Shown here: piece by piece, positions 1-36,535 of the stretch
Numbering within the stretch: position 1 is the first letter of the stretch
Layout: every line of letters begins with the position of its first letter
Assembly: GCA_019637895.1 (NCBI GenBank)
Contig: JAHBUU010000009.1
Span: 1 to 36,535 of the forward strand
Direction of reading: 5' to 3'
DNA: 36,535 bases
Source: Pseudobdellovibrionaceae bacterium
GTDB lineage: Bacteria > Bdellovibrionota > Bdellovibrionia > Bdellovibrionales > Bdellovibrionaceae
Notes under the pieces: model-generated
Databases searched by the model: none
What the model was told of the DNA's origin: nothing
Seen by the model: the letters and a program-made list of their open reading frames with translations, nothing else
Position numbers and translations under genes: made by a program

Positions 1-1091
1 AGTTCGACCAGATCCAAAGGCAGCATGCCTTCGACATTTTCTTTTTTGGGGCTCATCAAAGCGGCTTCGGCTTTTTTGCGCTCGGTCTCTTCGGCCTCAT
101 TTTTGTAGCGCTTGAGAATCCATGCGAGTCCGATCAGGGAACCGCCCATCAGGAAAAACGGCATCGCCGGAAGACCCGGGATACAGCCCAAGATGATCAA
201 GACACCACCCGCAATATTCACAGCCCGAGGGCTTGCGAAAAGCTGATTGGTCACTTCATTCCCCATATTGCCGTCGGCACCGGATGATCGAGTCACGATG
301 ATACCGGCTGCCGTGGAGATGATCAGAGCCGGAATCTGGGACAAGAGACCATCACCAATCGTCAGCATTGTGTAGTTCTTGGCCGCCGTCATCAGGTCCA
401 GGTCCTTCTGAAGGATCCCGATCAAAAGACCACCGATGATGTTGATCAAAGTAATGATGATTCCGGCAATGGCGTCACCACGAACAAACTTGGACGCACC
501 ATCCATGGATCCGTAGAAGTCAGCTTCCTGCTCGATTTCTTTCCGGCGGCGACGAGCTTCTTGCTCGTTGATCAAACCGGCATTCAGATCCGCATCGATG
601 GACATCTGCTTACCAGGCATCGCATCCAAGGTGAACCGAGCCGCGACTTCCGCCACTCGACCGGAACCCTTGGTGATGACGATGAAGTTGATGACGTTCA
701 GGATCAAAAAGATGATGAACCCGATGACATAGTTACTTCCAACGACGAAGTCGCCGAAGGCATGGATGACGGCACCGGCGGCGCTTGTTCCTTCATGACC
801 GTGAGTCAAGATCAGTCGCGTGGTCGCGACGTTCAAGGACAAACGGAACAAAGTCGTCATCAAGAGCAAGGATGGGAAAGACGTGAATTCCAGAATCCCT
901 TTGGCGTAAATCGAAACCAAAAGAATCAAAAGACTGATCGCCAAAGACAAGGTCAGGGCCATGTCCAGCATGAAAGCCGGAAGAGGCACGATCATAACCG
1001 ACAGGATCCCCATCAACCCGAAGGCAATCATCAGATCGGTGTTTTTCGTATACTTCTCAAATCGCTTCAGGAACTGGAATAGTTGTTCCAT
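1..1091 (-). CDS. flhA: Flagellar export gate protein FlhA (N-terminal part, cut by window edge)
   Basis: FlhA forms the inner-membrane export gate of the flagellar type III secretion apparatus. Only about 363 N-terminal codons lie in the window; the gene runs off at position 1, so its cytoplasmic C-domain is not seen. The translation starts [20 protein letters not shown], shows several membrane helices, and contains the conserved FlhA/FHIPEP-family cytoplasmic loop ([20 protein letters not shown] followed by a charged [10 protein letters not shown] stretch and [10 protein letters not shown]). The ATG at 1091-1089 shares one base with the flhB stop (TGATG) and is preceded by a GGTGAGG-type ribosome binding site inside flhB, so it is the last visible gene of the operon and translationally coupled. 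Identification is secure. Confidence 0.97.
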
Positions 1092-2158
1092 CACGACCTC
1101 ACCTTCTTACGACGGAGGCGGTAGACGTAACTGAGCACTTCGGCAACAGCAACGAACAGCTCCCGTGGGATCACTTGTCCAAGTTTCAATGTCTTAAAGA
1201 TCGTTCGGGCCAGAGGCTTGTTCTCGATGATCGGGATATTGTTGGCGCGAGCGATCTCTTTGATCTTCTCGGCCACCAGATCAGCACCTTTTGCAACGAG
1301 TTGAGGAGCCGGCAGATCATCAGAGTATTTGAGCACCACCGCGATATGCGTCGGATTCGTGATCACGACGTCTGCTTTGGGAATCGCATCCATCATTCGG
1401 CGACGGGCGATCTCGCGCTGAGCGGCTCGGATCTTGCCCTTGATTTTGGGATCCCCTTCCCGCTGCTTGTGCTCTTCTTTAACTTCCTGTTTGGACATCA
1501 TCATTTTGCGCTCGAGGTCCCAGCGCTGAAAGAAATAGTCCGCACCCGACAAAACCAACATGATCATGCCGACACCGAAGAGCAGGCGAACGGTCACGTT
1601 TCCGATATACTCGGCGATCTCAAGAGGAGAAGAGGAAATCAAATAAGGGATTTTCGCAGCTTCGCTCTTCAGAAGAAGGATCAAAACCAGGGCCACCGCT
1701 CCCAATTTCAGGATGGATTTCAATCCTTCGACCGCTCCGCGCAGACTGAATATCCGCTTCAGACCGCCCAAAGGATCGATCCGTTTCAAGTCCGGCGTGA
1801 GAGCATCTTCGACTTGCAAGAATCCGATTTGAGCCAGTGAACTGACCGCACCGATGATCGCCGTTCCCGCCGCCACCGGCAGAATTAACAAACCCGCTTT
1901 CGCCGCCGCAAACTGGAGAAGCTCCAAAGGCTCACCGCCACGAATGGTAACCACCATCTCGGGGCCGAAAGTACGGGTGAAAAGCTCGCTCATGTTGGAA
2001 AAAAAGAACCGGCCCAGAACCCAGACGGCGCCAGCCGCCGCAAAAAACAGCAAAGCGCCCGCAAGTTCTTTCGTGTGCGCGACCTGGCCCTGACGGCGGA
2101 ACTCTTCCCGCTTCGCGTCCGTGGCCTGTTCTGTTTTCTCGCCCTGATCTTCTGCCAC
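1091..2158 (-). CDS. flhB: Flagellar export switch protein FlhB
   Basis: 355-residue FlhB, the membrane protein that controls substrate-specificity switching of the flagellar export gate. The N-terminus ([17 protein letters not shown]) is typical of the family. Four hydrophobic segments lie between about residues 33 and 210, then a charged linker and the cytoplasmic domain with the autocleavage motif NPTH at 268-271, so the protein should self-cleave between Asn and Pro. It lies 29 bp downstream of fliR and its stop overlaps the flhA start by one base. Length and motif order match full-length FlhB, with no sign of damage. Confidence 0.97.
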
Positions 2159-2187
2159 TGTCGTTCCTTCCTTGGAACTTCAAAGGT

Positions 2188-2964
2188 TCAGAGAGTCTTC
2201 AACACCTGCATCAGTTTCGTTGCCGTGATGTCGACCAACCCGTTCATTTCAAATACAAAAAGAGGAATTCCTACGAACATGACGATCAAACCCAGCATGA
2301 TCGTGACTGGAAAGCTGGTGACCAAAACGTTGATCTGAGGAATCGCGCGACCCAAAATCCCCATCGCCAAGTTTGCGATCAGAATCGAAACCAGAACCGG
2401 AGCGCTCATTTTCAAGGTCAGAATCAAAAGGTCCTGACCGAAGGTGGCCAGCTCAACCAAGGGCCCCGTCTTTAGGGACAAAATGCCGACCGCGATCAAA
2501 TCAAAACTCTGAACCAAAGCAGAGATCAAAATGTGGTGACCGTTCAAAAGCAGAAAGAACATCGACCCGATGATCACGTGGAACTGCTCGATCACCCCAC
2601 CCTGAGAGGCCATCATCGGGTTATAAAGCTGAGCCGAGCTCAACCCCAAAGAGATCGAAATCACTTCTCCGGTCATCGAAACTGCAAAAAAGAAAAGTCG
2701 GGTCAGAAAACCGAGGATCAAACCGATGATGATCTCTCGGCCCGCCAAAAGGATCAAGTTGTCGCCGAAACCGGCCGTGACCTCGGGGCCGACTTTCACG
2801 AAAGGGTAAACCGTCATCGCCAGAATCAGACAGAAAAGCACCTTCAGCGGGGCACTGACCGAAGGCATACTGAAGATGGCCGCCGAAAAGACAAAACCGA
2901 TCATGCGCAGGAGAACCAGCGCAAAGATCAGGATTTGGGTTTCCGACAACTGGTAAACGTTCAC
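2188..2964 (-). CDS. fliR: Flagellar export gate protein FliR
   Basis: FliR, about 258 residues, part of the FliPQR export-gate complex in the inner membrane; it is hydrophobic throughout, with roughly six membrane segments. I place the start at the GTG at 2964-2962 (protein begins with Met, then NVYQLSETQI). It lies 2 bp after the fliQ stop and has a GAGGGA ribosome binding site about 8 nt upstream within the end of fliQ. The longer open frame up to 3039 would overlap fliQ deeply and add a non-family, charged N-terminus. The family usually has about 260 residues, which fits the GTG start. Confidence 0.94.
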   Translation of the reverse strand: MNVYQLSETQILIFALVLLRMIGFVFSAAIFSMPSVSAPLKVLFCLILAMTVYPFVKVGPEVTAGFGDNLILLAGREIIIGLILGFLTRLFFFAVSMTGEVISISLGLSSAQLYNPMMASQGGVIEQFHVIIGSMFFLLLNGHHILISALVQSFDLIAVGILSLKTGPLVELATFGQDLLILTLKMSAPVLVSILIANLAMGILGRAIPQINVLVTSFPVTIMLGLIVMFVGIPLFVFEMNGLVDITATKLMQVLKTL

Positions 2965-2966
2965 GT

Positions 2967-3239
2967 CTATTCCCTCACGATAACCGAAATGTTTTCGAAC
3001 AAATTGATCGTGTAATTGGTCATGATATCCATCATCCAAGGTCCCGCCAGAATCAGGACGATGGCGATGACGATCATTTTCGGAATGAAGGTCAAAGTCG
3101 CCTCGTTGATCTGGGTGATCGCCTGAAAGATACTGACGGCAAGACCCACAACCAGAGTGCTCAAAAGCAGAGGTGCCGCGAGCATCGCGGTCGTCCTCAG
3201 TGCATCCTGTCCAAGCTTGATGATCACTTCTTCAGCCAT
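2967..3239 (-). CDS. fliQ: Flagellar export gate protein FliQ
   Basis: 90-residue FliQ with the expected two transmembrane helices (about residues 17-40 and 52-73) and the family core around VSIFQAITQINEATLTFIPK. It forms part of the FliPQR core of the flagellar type III export gate. It starts at ATG 3239, 8 bp after the fliP stop, with a GGTGAGG ribosome binding site immediately upstream, and ends 2 bp before the fliR GTG start. Size and gene order are standard. Confidence 0.96.
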   Translation of the reverse strand: MAEEVIIKLGQDALRTTAMLAAPLLLSTLVVGLAVSIFQAITQINEATLTFIPKMIVIAIVLILAGPWMMDIMTNYTINLFENISVIVRE

Positions 3240-3247
3240 CTCTCACC

Positions 3248-4003
3248 TCACCCGAAGCTCTTGACCATGGAACCGATCAAAAGCCCCCAGCCATCAACGA
3301 GAACGAACAACATGATTTTGAAAGGCAACGAAATCACGATTGGAGGAAGCATCATCATCCCCATCGCCATCAAGACGCTGGCCGCGACGATATCGATCAC
3401 CAGGAATGGCAAGAAGATGATAAATCCGATTTGGAAAGCGGTCTTCAGCTCGGAGATGACAAAGGCAGGAACCAAAACCATCGTCGGAACGTCGGCACGG
3501 GTTTTTGGTCTTTCCACGCGGGACAATTTGACGAACAGAGCCAGGTCCGCCTCGCGAGTCTGACTGAACATGAATCGTCTCAACGGGGCGAGCCCCTGCT
3601 CCAAAGCCACATCCTGAGAGATTTTTCCGGACATGTAGGGCTGAATGGAATTTTTATTCATCTCATCAAAGGCGGGACCCATTACGAAAAAGGTCAGGAA
3701 CAAGGCCAAACCGACCAGCAACTGGTTCGGAGGCATTTGCTGAACACCCATCGCCTGACGAAGGAAAGACAGAACGATGATGATCCGGGTAAAACCGGTC
3801 ATCATGATCAGGATCGCCGGAGCAAGCGTCAGAACCGTCAATGTCAGAACAAGTTTCAACGCACTGACCACTTCCGTCGGATTGTCCGTGGTCTTGAAAC
3901 CGAGGTTCACCGTCGGATAGGTGACCTGCGCGAAGGCCGGGGCCCCCAAGAACAAGATCGCCAACGGCAAGAGAGCCAGAAGGAACCAAGAGTTCTTTCT
4001 CAC
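3248..4003 (-). CDS. fliP: Flagellar export gate protein FliP
   Basis: 251-residue FliP, core of the export gate. It carries a cleavable-looking signal peptide (about residues 1-25, ending APAFA), as is usual for FliP, then hydrophobic helices and the family signature around FLVIDIVAASVLMAMGMMML. The start is a GTG at 4003 whose last two bases overlap the TGA of fliO (GTGA), with a GAGG ribosome binding site about 8 nt upstream. It is therefore translationally coupled to fliO. Full length and intact. Confidence 0.97.
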   Translation of the reverse strand: MRKNSWFLLALLPLAILFLGAPAFAQVTYPTVNLGFKTTDNPTEVVSALKLVLTLTVLTLAPAILIMMTGFTRIIIVLSFLRQAMGVQQMPPNQLLVGLALFLTFFVMGPAFDEMNKNSIQPYMSGKISQDVALEQGLAPLRRFMFSQTREADLALFVKLSRVERPKTRADVPTMVLVPAFVISELKTAFQIGFIIFLPFLVIDIVAASVLMAMGMMMLPPIVISLPFKIMLFVLVDGWGLLIGSMVKSFG

Positions 4004-4668
4004 TGGAACGACCTCATCCCTTTCAGACGTCGAGAGACACTTTCTTTCACCTGAGACAAACCGCTCATCATGAAGTCCTCACCGTCTTCCGTTTGAAAGG
4101 AAGCCGCGATTTTGTCTTCGTTGTCCAAGGCCTGACCAAACTTCTCGGGAGTTTCCACGGGAATCTCGTCGTCCAACAAAGAGAGCGATTTCAACATCGA
4201 AATATTGTGATCGGTCACACCGATCAGGATCGACTCGCCAGAAACACGAATGATCGCCAGACTCTTTTTGGGGCCGAGCCAGTGCTGAGTCAGAACCTTG
4301 ATTTGAGGAGCATTCTGACGCTGACCGGGTTTGGAGTGACGGCGGACGAGGTAATAGGCTCCTCCTGCCATCAAAGCCAAAACAAAGAGACCACCCAAGA
4401 CGCGGAAGAGGGAACCGTCGCTGCTGGCAGCATGCTTCTTGGCATCCAGATTCAGCGGAATCTCGGATTCAAGAAGGGTTGCAGCCGCTTTCTCTTCCGG
4501 CAAAGTCTCTGTCGAAACCGTATGAGCTCCCGTCGTAGAAGCGGTCAGCTCGCTCGATGTCTCCGCAAGAACCTCGCGGGCCTCCGCCGGAAGACCGGAT
4601 TGAGATTCATTCGCCAGAGCAAAGCTCGAGGCAAACAGGACACAGACAAAGAAAATCAGCCGCTTCAT
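4000..4668 (-). CDS. fliO: Flagellar biosynthesis protein FliO
   Basis: 222-residue protein at the fliO position, between fliN and fliP. It has a signal peptide (residues 1-19), a low-complexity periplasmic region, one transmembrane helix (about 87-108), and a cytoplasmic domain beginning QIKVLTQHWLGPKKSLAIIR, which resembles the FliO/FliZ cytoplasmic fold. FliO is a poorly conserved accessory factor that helps assemble the FliP ring; the long N-terminal extracytoplasmic part is seen in delta-type bacteria. It overlaps the fliP start by 4 nt. Assignment rests on topology, the C-terminal motif and synteny. Confidence 0.9.
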   Translation of the reverse strand: MKRLIFFVCVLFASSFALANESQSGLPAEAREVLAETSSELTASTTGAHTVSTETLPEEKAAATLLESEIPLNLDAKKHAASSDGSLFRVLGGLFVLALMAGGAYYLVRRHSKPGQRQNAPQIKVLTQHWLGPKKSLAIIRVSGESILIGVTDHNISMLKSLSLLDDEIPVETPEKFGQALDNEDKIAASFQTEDGEDFMMSGLSQVKESVSRRLKGMRSFQ

Positions 4669-4673
4669 TCGAA

Positions 4674-5087
4674 TTACCCCAATTGCTCGATACGTTCGCT
4701 GGTCGAGATGATGTCCGTCAGACGAATCCCGAACTTTTCGTTCACGACAACCGCCTCACCGCGTGCGATGAGCTTGTCGTTCACGAGAACTTCCATGGGC
4801 TCGCCCGCGAGCTTGCTGAGCTCGATCACACTTCCCTGAGTCAAGTTCAGCAGTTCGCTGACCGGCATCTTCGTGCGCCCCAACTCGACAGTGACCCGCA
4901 GAGGGATGTCGAGAATCAGCTGAAGATTGCGGTCCTTACCGCCCGGTGCTCCACCGCCTCCGCCGAAAGATGCGCCCGAACCGCCGCCACCGGAGCTGGA
5001 ACTTTCCTCTCCGTCCATGGCAGCCGTCATCGCAGCCGCTTCTTCCGCCAACTTGTCCGCGAGATTCTCCAATGAATCTTCAGACAT
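4674..5087 (-). CDS. fliN: Flagellar motor switch protein FliN
   Basis: 137-residue FliN, a C-ring component of the flagellar switch. Residues 1-45 are acidic and Ala-rich, followed by a Ser/Gly-rich linker, then the SpoA (surface presentation) domain at about 60-135 with the hallmark LDIPLRVTVELGRTKMPV and GEAVVVNEKFGIRLTDI. A strong AGGGGG ribosome binding site precedes ATG 5087. The gene sits 9 bp downstream of fliM, consistent with stoichiometric co-expression of switch proteins. Confidence 0.97.
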   Translation of the reverse strand: MSEDSLENLADKLAEEAAAMTAAMDGEESSSSGGGGSGASFGGGGGAPGGKDRNLQLILDIPLRVTVELGRTKMPVSELLNLTQGSVIELSKLAGEPMEVLVNDKLIARGEAVVVNEKFGIRLTDIISTSERIEQLG

Positions 5088-5096
5088 GATTCCCCC

Positions 5097-6095
5097 TTAC
5101 TTCTCGATGTGACGAGTGACTTGAACGGCCACTGTCCCGTGATGGTTTCCGTAATATCCTTTAAACTTAGGTACATTTTCGATTTGGACGTTCAGTTCGC
5201 CGGTGGCGTCCTGAGTGAGGGGAATCACATCCCCAATTTTCAGCTCCATCAGATCTTTCAGTTGAATTTCGGTCTCACCGAGATTCACTTTGATCTCGAC
5301 GGAAGTGTCCATCAGCTGTTCTTTGATGATGGCCGTCCAGAGCTTTTTATCCGTCTGATCGGATTCCACCTGGAAACCCGTTTGCAGTTTTTGTTTGATC
5401 GGCTCGATGGTGGAATAAGGGATGACCATCGAGATCGTGCCTGTCGCATTTTCAAGCTCGACGTCGAAGGTCGATGCGATCACCACGTCAGTCGGAGGAA
5501 CGATCCCCACGAACTGAGGATTCACCTCGGTCCGCACAAAGGAACAACCGATTTTTTCGACGCTGGCCCAAGCCTGCTCGAGATCGTTGATCGCCAGCTC
5601 CACGACTTTCCGAACGATGGAAAGCTCGATCGGCGTGAAGTCCTTCCCGTCGATTTTGGTATAGGGACGGTCGGCTCCTCCAAAGAAGCTATCAACCAAG
5701 GCATAAGCCAGTTTGGACTCGATAACCATCAGGGCCGAACCACGCAGGTTTCCGAAACGCAGAACGCTCATGCAGGTCGGAAGAGGCAAGGTATTGATGA
5801 ACTCCCCGAATTTCAGGAACTCTGTGCTGGTCAGCGTGATCGAGGCGATCTTACGAAGAGCTCCCGACAGGGAAACCCGGAAGGACCGCATGAACTTCTC
5901 GTAAATGACCTCGAGCTGAGGCAAACGACCCCGGATGATCCGGTCTTGGCTCGTCAGATCGTAGGCGACCACTTTCATGTCGTCGCCCATTTTCGTCGAG
6001 CCTATATTTTGACTTGTATCCGGACTGGACACGTCTCCATCGGAAACCGCCGCCAGGAGCGCATCAACTTCGTTTTGGGAGAGGACCTGATTCAT
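5097..6095 (-). CDS. fliM: Flagellar motor switch protein FliM
   Basis: 332-residue FliM. The extreme N-terminus (VLSQNEVDALLAAV, residues 4-17) is the conserved CheY-phosphate-binding peptide, so the switch should respond to a chemotaxis response regulator. A middle CheC-like domain and a C-terminal SpoA domain (LGETEIQLKDLMELKIGDVI) follow. It starts at ATG 6095 with an AAGGAAAG ribosome binding site and lies between fliL and fliN. Complete, with no abnormal features. Confidence 0.97.
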   Translation of the reverse strand: MNQVLSQNEVDALLAAVSDGDVSSPDTSQNIGSTKMGDDMKVVAYDLTSQDRIIRGRLPQLEVIYEKFMRSFRVSLSGALRKIASITLTSTEFLKFGEFINTLPLPTCMSVLRFGNLRGSALMVIESKLAYALVDSFFGGADRPYTKIDGKDFTPIELSIVRKVVELAINDLEQAWASVEKIGCSFVRTEVNPQFVGIVPPTDVVIASTFDVELENATGTISMVIPYSTIEPIKQKLQTGFQVESDQTDKKLWTAIIKEQLMDTSVEIKVNLGETEIQLKDLMELKIGDVIPLTQDATGELNVQIENVPKFKGYYGNHHGTVAVQVTRHIEK

Positions 6096-6110
6096 TCGGG
6101 TCTTTCCTTC

Positions 6111-6644
6111 TTAGTTAGTGATGAATTCCGTGAAGAACACGTTTTTGATCTTCCCGGTGGTCAGGAAGTTATTCACCGTGTCCTTGATCTCGTTGCGAAG
6201 GGCATCCTTCCCTTCGCGAGTCGAGACTTCATCATAAGTTTTCGCCGAGAGCGTGATGATGATGATGTCGCGGATCTGAGCCTTGCGCTTTTCGATCTCT
6301 TCCGCGGTTTTATCGCCCTGCAGTTCGAACTCCATATTCACCTTCTGGAGTTGACGGCCTTTCGACCCTGCTAGGTTAACCAAAAAGCTCTCAAGAGGGA
6401 TGACTTGTCCCACGAAAGCTTTCTCCTGGGAGGCCTCATGATGAAGCGTCTCCGCTTCGCCTTGGATCACCTGGTCCATGGTCGGTTTTTCGGCTTCTTT
6501 TTTGCGGCCCTGATAAAGCATCCAGCCCACAGCAACGACGACCACCATATTGATGACCGCAAGAGCGATGAAAAGAATGGGTTTTTGGCCCCCTGGGGCG
6601 GGGCTCGGGGCGGCTTCCTGCGCAGCGGCTTTTTCTTCGGCCAC
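6111..6644 (-). CDS. fliL: Flagellar basal-body-associated protein FliL
   Basis: FliL, about 177 residues: a short Ala/Pro-rich cytoplasmic tail, one transmembrane helix (about 22-45), then the periplasmic FliL domain (VIPLESFLVNLAG through LTTGKIKNVFFTEFITN). FliL associates with stators around the basal body. The ribosome binding site decides the start: a perfect AAGGAGG (complement of 6651-6657) lies 6 nt before a GTG at 6644-6642, whereas the ATG at 6650-6648 directly abuts it. I therefore prefer GTG, although the ATG or the upstream start at 6671 cannot be formally excluded. It is the first gene of the flagellar operon, behind a candidate sigma-54 promoter. Confidence 0.93.
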   Translation of the reverse strand: MAEEKAAAQEAAPSPAPGGQKPILFIALAVINMVVVVAVGWMLYQGRKKEAEKPTMDQVIQGEAETLHHEASQEKAFVGQVIPLESFLVNLAGSKGRQLQKVNMEFELQGDKTAEEIEKRKAQIRDIIIITLSAKTYDEVSTREGKDALRNEIKDTVNNFLTTGKIKNVFFTEFITN

Positions 6645-6717
6645 CTTCATCCTCCTTGATGAAGACAACAATTACCGGCGGGCCCTCAACGAGGAGTCCG
6701 GTCTCTTTCAGAAAGAG

Positions 6718-6734
6718 AGCAACCGCAATGCCAA
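6718..6734 (-). promoter_or_regulatory. Candidate sigma-54 promoter of the fliL operon
   Basis: On the minus strand this site reads TTGGCATTGCGGTTGCT, which fits the -24/-12 consensus YTGGCACGrNNNTTGCW with the invariant GG-N10-GC spacing and a perfect TTGCT -12 box; only CG of CACG differs. The predicted start of transcription is near 6706, giving a leader of about 60 nt to the fliL GTG. Sigma-54 control of mid-class flagellar genes is established in many bacteria. Pattern match only. Confidence 0.65.
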
Positions 6735-6789
6735 CAGGACTTCGGTCGGGTCATGGCCTTCTTTGCCGCGTTTAATGTTTCTGAGGATT

Positions 6790-6819
6790 CGGGTCTTCAC
6801 CGATTGTGGTGAAAACCCG
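6790..6819 (-). terminator. Hairpin after the serine protease gene (possible terminator)
   Basis: A 12-nt stem with one mismatch (CGGGTcTTCACC paired with GGTGAAaACCCG) around a 6-nt loop lies 34 bp past the stop of the 6853-7851 gene. No T-run follows on the minus strand, so it may protect the mRNA 3' end or terminate weakly rather than act as a classical intrinsic terminator. Confidence 0.4.
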
Positions 6820-6852
6820 ATGGTCGAGGTCAGGATTTTGACGACGAAGCGA

Positions 6853-7851
6853 TTATTTCGAGAACAGGCGGGAAGCATCCCGACCGGTCAAAGTCTGATA
6901 ATTTTCAGAGATCCAGGTCTTGTATTTCAGGACGTTGGTATAGCTCGAAGCAATCAAGCAAGTGTCTTCGGGATTCGCTCCCGTCAGCACGCTGGAAGCC
7001 ACTCCGAGCTGTTTGATTTTTCCGTTTTCAAAAACAAAAGCAGGACCACCAGAGTCTCCACTGCAAGCGCCACGTCGGTCGGTTTGATCCAACCAGACCT
7101 TTTCGGAATCGGTCCCCGATTCAAAGATCCAATCGAGCCACATGGTCGCAAAGGAATCGGACATCTCTTTCAAGACATGGTTTCGCACGCCTTCTCGAAC
7201 GGTTTTCAAAGACTCACCGATCAAGGGCTGACGAACGACCGCACGCAAAGAAAGAGGTTTTGTCTCTTCAGCAGAGCCACCAAGAGTCCGTCCATAACCG
7301 GCGATCAAAACGCGGTCATAAGAAGTCCAAGGAGTATCCGAGTCCTTCAACTCAACGATTTCAGCGGTTGCAGGGGCGGGTTTGGCCAATTTGACCAACG
7401 CCAGATCAGCGCCACCCAAGGAAGATCCTTCGGCGTCGTAACCTTCGTGCATCCGAATCTCTTTTGCCTGAACCATCTTGGAGACGATGGACTTGTTGTC
7501 CGCATCGCACTGCGGGCGCGCACTGAAGACAGCAATCAGCTTCTCGGGTTCTTTCAATGCGGTGTCCACGCAATGAGCCGCCGTCAAGATGACATCTTGG
7601 TCGATCAGAGTCGCGGTGCAAGCACTGCCATCACCGGCCGTCGACAAAAGAAAAACGGTTTTACGAGCAACCCAAGAACCTTCGACGACGCGCTTTCCGC
7701 CCACGATGGGGCTGAAGTCCGCATCGTGGAAGCTTCCGTCCGTACAGGCGACTTCGTTGTCGATCTGAACTGCAGGCTCGGTGCTTTCACAAGCCGCGAG
7801 AAATGAGGTCAAGATCAACCCCGCCGAAATAAGTACTTTCTGCTTTTTCAC
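6853..7851 (-). CDS. Secreted trypsin-like serine protease lipoprotein
   Basis: 332-residue S1-family (chymotrypsin-fold) protease. A lipoprotein signal ends in LAAC (Cys21), so it should be lipid-anchored; Glu at +2 does not suggest inner-membrane retention. A trypsin-type N-terminus IVGG follows at 49-52, implying activation by cleavage before Ile49. Catalytic residues are His93 (TAAHC), Asp149 (ADLALV) and Ser267 (CSGDSGGP), all intact. An insertion of about 40 residues precedes the Ser motif and is shared with the upstream neighbour. The start is GTG 7851 with AAAGG upstream. It lies 18 bp downstream of the paralogous protease and is probably in its operon. Substrate unknown; predatory or nutritional proteolysis is an inference. 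Confidence 0.9.
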   Translation of the reverse strand: MKKQKVLISAGLILTSFLAACESTEPAVQIDNEVACTDGSFHDADFSPIVGGKRVVEGSWVARKTVFLLSTAGDGSACTATLIDQDVILTAAHCVDTALKEPEKLIAVFSARPQCDADNKSIVSKMVQAKEIRMHEGYDAEGSSLGGADLALVKLAKPAPATAEIVELKDSDTPWTSYDRVLIAGYGRTLGGSAEETKPLSLRAVVRQPLIGESLKTVREGVRNHVLKEMSDSFATMWLDWIFESGTDSEKVWLDQTDRRGACSGDSGGPAFVFENGKIKQLGVASSVLTGANPEDTCLIASSYTNVLKYKTWISENYQTLTGRDASRLFSK

Positions 7852-7869
7852 AAAAGACCTTTCTCTAAA

Positions 7870-8865
7870 CTATTTTTCGACGAAAAGGGTTTCGTCCTGA
7901 CTGCCGTTGATTTTATTAAAAGCGCCATCGACCCACTCTTGGTGGGACGACAAGTTCGTCGCCGCCAGAGTCAACCGACAGGTGTTCAAAGGATTCTCTT
8001 GCAAAGAGAAGCTCGTGACTCCGACTTGCAAAAGACGCTCGCCTCGTTTGACGAAGACGGGTCCCCCGGAATCACCGAGACAGGCCCCCTTCCCTTGCAT
8101 CTGATCCATCCACACATAAGGAGCGCCTTTTTTGATATCCAAAACATTTGTCAGCATCGATTTCATTCGATCGATCTCGACTTGGGAGGGACGGATCAAC
8201 GAGCCCATAAAACGGGTCTTGACGCTTTCGAGATTCTTGTCGATCAAGAAGTTCAGATCCGCAGAGCGCAAAAGAATCGGATCTTGGTTCGATCCGACTC
8301 CGCCATTCGTACGTCCATACCCAGCAACAACGGCCGGCTCTTGAGCGAGAGGATCAACCGCCTCTCCAGGAAAGCGGGCAAAGATGGCATCCAAAGGGGC
8401 ATCCCGATCCAAAAGCATGAAAGCCAAATCCACACGGGTCACGGCATCTTCAAGAAAACCCGCAGGATGAACGACGAAACGAACGACATTGGCGTAGGAT
8501 CCTGACGGGAAGTTGGAAAAATCAAGACGTGGCTTCGCATCGAAATAAACGACGGTCTTGGAGTCAGGGACATAGGGCACGCAGTGAGCCGCGGTCAGGA
8601 CAATACGAGGGGCAACCAGAGTTCCGGTGCAACGTTCAACGGTGATGGCATTTTCTTTTTCAGGAACGGGATAAATACGGAAGAACAAAACAGTCTGTCG
8701 TGAAATCAAGGTTCCAGCTTCGACGATTTCCCCGCCGATGATCCCTTGTTTTTCCGAAAGATCCGAGTTTTGAAAAGCCTGCTCCGACGTGCCACCCACG
8801 CATCCCGTGAGTCCCGCCATCGCCAAGCTCATCAAACCCAAAAGCCGTCGACCCTCTCTGAACAT
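7870..8865 (-). CDS. Secreted trypsin-like serine protease lipoprotein (paralogue)
   Basis: 331-residue S1-family protease, paralogous to the downstream gene. The start is set at ATG 8865, with GGAGGAGG about 7 nt upstream; the open frame runs 12 codons further but lacks a site there. The lipobox LTGC gives Cys22. The activation-type motif IIGG is at 42-45, catalytic His94 (TAAHC), Asp146 (VDLAF) and Ser266 (CLGDSGGP). The region between the last strand before VWMDQ and the Ser motif carries the same extra segment as the partner. The two genes together look like a tandem duplication that diverged well before the present. First gene of a two-gene operon; no promoter could be assigned with confidence. 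Confidence 0.9.
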   Translation of the reverse strand: MFREGRRLLGLMSLAMAGLTGCVGGTSEQAFQNSDLSEKQGIIGGEIVEAGTLISRQTVLFFRIYPVPEKENAITVERCTGTLVAPRIVLTAAHCVPYVPDSKTVVYFDAKPRLDFSNFPSGSYANVVRFVVHPAGFLEDAVTRVDLAFMLLDRDAPLDAIFARFPGEAVDPLAQEPAVVAGYGRTNGGVGSNQDPILLRSADLNFLIDKNLESVKTRFMGSLIRPSQVEIDRMKSMLTNVLDIKKGAPYVWMDQMQGKGACLGDSGGPVFVKRGERLLQVGVTSFSLQENPLNTCRLTLAATNLSSHQEWVDGAFNKINGSQDETLFVEK

Positions 8866-8984
8866 CAGAATCCTCCTCCGAGAGACCCTGATTTTTAACA
8901 TGCTTGTCGGCCTTGCCAGAGAAGGGAAAGGCCAAAAGCAGTCATTTCAAAGGCTGTCCAAAAGTTCGACGAACGGAAGAAGCT

Positions 8985-9812
8985 CTAAACGTGTATAGAG
9001 CGAAAGCGCTCCAGAATCTGAGGGGCGATTTTTTTGTTTCCCGCAATCAAAGAATGACTATAGGGCGTGTGCGGTCGCCCCTCGTAATCAAGAACCACTC
9101 CGCCGGCCTCTTCGACAAGAAGTTGCCCCGCAGCCACGTCCCAAGGTTTTAGGTTTTTTTCCCAGAAGCCGTCAAAAACGCCTCGGGCCACCTGGCAGAG
9201 ATCATAGGCGGCGGCTCCTGCTCGGCGAACACCCCTGACCTCGCCCACGATGCCAGCGAAAAGCCCCACCTGTTCTTCGAGGGCGGCTTTGTCTTCGGGG
9301 AAAAACCCCGTGGCGAGCAAACTTTCATTCAGGTCCGCCGTTTCACTCACTCGCAAAGGCTTGCCGTTGACGAAGGCTCCTTCTCCGCGAATCGCGGTAT
9401 AGGTTTCATTCAGCATCGGCATATCGATCACGGCGAGTTTCAATTCTCCATCCACCTCGAGCCCGAGGCTGATGCAGAAAATCGGAAAACGGTGAATATA
9501 ATTGGTCGTGCCATCCAAAGGATCCAGGATCCAACGCCCCTGTGGACCCGCCCGCCCCTCGCGCACGGTGCTTCCCGCAGCGAAGGCTTCTTCGCCGAGA
9601 ATCTCGGCCATGGGGAAATGATCCTTCAAAAACCGAGTGATGGCCTGTTCGGAAAGACGGTCGGCTTCGCTGACCAGACCGGCCTTTTCCTTTTTTTCGA
9701 CCTGTTCGAGGCGCCCGAAATGGTCCAATAGGATGCGACGCCCCTCACGACAGGCTTTGGTCGCGGTTTTCAGGACCCCTCTCCAATCGTCTGGAAACAC
9801 AGCGTTTTTCAT
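8985..9812 (-). CDS. suhB: Inositol monophosphatase family protein (SuhB-like)
   Basis: 275-residue Mg-dependent sugar-phosphate phosphatase of the IMPase family. Metal-binding motifs are all present: GEE (74-75 acidic pair), WILDPLDGTTNY (Asp97 and Asp100) and WDVAAG (Asp225). The start is ATG 9812, preceded by AAAGG; the longer frame to 10040 would cross the divergent promoter and gene. Substrate within the family (myo-inositol-1-phosphate, a nucleotide such as PAP, or a ribosome/transcription role as for E. coli SuhB) cannot be fixed from sequence. It is divergent from the SPOR gene and the likely single gene of its transcript. The symbol is indicative only. Confidence 0.85.
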   Translation of the reverse strand: MKNAVFPDDWRGVLKTATKACREGRRILLDHFGRLEQVEKKEKAGLVSEADRLSEQAITRFLKDHFPMAEILGEEAFAAGSTVREGRAGPQGRWILDPLDGTTNYIHRFPIFCISLGLEVDGELKLAVIDMPMLNETYTAIRGEGAFVNGKPLRVSETADLNESLLATGFFPEDKAALEEQVGLFAGIVGEVRGVRRAGAAAYDLCQVARGVFDGFWEKNLKPWDVAAGQLLVEEAGGVVLDYEGRPHTPYSHSLIAGNKKIAPQILERFRSIHV

Positions 9813-9842
9813 GAAAAGAGCCTTTCTCCCGAGGACGGCCAA

Positions 9843-9872
9843 TTGACCGATCCAAAGGGCCGACGTTAACAT
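9843..9872 (+). promoter_or_regulatory. Possible sigma-70 type promoter of the SPOR gene
   Basis: TTGACC (9843-9848) and TAACAT (9867-9872) are separated by 18 bp in the 136-bp gap between the divergent IMPase and SPOR genes. This is a weak -10 match. The leader downstream also holds a 6-bp inverted repeat CCTTGC/GCAAGG (9910-9928). Confidence 0.3.
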
Positions 9873-9948
9873 AAAGAGAAAGCCGAAGGAATGGCTTGAT
9901 AACAGCTTTCCTTGCGTTTTAAGCAAGGACTTCAGAAGGAAGCAAATC

Positions 9949-10731
9949 ATGGCTGCTGGAAAATCCGACGTTCTCGTCAAACTGGTTCTGGTCTTTTTCA
10001 TCTCACTCTTGTCGTTCTCGATCGGAACCTTCGTCGGCAAGAACTACAGCGATAACCAACATCGCCGGGCCGCTCTCGAGCCGGATGCCCAAAGCCAGTC
10101 CCGCTCGACCGCTTCGACTGAGCATGGTGAGACCTCTCATGAAAGCACGATGAGCGACGACGAGATCTCTAAGCTCGCGGAAGAATTCGCGGAGGAAGAA
10201 ACTGCGACAGAAACTGTTGCCGCCAACGCTCATCATGAAGCGAAAGCCCCTGCGGCCGCAGCGACCACCGCTCACCACGAAGCCAAGTCCCCAGCCGCCG
10301 AAAACAAAGCTGTGACTCCCGCTGCTGCCGCCACGACCGCTCCGGCAAAAGCAAAACAAGAAGTGGCCGCTTCAACTCCGGCTCAGAACATTGTCGCCGG
10401 AAAAGCCGCCGTTCCCTCGATCGCTCAAAAGGCTCATCAGGAATCCCGCCTGCCTTCGAGCATTCCAAAAGACGTCGCTCAGTACTCGGTCGGCAAGTTC
10501 ACCGTTCAGATCGCCTCGTTCCCCACTGAAACCGACGCCAAGAACCGCGCTGAAGAACTGAAAACCAAAGGCTACAGCGCCTTCTACGTTCCTGCGAACG
10601 TCAAAGGGAAGACCTGGTATCGCGTGAGTGTCGGTCTCTTCGCGACCGAAGACGAAGCCAAAACTTACCGCTTGGATTTCATGGATAAAAATAAAGTGGG
10701 CACCGCGATCATTCAAAAGATCACGAATTAG
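9949..10731 (+). CDS. SPOR-domain cell envelope protein
   Basis: 260-residue bitopic membrane protein: a short cytoplasmic tail, one transmembrane helix (about 10-30), a long Ala/Glu/His-rich periplasmic linker with repeated HHEAKAPAA- and HHEAKSPAA-like units, and a C-terminal SPOR domain (about 180-256, FTVQIASFPTETDAKNRAEEL through WYRVSVGLFATEDEAKTY). SPOR domains bind denuded septal peptidoglycan, so a role at division or other remodelling sites is likely; the architecture recalls FtsN or DedD but orthology cannot be claimed. AAGGAAG precedes the ATG by 6 nt. The stop codon overlaps the stop of the convergent 10728-11300 gene by 4 nt. Confidence 0.85.
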   Translation: MAAGKSDVLVKLVLVFFISLLSFSIGTFVGKNYSDNQHRRAALEPDAQSQSRSTASTEHGETSHESTMSDDEISKLAEEFAEEETATETVAANAHHEAKAPAAAATTAHHEAKSPAAENKAVTPAAAATTAPAKAKQEVAASTPAQNIVAGKAAVPSIAQKAHQESRLPSSIPKDVAQYSVGKFTVQIASFPTETDAKNRAEELKTKGYSAFYVPANVKGKTWYRVSVGLFATEDEAKTYRLDFMDKNKVGTAIIQKITN

Positions 10732-11300
10732 AAACGAAATCCCGTTCTGATCACCAGATCAGGCTGAGGATTTGGCTCCGAAGAGCCATAGAACAAACGA
10801 CCCTCCAGTGAAAGCCGGAGGGTTTTTTTCATCTCGAAACCGGTCCCGACGGAAACAGCACCCAGAGTCTCTGCCCGCCCTTGATCCGTCACAGAGTCAT
10901 CACCGAAGCGCGTTTCCACGGTTTCCCGGGAAAAACCCGCACCTGCAGCGAAAGAGAAAAACATCGAACGAAGCGGTGTCACCTCTCGACGAAGCCACAA
11001 CAAAGTCTCTTCGTGGTTTCTCACGAGCGACGAGTAATCCGTCCCTGAAACCGAGTTGAACCGAGAGTATTCAAACAGCAAACCCCAGACGCCTCGCGAT
11101 CCACCCACGGCCAAATTCAAGGCCTGACGTGACTGATAATCTTGGGTCTCGGTGCGCTCAAAGCGGGCCTGATAATTCAGAGGATAAAACTCGAAAGAGG
11201 TTTGCACCTCGGAACGCGACGAGGAAACCGGTGCAGGCGCCGCGAAGGCCGAAACCGACAGCAACAAAAAGGTCATGAGGGCACCGAGCCAGAGTCTCAT
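10728..11300 (-). CDS. Small outer-membrane beta-barrel-like protein
   Basis: 190-residue exported protein with no family I can name. It has a signal peptide (about 1-20, ending AFAA), alternating polar/hydrophobic strands rich in aromatic residues, and ends in ...VIRTGFRF, a C-terminal Phe signature typical of barrels inserted by the BAM machine. Its size would suit an 8-strand barrel. The start is ATG 11300 with GAGGAGG upstream; the longer frame to 11348 would invade the metalloprotease gene. The start overlaps the stop of the upstream metalloprotease gene (ATGA), so the two are translationally coupled and may act together at the outer membrane. Confidence 0.65.
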   Translation of the reverse strand: MRLWLGALMTFLLLSVSAFAAPAPVSSSRSEVQTSFEFYPLNYQARFERTETQDYQSRQALNLAVGGSRGVWGLLFEYSRFNSVSGTDYSSLVRNHEETLLWLRREVTPLRSMFFSFAAGAGFSRETVETRFGDDSVTDQGRAETLGAVSVGTGFEMKKTLRLSLEGRLFYGSSEPNPQPDLVIRTGFRF

Positions 11301-12568
11301 GGCGCCTCCTCTTTCGTTGGCTCTTCCACCGGTTTTTCCACAAGCCATTGAGCGGCCGCGGCTTTTTCTTCGGACGAAGTTTCTTCGGCCTCCATGATCG
11401 CCTGAAGGACCTTGTGCAAATCCATGCGGGATTCCGCCGTGGAGGTTCTGACCTTTTCCGCAACCAGTGGAAGCGCCTTCATCAAGCGTCCGGCCAGACG
11501 CTCTCGCACGAGGCGAGCCGAGTCCCCGGTGTCTTGCAAATCACCCAAGAAGACCGAACGCACGGCTCTGGAAAGAGTCGCGCCAGGTCCGTAAGCCAGA
11601 TCGTTCACACAAGCATCGGGTTGGCCGCCGTACAGACAGTCCGTGACGATCGTGGCAATTTGACTGGGCTCGGTCAGACGGTGTCCCACACCTTCGGCAC
11701 GCAGACTGCGGAAAGTTTTGTACCGAGGCAAAGACTTCTCGATAAAATCCGGCTGACCGCTGTAGATCCAACCCCAAACATCCGCCAAGCCTTCGTTGAT
11801 CATTTTGATCACGGCTGTGTTGTAGGTGGCCTCGTCAAAGGCAAGATCAGAACGGCGCGGAGCCTTCTGTTCCTTTTTCTGATCAGAGGCCAGGTCGAAA
11901 TTATCCAAAACCTTGCCCTCGTCATGAGCACTTGAACGCAAAGTCCGACTCAGGACTTTTTCTTCGAGCAAGGGTCCTTGCACCAGATGAAAGAACAACG
12001 CGTGGAAATGTTCATGAGCGATCACTCCCGGATTCGTCGCTAGAGGCCACTGACCCTTTTTATTGGGCACCATCAAGATCGCATCCGAAGCTCCGTCGTA
12101 AAACGAGTTGTCCGTCCACAACTGTCCGTCCCGTCCCCGAATCCGCGCCGAGATACCGATTTTCCGAGGCCAGCTCAGGACGCTTTTCACACCAGCGGCT
12201 TCATCGAGTTTCGCCAGGTGTTCCATGTGAGCGTAAATCACAGCCATCTGCTGCGAGGTTTCGTCGGTCGGAACGTAAACACCCGCCGAGGTCTTTGCGA
12301 ATTGCGCATGTGGTGTCGCACCTTCGATCCCATCATCCAGAATTTTCGGCGCATAGACGAACTGGGCATAGGCGCCCTTCATTTCCTGAAGATTCTCGAG
12401 CCCCGTCAGAACGACAGTTTGCAGAGTGACTCCGCCCTGTTCATCCTTCCACGGAATTCGGACCGTGACCGAGCCCGAAACCTGGGAACCTGTGGGCCGT
12501 TCGGCACAGGCCGCCAGCACCAGCAACGTGGCTCCCAAAAGGTAAAAAGAAAGGCGGCCCAGAGACAT
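11297..12568 (-). CDS. Putative gluzincin-type metalloprotease lipoprotein
   Basis: 423-residue lipoprotein (lipobox LAAC, Cys21). It has the zinc-protease motif HEHFH at 185-189, followed about 70 residues later by INEGLADVWGW with Glu259 and Asp263, resembling the third zinc ligand helix (NExxAD/NExxSD) of thermolysin-like and fungalysin-like gluzincins. This supports an active zinc peptidase, although overall similarity to a named family cannot be judged by eye. The C-terminus is Glu/Ala-rich and helical. GGAGG precedes ATG 12568. It is translationally coupled to the downstream barrel-like gene and divergent from the helicase gene. Confidence 0.7.
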   Translation of the reverse strand: MSLGRLSFYLLGATLLVLAACAERPTGSQVSGSVTVRIPWKDEQGGVTLQTVVLTGLENLQEMKGAYAQFVYAPKILDDGIEGATPHAQFAKTSAGVYVPTDETSQQMAVIYAHMEHLAKLDEAAGVKSVLSWPRKIGISARIRGRDGQLWTDNSFYDGASDAILMVPNKKGQWPLATNPGVIAHEHFHALFFHLVQGPLLEEKVLSRTLRSSAHDEGKVLDNFDLASDQKKEQKAPRRSDLAFDEATYNTAVIKMINEGLADVWGWIYSGQPDFIEKSLPRYKTFRSLRAEGVGHRLTEPSQIATIVTDCLYGGQPDACVNDLAYGPGATLSRAVRSVFLGDLQDTGDSARLVRERLAGRLMKALPLVAEKVRTSTAESRMDLHKVLQAIMEAEETSSEEKAAAAQWLVEKPVEEPTKEEAP

Positions 12569-12673
12569 GAAGAGTCCTCCAAGGCTTCATTTTGCAGAGC
12601 CTATGCCGCCTCAGGTCGAATAGATCGATTCTGATTGGAAAAAACTGAATGATCCCTTAACGATGGACGTATT

Positions 12674-14965
12674 TTGGCAGACCTTATCGAATCCCTTACA
12701 AAAGCGCTGAATCCCCCCCAAAAAGAGGCCGTCCTTCATCACGAAGGTCCTCTGCTCATCCTGGCTGGTGCGGGCTCTGGAAAAACCCGAGTTTTGACCC
12801 ACCGAATGGCTCACCTGATCGCTGGCGGATTCGCGGCACCTGAAGAAGTGCTGTGCGTGACGTTCACGAACAAAGCCGCTCGTGAAATGGAACATCGGAT
12901 TTACAATCTGCTGCACGAACTTGGTGTGCCCGTCCACTCGCAGTTGTGGATCAGCACCTTTCACAGTTTTTGCGTCCGACTCTTGAGACAAAGAATCGAA
13001 CTTCTCGACTACAAGCCTTTCTTTACGATCTACGACTCCAGCGACCAGTTGGCGCAGATCAAGAAAGTCATGAACGCGCTCAACATCAACGAAAAGATCT
13101 TTCCGGCCAAGAACTTCCAAAGCCGTATCGGCAGCGCGAAGATGGCAGGACTTTCCCCTCAAGAGGTGGAAAAAGCCTACGGCCGCCCACTGATGGATTC
13201 GAAATCGCTCGAAGTCTACAAACGCTACGAAGAAGACATGAAGCGCGCCAACGCTCTTGATTTCGACGATCTGTTGATGAAAACCTGGGATCTGTTCCGC
13301 ATGTACCCAGACGTGCTGAAAGAATATCAGGAAAAATTCCGCTACATCATGGTGGACGAGTATCAAGATACGAATCGCATCCAGTATTTGCTCGTTCAGG
13401 CCTTGGCAAAAACCCATCGCAATCTGTGCGTGGTTGGTGACGAAGACCAATCGATCTACAGTTGGCGCGGGGCCGATATCAAAAACATCCTCGACTTCGA
13501 AAAAGATTTCCAAGAAGCGAAAGTGGTCAAACTCGAAGAGAACTACCGCTCAAGCGCGAACATCGTGAAGGCCGCAACCTCGGTCATTCGCAACAACAAC
13601 CAGCGCAAAGACAAGACTCTGTTCACCTCGAATCTGTCCGGAGACATGATCCGCGTTCAAGAAGAGCGCAGTGAATACGACGAAGCTCGCTTCGTCGCCA
13701 AAACCATCGAAGAGATCATGAACTCGGGCGAAGGGTCTTGGAACGACTTCGCCGTCTTTTATCGGACGAACGCTCAATCCCGCGTGATCGAGGAAGCCTT
13801 CCGCACGAACGGGATCCCTTATAAAATCGTGGGCGGTGTCCGGTTCTACGAGCGGATGGAGATCAAGGACGTCCTGTCGTTCATGAAGCTCGCCGTGAAT
13901 CCCGCTGACGACATGGCCTTCAAGCGCATCATCAATGTTCCAACTCGCGGGATCGGCAAGACCACCCTCGAGAAAATTGAAAATATCGCAAATGAGCGAC
14001 GGCTGACTTTCTTCGAGGCCGCCGACATCGCGGTGAATGAGCGGGCTTTCAACTCTGGCACCTGCAGCAAGATCCGACGATTTTTAGATCTGATGTTCGA
14101 TCTGCAGGTTTCTGCCAAGCAGTTCCCCTTGCAGGAATTCTATCACATCGTTTTGGACAAGACCGAGTACCTGAAAGCACTCAAGGCCGAGGACAACCCC
14201 GAAGCCGAAGCCCGCATGAAGAACTTGGAAGAGTTCGACAACGCCATCGAACAGTTCACCAAAGAACGTGGCGAAGAAGCCGGTCTGCAAGGATTCCTCG
14301 AAGAGATGGCCTTGGTTTCCGACCAAGACTCCATCGATGAGCAGGTCAACTCGGTCACGCTCATGACTCTGCATATTTCAAAGGGCCTCGAGTATCCGGT
14401 GGTCTTTATCGTCGGTGTCGAAGAAAACTTGTTCCCAAGCTCAAGGGGCGGCTTCGATGCCGAATCCGAAGATGATCTCGAGGAAGAGCGTCGTCTCGCT
14501 TATGTCGGTATGACTCGCGCCCGACAAAAGCTGTTCCTGACCCATGCCAAAGTCCGCCGTGTCTGGGGACAAGAACAGTCGAACTCGCCTTCTCGCTTCA
14601 TCAAAGAGATTCCAAAAGAGATCGTCGACTTTCGCACCTCTGTTCAAGGCGGCGCATTTTTCAATCGCTATGCTTCCGGAGCTTACGGTTCGAATGGAAT
14701 GTCCCCCCGCGCCGAGGCGGGCGTCAGCTCGCGCCGATCCGCAAAAGGCATGGATGACGATTCACAAGCATTCCCTGACTATGAGGAAGAATCATCGCAT
14801 GGAGACGGCTTCCGCAAGGGCATGAAGGTTCGACATCCGACCTTTGGCGTAGGCTCGATCTACTCGACCGAAGGCAGTGGCGATCAGTTGAAAGTCAGCG
14901 TGCTTTTCACCGATCAGACTATTAAAAAATTCGTCGTTAAATATGCACGTCTGGAGCGCCTGTAG
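12674..14965 (+). CDS. pcrA: UvrD/PcrA-type superfamily 1 DNA helicase
   Basis: 763-residue 3'-5' DNA helicase of the UvrD/PcrA/Rep family, used in excision repair, replication-fork maintenance or removal of RecA. Motifs are intact: Q-motif LNPPQKEAV (12-20), Walker A AGAGSGKT (31-38), Walker B DEYQD (228-232), GDEDQSIYSWRGA (255-267) and YVGMTRAR. The C-terminal tail has the PcrA-type VRHPTFGVGSI element, suggesting RNA polymerase contact as in PcrA/UvrD. No ATG is available in frame upstream (stop at 12650), so the start is a TTG at 12674 with a poor ribosome binding site, which hints at low expression. The 3' end overlaps the convergent kamA-like gene by 29 bp. Confidence 0.93.
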   Translation: MADLIESLTKALNPPQKEAVLHHEGPLLILAGAGSGKTRVLTHRMAHLIAGGFAAPEEVLCVTFTNKAAREMEHRIYNLLHELGVPVHSQLWISTFHSFCVRLLRQRIELLDYKPFFTIYDSSDQLAQIKKVMNALNINEKIFPAKNFQSRIGSAKMAGLSPQEVEKAYGRPLMDSKSLEVYKRYEEDMKRANALDFDDLLMKTWDLFRMYPDVLKEYQEKFRYIMVDEYQDTNRIQYLLVQALAKTHRNLCVVGDEDQSIYSWRGADIKNILDFEKDFQEAKVVKLEENYRSSANIVKAATSVIRNNNQRKDKTLFTSNLSGDMIRVQEERSEYDEARFVAKTIEEIMNSGEGSWNDFAVFYRTNAQSRVIEEAFRTNGIPYKIVGGVRFYERMEIKDVLSFMKLAVNPADDMAFKRIINVPTRGIGKTTLEKIENIANERRLTFFEAADIAVNERAFNSGTCSKIRRFLDLMFDLQVSAKQFPLQEFYHIVLDKTEYLKALKAEDNPEAEARMKNLEEFDNAIEQFTKERGEEAGLQGFLEEMALVSDQDSIDEQVNSVTLMTLHISKGLEYPVVFIVGVEENLFPSSRGGFDAESEDDLEEERRLAYVGMTRARQKLFLTHAKVRRVWGQEQSNSPSRFIKEIPKEIVDFRTSVQGGAFFNRYASGAYGSNGMSPRAEAGVSSRRSAKGMDDDSQAFPDYEEESSHGDGFRKGMKVRHPTFGVGSIYSTEGSGDQLKVSVLFTDQTIKKFVVKYARLERL

Positions 14966-16172
14966 AAGGCGCTGGATTCTGTTTCGCATTTTTCAACGAC
15001 GCCCACTCTTCTTCGTAAAGAAAAGCATCGGCCGGAGAGACCTTGGCGCCGACCGGATTCACGTAATCGGCCTCGACACCATCCCATCCGCGATAGCGAC
15101 GACCGGATTCTGTGCGAGCCGTTTCAAAATTCGGAGTGAGAACCGTTTTCCCTCCGCCATCTGGAATATCGACCGCGTAGGTCGGCATCGCCAGCCCCGA
15201 GAGATGCCCCCACAGCTCGCGCTGAATTTCTAGGGAATCATCAATGGAGGTTCTCAAGTGATCGGTTCCAATGGAAGGATCGCACTGGAACATGTAGTAA
15301 GGCTTCACCCGCAGATACAAAAGACGCCGCGAAAGCGCTTGCACGATCGCCGGATGGTTATTCACGCCGTTCAAAAGAACCATCTGATTCATCACCGGGA
15401 CACCGCCATCCACCAGCTTCGTCAGAGCTTCGGCCGCCTCTGCGGTCAACTCTCGAGGATGGTTGAAATGTGACATCAAAAAGACAGGAGCTCCCTGTCG
15501 CAGGATTCGAACCAAAGAATCCGTCACTCGCATCGGCGCCACCACCGGCATGCGAGTTCCCACTCGGATGATCTCGACATGATCGATCCGTCGCAGATCC
15601 GTGATCACTTTTTCCAGGTGGGTATCGGACAACGTGAGAGGATCTCCGCCCGACAGAATGACTTCTCGGATTCCTGAATGTGAGGAGATATAGGACAAGG
15701 CTTTTTCGTATTCATCTTTTCGGATGAAGGCCTGATCTTGCCCGGTGAAATGCTTTCGGGTGCAGAACCGGCAGTAAACGCTGCAGATATCCGTCACCAA
15801 AAAGAGCACACGATCGGAATACCTGTGGATCACTCGCGAACTGGTTTGGTTCCTACGTTCTCCCAAAGGATCAAGCATCTGCTGAGTCCCTGAGTGCAGT
15901 TCCATTTCCTGCGGCATCAGGATCCGGCGCAAAGGATCGTCGGAAGACCGAGAGTGCTGAGTTGCCAAAGTGGCGTAATAGGGTGTCGTTCGGACGTTGA
16001 AAAGCTCTTTGCCTTCGGAAAACGCCGATTGCTCCCCCATGGAAAGGTCGAAGAACCGTTCAAAGTCCGCTTGGGTTTTCAGCGAACGACGAAGCTGCCA
16101 GGTCCAATCGGACCATTCCGAGACGGAAACTCCGTCGGGGATCTTCGTTGAGGGGAATACCAAGCGCGCCAT
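14937..16172 (-). CDS. kamA: Lysine-2,3-aminomutase family radical SAM enzyme (KamA-like)
   Basis: About 411 residues. The radical SAM cluster motif is CSVYCRFC (Cys130, 134, 137), followed by SGGDPL. The PLP lysine lies in DIPDGGGKT (Lys342). Asp298 (in QCDPSIGTDHLRT) and Asp335 sit where clostridial lysine 2,3-aminomutase binds the substrate amino group, so an alpha-amino acid such as lysine is a plausible substrate; glutamate 2,3-aminomutase is an alternative. The length (near 416) fits KamA rather than the shorter EpmB. I prefer ATG 16172 over the longer frame to 16223, because family proteins begin near here, but the ribosome binding site is weak. No lysine-degradation or beta-lysine acetyltransferase gene is adjacent. 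Confidence 0.87.
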   Translation of the reverse strand: MARLVFPSTKIPDGVSVSEWSDWTWQLRRSLKTQADFERFFDLSMGEQSAFSEGKELFNVRTTPYYATLATQHSRSSDDPLRRILMPQEMELHSGTQQMLDPLGERRNQTSSRVIHRYSDRVLFLVTDICSVYCRFCTRKHFTGQDQAFIRKDEYEKALSYISSHSGIREVILSGGDPLTLSDTHLEKVITDLRRIDHVEIIRVGTRMPVVAPMRVTDSLVRILRQGAPVFLMSHFNHPRELTAEAAEALTKLVDGGVPVMNQMVLLNGVNNHPAIVQALSRRLLYLRVKPYYMFQCDPSIGTDHLRTSIDDSLEIQRELWGHLSGLAMPTYAVDIPDGGGKTVLTPNFETARTESGRRYRGWDGVEADYVNPVGAKVSPADAFLYEEEWASLKNAKQNPAPSTGAPDVHI

Positions 16173-16361
16173 TTTCGTCGTTTCGCCTTTTTGGGGAAAA
16201 GCCACTCTTAGCGCAGGAAACACGCGAAATCATTCGCTGTTTGCAGAATCTCATTTTGATTCTCTAAAAGTTTCACACCGGTCTCAGGCTGAAACGAAAC
16301 CACATTCTCAAAAATCACATTTGATTTCGACCATTTAGCCCCATGCCAACAAAACTGGAAT

Positions 16362-16378
16362 TTGGCGCGGGCTTCGCT
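16362..16378 (+). promoter_or_regulatory. Candidate sigma-54 promoter
   Basis: TTGGCGCGGGCTTCGCT has the GG-N10-GC spacing of sigma-54 promoters with a good -24 box. It differs by one base from the candidate promoter at 30749-30765. The predicted transcription start near 16389 leaves a 38-nt leader to the ATG at 16427, the same length as at the other locus. It lies inside the longer open frame that starts at 16343, which argues against that start. Confidence 0.6.
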
Positions 16379-16426
16379 CTTTCATCCGTGCAGGGAACGA
16401 CTCCCTTGATGAATTGGAGGAAGAAA

Positions 16427-17749
16427 ATGAAAAACGTAAACCTGACCCAGACCCAGAAAAAGTGGGCCCTCACAGCAACTCTGCTGGCGGTCCTTGGCTT
16501 TAACCTCTCGGCTCCTTTGAAGTCGGGAATGCAAACTTTGGAACTCGCCTCCGAAGGTGAAACCAAAGTTCAAACCATCGTTTCAGCGAACGGTTCCACC
16601 GAAGTGGAAGTTCAGTTCGTCAAAAGCGGCGACAATAAAACGATCGCCCTCGTTCCTTATGAATTTGAAGGACGCTCTTGCGAGTCTCAAGACTGCATGG
16701 CGACTCAAATTCTGAACGTTCCATTTGAAAGCGAAGCTCGCGACCTTGAAAAGGCCCTGCGTGCAAAGTACGCAACGTCCGGAAATCCGATCCGTCCAGC
16801 CAAAGAATCTCCGGCCGACGAGGAATCCGAACAGGACGCGAAGCTCGAGAAAGATCAAGCGATCCTCGACCGCATTGCCACGACCTGCGATCGTAAAGAA
16901 GAAGGTCAGGCCAAAGCCTCTTGCTTGACGAAGGAATTCGTCAAAGCCCTGAAAGACAAGCGGAAGAAGATCGACAAAGATCTCGCTCTCGATTTCTTTA
17001 ACGACACCATCAAACCCGAGCTGGTTGCGGCTCTGACTTCCCAAGAGATCTCCTCGATCGCTCTGGGCGGATCCGTCTTCGGTGAAGCTTCGGTTCGCGG
17101 TGCGGAACTCCTGAGAAAGATCCAGGCCGAGATCCCTCGCGAATACAATGACATCCGCAAAGCCGCCAAAGACGTCGCCGTCCAAGTCGTGAACAAATAC
17201 TCGATGGATGCGAAGAACACGGCTGCCGAAGCGAAAAACAAGAGCGACCAAGCGAAACAATACGGTCAGCTTGCCGACCAAGCCATGCAACAAGCCAATC
17301 AAACTCAGGACTGGCAGCAAAAGATGGCTTTGCAACAACAAGCCAACCAGTACCGCAATCTTCAGAACCAGTTGACCGAGCAAGCGTTCAAGTTGAACAC
17401 CAACTCGAACAGCAGCATGAAGGCTCTCGAGACCTTCCTGGTCAACGGCTTGGGACAACAACAGTATCAAGGACTCCAAGAAGCCTATGCAGCTAAGTTG
17501 GTCGACCAAAACTTCGCCTCGCAACTCATGACGGACTATCAATCCGCCGCGGCCATCGCGATCGCGACTCCGGTCACAACCGACCTGAACATCCCAGGCA
17601 TCCTTGATCCAAACCAAACCCCAACAGTTCCAGGCCAAGGCCAAAAACTGCCAATGGGTAACGGAATGGGCACCATCGGAACCGGCGGAGCAAACAACAC
17701 CTTCATCGGTGTCCCACGCCCAGCCGACCAAGGCGTCCTCCGCCAATAA
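16427..17749 (+). CDS. Exported protein of unknown function, Gln-rich helical region
   Basis: 440 residues with no family recognised. The start is ATG 16427 with a textbook GGAGG 6-7 nt upstream. An N-terminal hydrophobic stretch (about 12-30) is a signal peptide or anchor. A region near residue 85 contains CESQDC, a possible disulfide. Residues about 120-250 are charged and helical. About 265-330 is a Gln/Ala/Asn-rich coiled-coil-like segment (repeats such as QAKQYGQLADQAMQQANQ). The tail is Pro/Gly-rich. The profile suggests a periplasmic or surface structural protein. It is monocistronic: a candidate sigma-54 promoter upstream and an intrinsic terminator 29 bp downstream. Confidence 0.75.
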   Translation: MKNVNLTQTQKKWALTATLLAVLGFNLSAPLKSGMQTLELASEGETKVQTIVSANGSTEVEVQFVKSGDNKTIALVPYEFEGRSCESQDCMATQILNVPFESEARDLEKALRAKYATSGNPIRPAKESPADEESEQDAKLEKDQAILDRIATTCDRKEEGQAKASCLTKEFVKALKDKRKKIDKDLALDFFNDTIKPELVAALTSQEISSIALGGSVFGEASVRGAELLRKIQAEIPREYNDIRKAAKDVAVQVVNKYSMDAKNTAAEAKNKSDQAKQYGQLADQAMQQANQTQDWQQKMALQQQANQYRNLQNQLTEQAFKLNTNSNSSMKALETFLVNGLGQQQYQGLQEAYAAKLVDQNFASQLMTDYQSAAAIAIATPVTTDLNIPGILDPNQTPTVPGQGQKLPMGNGMGTIGTGGANNTFIGVPRPADQGVLRQ

Positions 17750-17777
17750 TCAAAAAAAAGTCCCCAGTTTCTTCCTC

Positions 17778-17807
17778 CCGGAGCCAAGAAGGCTCCGGTC
17801 CTATTTT
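17778..17807 (+). terminator. Intrinsic terminator of the 16427-17749 gene
   Basis: Perfect 8-bp stem CCGGAGCC/GGCTCCGG with loop AAGAA, followed by TCCTATTTT. It begins 29 bp after the stop codon on the plus strand. Confidence 0.8.
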
Positions 17808-17831
17808 AAAAGCCTCTTCCCAAAAGCAATG

Positions 17832-18028
17832 TTTCTTCCCTCCCACTTCAGAAGCGTTTTTCGGGATGTGTCCGTTCCTGAGGACATCCGGGAAGCGTGA
17901 CGCGTTTTTCCTTTTGGGAGCGCCGACAGGCGATCCCAAAAGGAAAATCCCGGTCATAGCTCAAGGACGAGCGGGTCCTCAGGAACGGACACATCCCGAA
18001 AAACGCTTCTGAAGTGGGAGGGAAGAAA
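17832..18028. repeat. 197-bp element with perfect 54-bp inverted arms and nested hairpin
   Basis: Positions 17832-17885 and 17975-18028 are exact reverse complements over 54 bp. The 89-bp centre contains a second perfect 14-bp inverted repeat (17906-17919 with 17934-17947) enclosing a 4-bp stem CGCC/GGCG with loop GACA. The element lies between two convergent genes, between their two terminators, and codes for nothing apparent. No clear target-site duplication or transposase is seen. It could be a miniature inverted-repeat element, a palindromic intergenic repeat, or the template of a very stable hairpin RNA. An assembly artefact is a further possibility. Confidence 0.95.
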
Positions 18029-18059
18029 AAAAATACCCGGGGGCCTTGCGGCCCCCGGG
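18026..18059 (-). terminator. Intrinsic terminator of the DUF507-cpn10-porin operon
   Basis: On the minus strand a perfect 10-bp GC-only stem (18036-18045 paired with 18050-18059, loop of four) is followed by TATTTTTTTT. It lies 73 bp past the stop of the gene ending at 18132. Its T-run merges with the end of the right arm of the 17832-18028 inverted repeat. Confidence 0.9.
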
Positions 18060-18131
18060 CCCTGCTCACCACCAATCAAGGTGCGATCAAACTGTGTTCA
18101 AGCTGCCGTACAAGTTGCTGTCAAAATGCGA

Positions 18132-19535
18132 TCAAAAGGTGATGGCTGCTCTTGTTTCAAATCCGTAAGTAAATCCGTTCGTCAAATCCGAAGCGCCGTC
18201 TTTGAATGCTCCACCAGGGAACAACAAACCGACCCTGTTTTCCCATCGTACATTCTCGCGGGCTTGATAGTCCACCGAGATATCCCACTCCAGACCGAGG
18301 TCCTTTTTCGCATTCGCAGTCCCAGTGGAGTTCGCCATGAGTTGTGCGTAGATCAGAGTGTTCTTCACGGAAAGGCGAGGACTCCAGGCATAACGAAGTT
18401 GCGGAGCCAAGTAAGCGACGTTGCTGATTGTCTCGTCATCCAGGGAATCCGACAAAGTATGAGTGGAATCCTTCACAAGCTCATTCGTCCTGAAGAAGTC
18501 CCGCTGCCCCAACCGGTGGTTGAAGAGAAGCATGGCCACATCATAGTTACGATGGAAGAAAAAGCCTTCTTGCGAAGTCGTGCCCGAGTCGTCTCCGGAC
18601 GCCACACCCAGCTTCATCCCGCCTTCCCATTTCGACTGGGGACGAGGGAAGTCCATTTCAAGCGCCACACCGTAAGAGCTGTTCTCGATGTTTTCACCAG
18701 TCGCTGTGCGGATTCCATAAGAACCCTTCAGGAACTGGGCTTCCATTTTGAATTTGAAGCTTTCCCATGTCCGACCAAAGGTGAACCCTGTGGTGGTCAT
18801 CGAGTATCCGCCGGTCGCCGGGCCCACGCCACCGATCGCAGTGTCCGTGACATCGTTCGAACTCTCGGAACCTTTGCGACGAGCCATCATCGCGCCGATC
18901 ATGGATCCCGTGTCTTTGCTGTCGTACTGGATCTGAATGATCTCGTCTTGGGTCATCCCCGGATTTCCCGGTCCCCAATCCATGACATGAGTCCGCCCCA
19001 ACATCGGAGTGAAAGACAAATTTCCAACGATGAATTTATAAGCCACGAAATCCGAAGTCGTCAGCCAATGATCAAAAGGCCCGTTCCCCGCACTGTAGAG
19101 CATCCCCAAACCGAACTCGAACGGCGCGCGGCCGACCAGCAAGGAGCCATACTCTTGATTGATCGTCAGATAGAGCTGACTCACACGGAAAGGCGTGAAT
19201 GACTTCGACTGCCCCATGGTGTTGTTGGCGGAATCGTCGCCCGGATTGGGCTCATTGCCACCGAAGAGCATTCCGGTCTGAGAATCGACATAAGCAGGAT
19301 CGTTGTTTCCAAGGACGTCGAACTTCCCGATGATATTGATTCCGTCCGAAGCCACGATTTTCGGGCTCAGAGACAGATAGTGCAATCCATAGGACTTGCG
19401 TTCGGAGGGAGTCGCCAAAGAAGGACGATCCAGGTGAAGCCATTCGGCGCGATAGGTGCCGGTCCAATCGAGACTCATCGCCGAAGCGGCGCTTGAGAAG
19501 AGCAAAAGACCGAACATCATCAGTTTACGTGTCAT
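18132..19535 (-). CDS. Outer-membrane beta-barrel (porin-like) protein
   Basis: 467 residues. A signal peptide (about 1-19, ending ASAM) is followed by many short amphipathic strands and turns rich in Gly/Asn/Asp, with a terminal ...FETRAAITF ending in Phe, the BAM-recognition signature. The size suits a 14-18 strand barrel. It does not match a porin family I can name. I choose ATG 19535 (AAAGG about 7 nt upstream) over the TTG two codons earlier. It begins 20 bp after the cpn10-like gene, so it is probably the last gene of that operon, and ends before a strong terminator. Confidence 0.72.
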   Translation of the reverse strand: MTRKLMMFGLLLFSSAASAMSLDWTGTYRAEWLHLDRPSLATPSERKSYGLHYLSLSPKIVASDGINIIGKFDVLGNNDPAYVDSQTGMLFGGNEPNPGDDSANNTMGQSKSFTPFRVSQLYLTINQEYGSLLVGRAPFEFGLGMLYSAGNGPFDHWLTTSDFVAYKFIVGNLSFTPMLGRTHVMDWGPGNPGMTQDEIIQIQYDSKDTGSMIGAMMARRKGSESSNDVTDTAIGGVGPATGGYSMTTTGFTFGRTWESFKFKMEAQFLKGSYGIRTATGENIENSSYGVALEMDFPRPQSKWEGGMKLGVASGDDSGTTSQEGFFFHRNYDVAMLLFNHRLGQRDFFRTNELVKDSTHTLSDSLDDETISNVAYLAPQLRYAWSPRLSVKNTLIYAQLMANSTGTANAKKDLGLEWDISVDYQARENVRWENRVGLLFPGGAFKDGASDLTNGFTYGFETRAAITF

Positions 19536-19555
19536 GATCAAACCTTTCTCGGGGA

Positions 19556-20107
19556 TCAGGAAAGAACTCCGGCCACATCCCCTTCACGGAGAATGACGAA
19601 GTCTTCATCTTTCAAACGAATTTTAGAACCGGAATACTCAGAGAACAAAACGCGGTCGCCGGCCACGACATCCATGGGACGGATACGACCTTTCGGGCCG
19701 CGATGCCCGCGGCCGACCGCCATCACGAGCCCCTCGAGATTCCCCGAAACATCGGCCACAGTGTCCGGAATGAACAACCCACCCGGAGTTTTACGGTCCG
19801 CAGCCGTCAGGCGCACGATGATCCGATCATCCAATGGGGTCACGAAGTTGCTCAAATCCTTGAGAGAGACCTGAGCCGAAACAACCGAAGTCGTCTTTTT
19901 GCTGGGAGCTCGTCCCAAAGGGCGTTTTGCCTTCAACACCGGCTTTTTGGCAGAAGAAGCCTTCTTGGGAGCAGACGTCTTCACGGCTTTTTTAGGGGCG
20001 CTTTTGGACGACTTTTTTTGAGCAGCCACCTTTTTCGGAGCTGCTTTTTTTGCCGAAGCTTTTTTGCTTTTCACTTTCGGTGCCGATTTCTTTTTAGCCT
20101 TGGCCAC
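19556..20107 (-). CDS. Cpn10/GroES-domain protein with Lys/Ala-rich N-terminal tail
   Basis: 183 residues. Residues about 89-183 form a chaperonin-10 domain: PLDDRIIVRL, a mobile-loop-like RKTPGGLFIPDT, and GDRVLFSEYSGSKIRLKDEDFVIL. Residues 1-72 are an almost pure Lys/Ala/Ser/Pro tail (AKKAAPKK-type repeats) resembling histone-H1-like bacterial proteins. Ordinary GroES is about 95-100 residues and has no such tail, and no groEL is adjacent. The tail could bind nucleic acid or another polyanion; this is inference. The start is GTG 20107 with GAGG about 5 nt upstream, overlapping the upstream DUF507 gene by 14 nt. Confidence 0.85.
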   Translation of the reverse strand: MAKAKKKSAPKVKSKKASAKKAAPKKVAAQKKSSKSAPKKAVKTSAPKKASSAKKPVLKAKRPLGRAPSKKTTSVVSAQVSLKDLSNFVTPLDDRIIVRLTAADRKTPGGLFIPDTVADVSGNLEGLVMAVGRGHRGPKGRIRPMDVVAGDRVLFSEYSGSKIRLKDEDFVILREGDVAGVLS

Positions 20108-20369
20108 GACGTCCTCGTTCTTCTTCGTAGTATTTGCGATACAGAATGTCCCATTCAGGGCTTCCTTCGACCACTCCCCGTTTCAACGAGGCAACTTTCG
20201 CCCGCGCTTTGGAATCGAGGTCTTGATCTTCTTTGACGAACTCAACGACGGCTCGCTTGGCCGCCCGAAGAGCTTGATCGTCATCCGAAAAGTCGACCAG
20301 ATCGTCATCGTAAACACCGTCGGTGATCAAGTGGGCCCAATGGGTTTGGCGGTCTTCAGAAAGAATCAC
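20094..20369 (-). CDS. DUF507 family protein (second of pair)
   Basis: 91 residues, acidic then basic, predicted helical, containing DDDQALRAAKRAVVEFVKED and EWDILYRKYYEEE. Together with the preceding gene it resembles the DUF507 pairs found in delta-type bacteria. The function of the family is unknown. It starts at GTG 20369, overlapping the upstream gene's TGA (GTGA), and its 3' end overlaps the cpn10-like gene by 14 nt, so the three are translationally coupled. Confidence 0.7.
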   Translation of the reverse strand: MILSEDRQTHWAHLITDGVYDDDLVDFSDDDQALRAAKRAVVEFVKEDQDLDSKARAKVASLKRGVVEGSPEWDILYRKYYEEERGRRGQG

Positions 20370-20644
20370 AGAATGAGTTTCCTTTCCTTCGCCATTTTGT
20401 TTTTCAAAATTGGATACATTTTGTGACGCTCGAATTGTCCACCGTGGGAACGCTCAAGCTGATCGAGCATCGCATGAACGTCTTTCTCGAGATCGACTTC
20501 CTTTTGGATTTCCGCTCGGATGATCGCCACGATTTTTTCAGAGACGTCTTTTTCGTCGGCTTTGAATTGAACCAGATTGTTTTGCTTCCAATGGTCTAGA
20601 ACTTTTTTTGCCAGAGCCTGCATTTGATTTGGCGTCAATTTCAT
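20366..20644 (-). CDS. DUF507 family protein (first of pair)
   Basis: 92 residues: MKLTPNQMQALAKKVLDHWK, then KIVAIIRAEIQKEVDLEKDVHAMLDQLE, a helical pattern typical of DUF507. The function of the family is not established. It is the first gene of a minus-strand operon (DUF507, DUF507, cpn10-like, porin-like). The divergent penicillin-binding protein gene starts only 35 bp away, so the promoters of both must overlap the other transcript's 5' region. The ribosome binding site is weak. Confidence 0.72.
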   Translation of the reverse strand: MKLTPNQMQALAKKVLDHWKQNNLVQFKADEKDVSEKIVAIIRAEIQKEVDLEKDVHAMLDQLERSHGGQFERHKMYPILKNKMAKERKLIL

Positions 20645-20679
20645 TGTCCGGCCGAGCCTCTCTGCTCTATGTTGAAGAC

Positions 20680-22998
20680 ATGAAGCGACTAGTGGATGTT
20701 CTTCGCCCCCGATTAAAGATCATTTTAGCAGTCTTTACAATCATCACGACGCTCCTCATCATCAGTGTCGCCGGTGCCTTTTTCTCTCTGGGAAAAAGGA
20801 TGGACGACACCCTCCGCGAGAAGCGTTTTCTGCAACCGACAGAGTACTTTGCCGAGGGCCCCGTTTTCCTGCCGCGCAGTCTTTTGGACGCCCAAAAAGT
20901 ACAAGCTCGTTTCGAAGGTCTCCTCTATCGGCAGCGCCAAGCCGACCAAGTTCTGCTGCCAGGTGATTACTTTTCCGGCAATCGTGAAGAGTGCGAACTT
21001 CGCGCCGGAGGCCCTTTGCCCGAGCCGATGACAGGCTGTTTCGTCTTTGTTCGCAAAGACGTCAGCACGGATGCCGTTCCTCAGCAGATCTCTTGGATCG
21101 TCTATGATGGATCCGGCATGATCCTGAATTTGGCCCAAGGAACCCCCGCTCGCGAAGTTCCCGAGCTGCGACTTGAGCCTCTGCGTTTCGCTCAGTACCT
21201 GGGAACCGACCCTTTGATGCAGGAACGAATTCCCCTTGGTGAAATCCCCCCCGCCTGCCTGAACGCCGTGATCGCGATCGAGGATCAAAAATTCCTCGAG
21301 CACGGCGGCTTCTCGGTCACCGGCATTCTGCGAGCGGTCTTGCGAAATCTTTCCGAAGGACGAAAAGCCCAGGGTGGCAGCACCATCACCCAGCAGTTGG
21401 TGAAAAACTATTTCCTGACGTCGGAAAAAAGTTTTATCCGCAAAGGCCGCGAAATCATCATGTCCGTCATGCTCGAGACAAGATTCACCAAGGACGAAAT
21501 CCTTGAAACCTATCTGAACGAAATCTATCTGGGGCAAAACGGCTCTTTCCGAGTCCACGGTTATGGATCCGCGAGCCGGTATTATTTCAACCGACCTGTC
21601 AGTGATCTGTCCCTTGGCGATTGCGCCCTGATGGCGGCGATCATCAACAACCCTGGTCGTTACAACCCTTGGAGAAATCCCGAGCAGGCAACACAAAGAC
21701 GCGATCTCGTTCTTGCGAAAATGCAGGAACTTCGCATGATCGCCGCCGAAGACAGCACTCAGGCCAAAACCACGGCGCTGCCACAAAAGCCGGGCCGCGC
21801 TCTGGCTGTCGAAACCGCTCCGTACTTCATCGACGCCGTTCGCAAACAGATGCAGGCCAACAACTGGCCGCTCGAAGGCGCACGAATCTACACCAGCATG
21901 GATCTCGAAGCTCAACAGGCGGCTCAAGAAGCCGTGCAGGGACATATCGGTCGCCTCGAGCAATCGAATCCTTACATCAAGGGCCGCAAAGCCAAAGGCA
22001 TGAATCTGGAGGGCATGTTGCTTTCTGGAAATCCCGCGACCGGGCTCGTTCGCGCCACCGTCGGCGGACGAAACTTCCGCATGACCCAGTTCAACCGCGC
22101 TGTGGACAGCCGCCGCCAGGTCGGATCGATCATGAAGCCCTTCGTTTTCCTTTCAGCCATCGGCAAAGAGCGGAAAGACGGCACTGTCTTCACTCCGATC
22201 TCGCTTTTGCCCGATGAGAAATTCAACGTTCGATACGAAGGACAAAACTGGAGTCCCGAAAACTACGAAAAGAAATACTTCGGCAATGTTCCGATGTTTT
22301 TCGCTCTGAAAAACTCTCTCAATGCCGCCACCGTTTCACTTGGAATGGAAGTGGGTCTTGAGTCCGTCATCGAAACCGCCCGCCAGGCAGGGATCGACTC
22401 ACCGATCAAAGCACTCCCGTCCTTGACGCTGGGAGCTTTTGAAATCGCACCGAAAGAAGTGCTGACCGCCTCGATGACCTTTGCAAACCTTGGTCGGAAA
22501 CCCCGAATCTCTTTCATCCGCCGGGTCGAAGGAGCCGGAGGCGAACTGATCTACGAGCACGGTCAGTCTCTCGAGGAAACACTCGATCCCATCAAGACCT
22601 CGGTCCTCGTGGGGATGATGAAACAGGTTCTGATCTCGGGCAGTGGCCGCGGCGCTTTGCTATCCGGATTCACCCATCCGGCCGCCGGCAAAACGGGAAC
22701 CACCAACAACAATCGCGATACCTGGTTCATGGGTTTCACTCCCCATGTCTCGACGGTCGTTTGGGTCGGTTATGACGACGGTTCCACCACTCGCCTGACG
22801 GGAGCTTCGGGTTCCGTTCCGATCTGGACCGAGTTCATGAAAACGATCGCGACCCGATTCCCACCGGATGATTTCCCGTGGGCCGAGGGCACGGTCAAAG
22901 TGAATCTGGACAGAGACGATCTCGAGGCGCTGAATGCCTTGCGCGAGCGGGATCCCGACACGGCCGAACTGATTTTCGCCGAAGGCACCGAGCCCTGA
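20680..22998 (+). CDS. Class A penicillin-binding protein (PBP1-type)
   Basis: About 772 residues: one transmembrane helix (12-36), a GT51 glycosyltransferase domain with catalytic Glu201 in EDQKFLEHGG and the QGGSTITQQLVKNY motif, and a transpeptidase domain with Ser483 in SIMK, SLN in KNSLNAATV, and Lys671 in KTGTT. All catalytic motifs are present, so it should both polymerise and crosslink peptidoglycan. The order and the region between the membrane and GT51 domain resemble PBP1B-like enzymes. The start is ATG 20680, the first Met before the membrane helix; the frame extends back to 20608, which would overlap the divergent DUF507 gene. The ribosome binding site is weak (GAAG). Confidence 0.93.
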   Translation: MKRLVDVLRPRLKIILAVFTIITTLLIISVAGAFFSLGKRMDDTLREKRFLQPTEYFAEGPVFLPRSLLDAQKVQARFEGLLYRQRQADQVLLPGDYFSGNREECELRAGGPLPEPMTGCFVFVRKDVSTDAVPQQISWIVYDGSGMILNLAQGTPAREVPELRLEPLRFAQYLGTDPLMQERIPLGEIPPACLNAVIAIEDQKFLEHGGFSVTGILRAVLRNLSEGRKAQGGSTITQQLVKNYFLTSEKSFIRKGREIIMSVMLETRFTKDEILETYLNEIYLGQNGSFRVHGYGSASRYYFNRPVSDLSLGDCALMAAIINNPGRYNPWRNPEQATQRRDLVLAKMQELRMIAAEDSTQAKTTALPQKPGRALAVETAPYFIDAVRKQMQANNWPLEGARIYTSMDLEAQQAAQEAVQGHIGRLEQSNPYIKGRKAKGMNLEGMLLSGNPATGLVRATVGGRNFRMTQFNRAVDSRRQVGSIMKPFVFLSAIGKERKDGTVFTPISLLPDEKFNVRYEGQNWSPENYEKKYFGNVPMFFALKNSLNAATVSLGMEVGLESVIETARQAGIDSPIKALPSLTLGAFEIAPKEVLTASMTFANLGRKPRISFIRRVEGAGGELIYEHGQSLEETLDPIKTSVLVGMMKQVLISGSGRGALLSGFTHPAAGKTGTTNNNRDTWFMGFTPHVSTVVWVGYDDGSTTRLTGASGSVPIWTEFMKTIATRFPPDDFPWAEGTVKVNLDRDDLEALNALRERDPDTAELIFAEGTEP

Positions 22999-23006
22999 AT
23001 CTTTTT

Positions 23007-23996
23007 TTAGAGATGGATTTCCATGCCCTCGTGAGCGAAATCCCATGCGACCGCCGACGCCCCACTGCCCGAATCCTTCGCGCTTTGGATTCTCCAGTTA
23101 TAGTATTCGCGTGTTTGAGCCCGGATTTCCTCGATGGTCTGCACCGAGGCGCCCGGGTCATGGTGCGCGAACAAAACCTGTTTGACCTCTTCGCGAATGG
23201 CGATGTCGAGTCCGATCTGCGCAGCACTGTGGCCCCAGTTCGCTTTGTCTGCCAGCTCAGGGAAAGTGTACTGTGCATCGAAGTACATCAGATCGGCGTT
23301 TTGATACAAAGGCAGGTCTTCGCCCATGTCCTCACGAGACACCCGAGTCCCCTCGGTATCCACACAATGAGCGTAAGAGGCCTTGCCGCTCTCGACACGC
23401 AGACCCCAGCAAGGATCCGGATGATCCAGCTTATAAGGCGTCAGCGTCATGTCCTCGATCTGGAAAGGCTTGCGCGGCTCCAGCACGTGGAACTTGATAT
23501 TGGCGGGCAGGCTTTCGAAAGGAACCGGAAAGTAGGGCTTTTTGAAAATGCCTCGGATCAAGGACTCCAGTTCGGGATGAACGGCGTAATAATGAACCTG
23601 AACGCCCGGCAGAAAATGCGGCGTGAAAAACGGCAGGCCGATCACATGATCCCAGTGGTAATGGGTCATGTAGATATGGAATGGACCCTTGCCACCGGCA
23701 ACAGCACCACTCATGATCCGCTCGCTCAGCAAACGGATTCCGCTTCCCCCATCGATGATCAGTTGCGATCTCGGGCTCCGCACCTCAACACAAGTTGTTG
23801 ATGATCCGTAGCCGCCAACCAAAGGTGTTTCCATCTTGCCGAGATAGGCGGCGACTTCGGACGGATCCTTGTGCCCCGAGGCAAAAAAGCCTTTGATCAA
23901 AGCTTCGAAATGCCGAGACCATTCTCCCGGCTGCATGCTGGAGGGGATGGAACCACGAGTTCCCCAAAACTTGACGATGAGATCCGAATTGGCCAT
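23007..23996 (-). CDS. MBL-fold metallo-hydrolase
   Basis: 329-residue metallo-beta-lactamase-fold hydrolase. It begins with the WGTRGSIP motif (11-18) of a subgroup of cytoplasmic MBL phosphodiesterase-like proteins, followed by LIIDGGSGIRLL and the metal motif THYHWDH (111-117). Further candidate ligands are His in LDHPD, Asp in CVDTEG and His in FAHHDP. A phosphodiester substrate is plausible from this subgroup but not shown. It converges with the PBP gene (8-bp gap, no terminator) and is divergent from the radical SAM operon, sharing its roughly 290-bp upstream region. Whether it belongs to that system is unknown. Confidence 0.82.
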   Translation of the reverse strand: MANSDLIVKFWGTRGSIPSSMQPGEWSRHFEALIKGFFASGHKDPSEVAAYLGKMETPLVGGYGSSTTCVEVRSPRSQLIIDGGSGIRLLSERIMSGAVAGGKGPFHIYMTHYHWDHVIGLPFFTPHFLPGVQVHYYAVHPELESLIRGIFKKPYFPVPFESLPANIKFHVLEPRKPFQIEDMTLTPYKLDHPDPCWGLRVESGKASYAHCVDTEGTRVSREDMGEDLPLYQNADLMYFDAQYTFPELADKANWGHSAAQIGLDIAIREEVKQVLFAHHDPGASVQTIEEIRAQTREYYNWRIQSAKDSGSGASAVAWDFAHEGMEIHL

Positions 23997-24068
23997 GTCC
24001 CACTAGGATCGAATGATGCTTGATGCTGTTCAATCGAATTTTGCATTCCCCCAGCTTCAGTCGAGCTT

Positions 24069-24100
24069 TTCTCGAGATCCTGATTTTCATCATTCTCGAG
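24069..24100 (+). promoter_or_regulatory. Direct repeat TTCTCGAG upstream of the radical SAM operon
   Basis: TTCTCGAG occurs at 24069-24076 and again at 24093-24100, 24 bp apart; each holds the palindrome CTCGAG. Relative to the predicted transcription start at 24253 they lie near -184 and -153, a distance compatible with enhancer sites for a sigma-54 activator. Suggestive only. Confidence 0.3.
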
Positions 24101-24225
24101 GCTGTCACCTTTTTGAGCGACCCTGTGAACTTCACAAAACGCTCTGCCCGGATGGTGCATTTCGCCCGAAGAATCGCCTTCAGATCAAATTTAATGCAGG
24201 AAGAGCCGCGTTTCCGAGCTGGAGA

Positions 24226-24242
24226 TTGGTTTATTTCTTGCT
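24226..24242 (+). promoter_or_regulatory. Candidate sigma-54 promoter of the radical SAM-peptide operon
   Basis: TTGGTTTATTTCTTGCT shows the invariant GG-N10-GC spacing with a perfect TTGCT -12 box; the -24 box is TTGG without the following CAC. The predicted start near 24253 gives a leader of about 34 nt to ATG 24287. The last gene of the operon encodes a sigma-54 activator, which makes autoregulation plausible. Pattern match only. Confidence 0.5.
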
Positions 24243-24286
24243 TTCATTCGATCAGGAGTCAAAACGCACCGGTATTCGGGATAAAC

Positions 24287-25615
24287 ATGGAACTCAGACG
24301 GCACAAAGACATTCTAGCGATTCGGGCCCACGGGACAGAAGCTCCCCTGGCTTTTCACGCCCGCAATCTGCAAGTCGCCGAGATCTCGGATGAGGCCTGG
24401 AAAGCCCTCGTTCCGACCGCCGTTTCTGATTTTTCCACGAAAGAAGGAGTCCTGACCTCGGAGGCCGCACAGGATTTGGAAGCCTGGAACAATGCGAACT
24501 CAGCCGAGGTCACCGAAGACTCGAATCAGTTCGGGGTTCGCAGCCTGACCTTGAACGTCACCCAGATCTGTAATTTGCATTGCACTTACTGCGCGGCGGG
24601 CGGAGACGGCACATACGGTGATCCCGTGACCCGCATCTCCATCGAAAAGACCCTTCCACAATTGAAGTTCTTCATGGATCAGATCCCGGCAGGCGAGCGT
24701 TTCCATATCGCTTTCCTGGGTGGTGAGCCCTTGCTTTACCCTTTGGCGATTCAAGCCATTGCCGAGTACGTCTTTGCCGTCACCGAAGTCAAAGGCATCG
24801 TCCCGAGCTTCAAGATCACGACCAATGGAACCCTGATCGATGAGCGGGCGATCAACATCCTGAGAGCGATGAATGCCCACGTCACTGTCAGCCTGGACGG
24901 CCCTCGCGAGGTCAATGACCGACAACGCCGCACTCGCAGCAACGAAGGCAGTTTTGAAACCGCCTTTCAGGGTTTGATCGACCTGCTCGCCCACCGGAGC
25001 GATCTTGCCAGCGTCGGTGTCCATGCGGTCTTCAATGAAAACAATCTCGAGGTTGAAAAGGCCTGGGAGCTGTTTTCGTCGATCCCTGTCGACTACATGG
25101 AATTCACTTACTCGGTGAACCATCACGACGCGGCCTCGACCCTGGCGTTCAATCTGTCCATGGAAAAGGCTTTGAGCCGGGCTTGGGAAAAAGGTGGCGA
25201 GAGTGAGCTGCTGCGGATTCTGAACGTCCGCGAAATCTTTGACAGGCTCGACGAGCAGAAACGCCGTTTGAACCACTGCGGAATGGGAAAGAGCTTCATG
25301 GTTGTCGACTCACGCAATCGGCTCTGGACCTGCCCATGGACCGTCGGCCAAAAAGGCAACCGACTCGGTGAAAACAGCGAATTGGACTACGAGCAGCTCG
25401 AAAAGTACCAAAAGAGCCAGATCGAAATGAACGGCTGCGAAAGCTGCTGGGCCCGATTTCTGTGCGGAGGAGGCTGCTCCTTCGTTCATGGCTCTACCGG
25501 CGGCATGACCGCCCAGAAAAAGATTGATTTTTGTGAAAGAACACGATTTCTCATGGCTCAGGTTTTGGCCTATTATGGACGAAGCCGAGCCGCAACAGCG
25601 GGAGCACAACAATGA
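24287..25615 (+). CDS. Radical SAM/SPASM peptide-modifying-type enzyme
   Basis: 442 residues from ATG 24287. The radical SAM cluster is CNLHCTYC (Cys95, 99, 102), followed by LGGEPLL (144-150). The C-terminal SPASM region has Cys331 and Cys349, the exact CX2CX5CX3C pattern (384, 387, 393, 397) and Cys416, enough to hold two auxiliary 4Fe-4S clusters. SPASM enzymes typically modify ribosomal peptides or proteins (thioether, C-C or C-O links, decarboxylation). The N-terminal 90 residues could include a substrate-recognition segment. The open frame extends back to 24020, but a candidate sigma-54 promoter lies within that stretch, so I reject it. Its stop overlaps the start of a 37-residue peptide gene, the presumed substrate. 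Confidence 0.88.
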   Translation: MELRRHKDILAIRAHGTEAPLAFHARNLQVAEISDEAWKALVPTAVSDFSTKEGVLTSEAAQDLEAWNNANSAEVTEDSNQFGVRSLTLNVTQICNLHCTYCAAGGDGTYGDPVTRISIEKTLPQLKFFMDQIPAGERFHIAFLGGEPLLYPLAIQAIAEYVFAVTEVKGIVPSFKITTNGTLIDERAINILRAMNAHVTVSLDGPREVNDRQRRTRSNEGSFETAFQGLIDLLAHRSDLASVGVHAVFNENNLEVEKAWELFSSIPVDYMEFTYSVNHHDAASTLAFNLSMEKALSRAWEKGGESELLRILNVREIFDRLDEQKRRLNHCGMGKSFMVVDSRNRLWTCPWTVGQKGNRLGENSELDYEQLEKYQKSQIEMNGCESCWARFLCGGGCSFVHGSTGGMTAQKKIDFCERTRFLMAQVLAYYGRSRAATAGAQQ

Positions 25616-25725
25616 AAGACTCGAAACACATCAAGCTCGTTTCTAAGAAGAAACAAGACCAGCCTAAACCTGGCAAAAACGGAGTTCTGTATCCTCCGGG
25701 CCAAGGCTGCATGCCGATTCGATGA
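25612..25725 (+). CDS. 37-residue candidate precursor peptide for the adjacent radical SAM enzyme
   Basis: A short gene that fills the 106-bp gap between the radical SAM gene and the sensor kinase exactly, overlapping both by 4 nt (ATGA at 25612-25615 and 25722-25725). It has its own GGGAG ribosome binding site at 25600-25604, 7 nt from the ATG. The peptide has a Lys-rich N-terminal half (a leader-like segment) and a C-terminal part GVLYPPGQGCMPIR with one Tyr and the only Cys, the obvious targets for modification. No signal peptide is seen. It could be a RiPP pheromone, a peptide-derived cofactor precursor as in PQQ or mycofactocin systems, or a redox-sensing tag. I do not recognise it as a known precursor family. 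Confidence 0.75.
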   Translation: MKDSKHIKLVSKKKQDQPKPGKNGVLYPPGQGCMPIR

Positions 25726-27611
25726 GATCCTTCTTCGCGCTTCGAAATGCCAATGGGAAATGGAATGTGATTGTCCTATCGGCGGCTCGAGTGCTCGTGG
25801 CCCTGATCCTTGCCTTTCTCATCTTTCAGATCCGTCTCGATTATCTGGAGTCGATCCTTTACGACGCCCGCATGAGACTCCGCCCGGCTCCGGCCGCCAG
25901 CGGGCACATCGAGACGGTTCTCATCAACCTCAAGACCATCGAAGCCCTCAAGGGCGCCCCTGGGTTCGCCGAACACGATCTGTTCCTGCAAAGACTGGCC
26001 TCGGTCGAACCGAAAGCCATCGTCTATGACATGAGCATTCTGTCGCTCCGAGGAGACGGCGCCGAGCAGGCCCGGTTCCTTCAGACGGCCGAACGAATCC
26101 CTCAACTGATTTTCTTGACCGATCAGCTTGAAATGAAGGGCGAAGAGCCCCTGAAAATGCCGCCGCCCTTTCAAAACCTGCGTTTGCAGTCCGGACCCAA
26201 GAGTAGCGACAGCTCGAATTTCGCGAAGGACAGCGTGACCCGTCGATTCCTGATCCGCTACCAGGATCAGGTGATCTCGGATGTCAGCCTCGCTCGACTG
26301 TTTCGGCCCAATCTGGGGAATGCCGATCCCATCCGGGGTCAGTTCGATTTTCTGGGAACGGATCAAGCCTATATCAACTTCCGCCCGCCCGGCAGCTATC
26401 CGGCCTCGCCCTTTGCCGCCGTCATGGAAAAGCGGATGGATCTCGAGACCTTCAGGGACAAAATCGTCATCATCGGCGAGGACACCCAGGTCGCCGAGCG
26501 GGATTATGCCCGCACGCCCTACTCGCGGGATTCGATCGGGATGACCTCGGCCGAAGTTCACGCCAATATCATCGACACCCTTTTGCGCAACGATTCGCCC
26601 CTCAAGTCCCCGCTGTGGTTCGATGCCTTGTGGGCGGCGGCGATCTCGATTCTGACGGTCTATGTGGTGTTCGCCGTCAAACCGGCCCAAGGACTGTTGA
26701 TCCTGCTGGGAACGATGACCGGATTCTCGGTCCTCAGCTTCTTTGCCTTCTGGCTGGGTGGGCTGTGGATGAATATGGCTCACCCCCTGTTGGCCGTTTT
26801 CCTTTGCTACTACTTTCTGATCCCTTACCGCCTGATCATCGAAAACAGATACCGCTGGGAAATCTACCAAAAGCACAAACTTCTTCAGCAGGTGGAAGAG
26901 CTCAAAACCAATTTCATCTCGATGATGTCCCACGACCTGAAAACGCCGATCGCCCGCATCCAGGGCATGACCGACGTGATCGAACGGGATTCGACACCGC
27001 TCTCGACCGACCAACGGGAAGCTCTCGATACGGTCCGCTCGTCCAGCTCGGATCTGTTGAAATTCATCAATGCCATCCTTCAATACGGAAGCATCGAATC
27101 CCAGCACATCCAACTACGACGCGCCTCGAAGGATGTGAATGACCTGATCGATTCCGCCATCAAACAGAACGAGTTTTTGGCCAAGCTCAAACGCATCCAG
27201 ATCAAGACGGAACTCGAACCCCTTTTCCCGATTTCCATCGACCCCGAATTGATTCGTCAGGTCTTTTCGAACCTCATCGAAAATGCCGTCAAGTACAGCC
27301 CCGAAGACACCAAAATTCTGGTCTCGAGCGAGGAACAAGGCGATTTCGTGGTCGTCCAAATCGCCGATCAAGGACCCGGCATCCCTCCGGAAGAACTGCC
27401 GAATCTGTTCATGAAATTCTTTCGCAGTCGTCAGGCCAAGGTCTCTACGGTCAAAGGATCGGGTTTGGGGCTCTATCTGGCTCGGTATTTCACCGAACTC
27501 CACGACGGAACAGTTTCTGTAGAATCTTCGTATGGTCAGGGAACCACGTTTACGGTAAAACTCCCTCTATCCACAGGGGGTTCCGGGCATGTTGAAAGTA
27601 CTCGTCGTTGA
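25722..27611 (+). CDS. CHASE2-domain sensor histidine kinase
   Basis: 629 residues: transmembrane helix about 18-37, a CHASE2 extracytoplasmic sensory domain (about 40-290, with the ILYDARMRLRP entry and a typical IVIIGEDTQVAERDYARTPY end), three further transmembrane helices (about 301-368), a HisKA domain with phospho-acceptor His404 in SHDLKTPI, and an HATPase domain with ENAVKYSP, DQGPGIP and GSGLGLYL. It should sense a periplasmic signal and phosphorylate the downstream regulator, whose gene it overlaps by 23 nt. It lacks a good ribosome binding site of its own, so its translation depends on reading through the 37-residue peptide gene. The ligand is unknown; the modified peptide is an attractive candidate. 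Confidence 0.93.
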   Translation: MRSFFALRNANGKWNVIVLSAARVLVALILAFLIFQIRLDYLESILYDARMRLRPAPAASGHIETVLINLKTIEALKGAPGFAEHDLFLQRLASVEPKAIVYDMSILSLRGDGAEQARFLQTAERIPQLIFLTDQLEMKGEEPLKMPPPFQNLRLQSGPKSSDSSNFAKDSVTRRFLIRYQDQVISDVSLARLFRPNLGNADPIRGQFDFLGTDQAYINFRPPGSYPASPFAAVMEKRMDLETFRDKIVIIGEDTQVAERDYARTPYSRDSIGMTSAEVHANIIDTLLRNDSPLKSPLWFDALWAAAISILTVYVVFAVKPAQGLLILLGTMTGFSVLSFFAFWLGGLWMNMAHPLLAVFLCYYFLIPYRLIIENRYRWEIYQKHKLLQQVEELKTNFISMMSHDLKTPIARIQGMTDVIERDSTPLSTDQREALDTVRSSSSDLLKFINAILQYGSIESQHIQLRRASKDVNDLIDSAIKQNEFLAKLKRIQIKTELEPLFPISIDPELIRQVFSNLIENAVKYSPEDTKILVSSEEQGDFVVVQIADQGPGIPPEELPNLFMKFFRSRQAKVSTVKGSGLGLYLARYFTELHDGTVSVESSYGQGTTFTVKLPLSTGGSGHVESTRR

Positions 27612-29100
27612 CGACGACCAAGGGCTTCGACTTTCCGTCAAATCGGTTCTGACGTCCACGGGTCGCTTCGAAGTCGAAGAGGCTTTCGACGGCATCAACG
27701 CCCTTGAAAAATTCAAAGCTGCCGACCCTCGCCCCAACGTAGTTATTCTCGATGTCGACATGCCGAGAATGAACGGACTCGAAACCCTGCAACAGATCAA
27801 AGAAATCGACCCCGGCGTGATCGTGATCATGCTGACCGCACATGCGTCTTTGGGTGATGCCGTTCAAGCAGTGAAAGACGGCGCCTTCAATTACCTCTCG
27901 AAGCCCGTCACCGCCGAAGACCTGCTCGCTCTGCTTGATCGCGCCCTGCAAGCTCACACCTTGATTTCAAATATCGCAGCATCAGCTCCGGTTATGGTCG
28001 AAGCCGGACGCAAAATCATCGGCAACACCACACAGATGATGAAGGTCTTCAACATCATCCACAAGCTGGCCAAAGTGGAAACACCGGTCCTGATCCGCGG
28101 TGCCTCGGGAACCGGGAAAGAACTGGTCGCAAAGGCCATCCACTTCAACTCGTCACGCAAAGACGGCAAGTTCGTCGCGATCAACTGCTCGGCCATTCCT
28201 GAAAACCTGTTCGAGTCCGAACTCTTTGGACACGAAAAAGGCTCTTTCACCGGCGCCCATGATCGCAAGATCGGAAAATTCCAGTACGCCGAAGGCGGAA
28301 CCTTGTTCCTCGACGAAGTCGGCGACATGCCGGCCCTCATGCAGGTCAAAATTTTGCGCGTCCTCCAGGAAAAGCTGTTCACTCCGGTGGGCTCGAACCG
28401 GGAAATCCAGTCCAACGTGCGCATCATCGCCGCGACCAATCGCCCTCTCGAAGAGATGATCAAGAACGGTAGCTTCCGCGAGGATCTATTCTATCGCCTG
28501 AATGTCGTTCCGATCTTTTTGCCCAGTCTCGCGGAACGCAAAGACGACATCGAGCGCATGATCCACATCTTCATTCGCAAGTTCAACGAAACCCACCGCC
28601 GTCGTGTGACCGGTGTTTCCGCCGATGCCCTGAACGTGCTTAAAAAGTACTCGTGGCCGGGCAATATCCGTGAACTCGAAAACGTCATCGAGCACTCCTT
28701 CGTTCTCGAATCCGGAAACGTCATCACTTTGGCGTCCTTGCCGGAATCCCTGCTCGAAGCCTGCGGAGTGAATCTGCTGGAGCTTCCGGACCAGGGAACC
28801 TCCGAGCAAATGGAAAGAGCTGTCGAGCCCGTGGGCTTCGAAGGCGGTCGCGATGACCTCGATCTTTCCGGCGATGATGACGAAGAGCTGACCGAGGAAG
28901 GTTCGCTGGATCCGTCCCTCGCGGGCTCCTTGGACTTCAACGCTCAGAAGGAAGCCTTCGAGCGCGAGTTCATCGTCAAAGCCCTGAGGACCTTCAAAGG
29001 CCGAATCAACCAAACAGCCCTTCATGCGAACATCCCGAAAAAGACCCTTCTTCGGAAGATCGAAAAGTACGGCATCATCGCCAAAGATTATTCCGACTAA
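27589..29100 (+). CDS. NtrC-family sigma-54-dependent response regulator
   Basis: 503 residues: receiver domain with phospho-acceptor Asp55 (VILDVDMP), Thr83 and Lys105; sigma-54 AAA+ domain with Walker A GASGTGKE (171-178), GSFTGA (218-223, a permitted variant of the GAFTGA loop that contacts sigma-54), Walker B LFLDEV (239-244) and FREDLFYRL; an acidic linker of about 50 residues (395-450); and a Fis-type helix-turn-helix (about 468-496, NQTALHANIPKKTLLRKIEKYGI-like). It is expected to activate sigma-54 promoters on phosphorylation by the overlapping kinase gene's product. The start is ATG 27589 with AGGGGG upstream. It ends before a clear terminator. Confidence 0.95.
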   Translation: MLKVLVVDDDQGLRLSVKSVLTSTGRFEVEEAFDGINALEKFKAADPRPNVVILDVDMPRMNGLETLQQIKEIDPGVIVIMLTAHASLGDAVQAVKDGAFNYLSKPVTAEDLLALLDRALQAHTLISNIAASAPVMVEAGRKIIGNTTQMMKVFNIIHKLAKVETPVLIRGASGTGKELVAKAIHFNSSRKDGKFVAINCSAIPENLFESELFGHEKGSFTGAHDRKIGKFQYAEGGTLFLDEVGDMPALMQVKILRVLQEKLFTPVGSNREIQSNVRIIAATNRPLEEMIKNGSFREDLFYRLNVVPIFLPSLAERKDDIERMIHIFIRKFNETHRRRVTGVSADALNVLKKYSWPGNIRELENVIEHSFVLESGNVITLASLPESLLEACGVNLLELPDQGTSEQMERAVEPVGFEGGRDDLDLSGDDDEELTEEGSLDPSLAGSLDFNAQKEAFEREFIVKALRTFKGRINQTALHANIPKKTLLRKIEKYGIIAKDYSD

Positions 29101-29101
29101 A

Positions 29102-29151
29102 CGTTTTGCCGGGGCTTTTTGAGAACCCGGCAAACGCAAGGTCTTTTTTTT
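29102..29151 (+). terminator. Intrinsic terminator of the radical SAM-peptide-kinase-regulator operon
   Basis: Stem CGTTTtGCCGGG/CCCGGCAAACG (one bulged T) with a 12-nt loop, followed after a few bases by eight T residues (29144-29151). It starts right after the stop codon of the response regulator gene. Confidence 0.85.
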
Positions 29152-29244
29152 CGTTCCGCCGCGCTTCAACTCCATGTAACTCGAAGGTCTTCGGCTCTCA
29201 GCCATTGACTCCACGAAAGGGCTGCTCTTAAGTTTCAAATCCCC

Positions 29245-29868
29245 ATGACGATGAATCCACTCCCGCCTCAGGCCTATACGAAAGAGACGCTGCTGCGAGC
29301 CTATCACTGGCTCCAATCGCAAGCGCCGTCGATCCGTGAGATGGCCATCACTCCGGATATCCTCGTCAGCCTGTATCTCAAGGCCTCTCGGGACGGCGAC
29401 CAGTCTCTGGAACGGCCCTCGATTCAGAACTTCAAGACAGAGCTCAAAAATCTGGCGGGCATCATGGGGGAACTCGATGCGCCGTTGGTTCCACAAAAAA
29501 CGGTCACCGAACCAGTGCCTCGGGCCAAAGCCCCGACACCGCCGCCAAGCGTCGATGCTCCCTCGGCAGCCTTTTTCCAAAGCTTTGCCGCCGCTCAATC
29601 GACCCTCCGCGAGGATGAGAGCGTGATGCCGATGCCGCCAACGGCACCTGCTGTCCCCTCGGCAACGCCCCCCTCGATGCCGAGCACCTTTGCCTCCCCA
29701 GCTTCAGCCGCACCAGCCGCTGAACACCAGGGACTTGGCCTGGATGGACGCTCCCTCGAGCTCGTGCGCGAAGTGCGCCGAGATTTCAACCTCTCCTCGG
29801 ATGCGGAAGCCCTGCGAATGCTGATTCAGATCGGATCGGCCAAAGCAAAATCGCTCCTTAAGTCATAA
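29245..29868 (+). CDS. Protein of unknown function with Pro/Ala linker
   Basis: 207 residues, not recognised. An N-terminal helical part (about 1-80, with AYTKETLLRAYHWLQSQ) is joined by a Pro/Ala/Ser-rich linker (about 83-158) to a short C-terminal segment, LELVREVRRDFNLSSDAEAL followed by RMLIQIG, whose spacing resembles the helical part of ribbon-helix-helix DNA-binding domains. That resemblance is weak. There is no convincing ribosome binding site before ATG 29245 (a second ATG follows two codons later), so the start is uncertain and the message could be nearly leaderless. It stands alone between a terminator and lspA. Confidence 0.6.
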   Translation: MTMNPLPPQAYTKETLLRAYHWLQSQAPSIREMAITPDILVSLYLKASRDGDQSLERPSIQNFKTELKNLAGIMGELDAPLVPQKTVTEPVPRAKAPTPPPSVDAPSAAFFQSFAAAQSTLREDESVMPMPPTAPAVPSATPPSMPSTFASPASAAPAAEHQGLGLDGRSLELVREVRRDFNLSSDAEALRMLIQIGSAKAKSLLKS

Positions 29869-29984
29869 GCTGGCGAAATCGTCCTGCTTTTCGCGAATAT
29901 CATCTCTCGTACACTGGAATTAGCGCTTAAACATTGATAGGGTTTTGGACTGAACCGACCTGATTCGTCCAAAGGAGCCCGTGC

Positions 29985-30494
29985 GTGAAAAAGAAGTATC
30001 TTTTTTTGATGGTGATTACCGGCCTCCTGGTCGCCATCGATCAACTGGTCAAGCTGTACATCCACACCCAGTTCCGCCTCGGCGAATCCGTCCCCGTGAT
30101 CTCGGGCTTCTTCAATTTGACCTATGTCAGAAACTTCGGGGCTGCCTTTGGTTTTTTGGCCGAAAGCCACCCTTCGTTCCGTGAGATTTTCTTTCTGACC
30201 ATGCCACCCCTCGCCCTGCTGATCATTCTCTTGATCCTCAGAGGGGTGAACGACAAGGACACGAAACAGATCGTGGCGCTCTCGAGCATCTTCGGAGGCG
30301 CCATCGGCAACTACATCGATCGCCTGCGCTTCCGTTACGTCATCGACTTCCTGGACTTTCATCTCGGAGGACGCTGGAGCTGGCCCGCCTTCAACATCGC
30401 GGATGCGGCGATCGTCGGCGGAGTGATCCTGCTCTTGATCCTGATGTTCTTCGAAAAGCCAGCCCCACGGGAAGCCGCCGAACAAAAGTCCTGA
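29985..30494 (+). CDS. lspA: Lipoprotein signal peptidase LspA
   Basis: 169-residue inner-membrane aspartyl peptidase that removes the signal peptide from diacylglyceryl-modified prolipoproteins. It has four transmembrane helices and the family motifs: [10 protein letters not shown] (Asn50), [18 protein letters not shown] with catalytic Asp121, and FNIADAAI with catalytic Asp140. The start is GTG 29985 with AAAGGAG 7 nt upstream. The chain is complete. It would serve the five lipoproteins encoded in this window, though it is not in an operon with any of them. Confidence 0.97.
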
Positions 30495-30634
30495 TTAAAA
30501 CTCAGGCAGTTCGGGGCACTCTGCAACGACCGCGCCCCTCTGAAGTCCCTGATTTTCGGGTTTTTTCCGGACCTTCATCCCGGGTCATCACGCTTTTTCT
30601 CTCTCGCAAGCGACGACATTCAGGACCTTTGTCC

Positions 30635-30694
30635 ACAAAAAATGTTGTTACAAACTGACCACAAAAAAGACGCTGACACTCTGTAAACAAAAAA
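30635..30694 (+). promoter_or_regulatory. Three ACAAAAAA repeats at exact 26-bp intervals
   Basis: ACAAAAAA occurs at 30635-30642, 30661-30668 and 30687-30694. The copies are 26 bp apart (about 2.5 helical turns) and end 55 bp before the candidate sigma-54 promoter at 30749. They lie near -141 to -82 from its predicted start. They may be binding sites for a sigma-54 activator or a bent-DNA segment that helps looping. The rest of the 319-bp gap 30495-30813 holds no gene I can support. Confidence 0.45.
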
Positions 30695-30748
30695 CATTCC
30701 ATTTTTTTGCGCGGCTTCCGCCTCAGTTCGCGACGACGATTTTTTCCG

Positions 30749-30765
30749 TTGGCACGGGCTTCGCT
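30749..30765 (+). promoter_or_regulatory. Candidate sigma-54 promoter of the vWA lipoprotein gene
   Basis: TTGGCACGGGCTTCGCT matches YTGGCACGrNNNTTGCW with a perfect -24 box, the exact GG-N10-GC spacing, and one mismatch (TCGC for TTGC) in the -12 box. The predicted start near 30776 gives a 38-nt leader to ATG 30814. One base differs from the site at 16362-16378. Confidence 0.7.
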
Positions 30766-30773
30766 TTTCCCTT

Positions 30774-30789
30774 CTTTTGACATCAAAAG
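30774..30789 (+). promoter_or_regulatory. Palindrome at the predicted transcription start
   Basis: CTTTTGA-CA-TCAAAAG is a perfect 7-bp inverted repeat that covers the predicted start site of the sigma-54 promoter at 30749. It could be an operator or a 5'-end hairpin in the mRNA. Confidence 0.35.
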
Positions 30790-30813
30790 TTTTTTTGAAC
30801 GGGAGTCTTTTGT

Positions 30814-32319
30814 ATGCGCTTCACACTTCTTCTCATGACTTTGGTCTGGTTGACGGCCTGCAACTCGGTGCACTTCACACCTGTCGATCCGGTGAACCAA
30901 CCGTCAGCCGTCGTTCCCCAACCGGAACGTCCTTTGTGCGTGGACGGCGAGATCACCTGGGCCGGCGGAGTCGAAACACAAGTTCGTTGCGACGAACCTT
31001 GCTGGGACGGTTCCTACCTGCAGTGCGAAGCTCGCCAGGAAAAAGAAATGATCTGCGCGGACAACCAGATCCAAGACACGGGCCGGACCCGAATCACGTT
31101 CATTGGCAATCCTATTGGCGCTTGCCCGGTGAAACCGGTTCCTCCCGTTCCTCCAACCCCGCAACCAGTCGTCTGTATCGAAGGACAAACTCGCTGGATC
31201 GCCGGAGGTTCTGGCACAGCCCAGTGCCCAAGCGCCTGCTGGGATGGATCCTTCGTTCGTTGTCAGACCACTCTCGAAAAACAACAAGTTTGCAGAAGCA
31301 ACGCCTATCAAGACAACGGCCAGACCCGCGTGGCCAGCGTCGGCGCCCCTGTCGCTTCTTGTCCGGTGAAACCGGTCTACAGAGATGTCAGCGAAAGCTT
31401 CACGGCTCCTGGCCCAGGAAAAGCCGACATCCTCGTGATTCTGGATACCACACCCTCGATGGACAACGACCTCAACAAGCTCGCGCCCCGTCTTGGAAAG
31501 CTGACTGAGCACCTGAAAGACGTCGACTGGAAAGTCGCTGTCACCAATGCTGGCGCCCGAGATGGTGAATGGTTCCGTTCGGGACACTTGAACGGAAAAT
31601 TCATGGTCTTTGAACGCGATATCGTTAAAAAGAGAACGGTTCTGGGCCCCAAAGAGCAGGCCGATTATTACTTCCAATACACGGTTGGCCGTGGAAAGAA
31701 CGAAGGAGCAGATCGCTGCGAAATCCAGCCCTTCTGCATGAGCCGTCGCCCCGAGCCCATGGCGGCAATGATGGCGGCGATCAATCAACGCGGCACCAAG
31801 AACACCCAAGGCTTCTTCCGCAAAGATGCTTGGTTGGTTCCCCTGATCATCACGGACGCCGATGAAAATGAGTACGGCGATAACACCGCGACTCAACCTT
31901 CAGAAGCCACCGGTCACTTTGCCCGCCATCTGGGCGGATTGATGAAGGGACTCGTTGCCTTTGGGATCACCATCAAGCCCGGCGACAAGGCCTGCTTGGA
32001 TGCCAACAACAAAGGACTGCTGAACGGCGGCGCCAAATACGCGACCCTTTTGAATCACTTCTTTGCGCTGACCGAAGGGAAGAGCATCAGCCTGTGCGAT
32101 GCCGACTTCGGCCCCGGCCTGAAAGAGATCAGCGAAGCGGTCCGTGAGAAGATGTCCTTCATCGAAATCAGGCATGTCCCGGCCACCGCGAAAGTCGAAG
32201 TCGTCGTGACTCCGAAAACCGATGCGACCTGGAAACTGCAAGGACATCGGATCGTTTTCTCGAAACCGCTTCCTGCGAACGCCAAAGTTCAGGTGAAGTA
32301 TCAAATCAAAGCGAACTGA
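30814..32319 (+). CDS. von Willebrand A-like lipoprotein with duplicated Cys-rich module
   Basis: 501 residues. Lipobox LTAC gives Cys16, with Asn at +2. Two Cys-rich modules follow (about 41-108 and 120-187). Each has six Cys, and every Cys of the second lies exactly 79 residues after its partner (42/121, 59/138, 63/142, 71/150, 81/160, 104/183). Shared motifs are CWDGS and ACPVKP/SCPVKP. From about 203 there is a vWA-like domain, ADILVILDTTPSMDND, where DTTPS is a near-canonical MIDAS (Thr for the first Ser); LIITDADENEYGD later fits its acidic loop. Such domains mediate metal-dependent protein binding, so a surface adhesion or scaffold role is plausible. GGGAG precedes the ATG. Likely monocistronic. 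Confidence 0.8.
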   Translation: MRFTLLLMTLVWLTACNSVHFTPVDPVNQPSAVVPQPERPLCVDGEITWAGGVETQVRCDEPCWDGSYLQCEARQEKEMICADNQIQDTGRTRITFIGNPIGACPVKPVPPVPPTPQPVVCIEGQTRWIAGGSGTAQCPSACWDGSFVRCQTTLEKQQVCRSNAYQDNGQTRVASVGAPVASCPVKPVYRDVSESFTAPGPGKADILVILDTTPSMDNDLNKLAPRLGKLTEHLKDVDWKVAVTNAGARDGEWFRSGHLNGKFMVFERDIVKKRTVLGPKEQADYYFQYTVGRGKNEGADRCEIQPFCMSRRPEPMAAMMAAINQRGTKNTQGFFRKDAWLVPLIITDADENEYGDNTATQPSEATGHFARHLGGLMKGLVAFGITIKPGDKACLDANNKGLLNGGAKYATLLNHFFALTEGKSISLCDADFGPGLKEISEAVREKMSFIEIRHVPATAKVEVVVTPKTDATWKLQGHRIVFSKPLPANAKVQVKYQIKAN

Positions 32320-32342
32320 ACGTTCGCTTTGCTCAAGCAAAG
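32308..32342. terminator. Overlapping hairpins between convergent genes
   Basis: A perfect 9-bp stem AAAGCGAAC/GTTCGCTTT with loop TGAAC (32308-32330) overlaps a 6-bp stem CTTTGC/GCAAAG with loop TCAA (32327-32342). They lie at the junction of the convergent 30814 and 32333 genes and could act as a weak bidirectional terminator; only short T-runs follow. Confidence 0.4.
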
Positions 32343-33766
32343 AAATAGTGGAAGGAAGGCTGAGTCTCTCGACGATGGCCTTCCACGTAGAAAAGGCAGA
32401 TGACCTCTGTCTTGATGCCTTTTTTAACGTTGAACACGGTGAGATCCGAATTCTCGACGATTTGATGCAAACCGCGTCCGGCCCCGCCCTTGCCCGCATG
32501 TTCAGGCAATTCTTCACGCCCCTGATAACAACGATCCAGGTATTTCAGGATGATGTCTTTGGTCAGGGAACCGAATGGATCCGTCACCGAGACTGCCAGA
32601 AACACGCCATCACTGGCATATCGCAAGGTCGACTGCAGATGACTTTCAAGAACGATTTCGGTTCGACGTGAAAGATGATTGTAAAGCGATCGCCCCTGCG
32701 AATCCGTTGGCGCATCGTAGATTGCATTCATCAATAGCTCTTCAGAAACCGTATTCACCCGATCCAAAATTGTCGTACGCACGCCCATTTTTTTGAAATA
32801 GGCGGCCATCTCCTCGCGAAGACCCTCGCGGTCCGTGCTGGCCTTCACGATCTTCGATTGGATATCCACACCCCAGGTCAGGTACTTTTCAAGGCCGAAC
32901 AGATCCTTGCCTAAAACCTTGGTGAGCGTCGTCAGAATGGTCCGGATGGTGAAGTGCCGATCCTCGGGCTCTCTCGTCATCATATAGTCGATGAAACCCA
33001 TTTGCTGCATTTGAGCCAGATTCTGAGAAACGTCTTTCGTCATCATCATGACGAGACGACCTGGATATTTCTGTTCACGAGCATGCTCGAGAAGACCCAG
33101 GCAAGTTTCATCGGCGACGACGGCATCATAGGCCTTCTCATTCAGCTGGCGCTTGGCCTCTTCGGGATCGTTGGAGGTATCGAGCTGAACGCCCGTGCTG
33201 CCAAGAGCCATCTTTGCCAAAGCCAACTGCTTTTTGTCGAGTTCGACCAAGAGAACGTTCTTGGGACCGGCTTTGTCCAAGGCCATTTGTGCCTGATGAA
33301 GTTCCCGGTTCGCGATCTCGAAGAGACGGGCTTTTTCGTTCGTCTTGATCAAACGATCCGCAAGGATCGTCGAGTAGATTCGATACAACAGATGCAGGAA
33401 GTGTTCTTTCTCGGAGCTTGGCACATGAGCGAAGTTTTCGGTTCGAATGTGGAAGCAATCCAGATCCTCGGCGGCCCGAATCGTCGTGGAAACCGGACGT
33501 CCGGTCACAACACTCATCTCTCCGATGACCTCACCCTTGTTTTGCAAAAGCGCCACAACTTCGCCCGCCAGAAGGACCTCGGCATGTCCCGTGCGAATGA
33601 AGTAAAGACTGCTGTTCGGATCCCCTTCTTTAAGAACGGTCGAACCCTTGGAAAACCGGGCGGTTTCAACGATGGTTGCGATCTGCAAAAGCAGATCGTC
33701 GGGAAAGGCCTGAAAGAAAGAATAGGCCTTGAGCTCTTTCGCAATATCAACAGGATGCAACTTCAT
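32333..33766 (-). CDS. CNBD / receiver-like / GHKL-ATPase regulatory protein
   Basis: 477 residues with three apparent domains. Residues about 12-135 form a cyclic-nucleotide-binding domain (GEMSVVTGRPVSTTIRA as its phosphate-binding cassette, with an atypical Arg context). Residues about 168-285 look like a degenerate receiver (VLLVELDKKQ, YDAVVAD with Asp219). Residues about 335-462 resemble a GHKL ATPase of the anti-sigma/RsbW-like kind: SEELLMNAIYDAP (Asn347), VTDPFGSL (Asp396) and GKGGAGRGL. No HisKA domain is visible. This suggests a soluble nucleotide-responsive switch or protein kinase. AAAGGCGG precedes ATG 33766. Divergent from lgt. The receiver assignment is the least secure. Confidence 0.75.
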   Translation of the reverse strand: MKLHPVDIAKELKAYSFFQAFPDDLLLQIATIVETARFSKGSTVLKEGDPNSSLYFIRTGHAEVLLAGEVVALLQNKGEVIGEMSVVTGRPVSTTIRAAEDLDCFHIRTENFAHVPSSEKEHFLHLLYRIYSTILADRLIKTNEKARLFEIANRELHQAQMALDKAGPKNVLLVELDKKQLALAKMALGSTGVQLDTSNDPEEAKRQLNEKAYDAVVADETCLGLLEHAREQKYPGRLVMMMTKDVSQNLAQMQQMGFIDYMMTREPEDRHFTIRTILTTLTKVLGKDLFGLEKYLTWGVDIQSKIVKASTDREGLREEMAAYFKKMGVRTTILDRVNTVSEELLMNAIYDAPTDSQGRSLYNHLSRRTEIVLESHLQSTLRYASDGVFLAVSVTDPFGSLTKDIILKYLDRCYQGREELPEHAGKGGAGRGLHQIVENSDLTVFNVKKGIKTEVICLFYVEGHRRETQPSFHYFFA

Positions 33767-33945
33767 AGCCGCCTTTCCAGTTCAAATACTGACTTCGCCA
33801 AATGACTTTGACCAGCCTCGTCTTTGATGGACGTGACGACGCTTAAAAAAATGGTCCAACGTCCAAGAATTCCGTATGCTGTTTATGACCGCGAAGGAAC
33901 GTGTCAGGCCGAGGCCCACGAACTCCCGCAGAAAGGAACGAGCTC

Positions 33946-34746
33946 ATGTGGCCTTGGATTCAGATCGGAGATCTCTCGTTTCCCGCCTTTCTCCTCGTCC
34001 AAAGTCTGAATGCCGCCCTTCTGCTGGCTTGGGCAAAGTCTCGAGCCTCGCATTTAGATCTATCCCCCCGAGTGGCTTTGGACCTCGTTCTCACGATTCT
34101 GATTTCGGGCCTCATCGGGGGACGACTTCTGCACGTCGTTTGGGAGGCTCCGCAATTTTATCTGGAAAATCCCGAGGCGATCTTTCACTTGATGTCGGGT
34201 GGTTATGTCTATTTTGGCGGACTGGCAGCGGGGCTCGGTGCTGGTGTTCTCTTTCTGCGTTTCCGCCAGGAAGGTCCTCAGCTCGGTCGGTGGTTCGACT
34301 TCGTGGCTCCGTTGGCTTCCCTGGGGACCGGGCTTGGGCGAATCGGCTGTTTTTTTGCTGGCTGCTGTTACGGAAAGGTTTGCCTTCTTCCGTGGGCCTT
34401 TCCTTTTCCAGATGAAAAAGGACTTTCCTTTCTAAGGCATCCGACCCAGCTTTATTCCGTCATCTGGGAACTGGGCGTCCTGGCAATCCTACTGGGTCTC
34501 GAAAAGATTCCGGCCAAGAATCGCCCGCGATGGCTTCGACCGGCCGGAGCGCTTTTTCTAACCTGGATCGGCCTTCATAGCATCGGTCGGTTTTTCATCG
34601 AATTTCTGCGCGACGACTTCCGGGGACCTGTCTTGTATCTGTCCATTTCACAGTGGCTCTCCGTTTGCGCCCTCATTATAACCTGTCTCGTTTTGAGACG
34701 AATTTCTTCGCATCGCAGCGAAACCTCCGCGAAACCCGCCCAGTGA
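33946..34746 (+). CDS. lgt: Prolipoprotein diacylglyceryl transferase Lgt
   Basis: 266-residue polytopic membrane enzyme that attaches diacylglycerol to the lipobox Cys, the first step of lipoprotein maturation. It has the Lgt signature GTGLGRIGCFFAGCCYG (Arg132), HPTQLY (165-170) and the C-terminal IGLHSIGRFFIEFLRDD. I set the start at ATG 33946 (AAAGGA about 9 nt upstream); the frame runs 15 codons further back with no support. Oddity: the loop GGYVYFGGL has Phe90 where E. coli Lgt has the functionally important His103 (GGMSFHGGL), by eye alignment. Rest of the enzyme appears complete. Confidence 0.94.
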   Translation: MWPWIQIGDLSFPAFLLVQSLNAALLLAWAKSRASHLDLSPRVALDLVLTILISGLIGGRLLHVVWEAPQFYLENPEAIFHLMSGGYVYFGGLAAGLGAGVLFLRFRQEGPQLGRWFDFVAPLASLGTGLGRIGCFFAGCCYGKVCLLPWAFPFPDEKGLSFLRHPTQLYSVIWELGVLAILLGLEKIPAKNRPRWLRPAGALFLTWIGLHSIGRFFIEFLRDDFRGPVLYLSISQWLSVCALIITCLVLRRISSHRSETSAKPAQ

Positions 34747-34790
34747 CGGAAAACGGCGGCATCTAAAAAGTGTTCAACAGAGCTTCCACA

Positions 34791-34888
34791 CTCAGCTCCC
34801 GCTCAAGCGGTCCTGAGACCAAGCCTCTCCTGGCACAGGTCATGAAATAGCGTCTTGCGTGTAGAACTCCGTTTTTCAGGAGAGGTTT
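34791..34888 (+). promoter_or_regulatory. Structured leader that can sequester the ribosome binding site
   Basis: 34821-34832 pairs with 34877-34888 over 12 consecutive bases (one G-U pair), placing the only ribosome binding site (CAGGAGAGG, 34877-34885) of the next gene in a stem that ends directly at its ATG. The 44-nt loop includes a minimal open frame ATG-AAA-TAG (34842-34850) with AGG just upstream. A separate hairpin CTCAG...CTGAG with inner CCGC/GCGG stem lies at 34791-34817. The arrangement would suit an RNA thermometer, a ligand- or sRNA-controlled switch, or translational coupling to the mini-ORF. Confidence 0.5.
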
Positions 34889-35686
34889 ATGAAATACGCA
34901 ATGCTGACCATGATCGCCGCTTATGCCTTGATCGCGACAGTGGCCTGTAGCAACAAGAAGAACAGCTCCGACAACGGAAGCTCGAATCTGGATTGCCCGG
35001 CAGGAACCACTTTCTATATGGGATACTGCGTGACCAGCAACGGACAACCCGTGAATACGGGAGCGGTGGCCTTTCAATCGAAAACCACAACCAGCTCTTA
35101 TGGCTCTGCCTATTCGACCGCAGGGGCCTTGAGCATCACCAATCGCAACGTCTTCAACCAACTTCTGCGTGAAGGCTTCGGAATTTGCGACCAAGGCTAT
35201 TATAATGGTGGATCCGCCAGCTGCATGAGCTTCACGAATTTCATGGTTTCGATTCAAGCCACTCATGCCGAAGCTTCGGGAGCGCGTGTGACTCTGGAAG
35301 CCTATCCGAATTATAACTACGGCGGAACGAACTACTGGATTTCCACTCCATCCTGGCAACAGGCCGGAACTTGTGCCCTGACTTCGTTCTTCTTTGGTGG
35401 TTGCTACATGACGCCGAACCAGTATCAGAATCAGTGGTATCACAGCAACGTCCTGCCTTTGAACGTCAGCCACTCCATTACGAACGAGAACCAGGGCTTT
35501 GAAATGCGCGGTTACGGCGCAACCGGAACCATCTCTCAGAACAAGCTCATTCAGCTCATCGTTTTGAATGGCAGCCTGAAAAATCAGTCTTTCGACTACT
35601 ACCTGGCCTACAATGGCAAAGCGGGCGGTGTTTTCGCCCAAGGAAAGATGGTTCGCTGCAACACTCCAAGCTGTGGACTCTGGTAA
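34889..35686 (+). CDS. Lipoprotein of unknown function
   Basis: 265 residues. Lipobox TVAC gives Cys20, with Ser at +2, suggesting outer-membrane sorting. The mature protein is rich in Asn, Gly, Tyr, Ser and Thr and contains several Cys (LDCPAGTTFYMGYCV near the N-terminus; ICDQGYYNGGSASC; CALTSFFFGGCY; CNTPSCGLW at the end), so disulfides are likely. The composition suggests a beta-rich surface protein. I recognise no domain. Its translation may be controlled by the leader stem just upstream. No partner gene is evident. Confidence 0.75.
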   Translation: MKYAMLTMIAAYALIATVACSNKKNSSDNGSSNLDCPAGTTFYMGYCVTSNGQPVNTGAVAFQSKTTTSSYGSAYSTAGALSITNRNVFNQLLREGFGICDQGYYNGGSASCMSFTNFMVSIQATHAEASGARVTLEAYPNYNYGGTNYWISTPSWQQAGTCALTSFFFGGCYMTPNQYQNQWYHSNVLPLNVSHSITNENQGFEMRGYGATGTISQNKLIQLIVLNGSLKNQSFDYYLAYNGKAGGVFAQGKMVRCNTPSCGLW

Positions 35687-35710
35687 TAAGCCGACATAGG
35701 ATCCTTCCAA

Positions 35711-35935
35711 ATGGACGGATCCGAACCCCTTGCAAAAAAACGAATGGTCCGTTGCCCGCAATGCGGGCAACCGGCGCTTTTCTCCTCTGAAAACTCAGCT
35801 CGCCCCTTCTGCTCGGAACGCTGCAAACTGCTTGATCTCGGGCAGTGGGCCAACGAGGACTACCGGGTCCCCGCCGAGAACCAAACACCCGCCCTTGATG
35901 ACGTTGAGTCCTGGGAATCTGAAAATTCCGATTGA
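35711..35935 (+). CDS. yacG: DNA gyrase inhibitor/zinc-binding protein YacG
   Basis: 74-residue YacG. A four-Cys zinc site CPQCG (Cys15, Cys18) and CSERC (Cys34, Cys38) is followed by the family signature [16 protein letters not shown]. In E. coli YacG binds the GyrB C-terminal domain and inhibits gyrase. The acidic tail after residue 55 is usual. I keep the ATG at 35711; the next in-frame ATG (35744) has no ribosome binding site and would leave only two residues before the zinc site. Confidence 0.93.
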
Positions 35936-36020
35936 CGGAGGACCCGTTTTGTTTTTTCATTTCGGTCGCTTGGAAATAGGGCTAAACCTAAACAATCGAC
36001 ATCATTGAAAGGATTCGACA

Positions 36021-36293
36021 ATGAACAAGGCTCAATTGATCGAGAAAGTCGCTACTGAAACTAAAGTCTCCAAAGCACAAGCAGAGATGATCCTCGACGC
36101 TGCAATCGAGAACATCAAAAAGTCCGTTAAAAAAGGCGACGACGTTAAACTCGTTGGTTTCGGAACTTTCACAAAAGCAAAACGCAAAGCCCGCACTGGC
36201 CGCAACCCACAAACCGGTAAAGCCATCAAAATCCCAGCAGCTTTCACTCCGAAGTTCCGCGCAGGTTCTGAATTCAAATCCATGGTGAAGTAA
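36021..36293 (+). CDS. hup: HU-family nucleoid DNA-binding protein
   Basis: 90-residue HU/IHF-family protein: MNKAQLIEKVATETKVSKAQ, the signature VGFGTFTKAKRKARTGRNPQ with the intercalating Pro63 at the tip of the DNA-binding arm, and the typical C-terminus PKFRAGSEFKSMV. It looks like homodimeric HU rather than IHF. AAAGGA precedes the ATG by about 8 nt and a clear terminator follows. Codons are strongly biased (many AAA/AAC/GCT), consistent with high expression. Confidence 0.96.
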   Translation: MNKAQLIEKVATETKVSKAQAEMILDAAIENIKKSVKKGDDVKLVGFGTFTKAKRKARTGRNPQTGKAIKIPAAFTPKFRAGSEFKSMVK

Positions 36294-36332
36294 GCTTCGC
36301 CTTCTTTTGAATTTTTTGACGTTCGTTATGAG

Positions 36333-36366
36333 ACCCACATTCGCGAGAGTGTGGGTTTTTCTTTTT
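36333..36366 (+). terminator. Intrinsic terminator of the HU gene
   Basis: Stem ACCCACA/TGTGGGT (36333-36339 with 36350-36356) with a 10-nt loop, followed by TTTTTCTTTTT. It begins 40 bp after the HU stop codon. The remaining 169 bp to the window end show no gene or RNA I can support. Confidence 0.88.
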
Positions 36367-36535
36367 CCGTCTCTGGACTCTTTTTTTAAGTTTGGGTTTG
36401 GGAGCGTGGCAGGGGCTGAGGCAGTGAGAGGGATTTGAGGGGCACGCCCATCCATGGGCTCTACCGCGAGGATTCCCGTCGTGACGTTGGTTTAAAACGC
36501 AAGCCGATACCTTTCCACTCAAAGGCTCTCTTCCC

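Follow-up and report, generated by a model that had tools for sequence, protein, structure and literature searches.

A lineage-restricted family of dispersed branched hairpin elements in Bdellovibrionales, with stems apparently maintained by arm-to-arm copying and a candidate CsrA-type loop

MITE-like bacterial repeats such as the Correia/NEMIS, ERIC and RUP elements possess conserved terminal repeats that are often accompanied by target-site duplications. Integron attC sites combine variable stems with conserved unpaired bases, a terminal structure of free length and GTTRRRY/RYYYAAC boxes, and the TwoAYGGAY RNA motif is a structured RNA with two AYGGAY-type loops. TwoAYGGAY has been listed for human gut samples, gamma-Proteobacteria and Clostridiales (PMC2864571). 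REPs, which measure 20-40 bp, carry GTAG/CGTC tags and have conserved stems (PMC3733652, PMC2817692). At the RNA level, the high-affinity motif of CsrA/RsmE is an apical hexaloop of the form C-G closed ANGGAN (CANGGANG; PMC6849547, PMC4894983), and template switching during replication can create and maintain perfect hairpin stems (PMC8794818). Here we describe an intergenic element that has features in common with each of these systems and that we interpret as one copy of a lineage-restricted, dispersed family of branched hairpins found in Bdellovibrionales and thinly beyond. We give this explanation as a whole, including arm copying and a CsrA-type RNA role, a probability of roughly 0.5; that the branched hairpin elements form a genuine, lineage-restricted family which behaves as mobile and whose arms are copied at the DNA level is a reading of the sequences that we hold with high confidence.

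The element lies in a 36,535-nucleotide stretch of a Pseudobdellovibrionaceae genome (G000), and this whole stretch is referred to as the window. A repeat search of the window found the original prediction of perfect 54-bp arms, an 89-bp centre and a nested perfect 14-bp repeat to be exact: the outer arms, at 17832-17885 and 17975-18028 of the + strand, are 54 nt long, 100% complementary and 89 nt apart, and the nested pair spans 17901-17952 (24 nt, 88% complementary), its perfect part being the 14 bp at 17906-17919 and 17934-17947. No further exact inverted repeats of at least 14 bp with a spacer below 3 kb occur across the 36.5-kb window, which excludes chance as the source of the arms. The predicted placement between the terminators of two convergent genes was likewise borne out, since the upstream gene (16343-17749) is followed by an intrinsic terminator at 17778-17798 (+) and the downstream convergent gene (18132-19541) by one at 18060-18035 (-), both facing the element. 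A promoter scan of 17700-18140 detected no sigma-70-like promoter. A site without the element, which had been proposed as a check, exists in a relative of the same genus (G001), where the same two genes (proteins 39% and 65% identical) and both terminators are kept, one at L199:3031-3056 and the other near-identical in sequence, while the hairpin is absent and approximately 750 bp stand in its place. To the eye, L199:3060-3710, between these conserved terminators, reads like an HTH/RelE-type toxin-antitoxin pair, and the same intergenic gap thus appears to have taken two different inserts in the two genomes. Immediately past the stop codon that ends the porin-like gene, window positions 18076-18141 hold a run of ~11-base units that start with TTGA on the minus strand, and a similar run is found at the same place in G001 (L199:3899-3966) despite well-diverged proteins.

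Given this setting, the element might be taken for a bidirectional transcription terminator or a barrier at mRNA 3' ends. Copies do lie at gene 3' ends, in many cases in the gap between two convergent genes, and the RNA fold of the 197-nt element is extremely stable at -155 kcal/mol, with a nearly equal value for the opposite strand. However, a terminator would not need the conserved branched core described below, both flanking genes have ordinary terminators of their own that persist in the element-less G001, and neither strand has a T-tract after the long stem, which the terminator scan leaves uncalled, its only calls being the two flanking terminators. We rejected a terminator role and regard the explanation as highly improbable.

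When 261 bp around the element were compared by blastn with its own genome (2.97 Mb, 235 contigs), more than 20 further copies emerged, and more were found in relatives, in agreement with the suggestion of a new intergenic palindromic repeat family. Nearly all matches are confined to query positions 81-181, corresponding to window 17880-17980 (+), a unit that runs from GAGGAC to GTCCTC and is 88-98% identical to many copies. The conserved, dispersed unit is the centre, and the arms are not part of it: only the last six bases of the 5' arm (GAGGAC) and the first six of the 3' arm (GTCCTC) belong to the shared core, and the 54-bp arm, which had been taken as the element and suggested as the sequence to search for, is private to the window copy, since comparison with the arms of each of the other copies gave near-random similarity (z = -0.8 to 2.2). 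The 101-bp core at 17880-17980 is 100% identical to contig C226:7853-7953, and the arms of these two copies (L044, the window copy, and L041) are unrelated, as dissimilar as shuffled sequence (z = 0.2); in other pairs, where the cores are ~95% identical, the arms are related (z up to 9). An identical core inside unrelated arms indicates that the core can be swapped or relocated without the outer palindrome, either by insertion or by gene conversion restricted to the core.

A covariance model built from 14 copies of this genome (R1) finds 23 full copies in it and a second model adds L042:1800-1884 on contig 2, so that at least 24 full copies are present along with several more cut at contig ends; because matches end at contig ends and assembly breaks fall inside copies, this count is a lower bound. 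Every full copy inspected in this genome has long, near-perfect arms around the centre, with arm sequences that differ between copies. Since the same architecture stands at more than 20 other loci of the genome and in single-contig genomes of relatives, the concern that one arm is an assembly duplication falls away. The family resembles MITE-like repeats in being short, non-coding, intergenic and hairpin-forming, yet its arms are the least conserved part, whereas such repeats have conserved ends, and visual inspection of the flanks displayed, made without an exact empty site from a close strain, revealed no target-site duplication. The proposal of a non-autonomous MITE therefore fared poorly, and no transposon with ends matching the arms was found. 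Nor did any copy in this genome contain a gene inside its inner loop, as an autonomous version would, the inner loops reaching only ~100 nt.

The copies share one plan, in which a long P1 of free sequence is followed by an unpaired (A/C)T, P2, one A, P3, P4, P2', a short linker, P5, G(N)G and P1'. In the window copy, on the + strand, P1 consists of the two outer arms, P2 pairs CCGGGA at 17888-17893 with TCCCGG at 17948-17953, P3 is a mini-hairpin (GCG-TGA-CGC) at 17895-17903, P4 is the inner stem formed by the perfect 14-bp repeat at 17906-17919 and 17934-17947, and P5 is the hairpin GCTC-AAGGAC-GAGC at 17959-17972. Across the family, the P3 loop has the form (N)KGA(N) within C(NKGAN)G and reads UGA rather than GGA in the window genome, P4 is free in both sequence and loop length, and P5 is a 3-4 bp hairpin whose A(N)GGA(N) loop is always closed by C-G. 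Over 41 copies drawn from many genera, standard pairs occupy 94.9% of the pair cells and 34 of 40 pairs show double changes, with 414 double-change cells over the 41 sequences; none of 500 shuffles reached the observed values, and sliding the partner by one column lowers pairing to ~40%. P2 covaries across genera, its six pairs being paired in 99.2% of cells with double changes in five of them. P4 covaries between copies and so does the stem of P5, the closing C-G pair of which is found in 40 of the 40 sequences that have letters there. Pairing in P2, P4 and P5 is almost purely Watson-Crick. The P5 loop, C(A[N]GGA[N])G, is kept by 98 of the 102 copies, compared with 7% when that stretch is shuffled; the count of copies is biased upward in that the models contain the loop.

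Using a general covariance model built from 28 sequences (R2) and strict filters that make both genome counts lower bounds, we detected members in 27 of the 369 Bdellovibrionota genomes, representing 21 genera, with up to 23 copies per genome. Within the order Bdellovibrionales 24 of 141 genomes were positive, and four of the 27 positive genomes belong to one family outside the order (f26). Copy number differs sharply among relatives. A pattern scan of a genome collection matched MAGs labelled Bdellovibrionales, Pseudobdellovibrio and an unplaced Deltaproteobacterium; matches in Rhodoferax, Enterobacter and Atopobiaceae (3) were in unrelated taxa and were taken as chance. One locus of a genus that is apparently Bdellovibrio (g6) revealed a sister family (D) that shares the plan of the family described above (A), with the layout GACCTC-P2-P3 (UGGAU loop)-P4-P2'-P5 (AGGA loop)-GTGTC. 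The model of family D, R3, has matches in 22 of the 24 genomes available for this genus, although weak matches may include other relatives. Because R2 did not pick up family D, the P5 loop in that family is cleaner evidence for conservation of the motif than the count above. No Rfam family matched the window at its gathering score, and nothing credible was returned for the element at E<=5; in this the family differs from TwoAYGGAY, which, moreover, is not known as a long-arm dispersed repeat. No plasmid origin was matched by blastn, viral contigs gave no match to two core patterns, and a partial search of the Bdellovibrio literature turned up no account of such an element.

How the arms remain perfect while their sequences diverge can be read from the changes that separate copies. 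The first analysis of the sequence had raised gene-conversion-like maintenance, and the data support it: among copies of the window genome, 76 cells changed on both sides versus 3 on one side, with almost no G-U intermediates. In genus g6, two species that are 89% identical across one flank (G052 and G059) differ by a block, TCAG to GTAAACA, that is mirrored in both arms, and comparison of G051 with G048 and G058 reveals a mirrored 1-nt insertion that turns CCTAGGG/CCCTAGG into CCTTAGGG/CCCTAAGG. A mirrored block and a mirrored insertion are not easily built from separate compensatory steps and so fit a single template switch or hairpin-templated repair. Two copies of the window genome are altered further, P5 having been lost in L063 and P3 in L056, with the lost part replaced in each case by the mirror of the opposite strand, which we read as palindrome-perfecting events. 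Among the closest orthologues (G006, G040 and G045), one-sided changes outnumber mirrored ones, indicating that arm copying is recurrent and neither constant nor instantaneous. An inverted-repeat scan, which covered stretches of the genomes, adds that arms in G126 reach 104 bp without a mismatch and that some extend as far as the neighbouring gene's stop codon. From these comparisons we infer, with good support, that P1 and P4 are kept perfect by repeated DNA-level recopying of one arm from the other. Either a template switch while the DNA is replicated or the repair of mismatches in an extruded hairpin would place a change or an indel in both arms at once, and stems would drift without G-U intermediates. 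RNA hairpins known to be maintained by template switching (PMC8794818) likewise show multi-base compensatory changes in one event and perfect stems, but they belong to RNA genes and have short helices, whereas arms here reach 104 bp and carry mirrored indels.

With respect to genomic setting, 34 copies lie between convergent and 6 between divergent genes, and in tandem settings the core is sense to the neighbouring gene in 17 cases and antisense in 25, so that the elements prefer gene 3' ends and not a transcript strand. At the genus g6 locus, G060 is almost empty and G049 has a small ordinary hairpin, neither carrying the element; family A occupies the site in G059 and G052 and family D in most others, the arms of both differing between species, and G047 looks like a deletion remnant. 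At another intergenic site, shared by two genera, the cores of L062 (G000) and L073 (G062) stand in opposite orientation, which would reflect either repeated insertion or inversion between the arms. These observations could be accommodated by a selfish or neutral repeat that is tolerated only at gene 3' ends because insertions elsewhere are harmful, with arms that are a by-product of template switching and a core that is conserved through youth or ectopic gene conversion. The excess of convergent over divergent settings, the identical cores within unrelated arms, the palindromised copies L063 and L056 and the apparent remnant in G047 would all follow. Neutral decay, however, would not leave the P5 loop, its closing C-G pair and the covariation of P2 and P5 in place across genera and in the sister family when nearly all else has changed, and we consider this explanation quite unlikely.

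A stronger competitor, though still somewhat unlikely in our estimation, is a mobile element that acts at the DNA level, in which the folded strand, with P2, P3, P5 and the GGA/TGA loops, would be the site for a recombinase or HUH-type transposase, as attC and REP are, and would have no RNA function. Such an element would account for the sharp variation in copy number between relatives, the identical 101-bp core at unrelated sites within unrelated arms, the lack of a fixed orientation relative to genes, the insulation of the window copy by terminators and the almost purely Watson-Crick pairing of P2, P4 and P5. It is harder to reconcile with a loop that matches a known RNA-binding motif, with a one-strand asymmetry of mismatches that has no obvious DNA-level cause (see below) and with the lack of any autonomous version or target-site duplication among the copies seen. 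In addition, no mobilising gene was linked to the copies: no Y1 (RAYT) transposase gene was found at E <= 0.001 in the copy-rich genomes G000 and G126, and no copy lies within 1.5 kb to either side of the best reverse transcriptase and Y1 matches, so that a retron-like reverse transcriptase or a Y1 transposase as neighbour was rejected. The window genome has four reverse-transcriptase genes (on C132, C188, C46 and C227), none of them within 1.5 kb of a copy. Like the REP/BIME/REPIN elements associated with RAYT (PMC3733652, PMC2817692), the family consists of dispersed, non-autonomous extragenic palindromes in many copies; it differs from them in its ~200-bp nested hairpins, in having a conserved junction and non-conserved arms, and in the lack of Y1 in G000 and G126, and no GTAG/CGTC tag is found among the conserved core columns. 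With integron attC sites it shares variable stems, conserved unpaired bases and an end structure of free length, but no attC boxes or cassette arrays were seen and the outer arms are long and perfect. Integron-like arrays were considered for the clusters of G126 and G140 and rejected, since in the regions checked these are mixed-strand copies beside ordinary chromosomal genes.

We favour a role for the core as RNA. Were pairing at the DNA level all that counted, the core-sense strand should hold G-T and A-C mismatches in equal numbers, whereas isolated mismatches over all copies number 60 G-T versus 20 A-C (p = 8.6e-6, with relatedness of copies uncorrected). Family D at its one locus has 14 G-T versus 2 A-C, which are non-independent, and the asymmetry is absent from the window genome (7 versus 6). 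Taken over the whole family, the excess suggests an RNA of the core-sense strand, the window genome lending no support. At 17962-17969, P5 reads CAAGGACG and matches the CsrA/RsmE motif CANGGANG; csrA is present in 7 of 8 genomes examined, the exception being only 54% complete, and lies at G000:C90:13358-13513 (E 1.7e-25) in the window genome. RNA of the core from its sense strand (+ in the window) would present the P5 hexaloop, perhaps together with P3, to a CsrA/RsmA-type dimer, making the core a portable candidate CsrA site or decoy. The resemblance to CsrA/RsmE-binding hairpins comprises the C-G closed ANGGAN hexaloop of P5, a second GGA/UGA hairpin in the same molecule (P3) and the presence of csrA; known sites are in mRNA leaders or multi-hairpin sRNAs, whereas here they would be carried by a dispersed long-arm repeat, mostly at gene 3' ends and in either orientation. 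Against an RNA role stand the missing mismatch asymmetry and the UGA of P3 in the window genome, the facing terminators on both sides of the window copy, the lack of a promoter match and the tandem settings, in which antisense is as common as sense and which are a poor fit to a simple 3'-UTR role. The earlier idea of a long hairpin RNA made by read-through may hold for the family, but the window copy itself sits behind a terminator on each side. Weighing these points, RNA function through a CsrA-type protein is our best single guess, with moderate confidence. The bolder version, in which the elements would be transposable CsrA decoys, a mobile RNA module of a predatory lineage that takes a predicted docking site to the 3' ends of many genes while its stems evolve by arm-to-arm copying rather than compensatory mutation, is speculative and on balance unlikely.

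Were the overall reading right, this would be an undescribed structured element in the lineage that includes the model predator Bdellovibrio, as well as a natural system in which 'compensatory' stem evolution proceeds by mirrored copying, indels included. Such mirrored copying would affect how far covariation can be taken to prove that an RNA is functional. A CsrA site that is portable, if true, would mean that the target set of a global regulator could spread by transposition, which is testable in culturable Bdellovibrio.

Other structured sequences were seen in the same genomes. A second kind of nested long-arm hairpin, with exact arms of 19-50 bp and a junction GAGCGATGCGTATCCGAC ... GCCGAAGACGCTTTGCACCCG, occurs in G126 at L120:3880-4156, L124:10430-10660 and L139:9450-9722 and is unmatched by R1 and R2. 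A third long hairpin of G126, with 34-bp exact arms and a different core, was seen in one copy (L121:1870-2055). At the genus g6 locus, several species (L160, L171, L172 and L173) have an additional long hairpin downstream of the family D copy in the same gap, with a core near CCGTTCGCCGAGTTCCGCAGCAGC...GCGAGGACTGTCCGAAGGCGAA. Finally, a purine riboswitch aptamer (Rfam RF00167, 56 bits) lies near a copy at L064:2844-2941 in the Pseudobdellovibrio-like genome G073.
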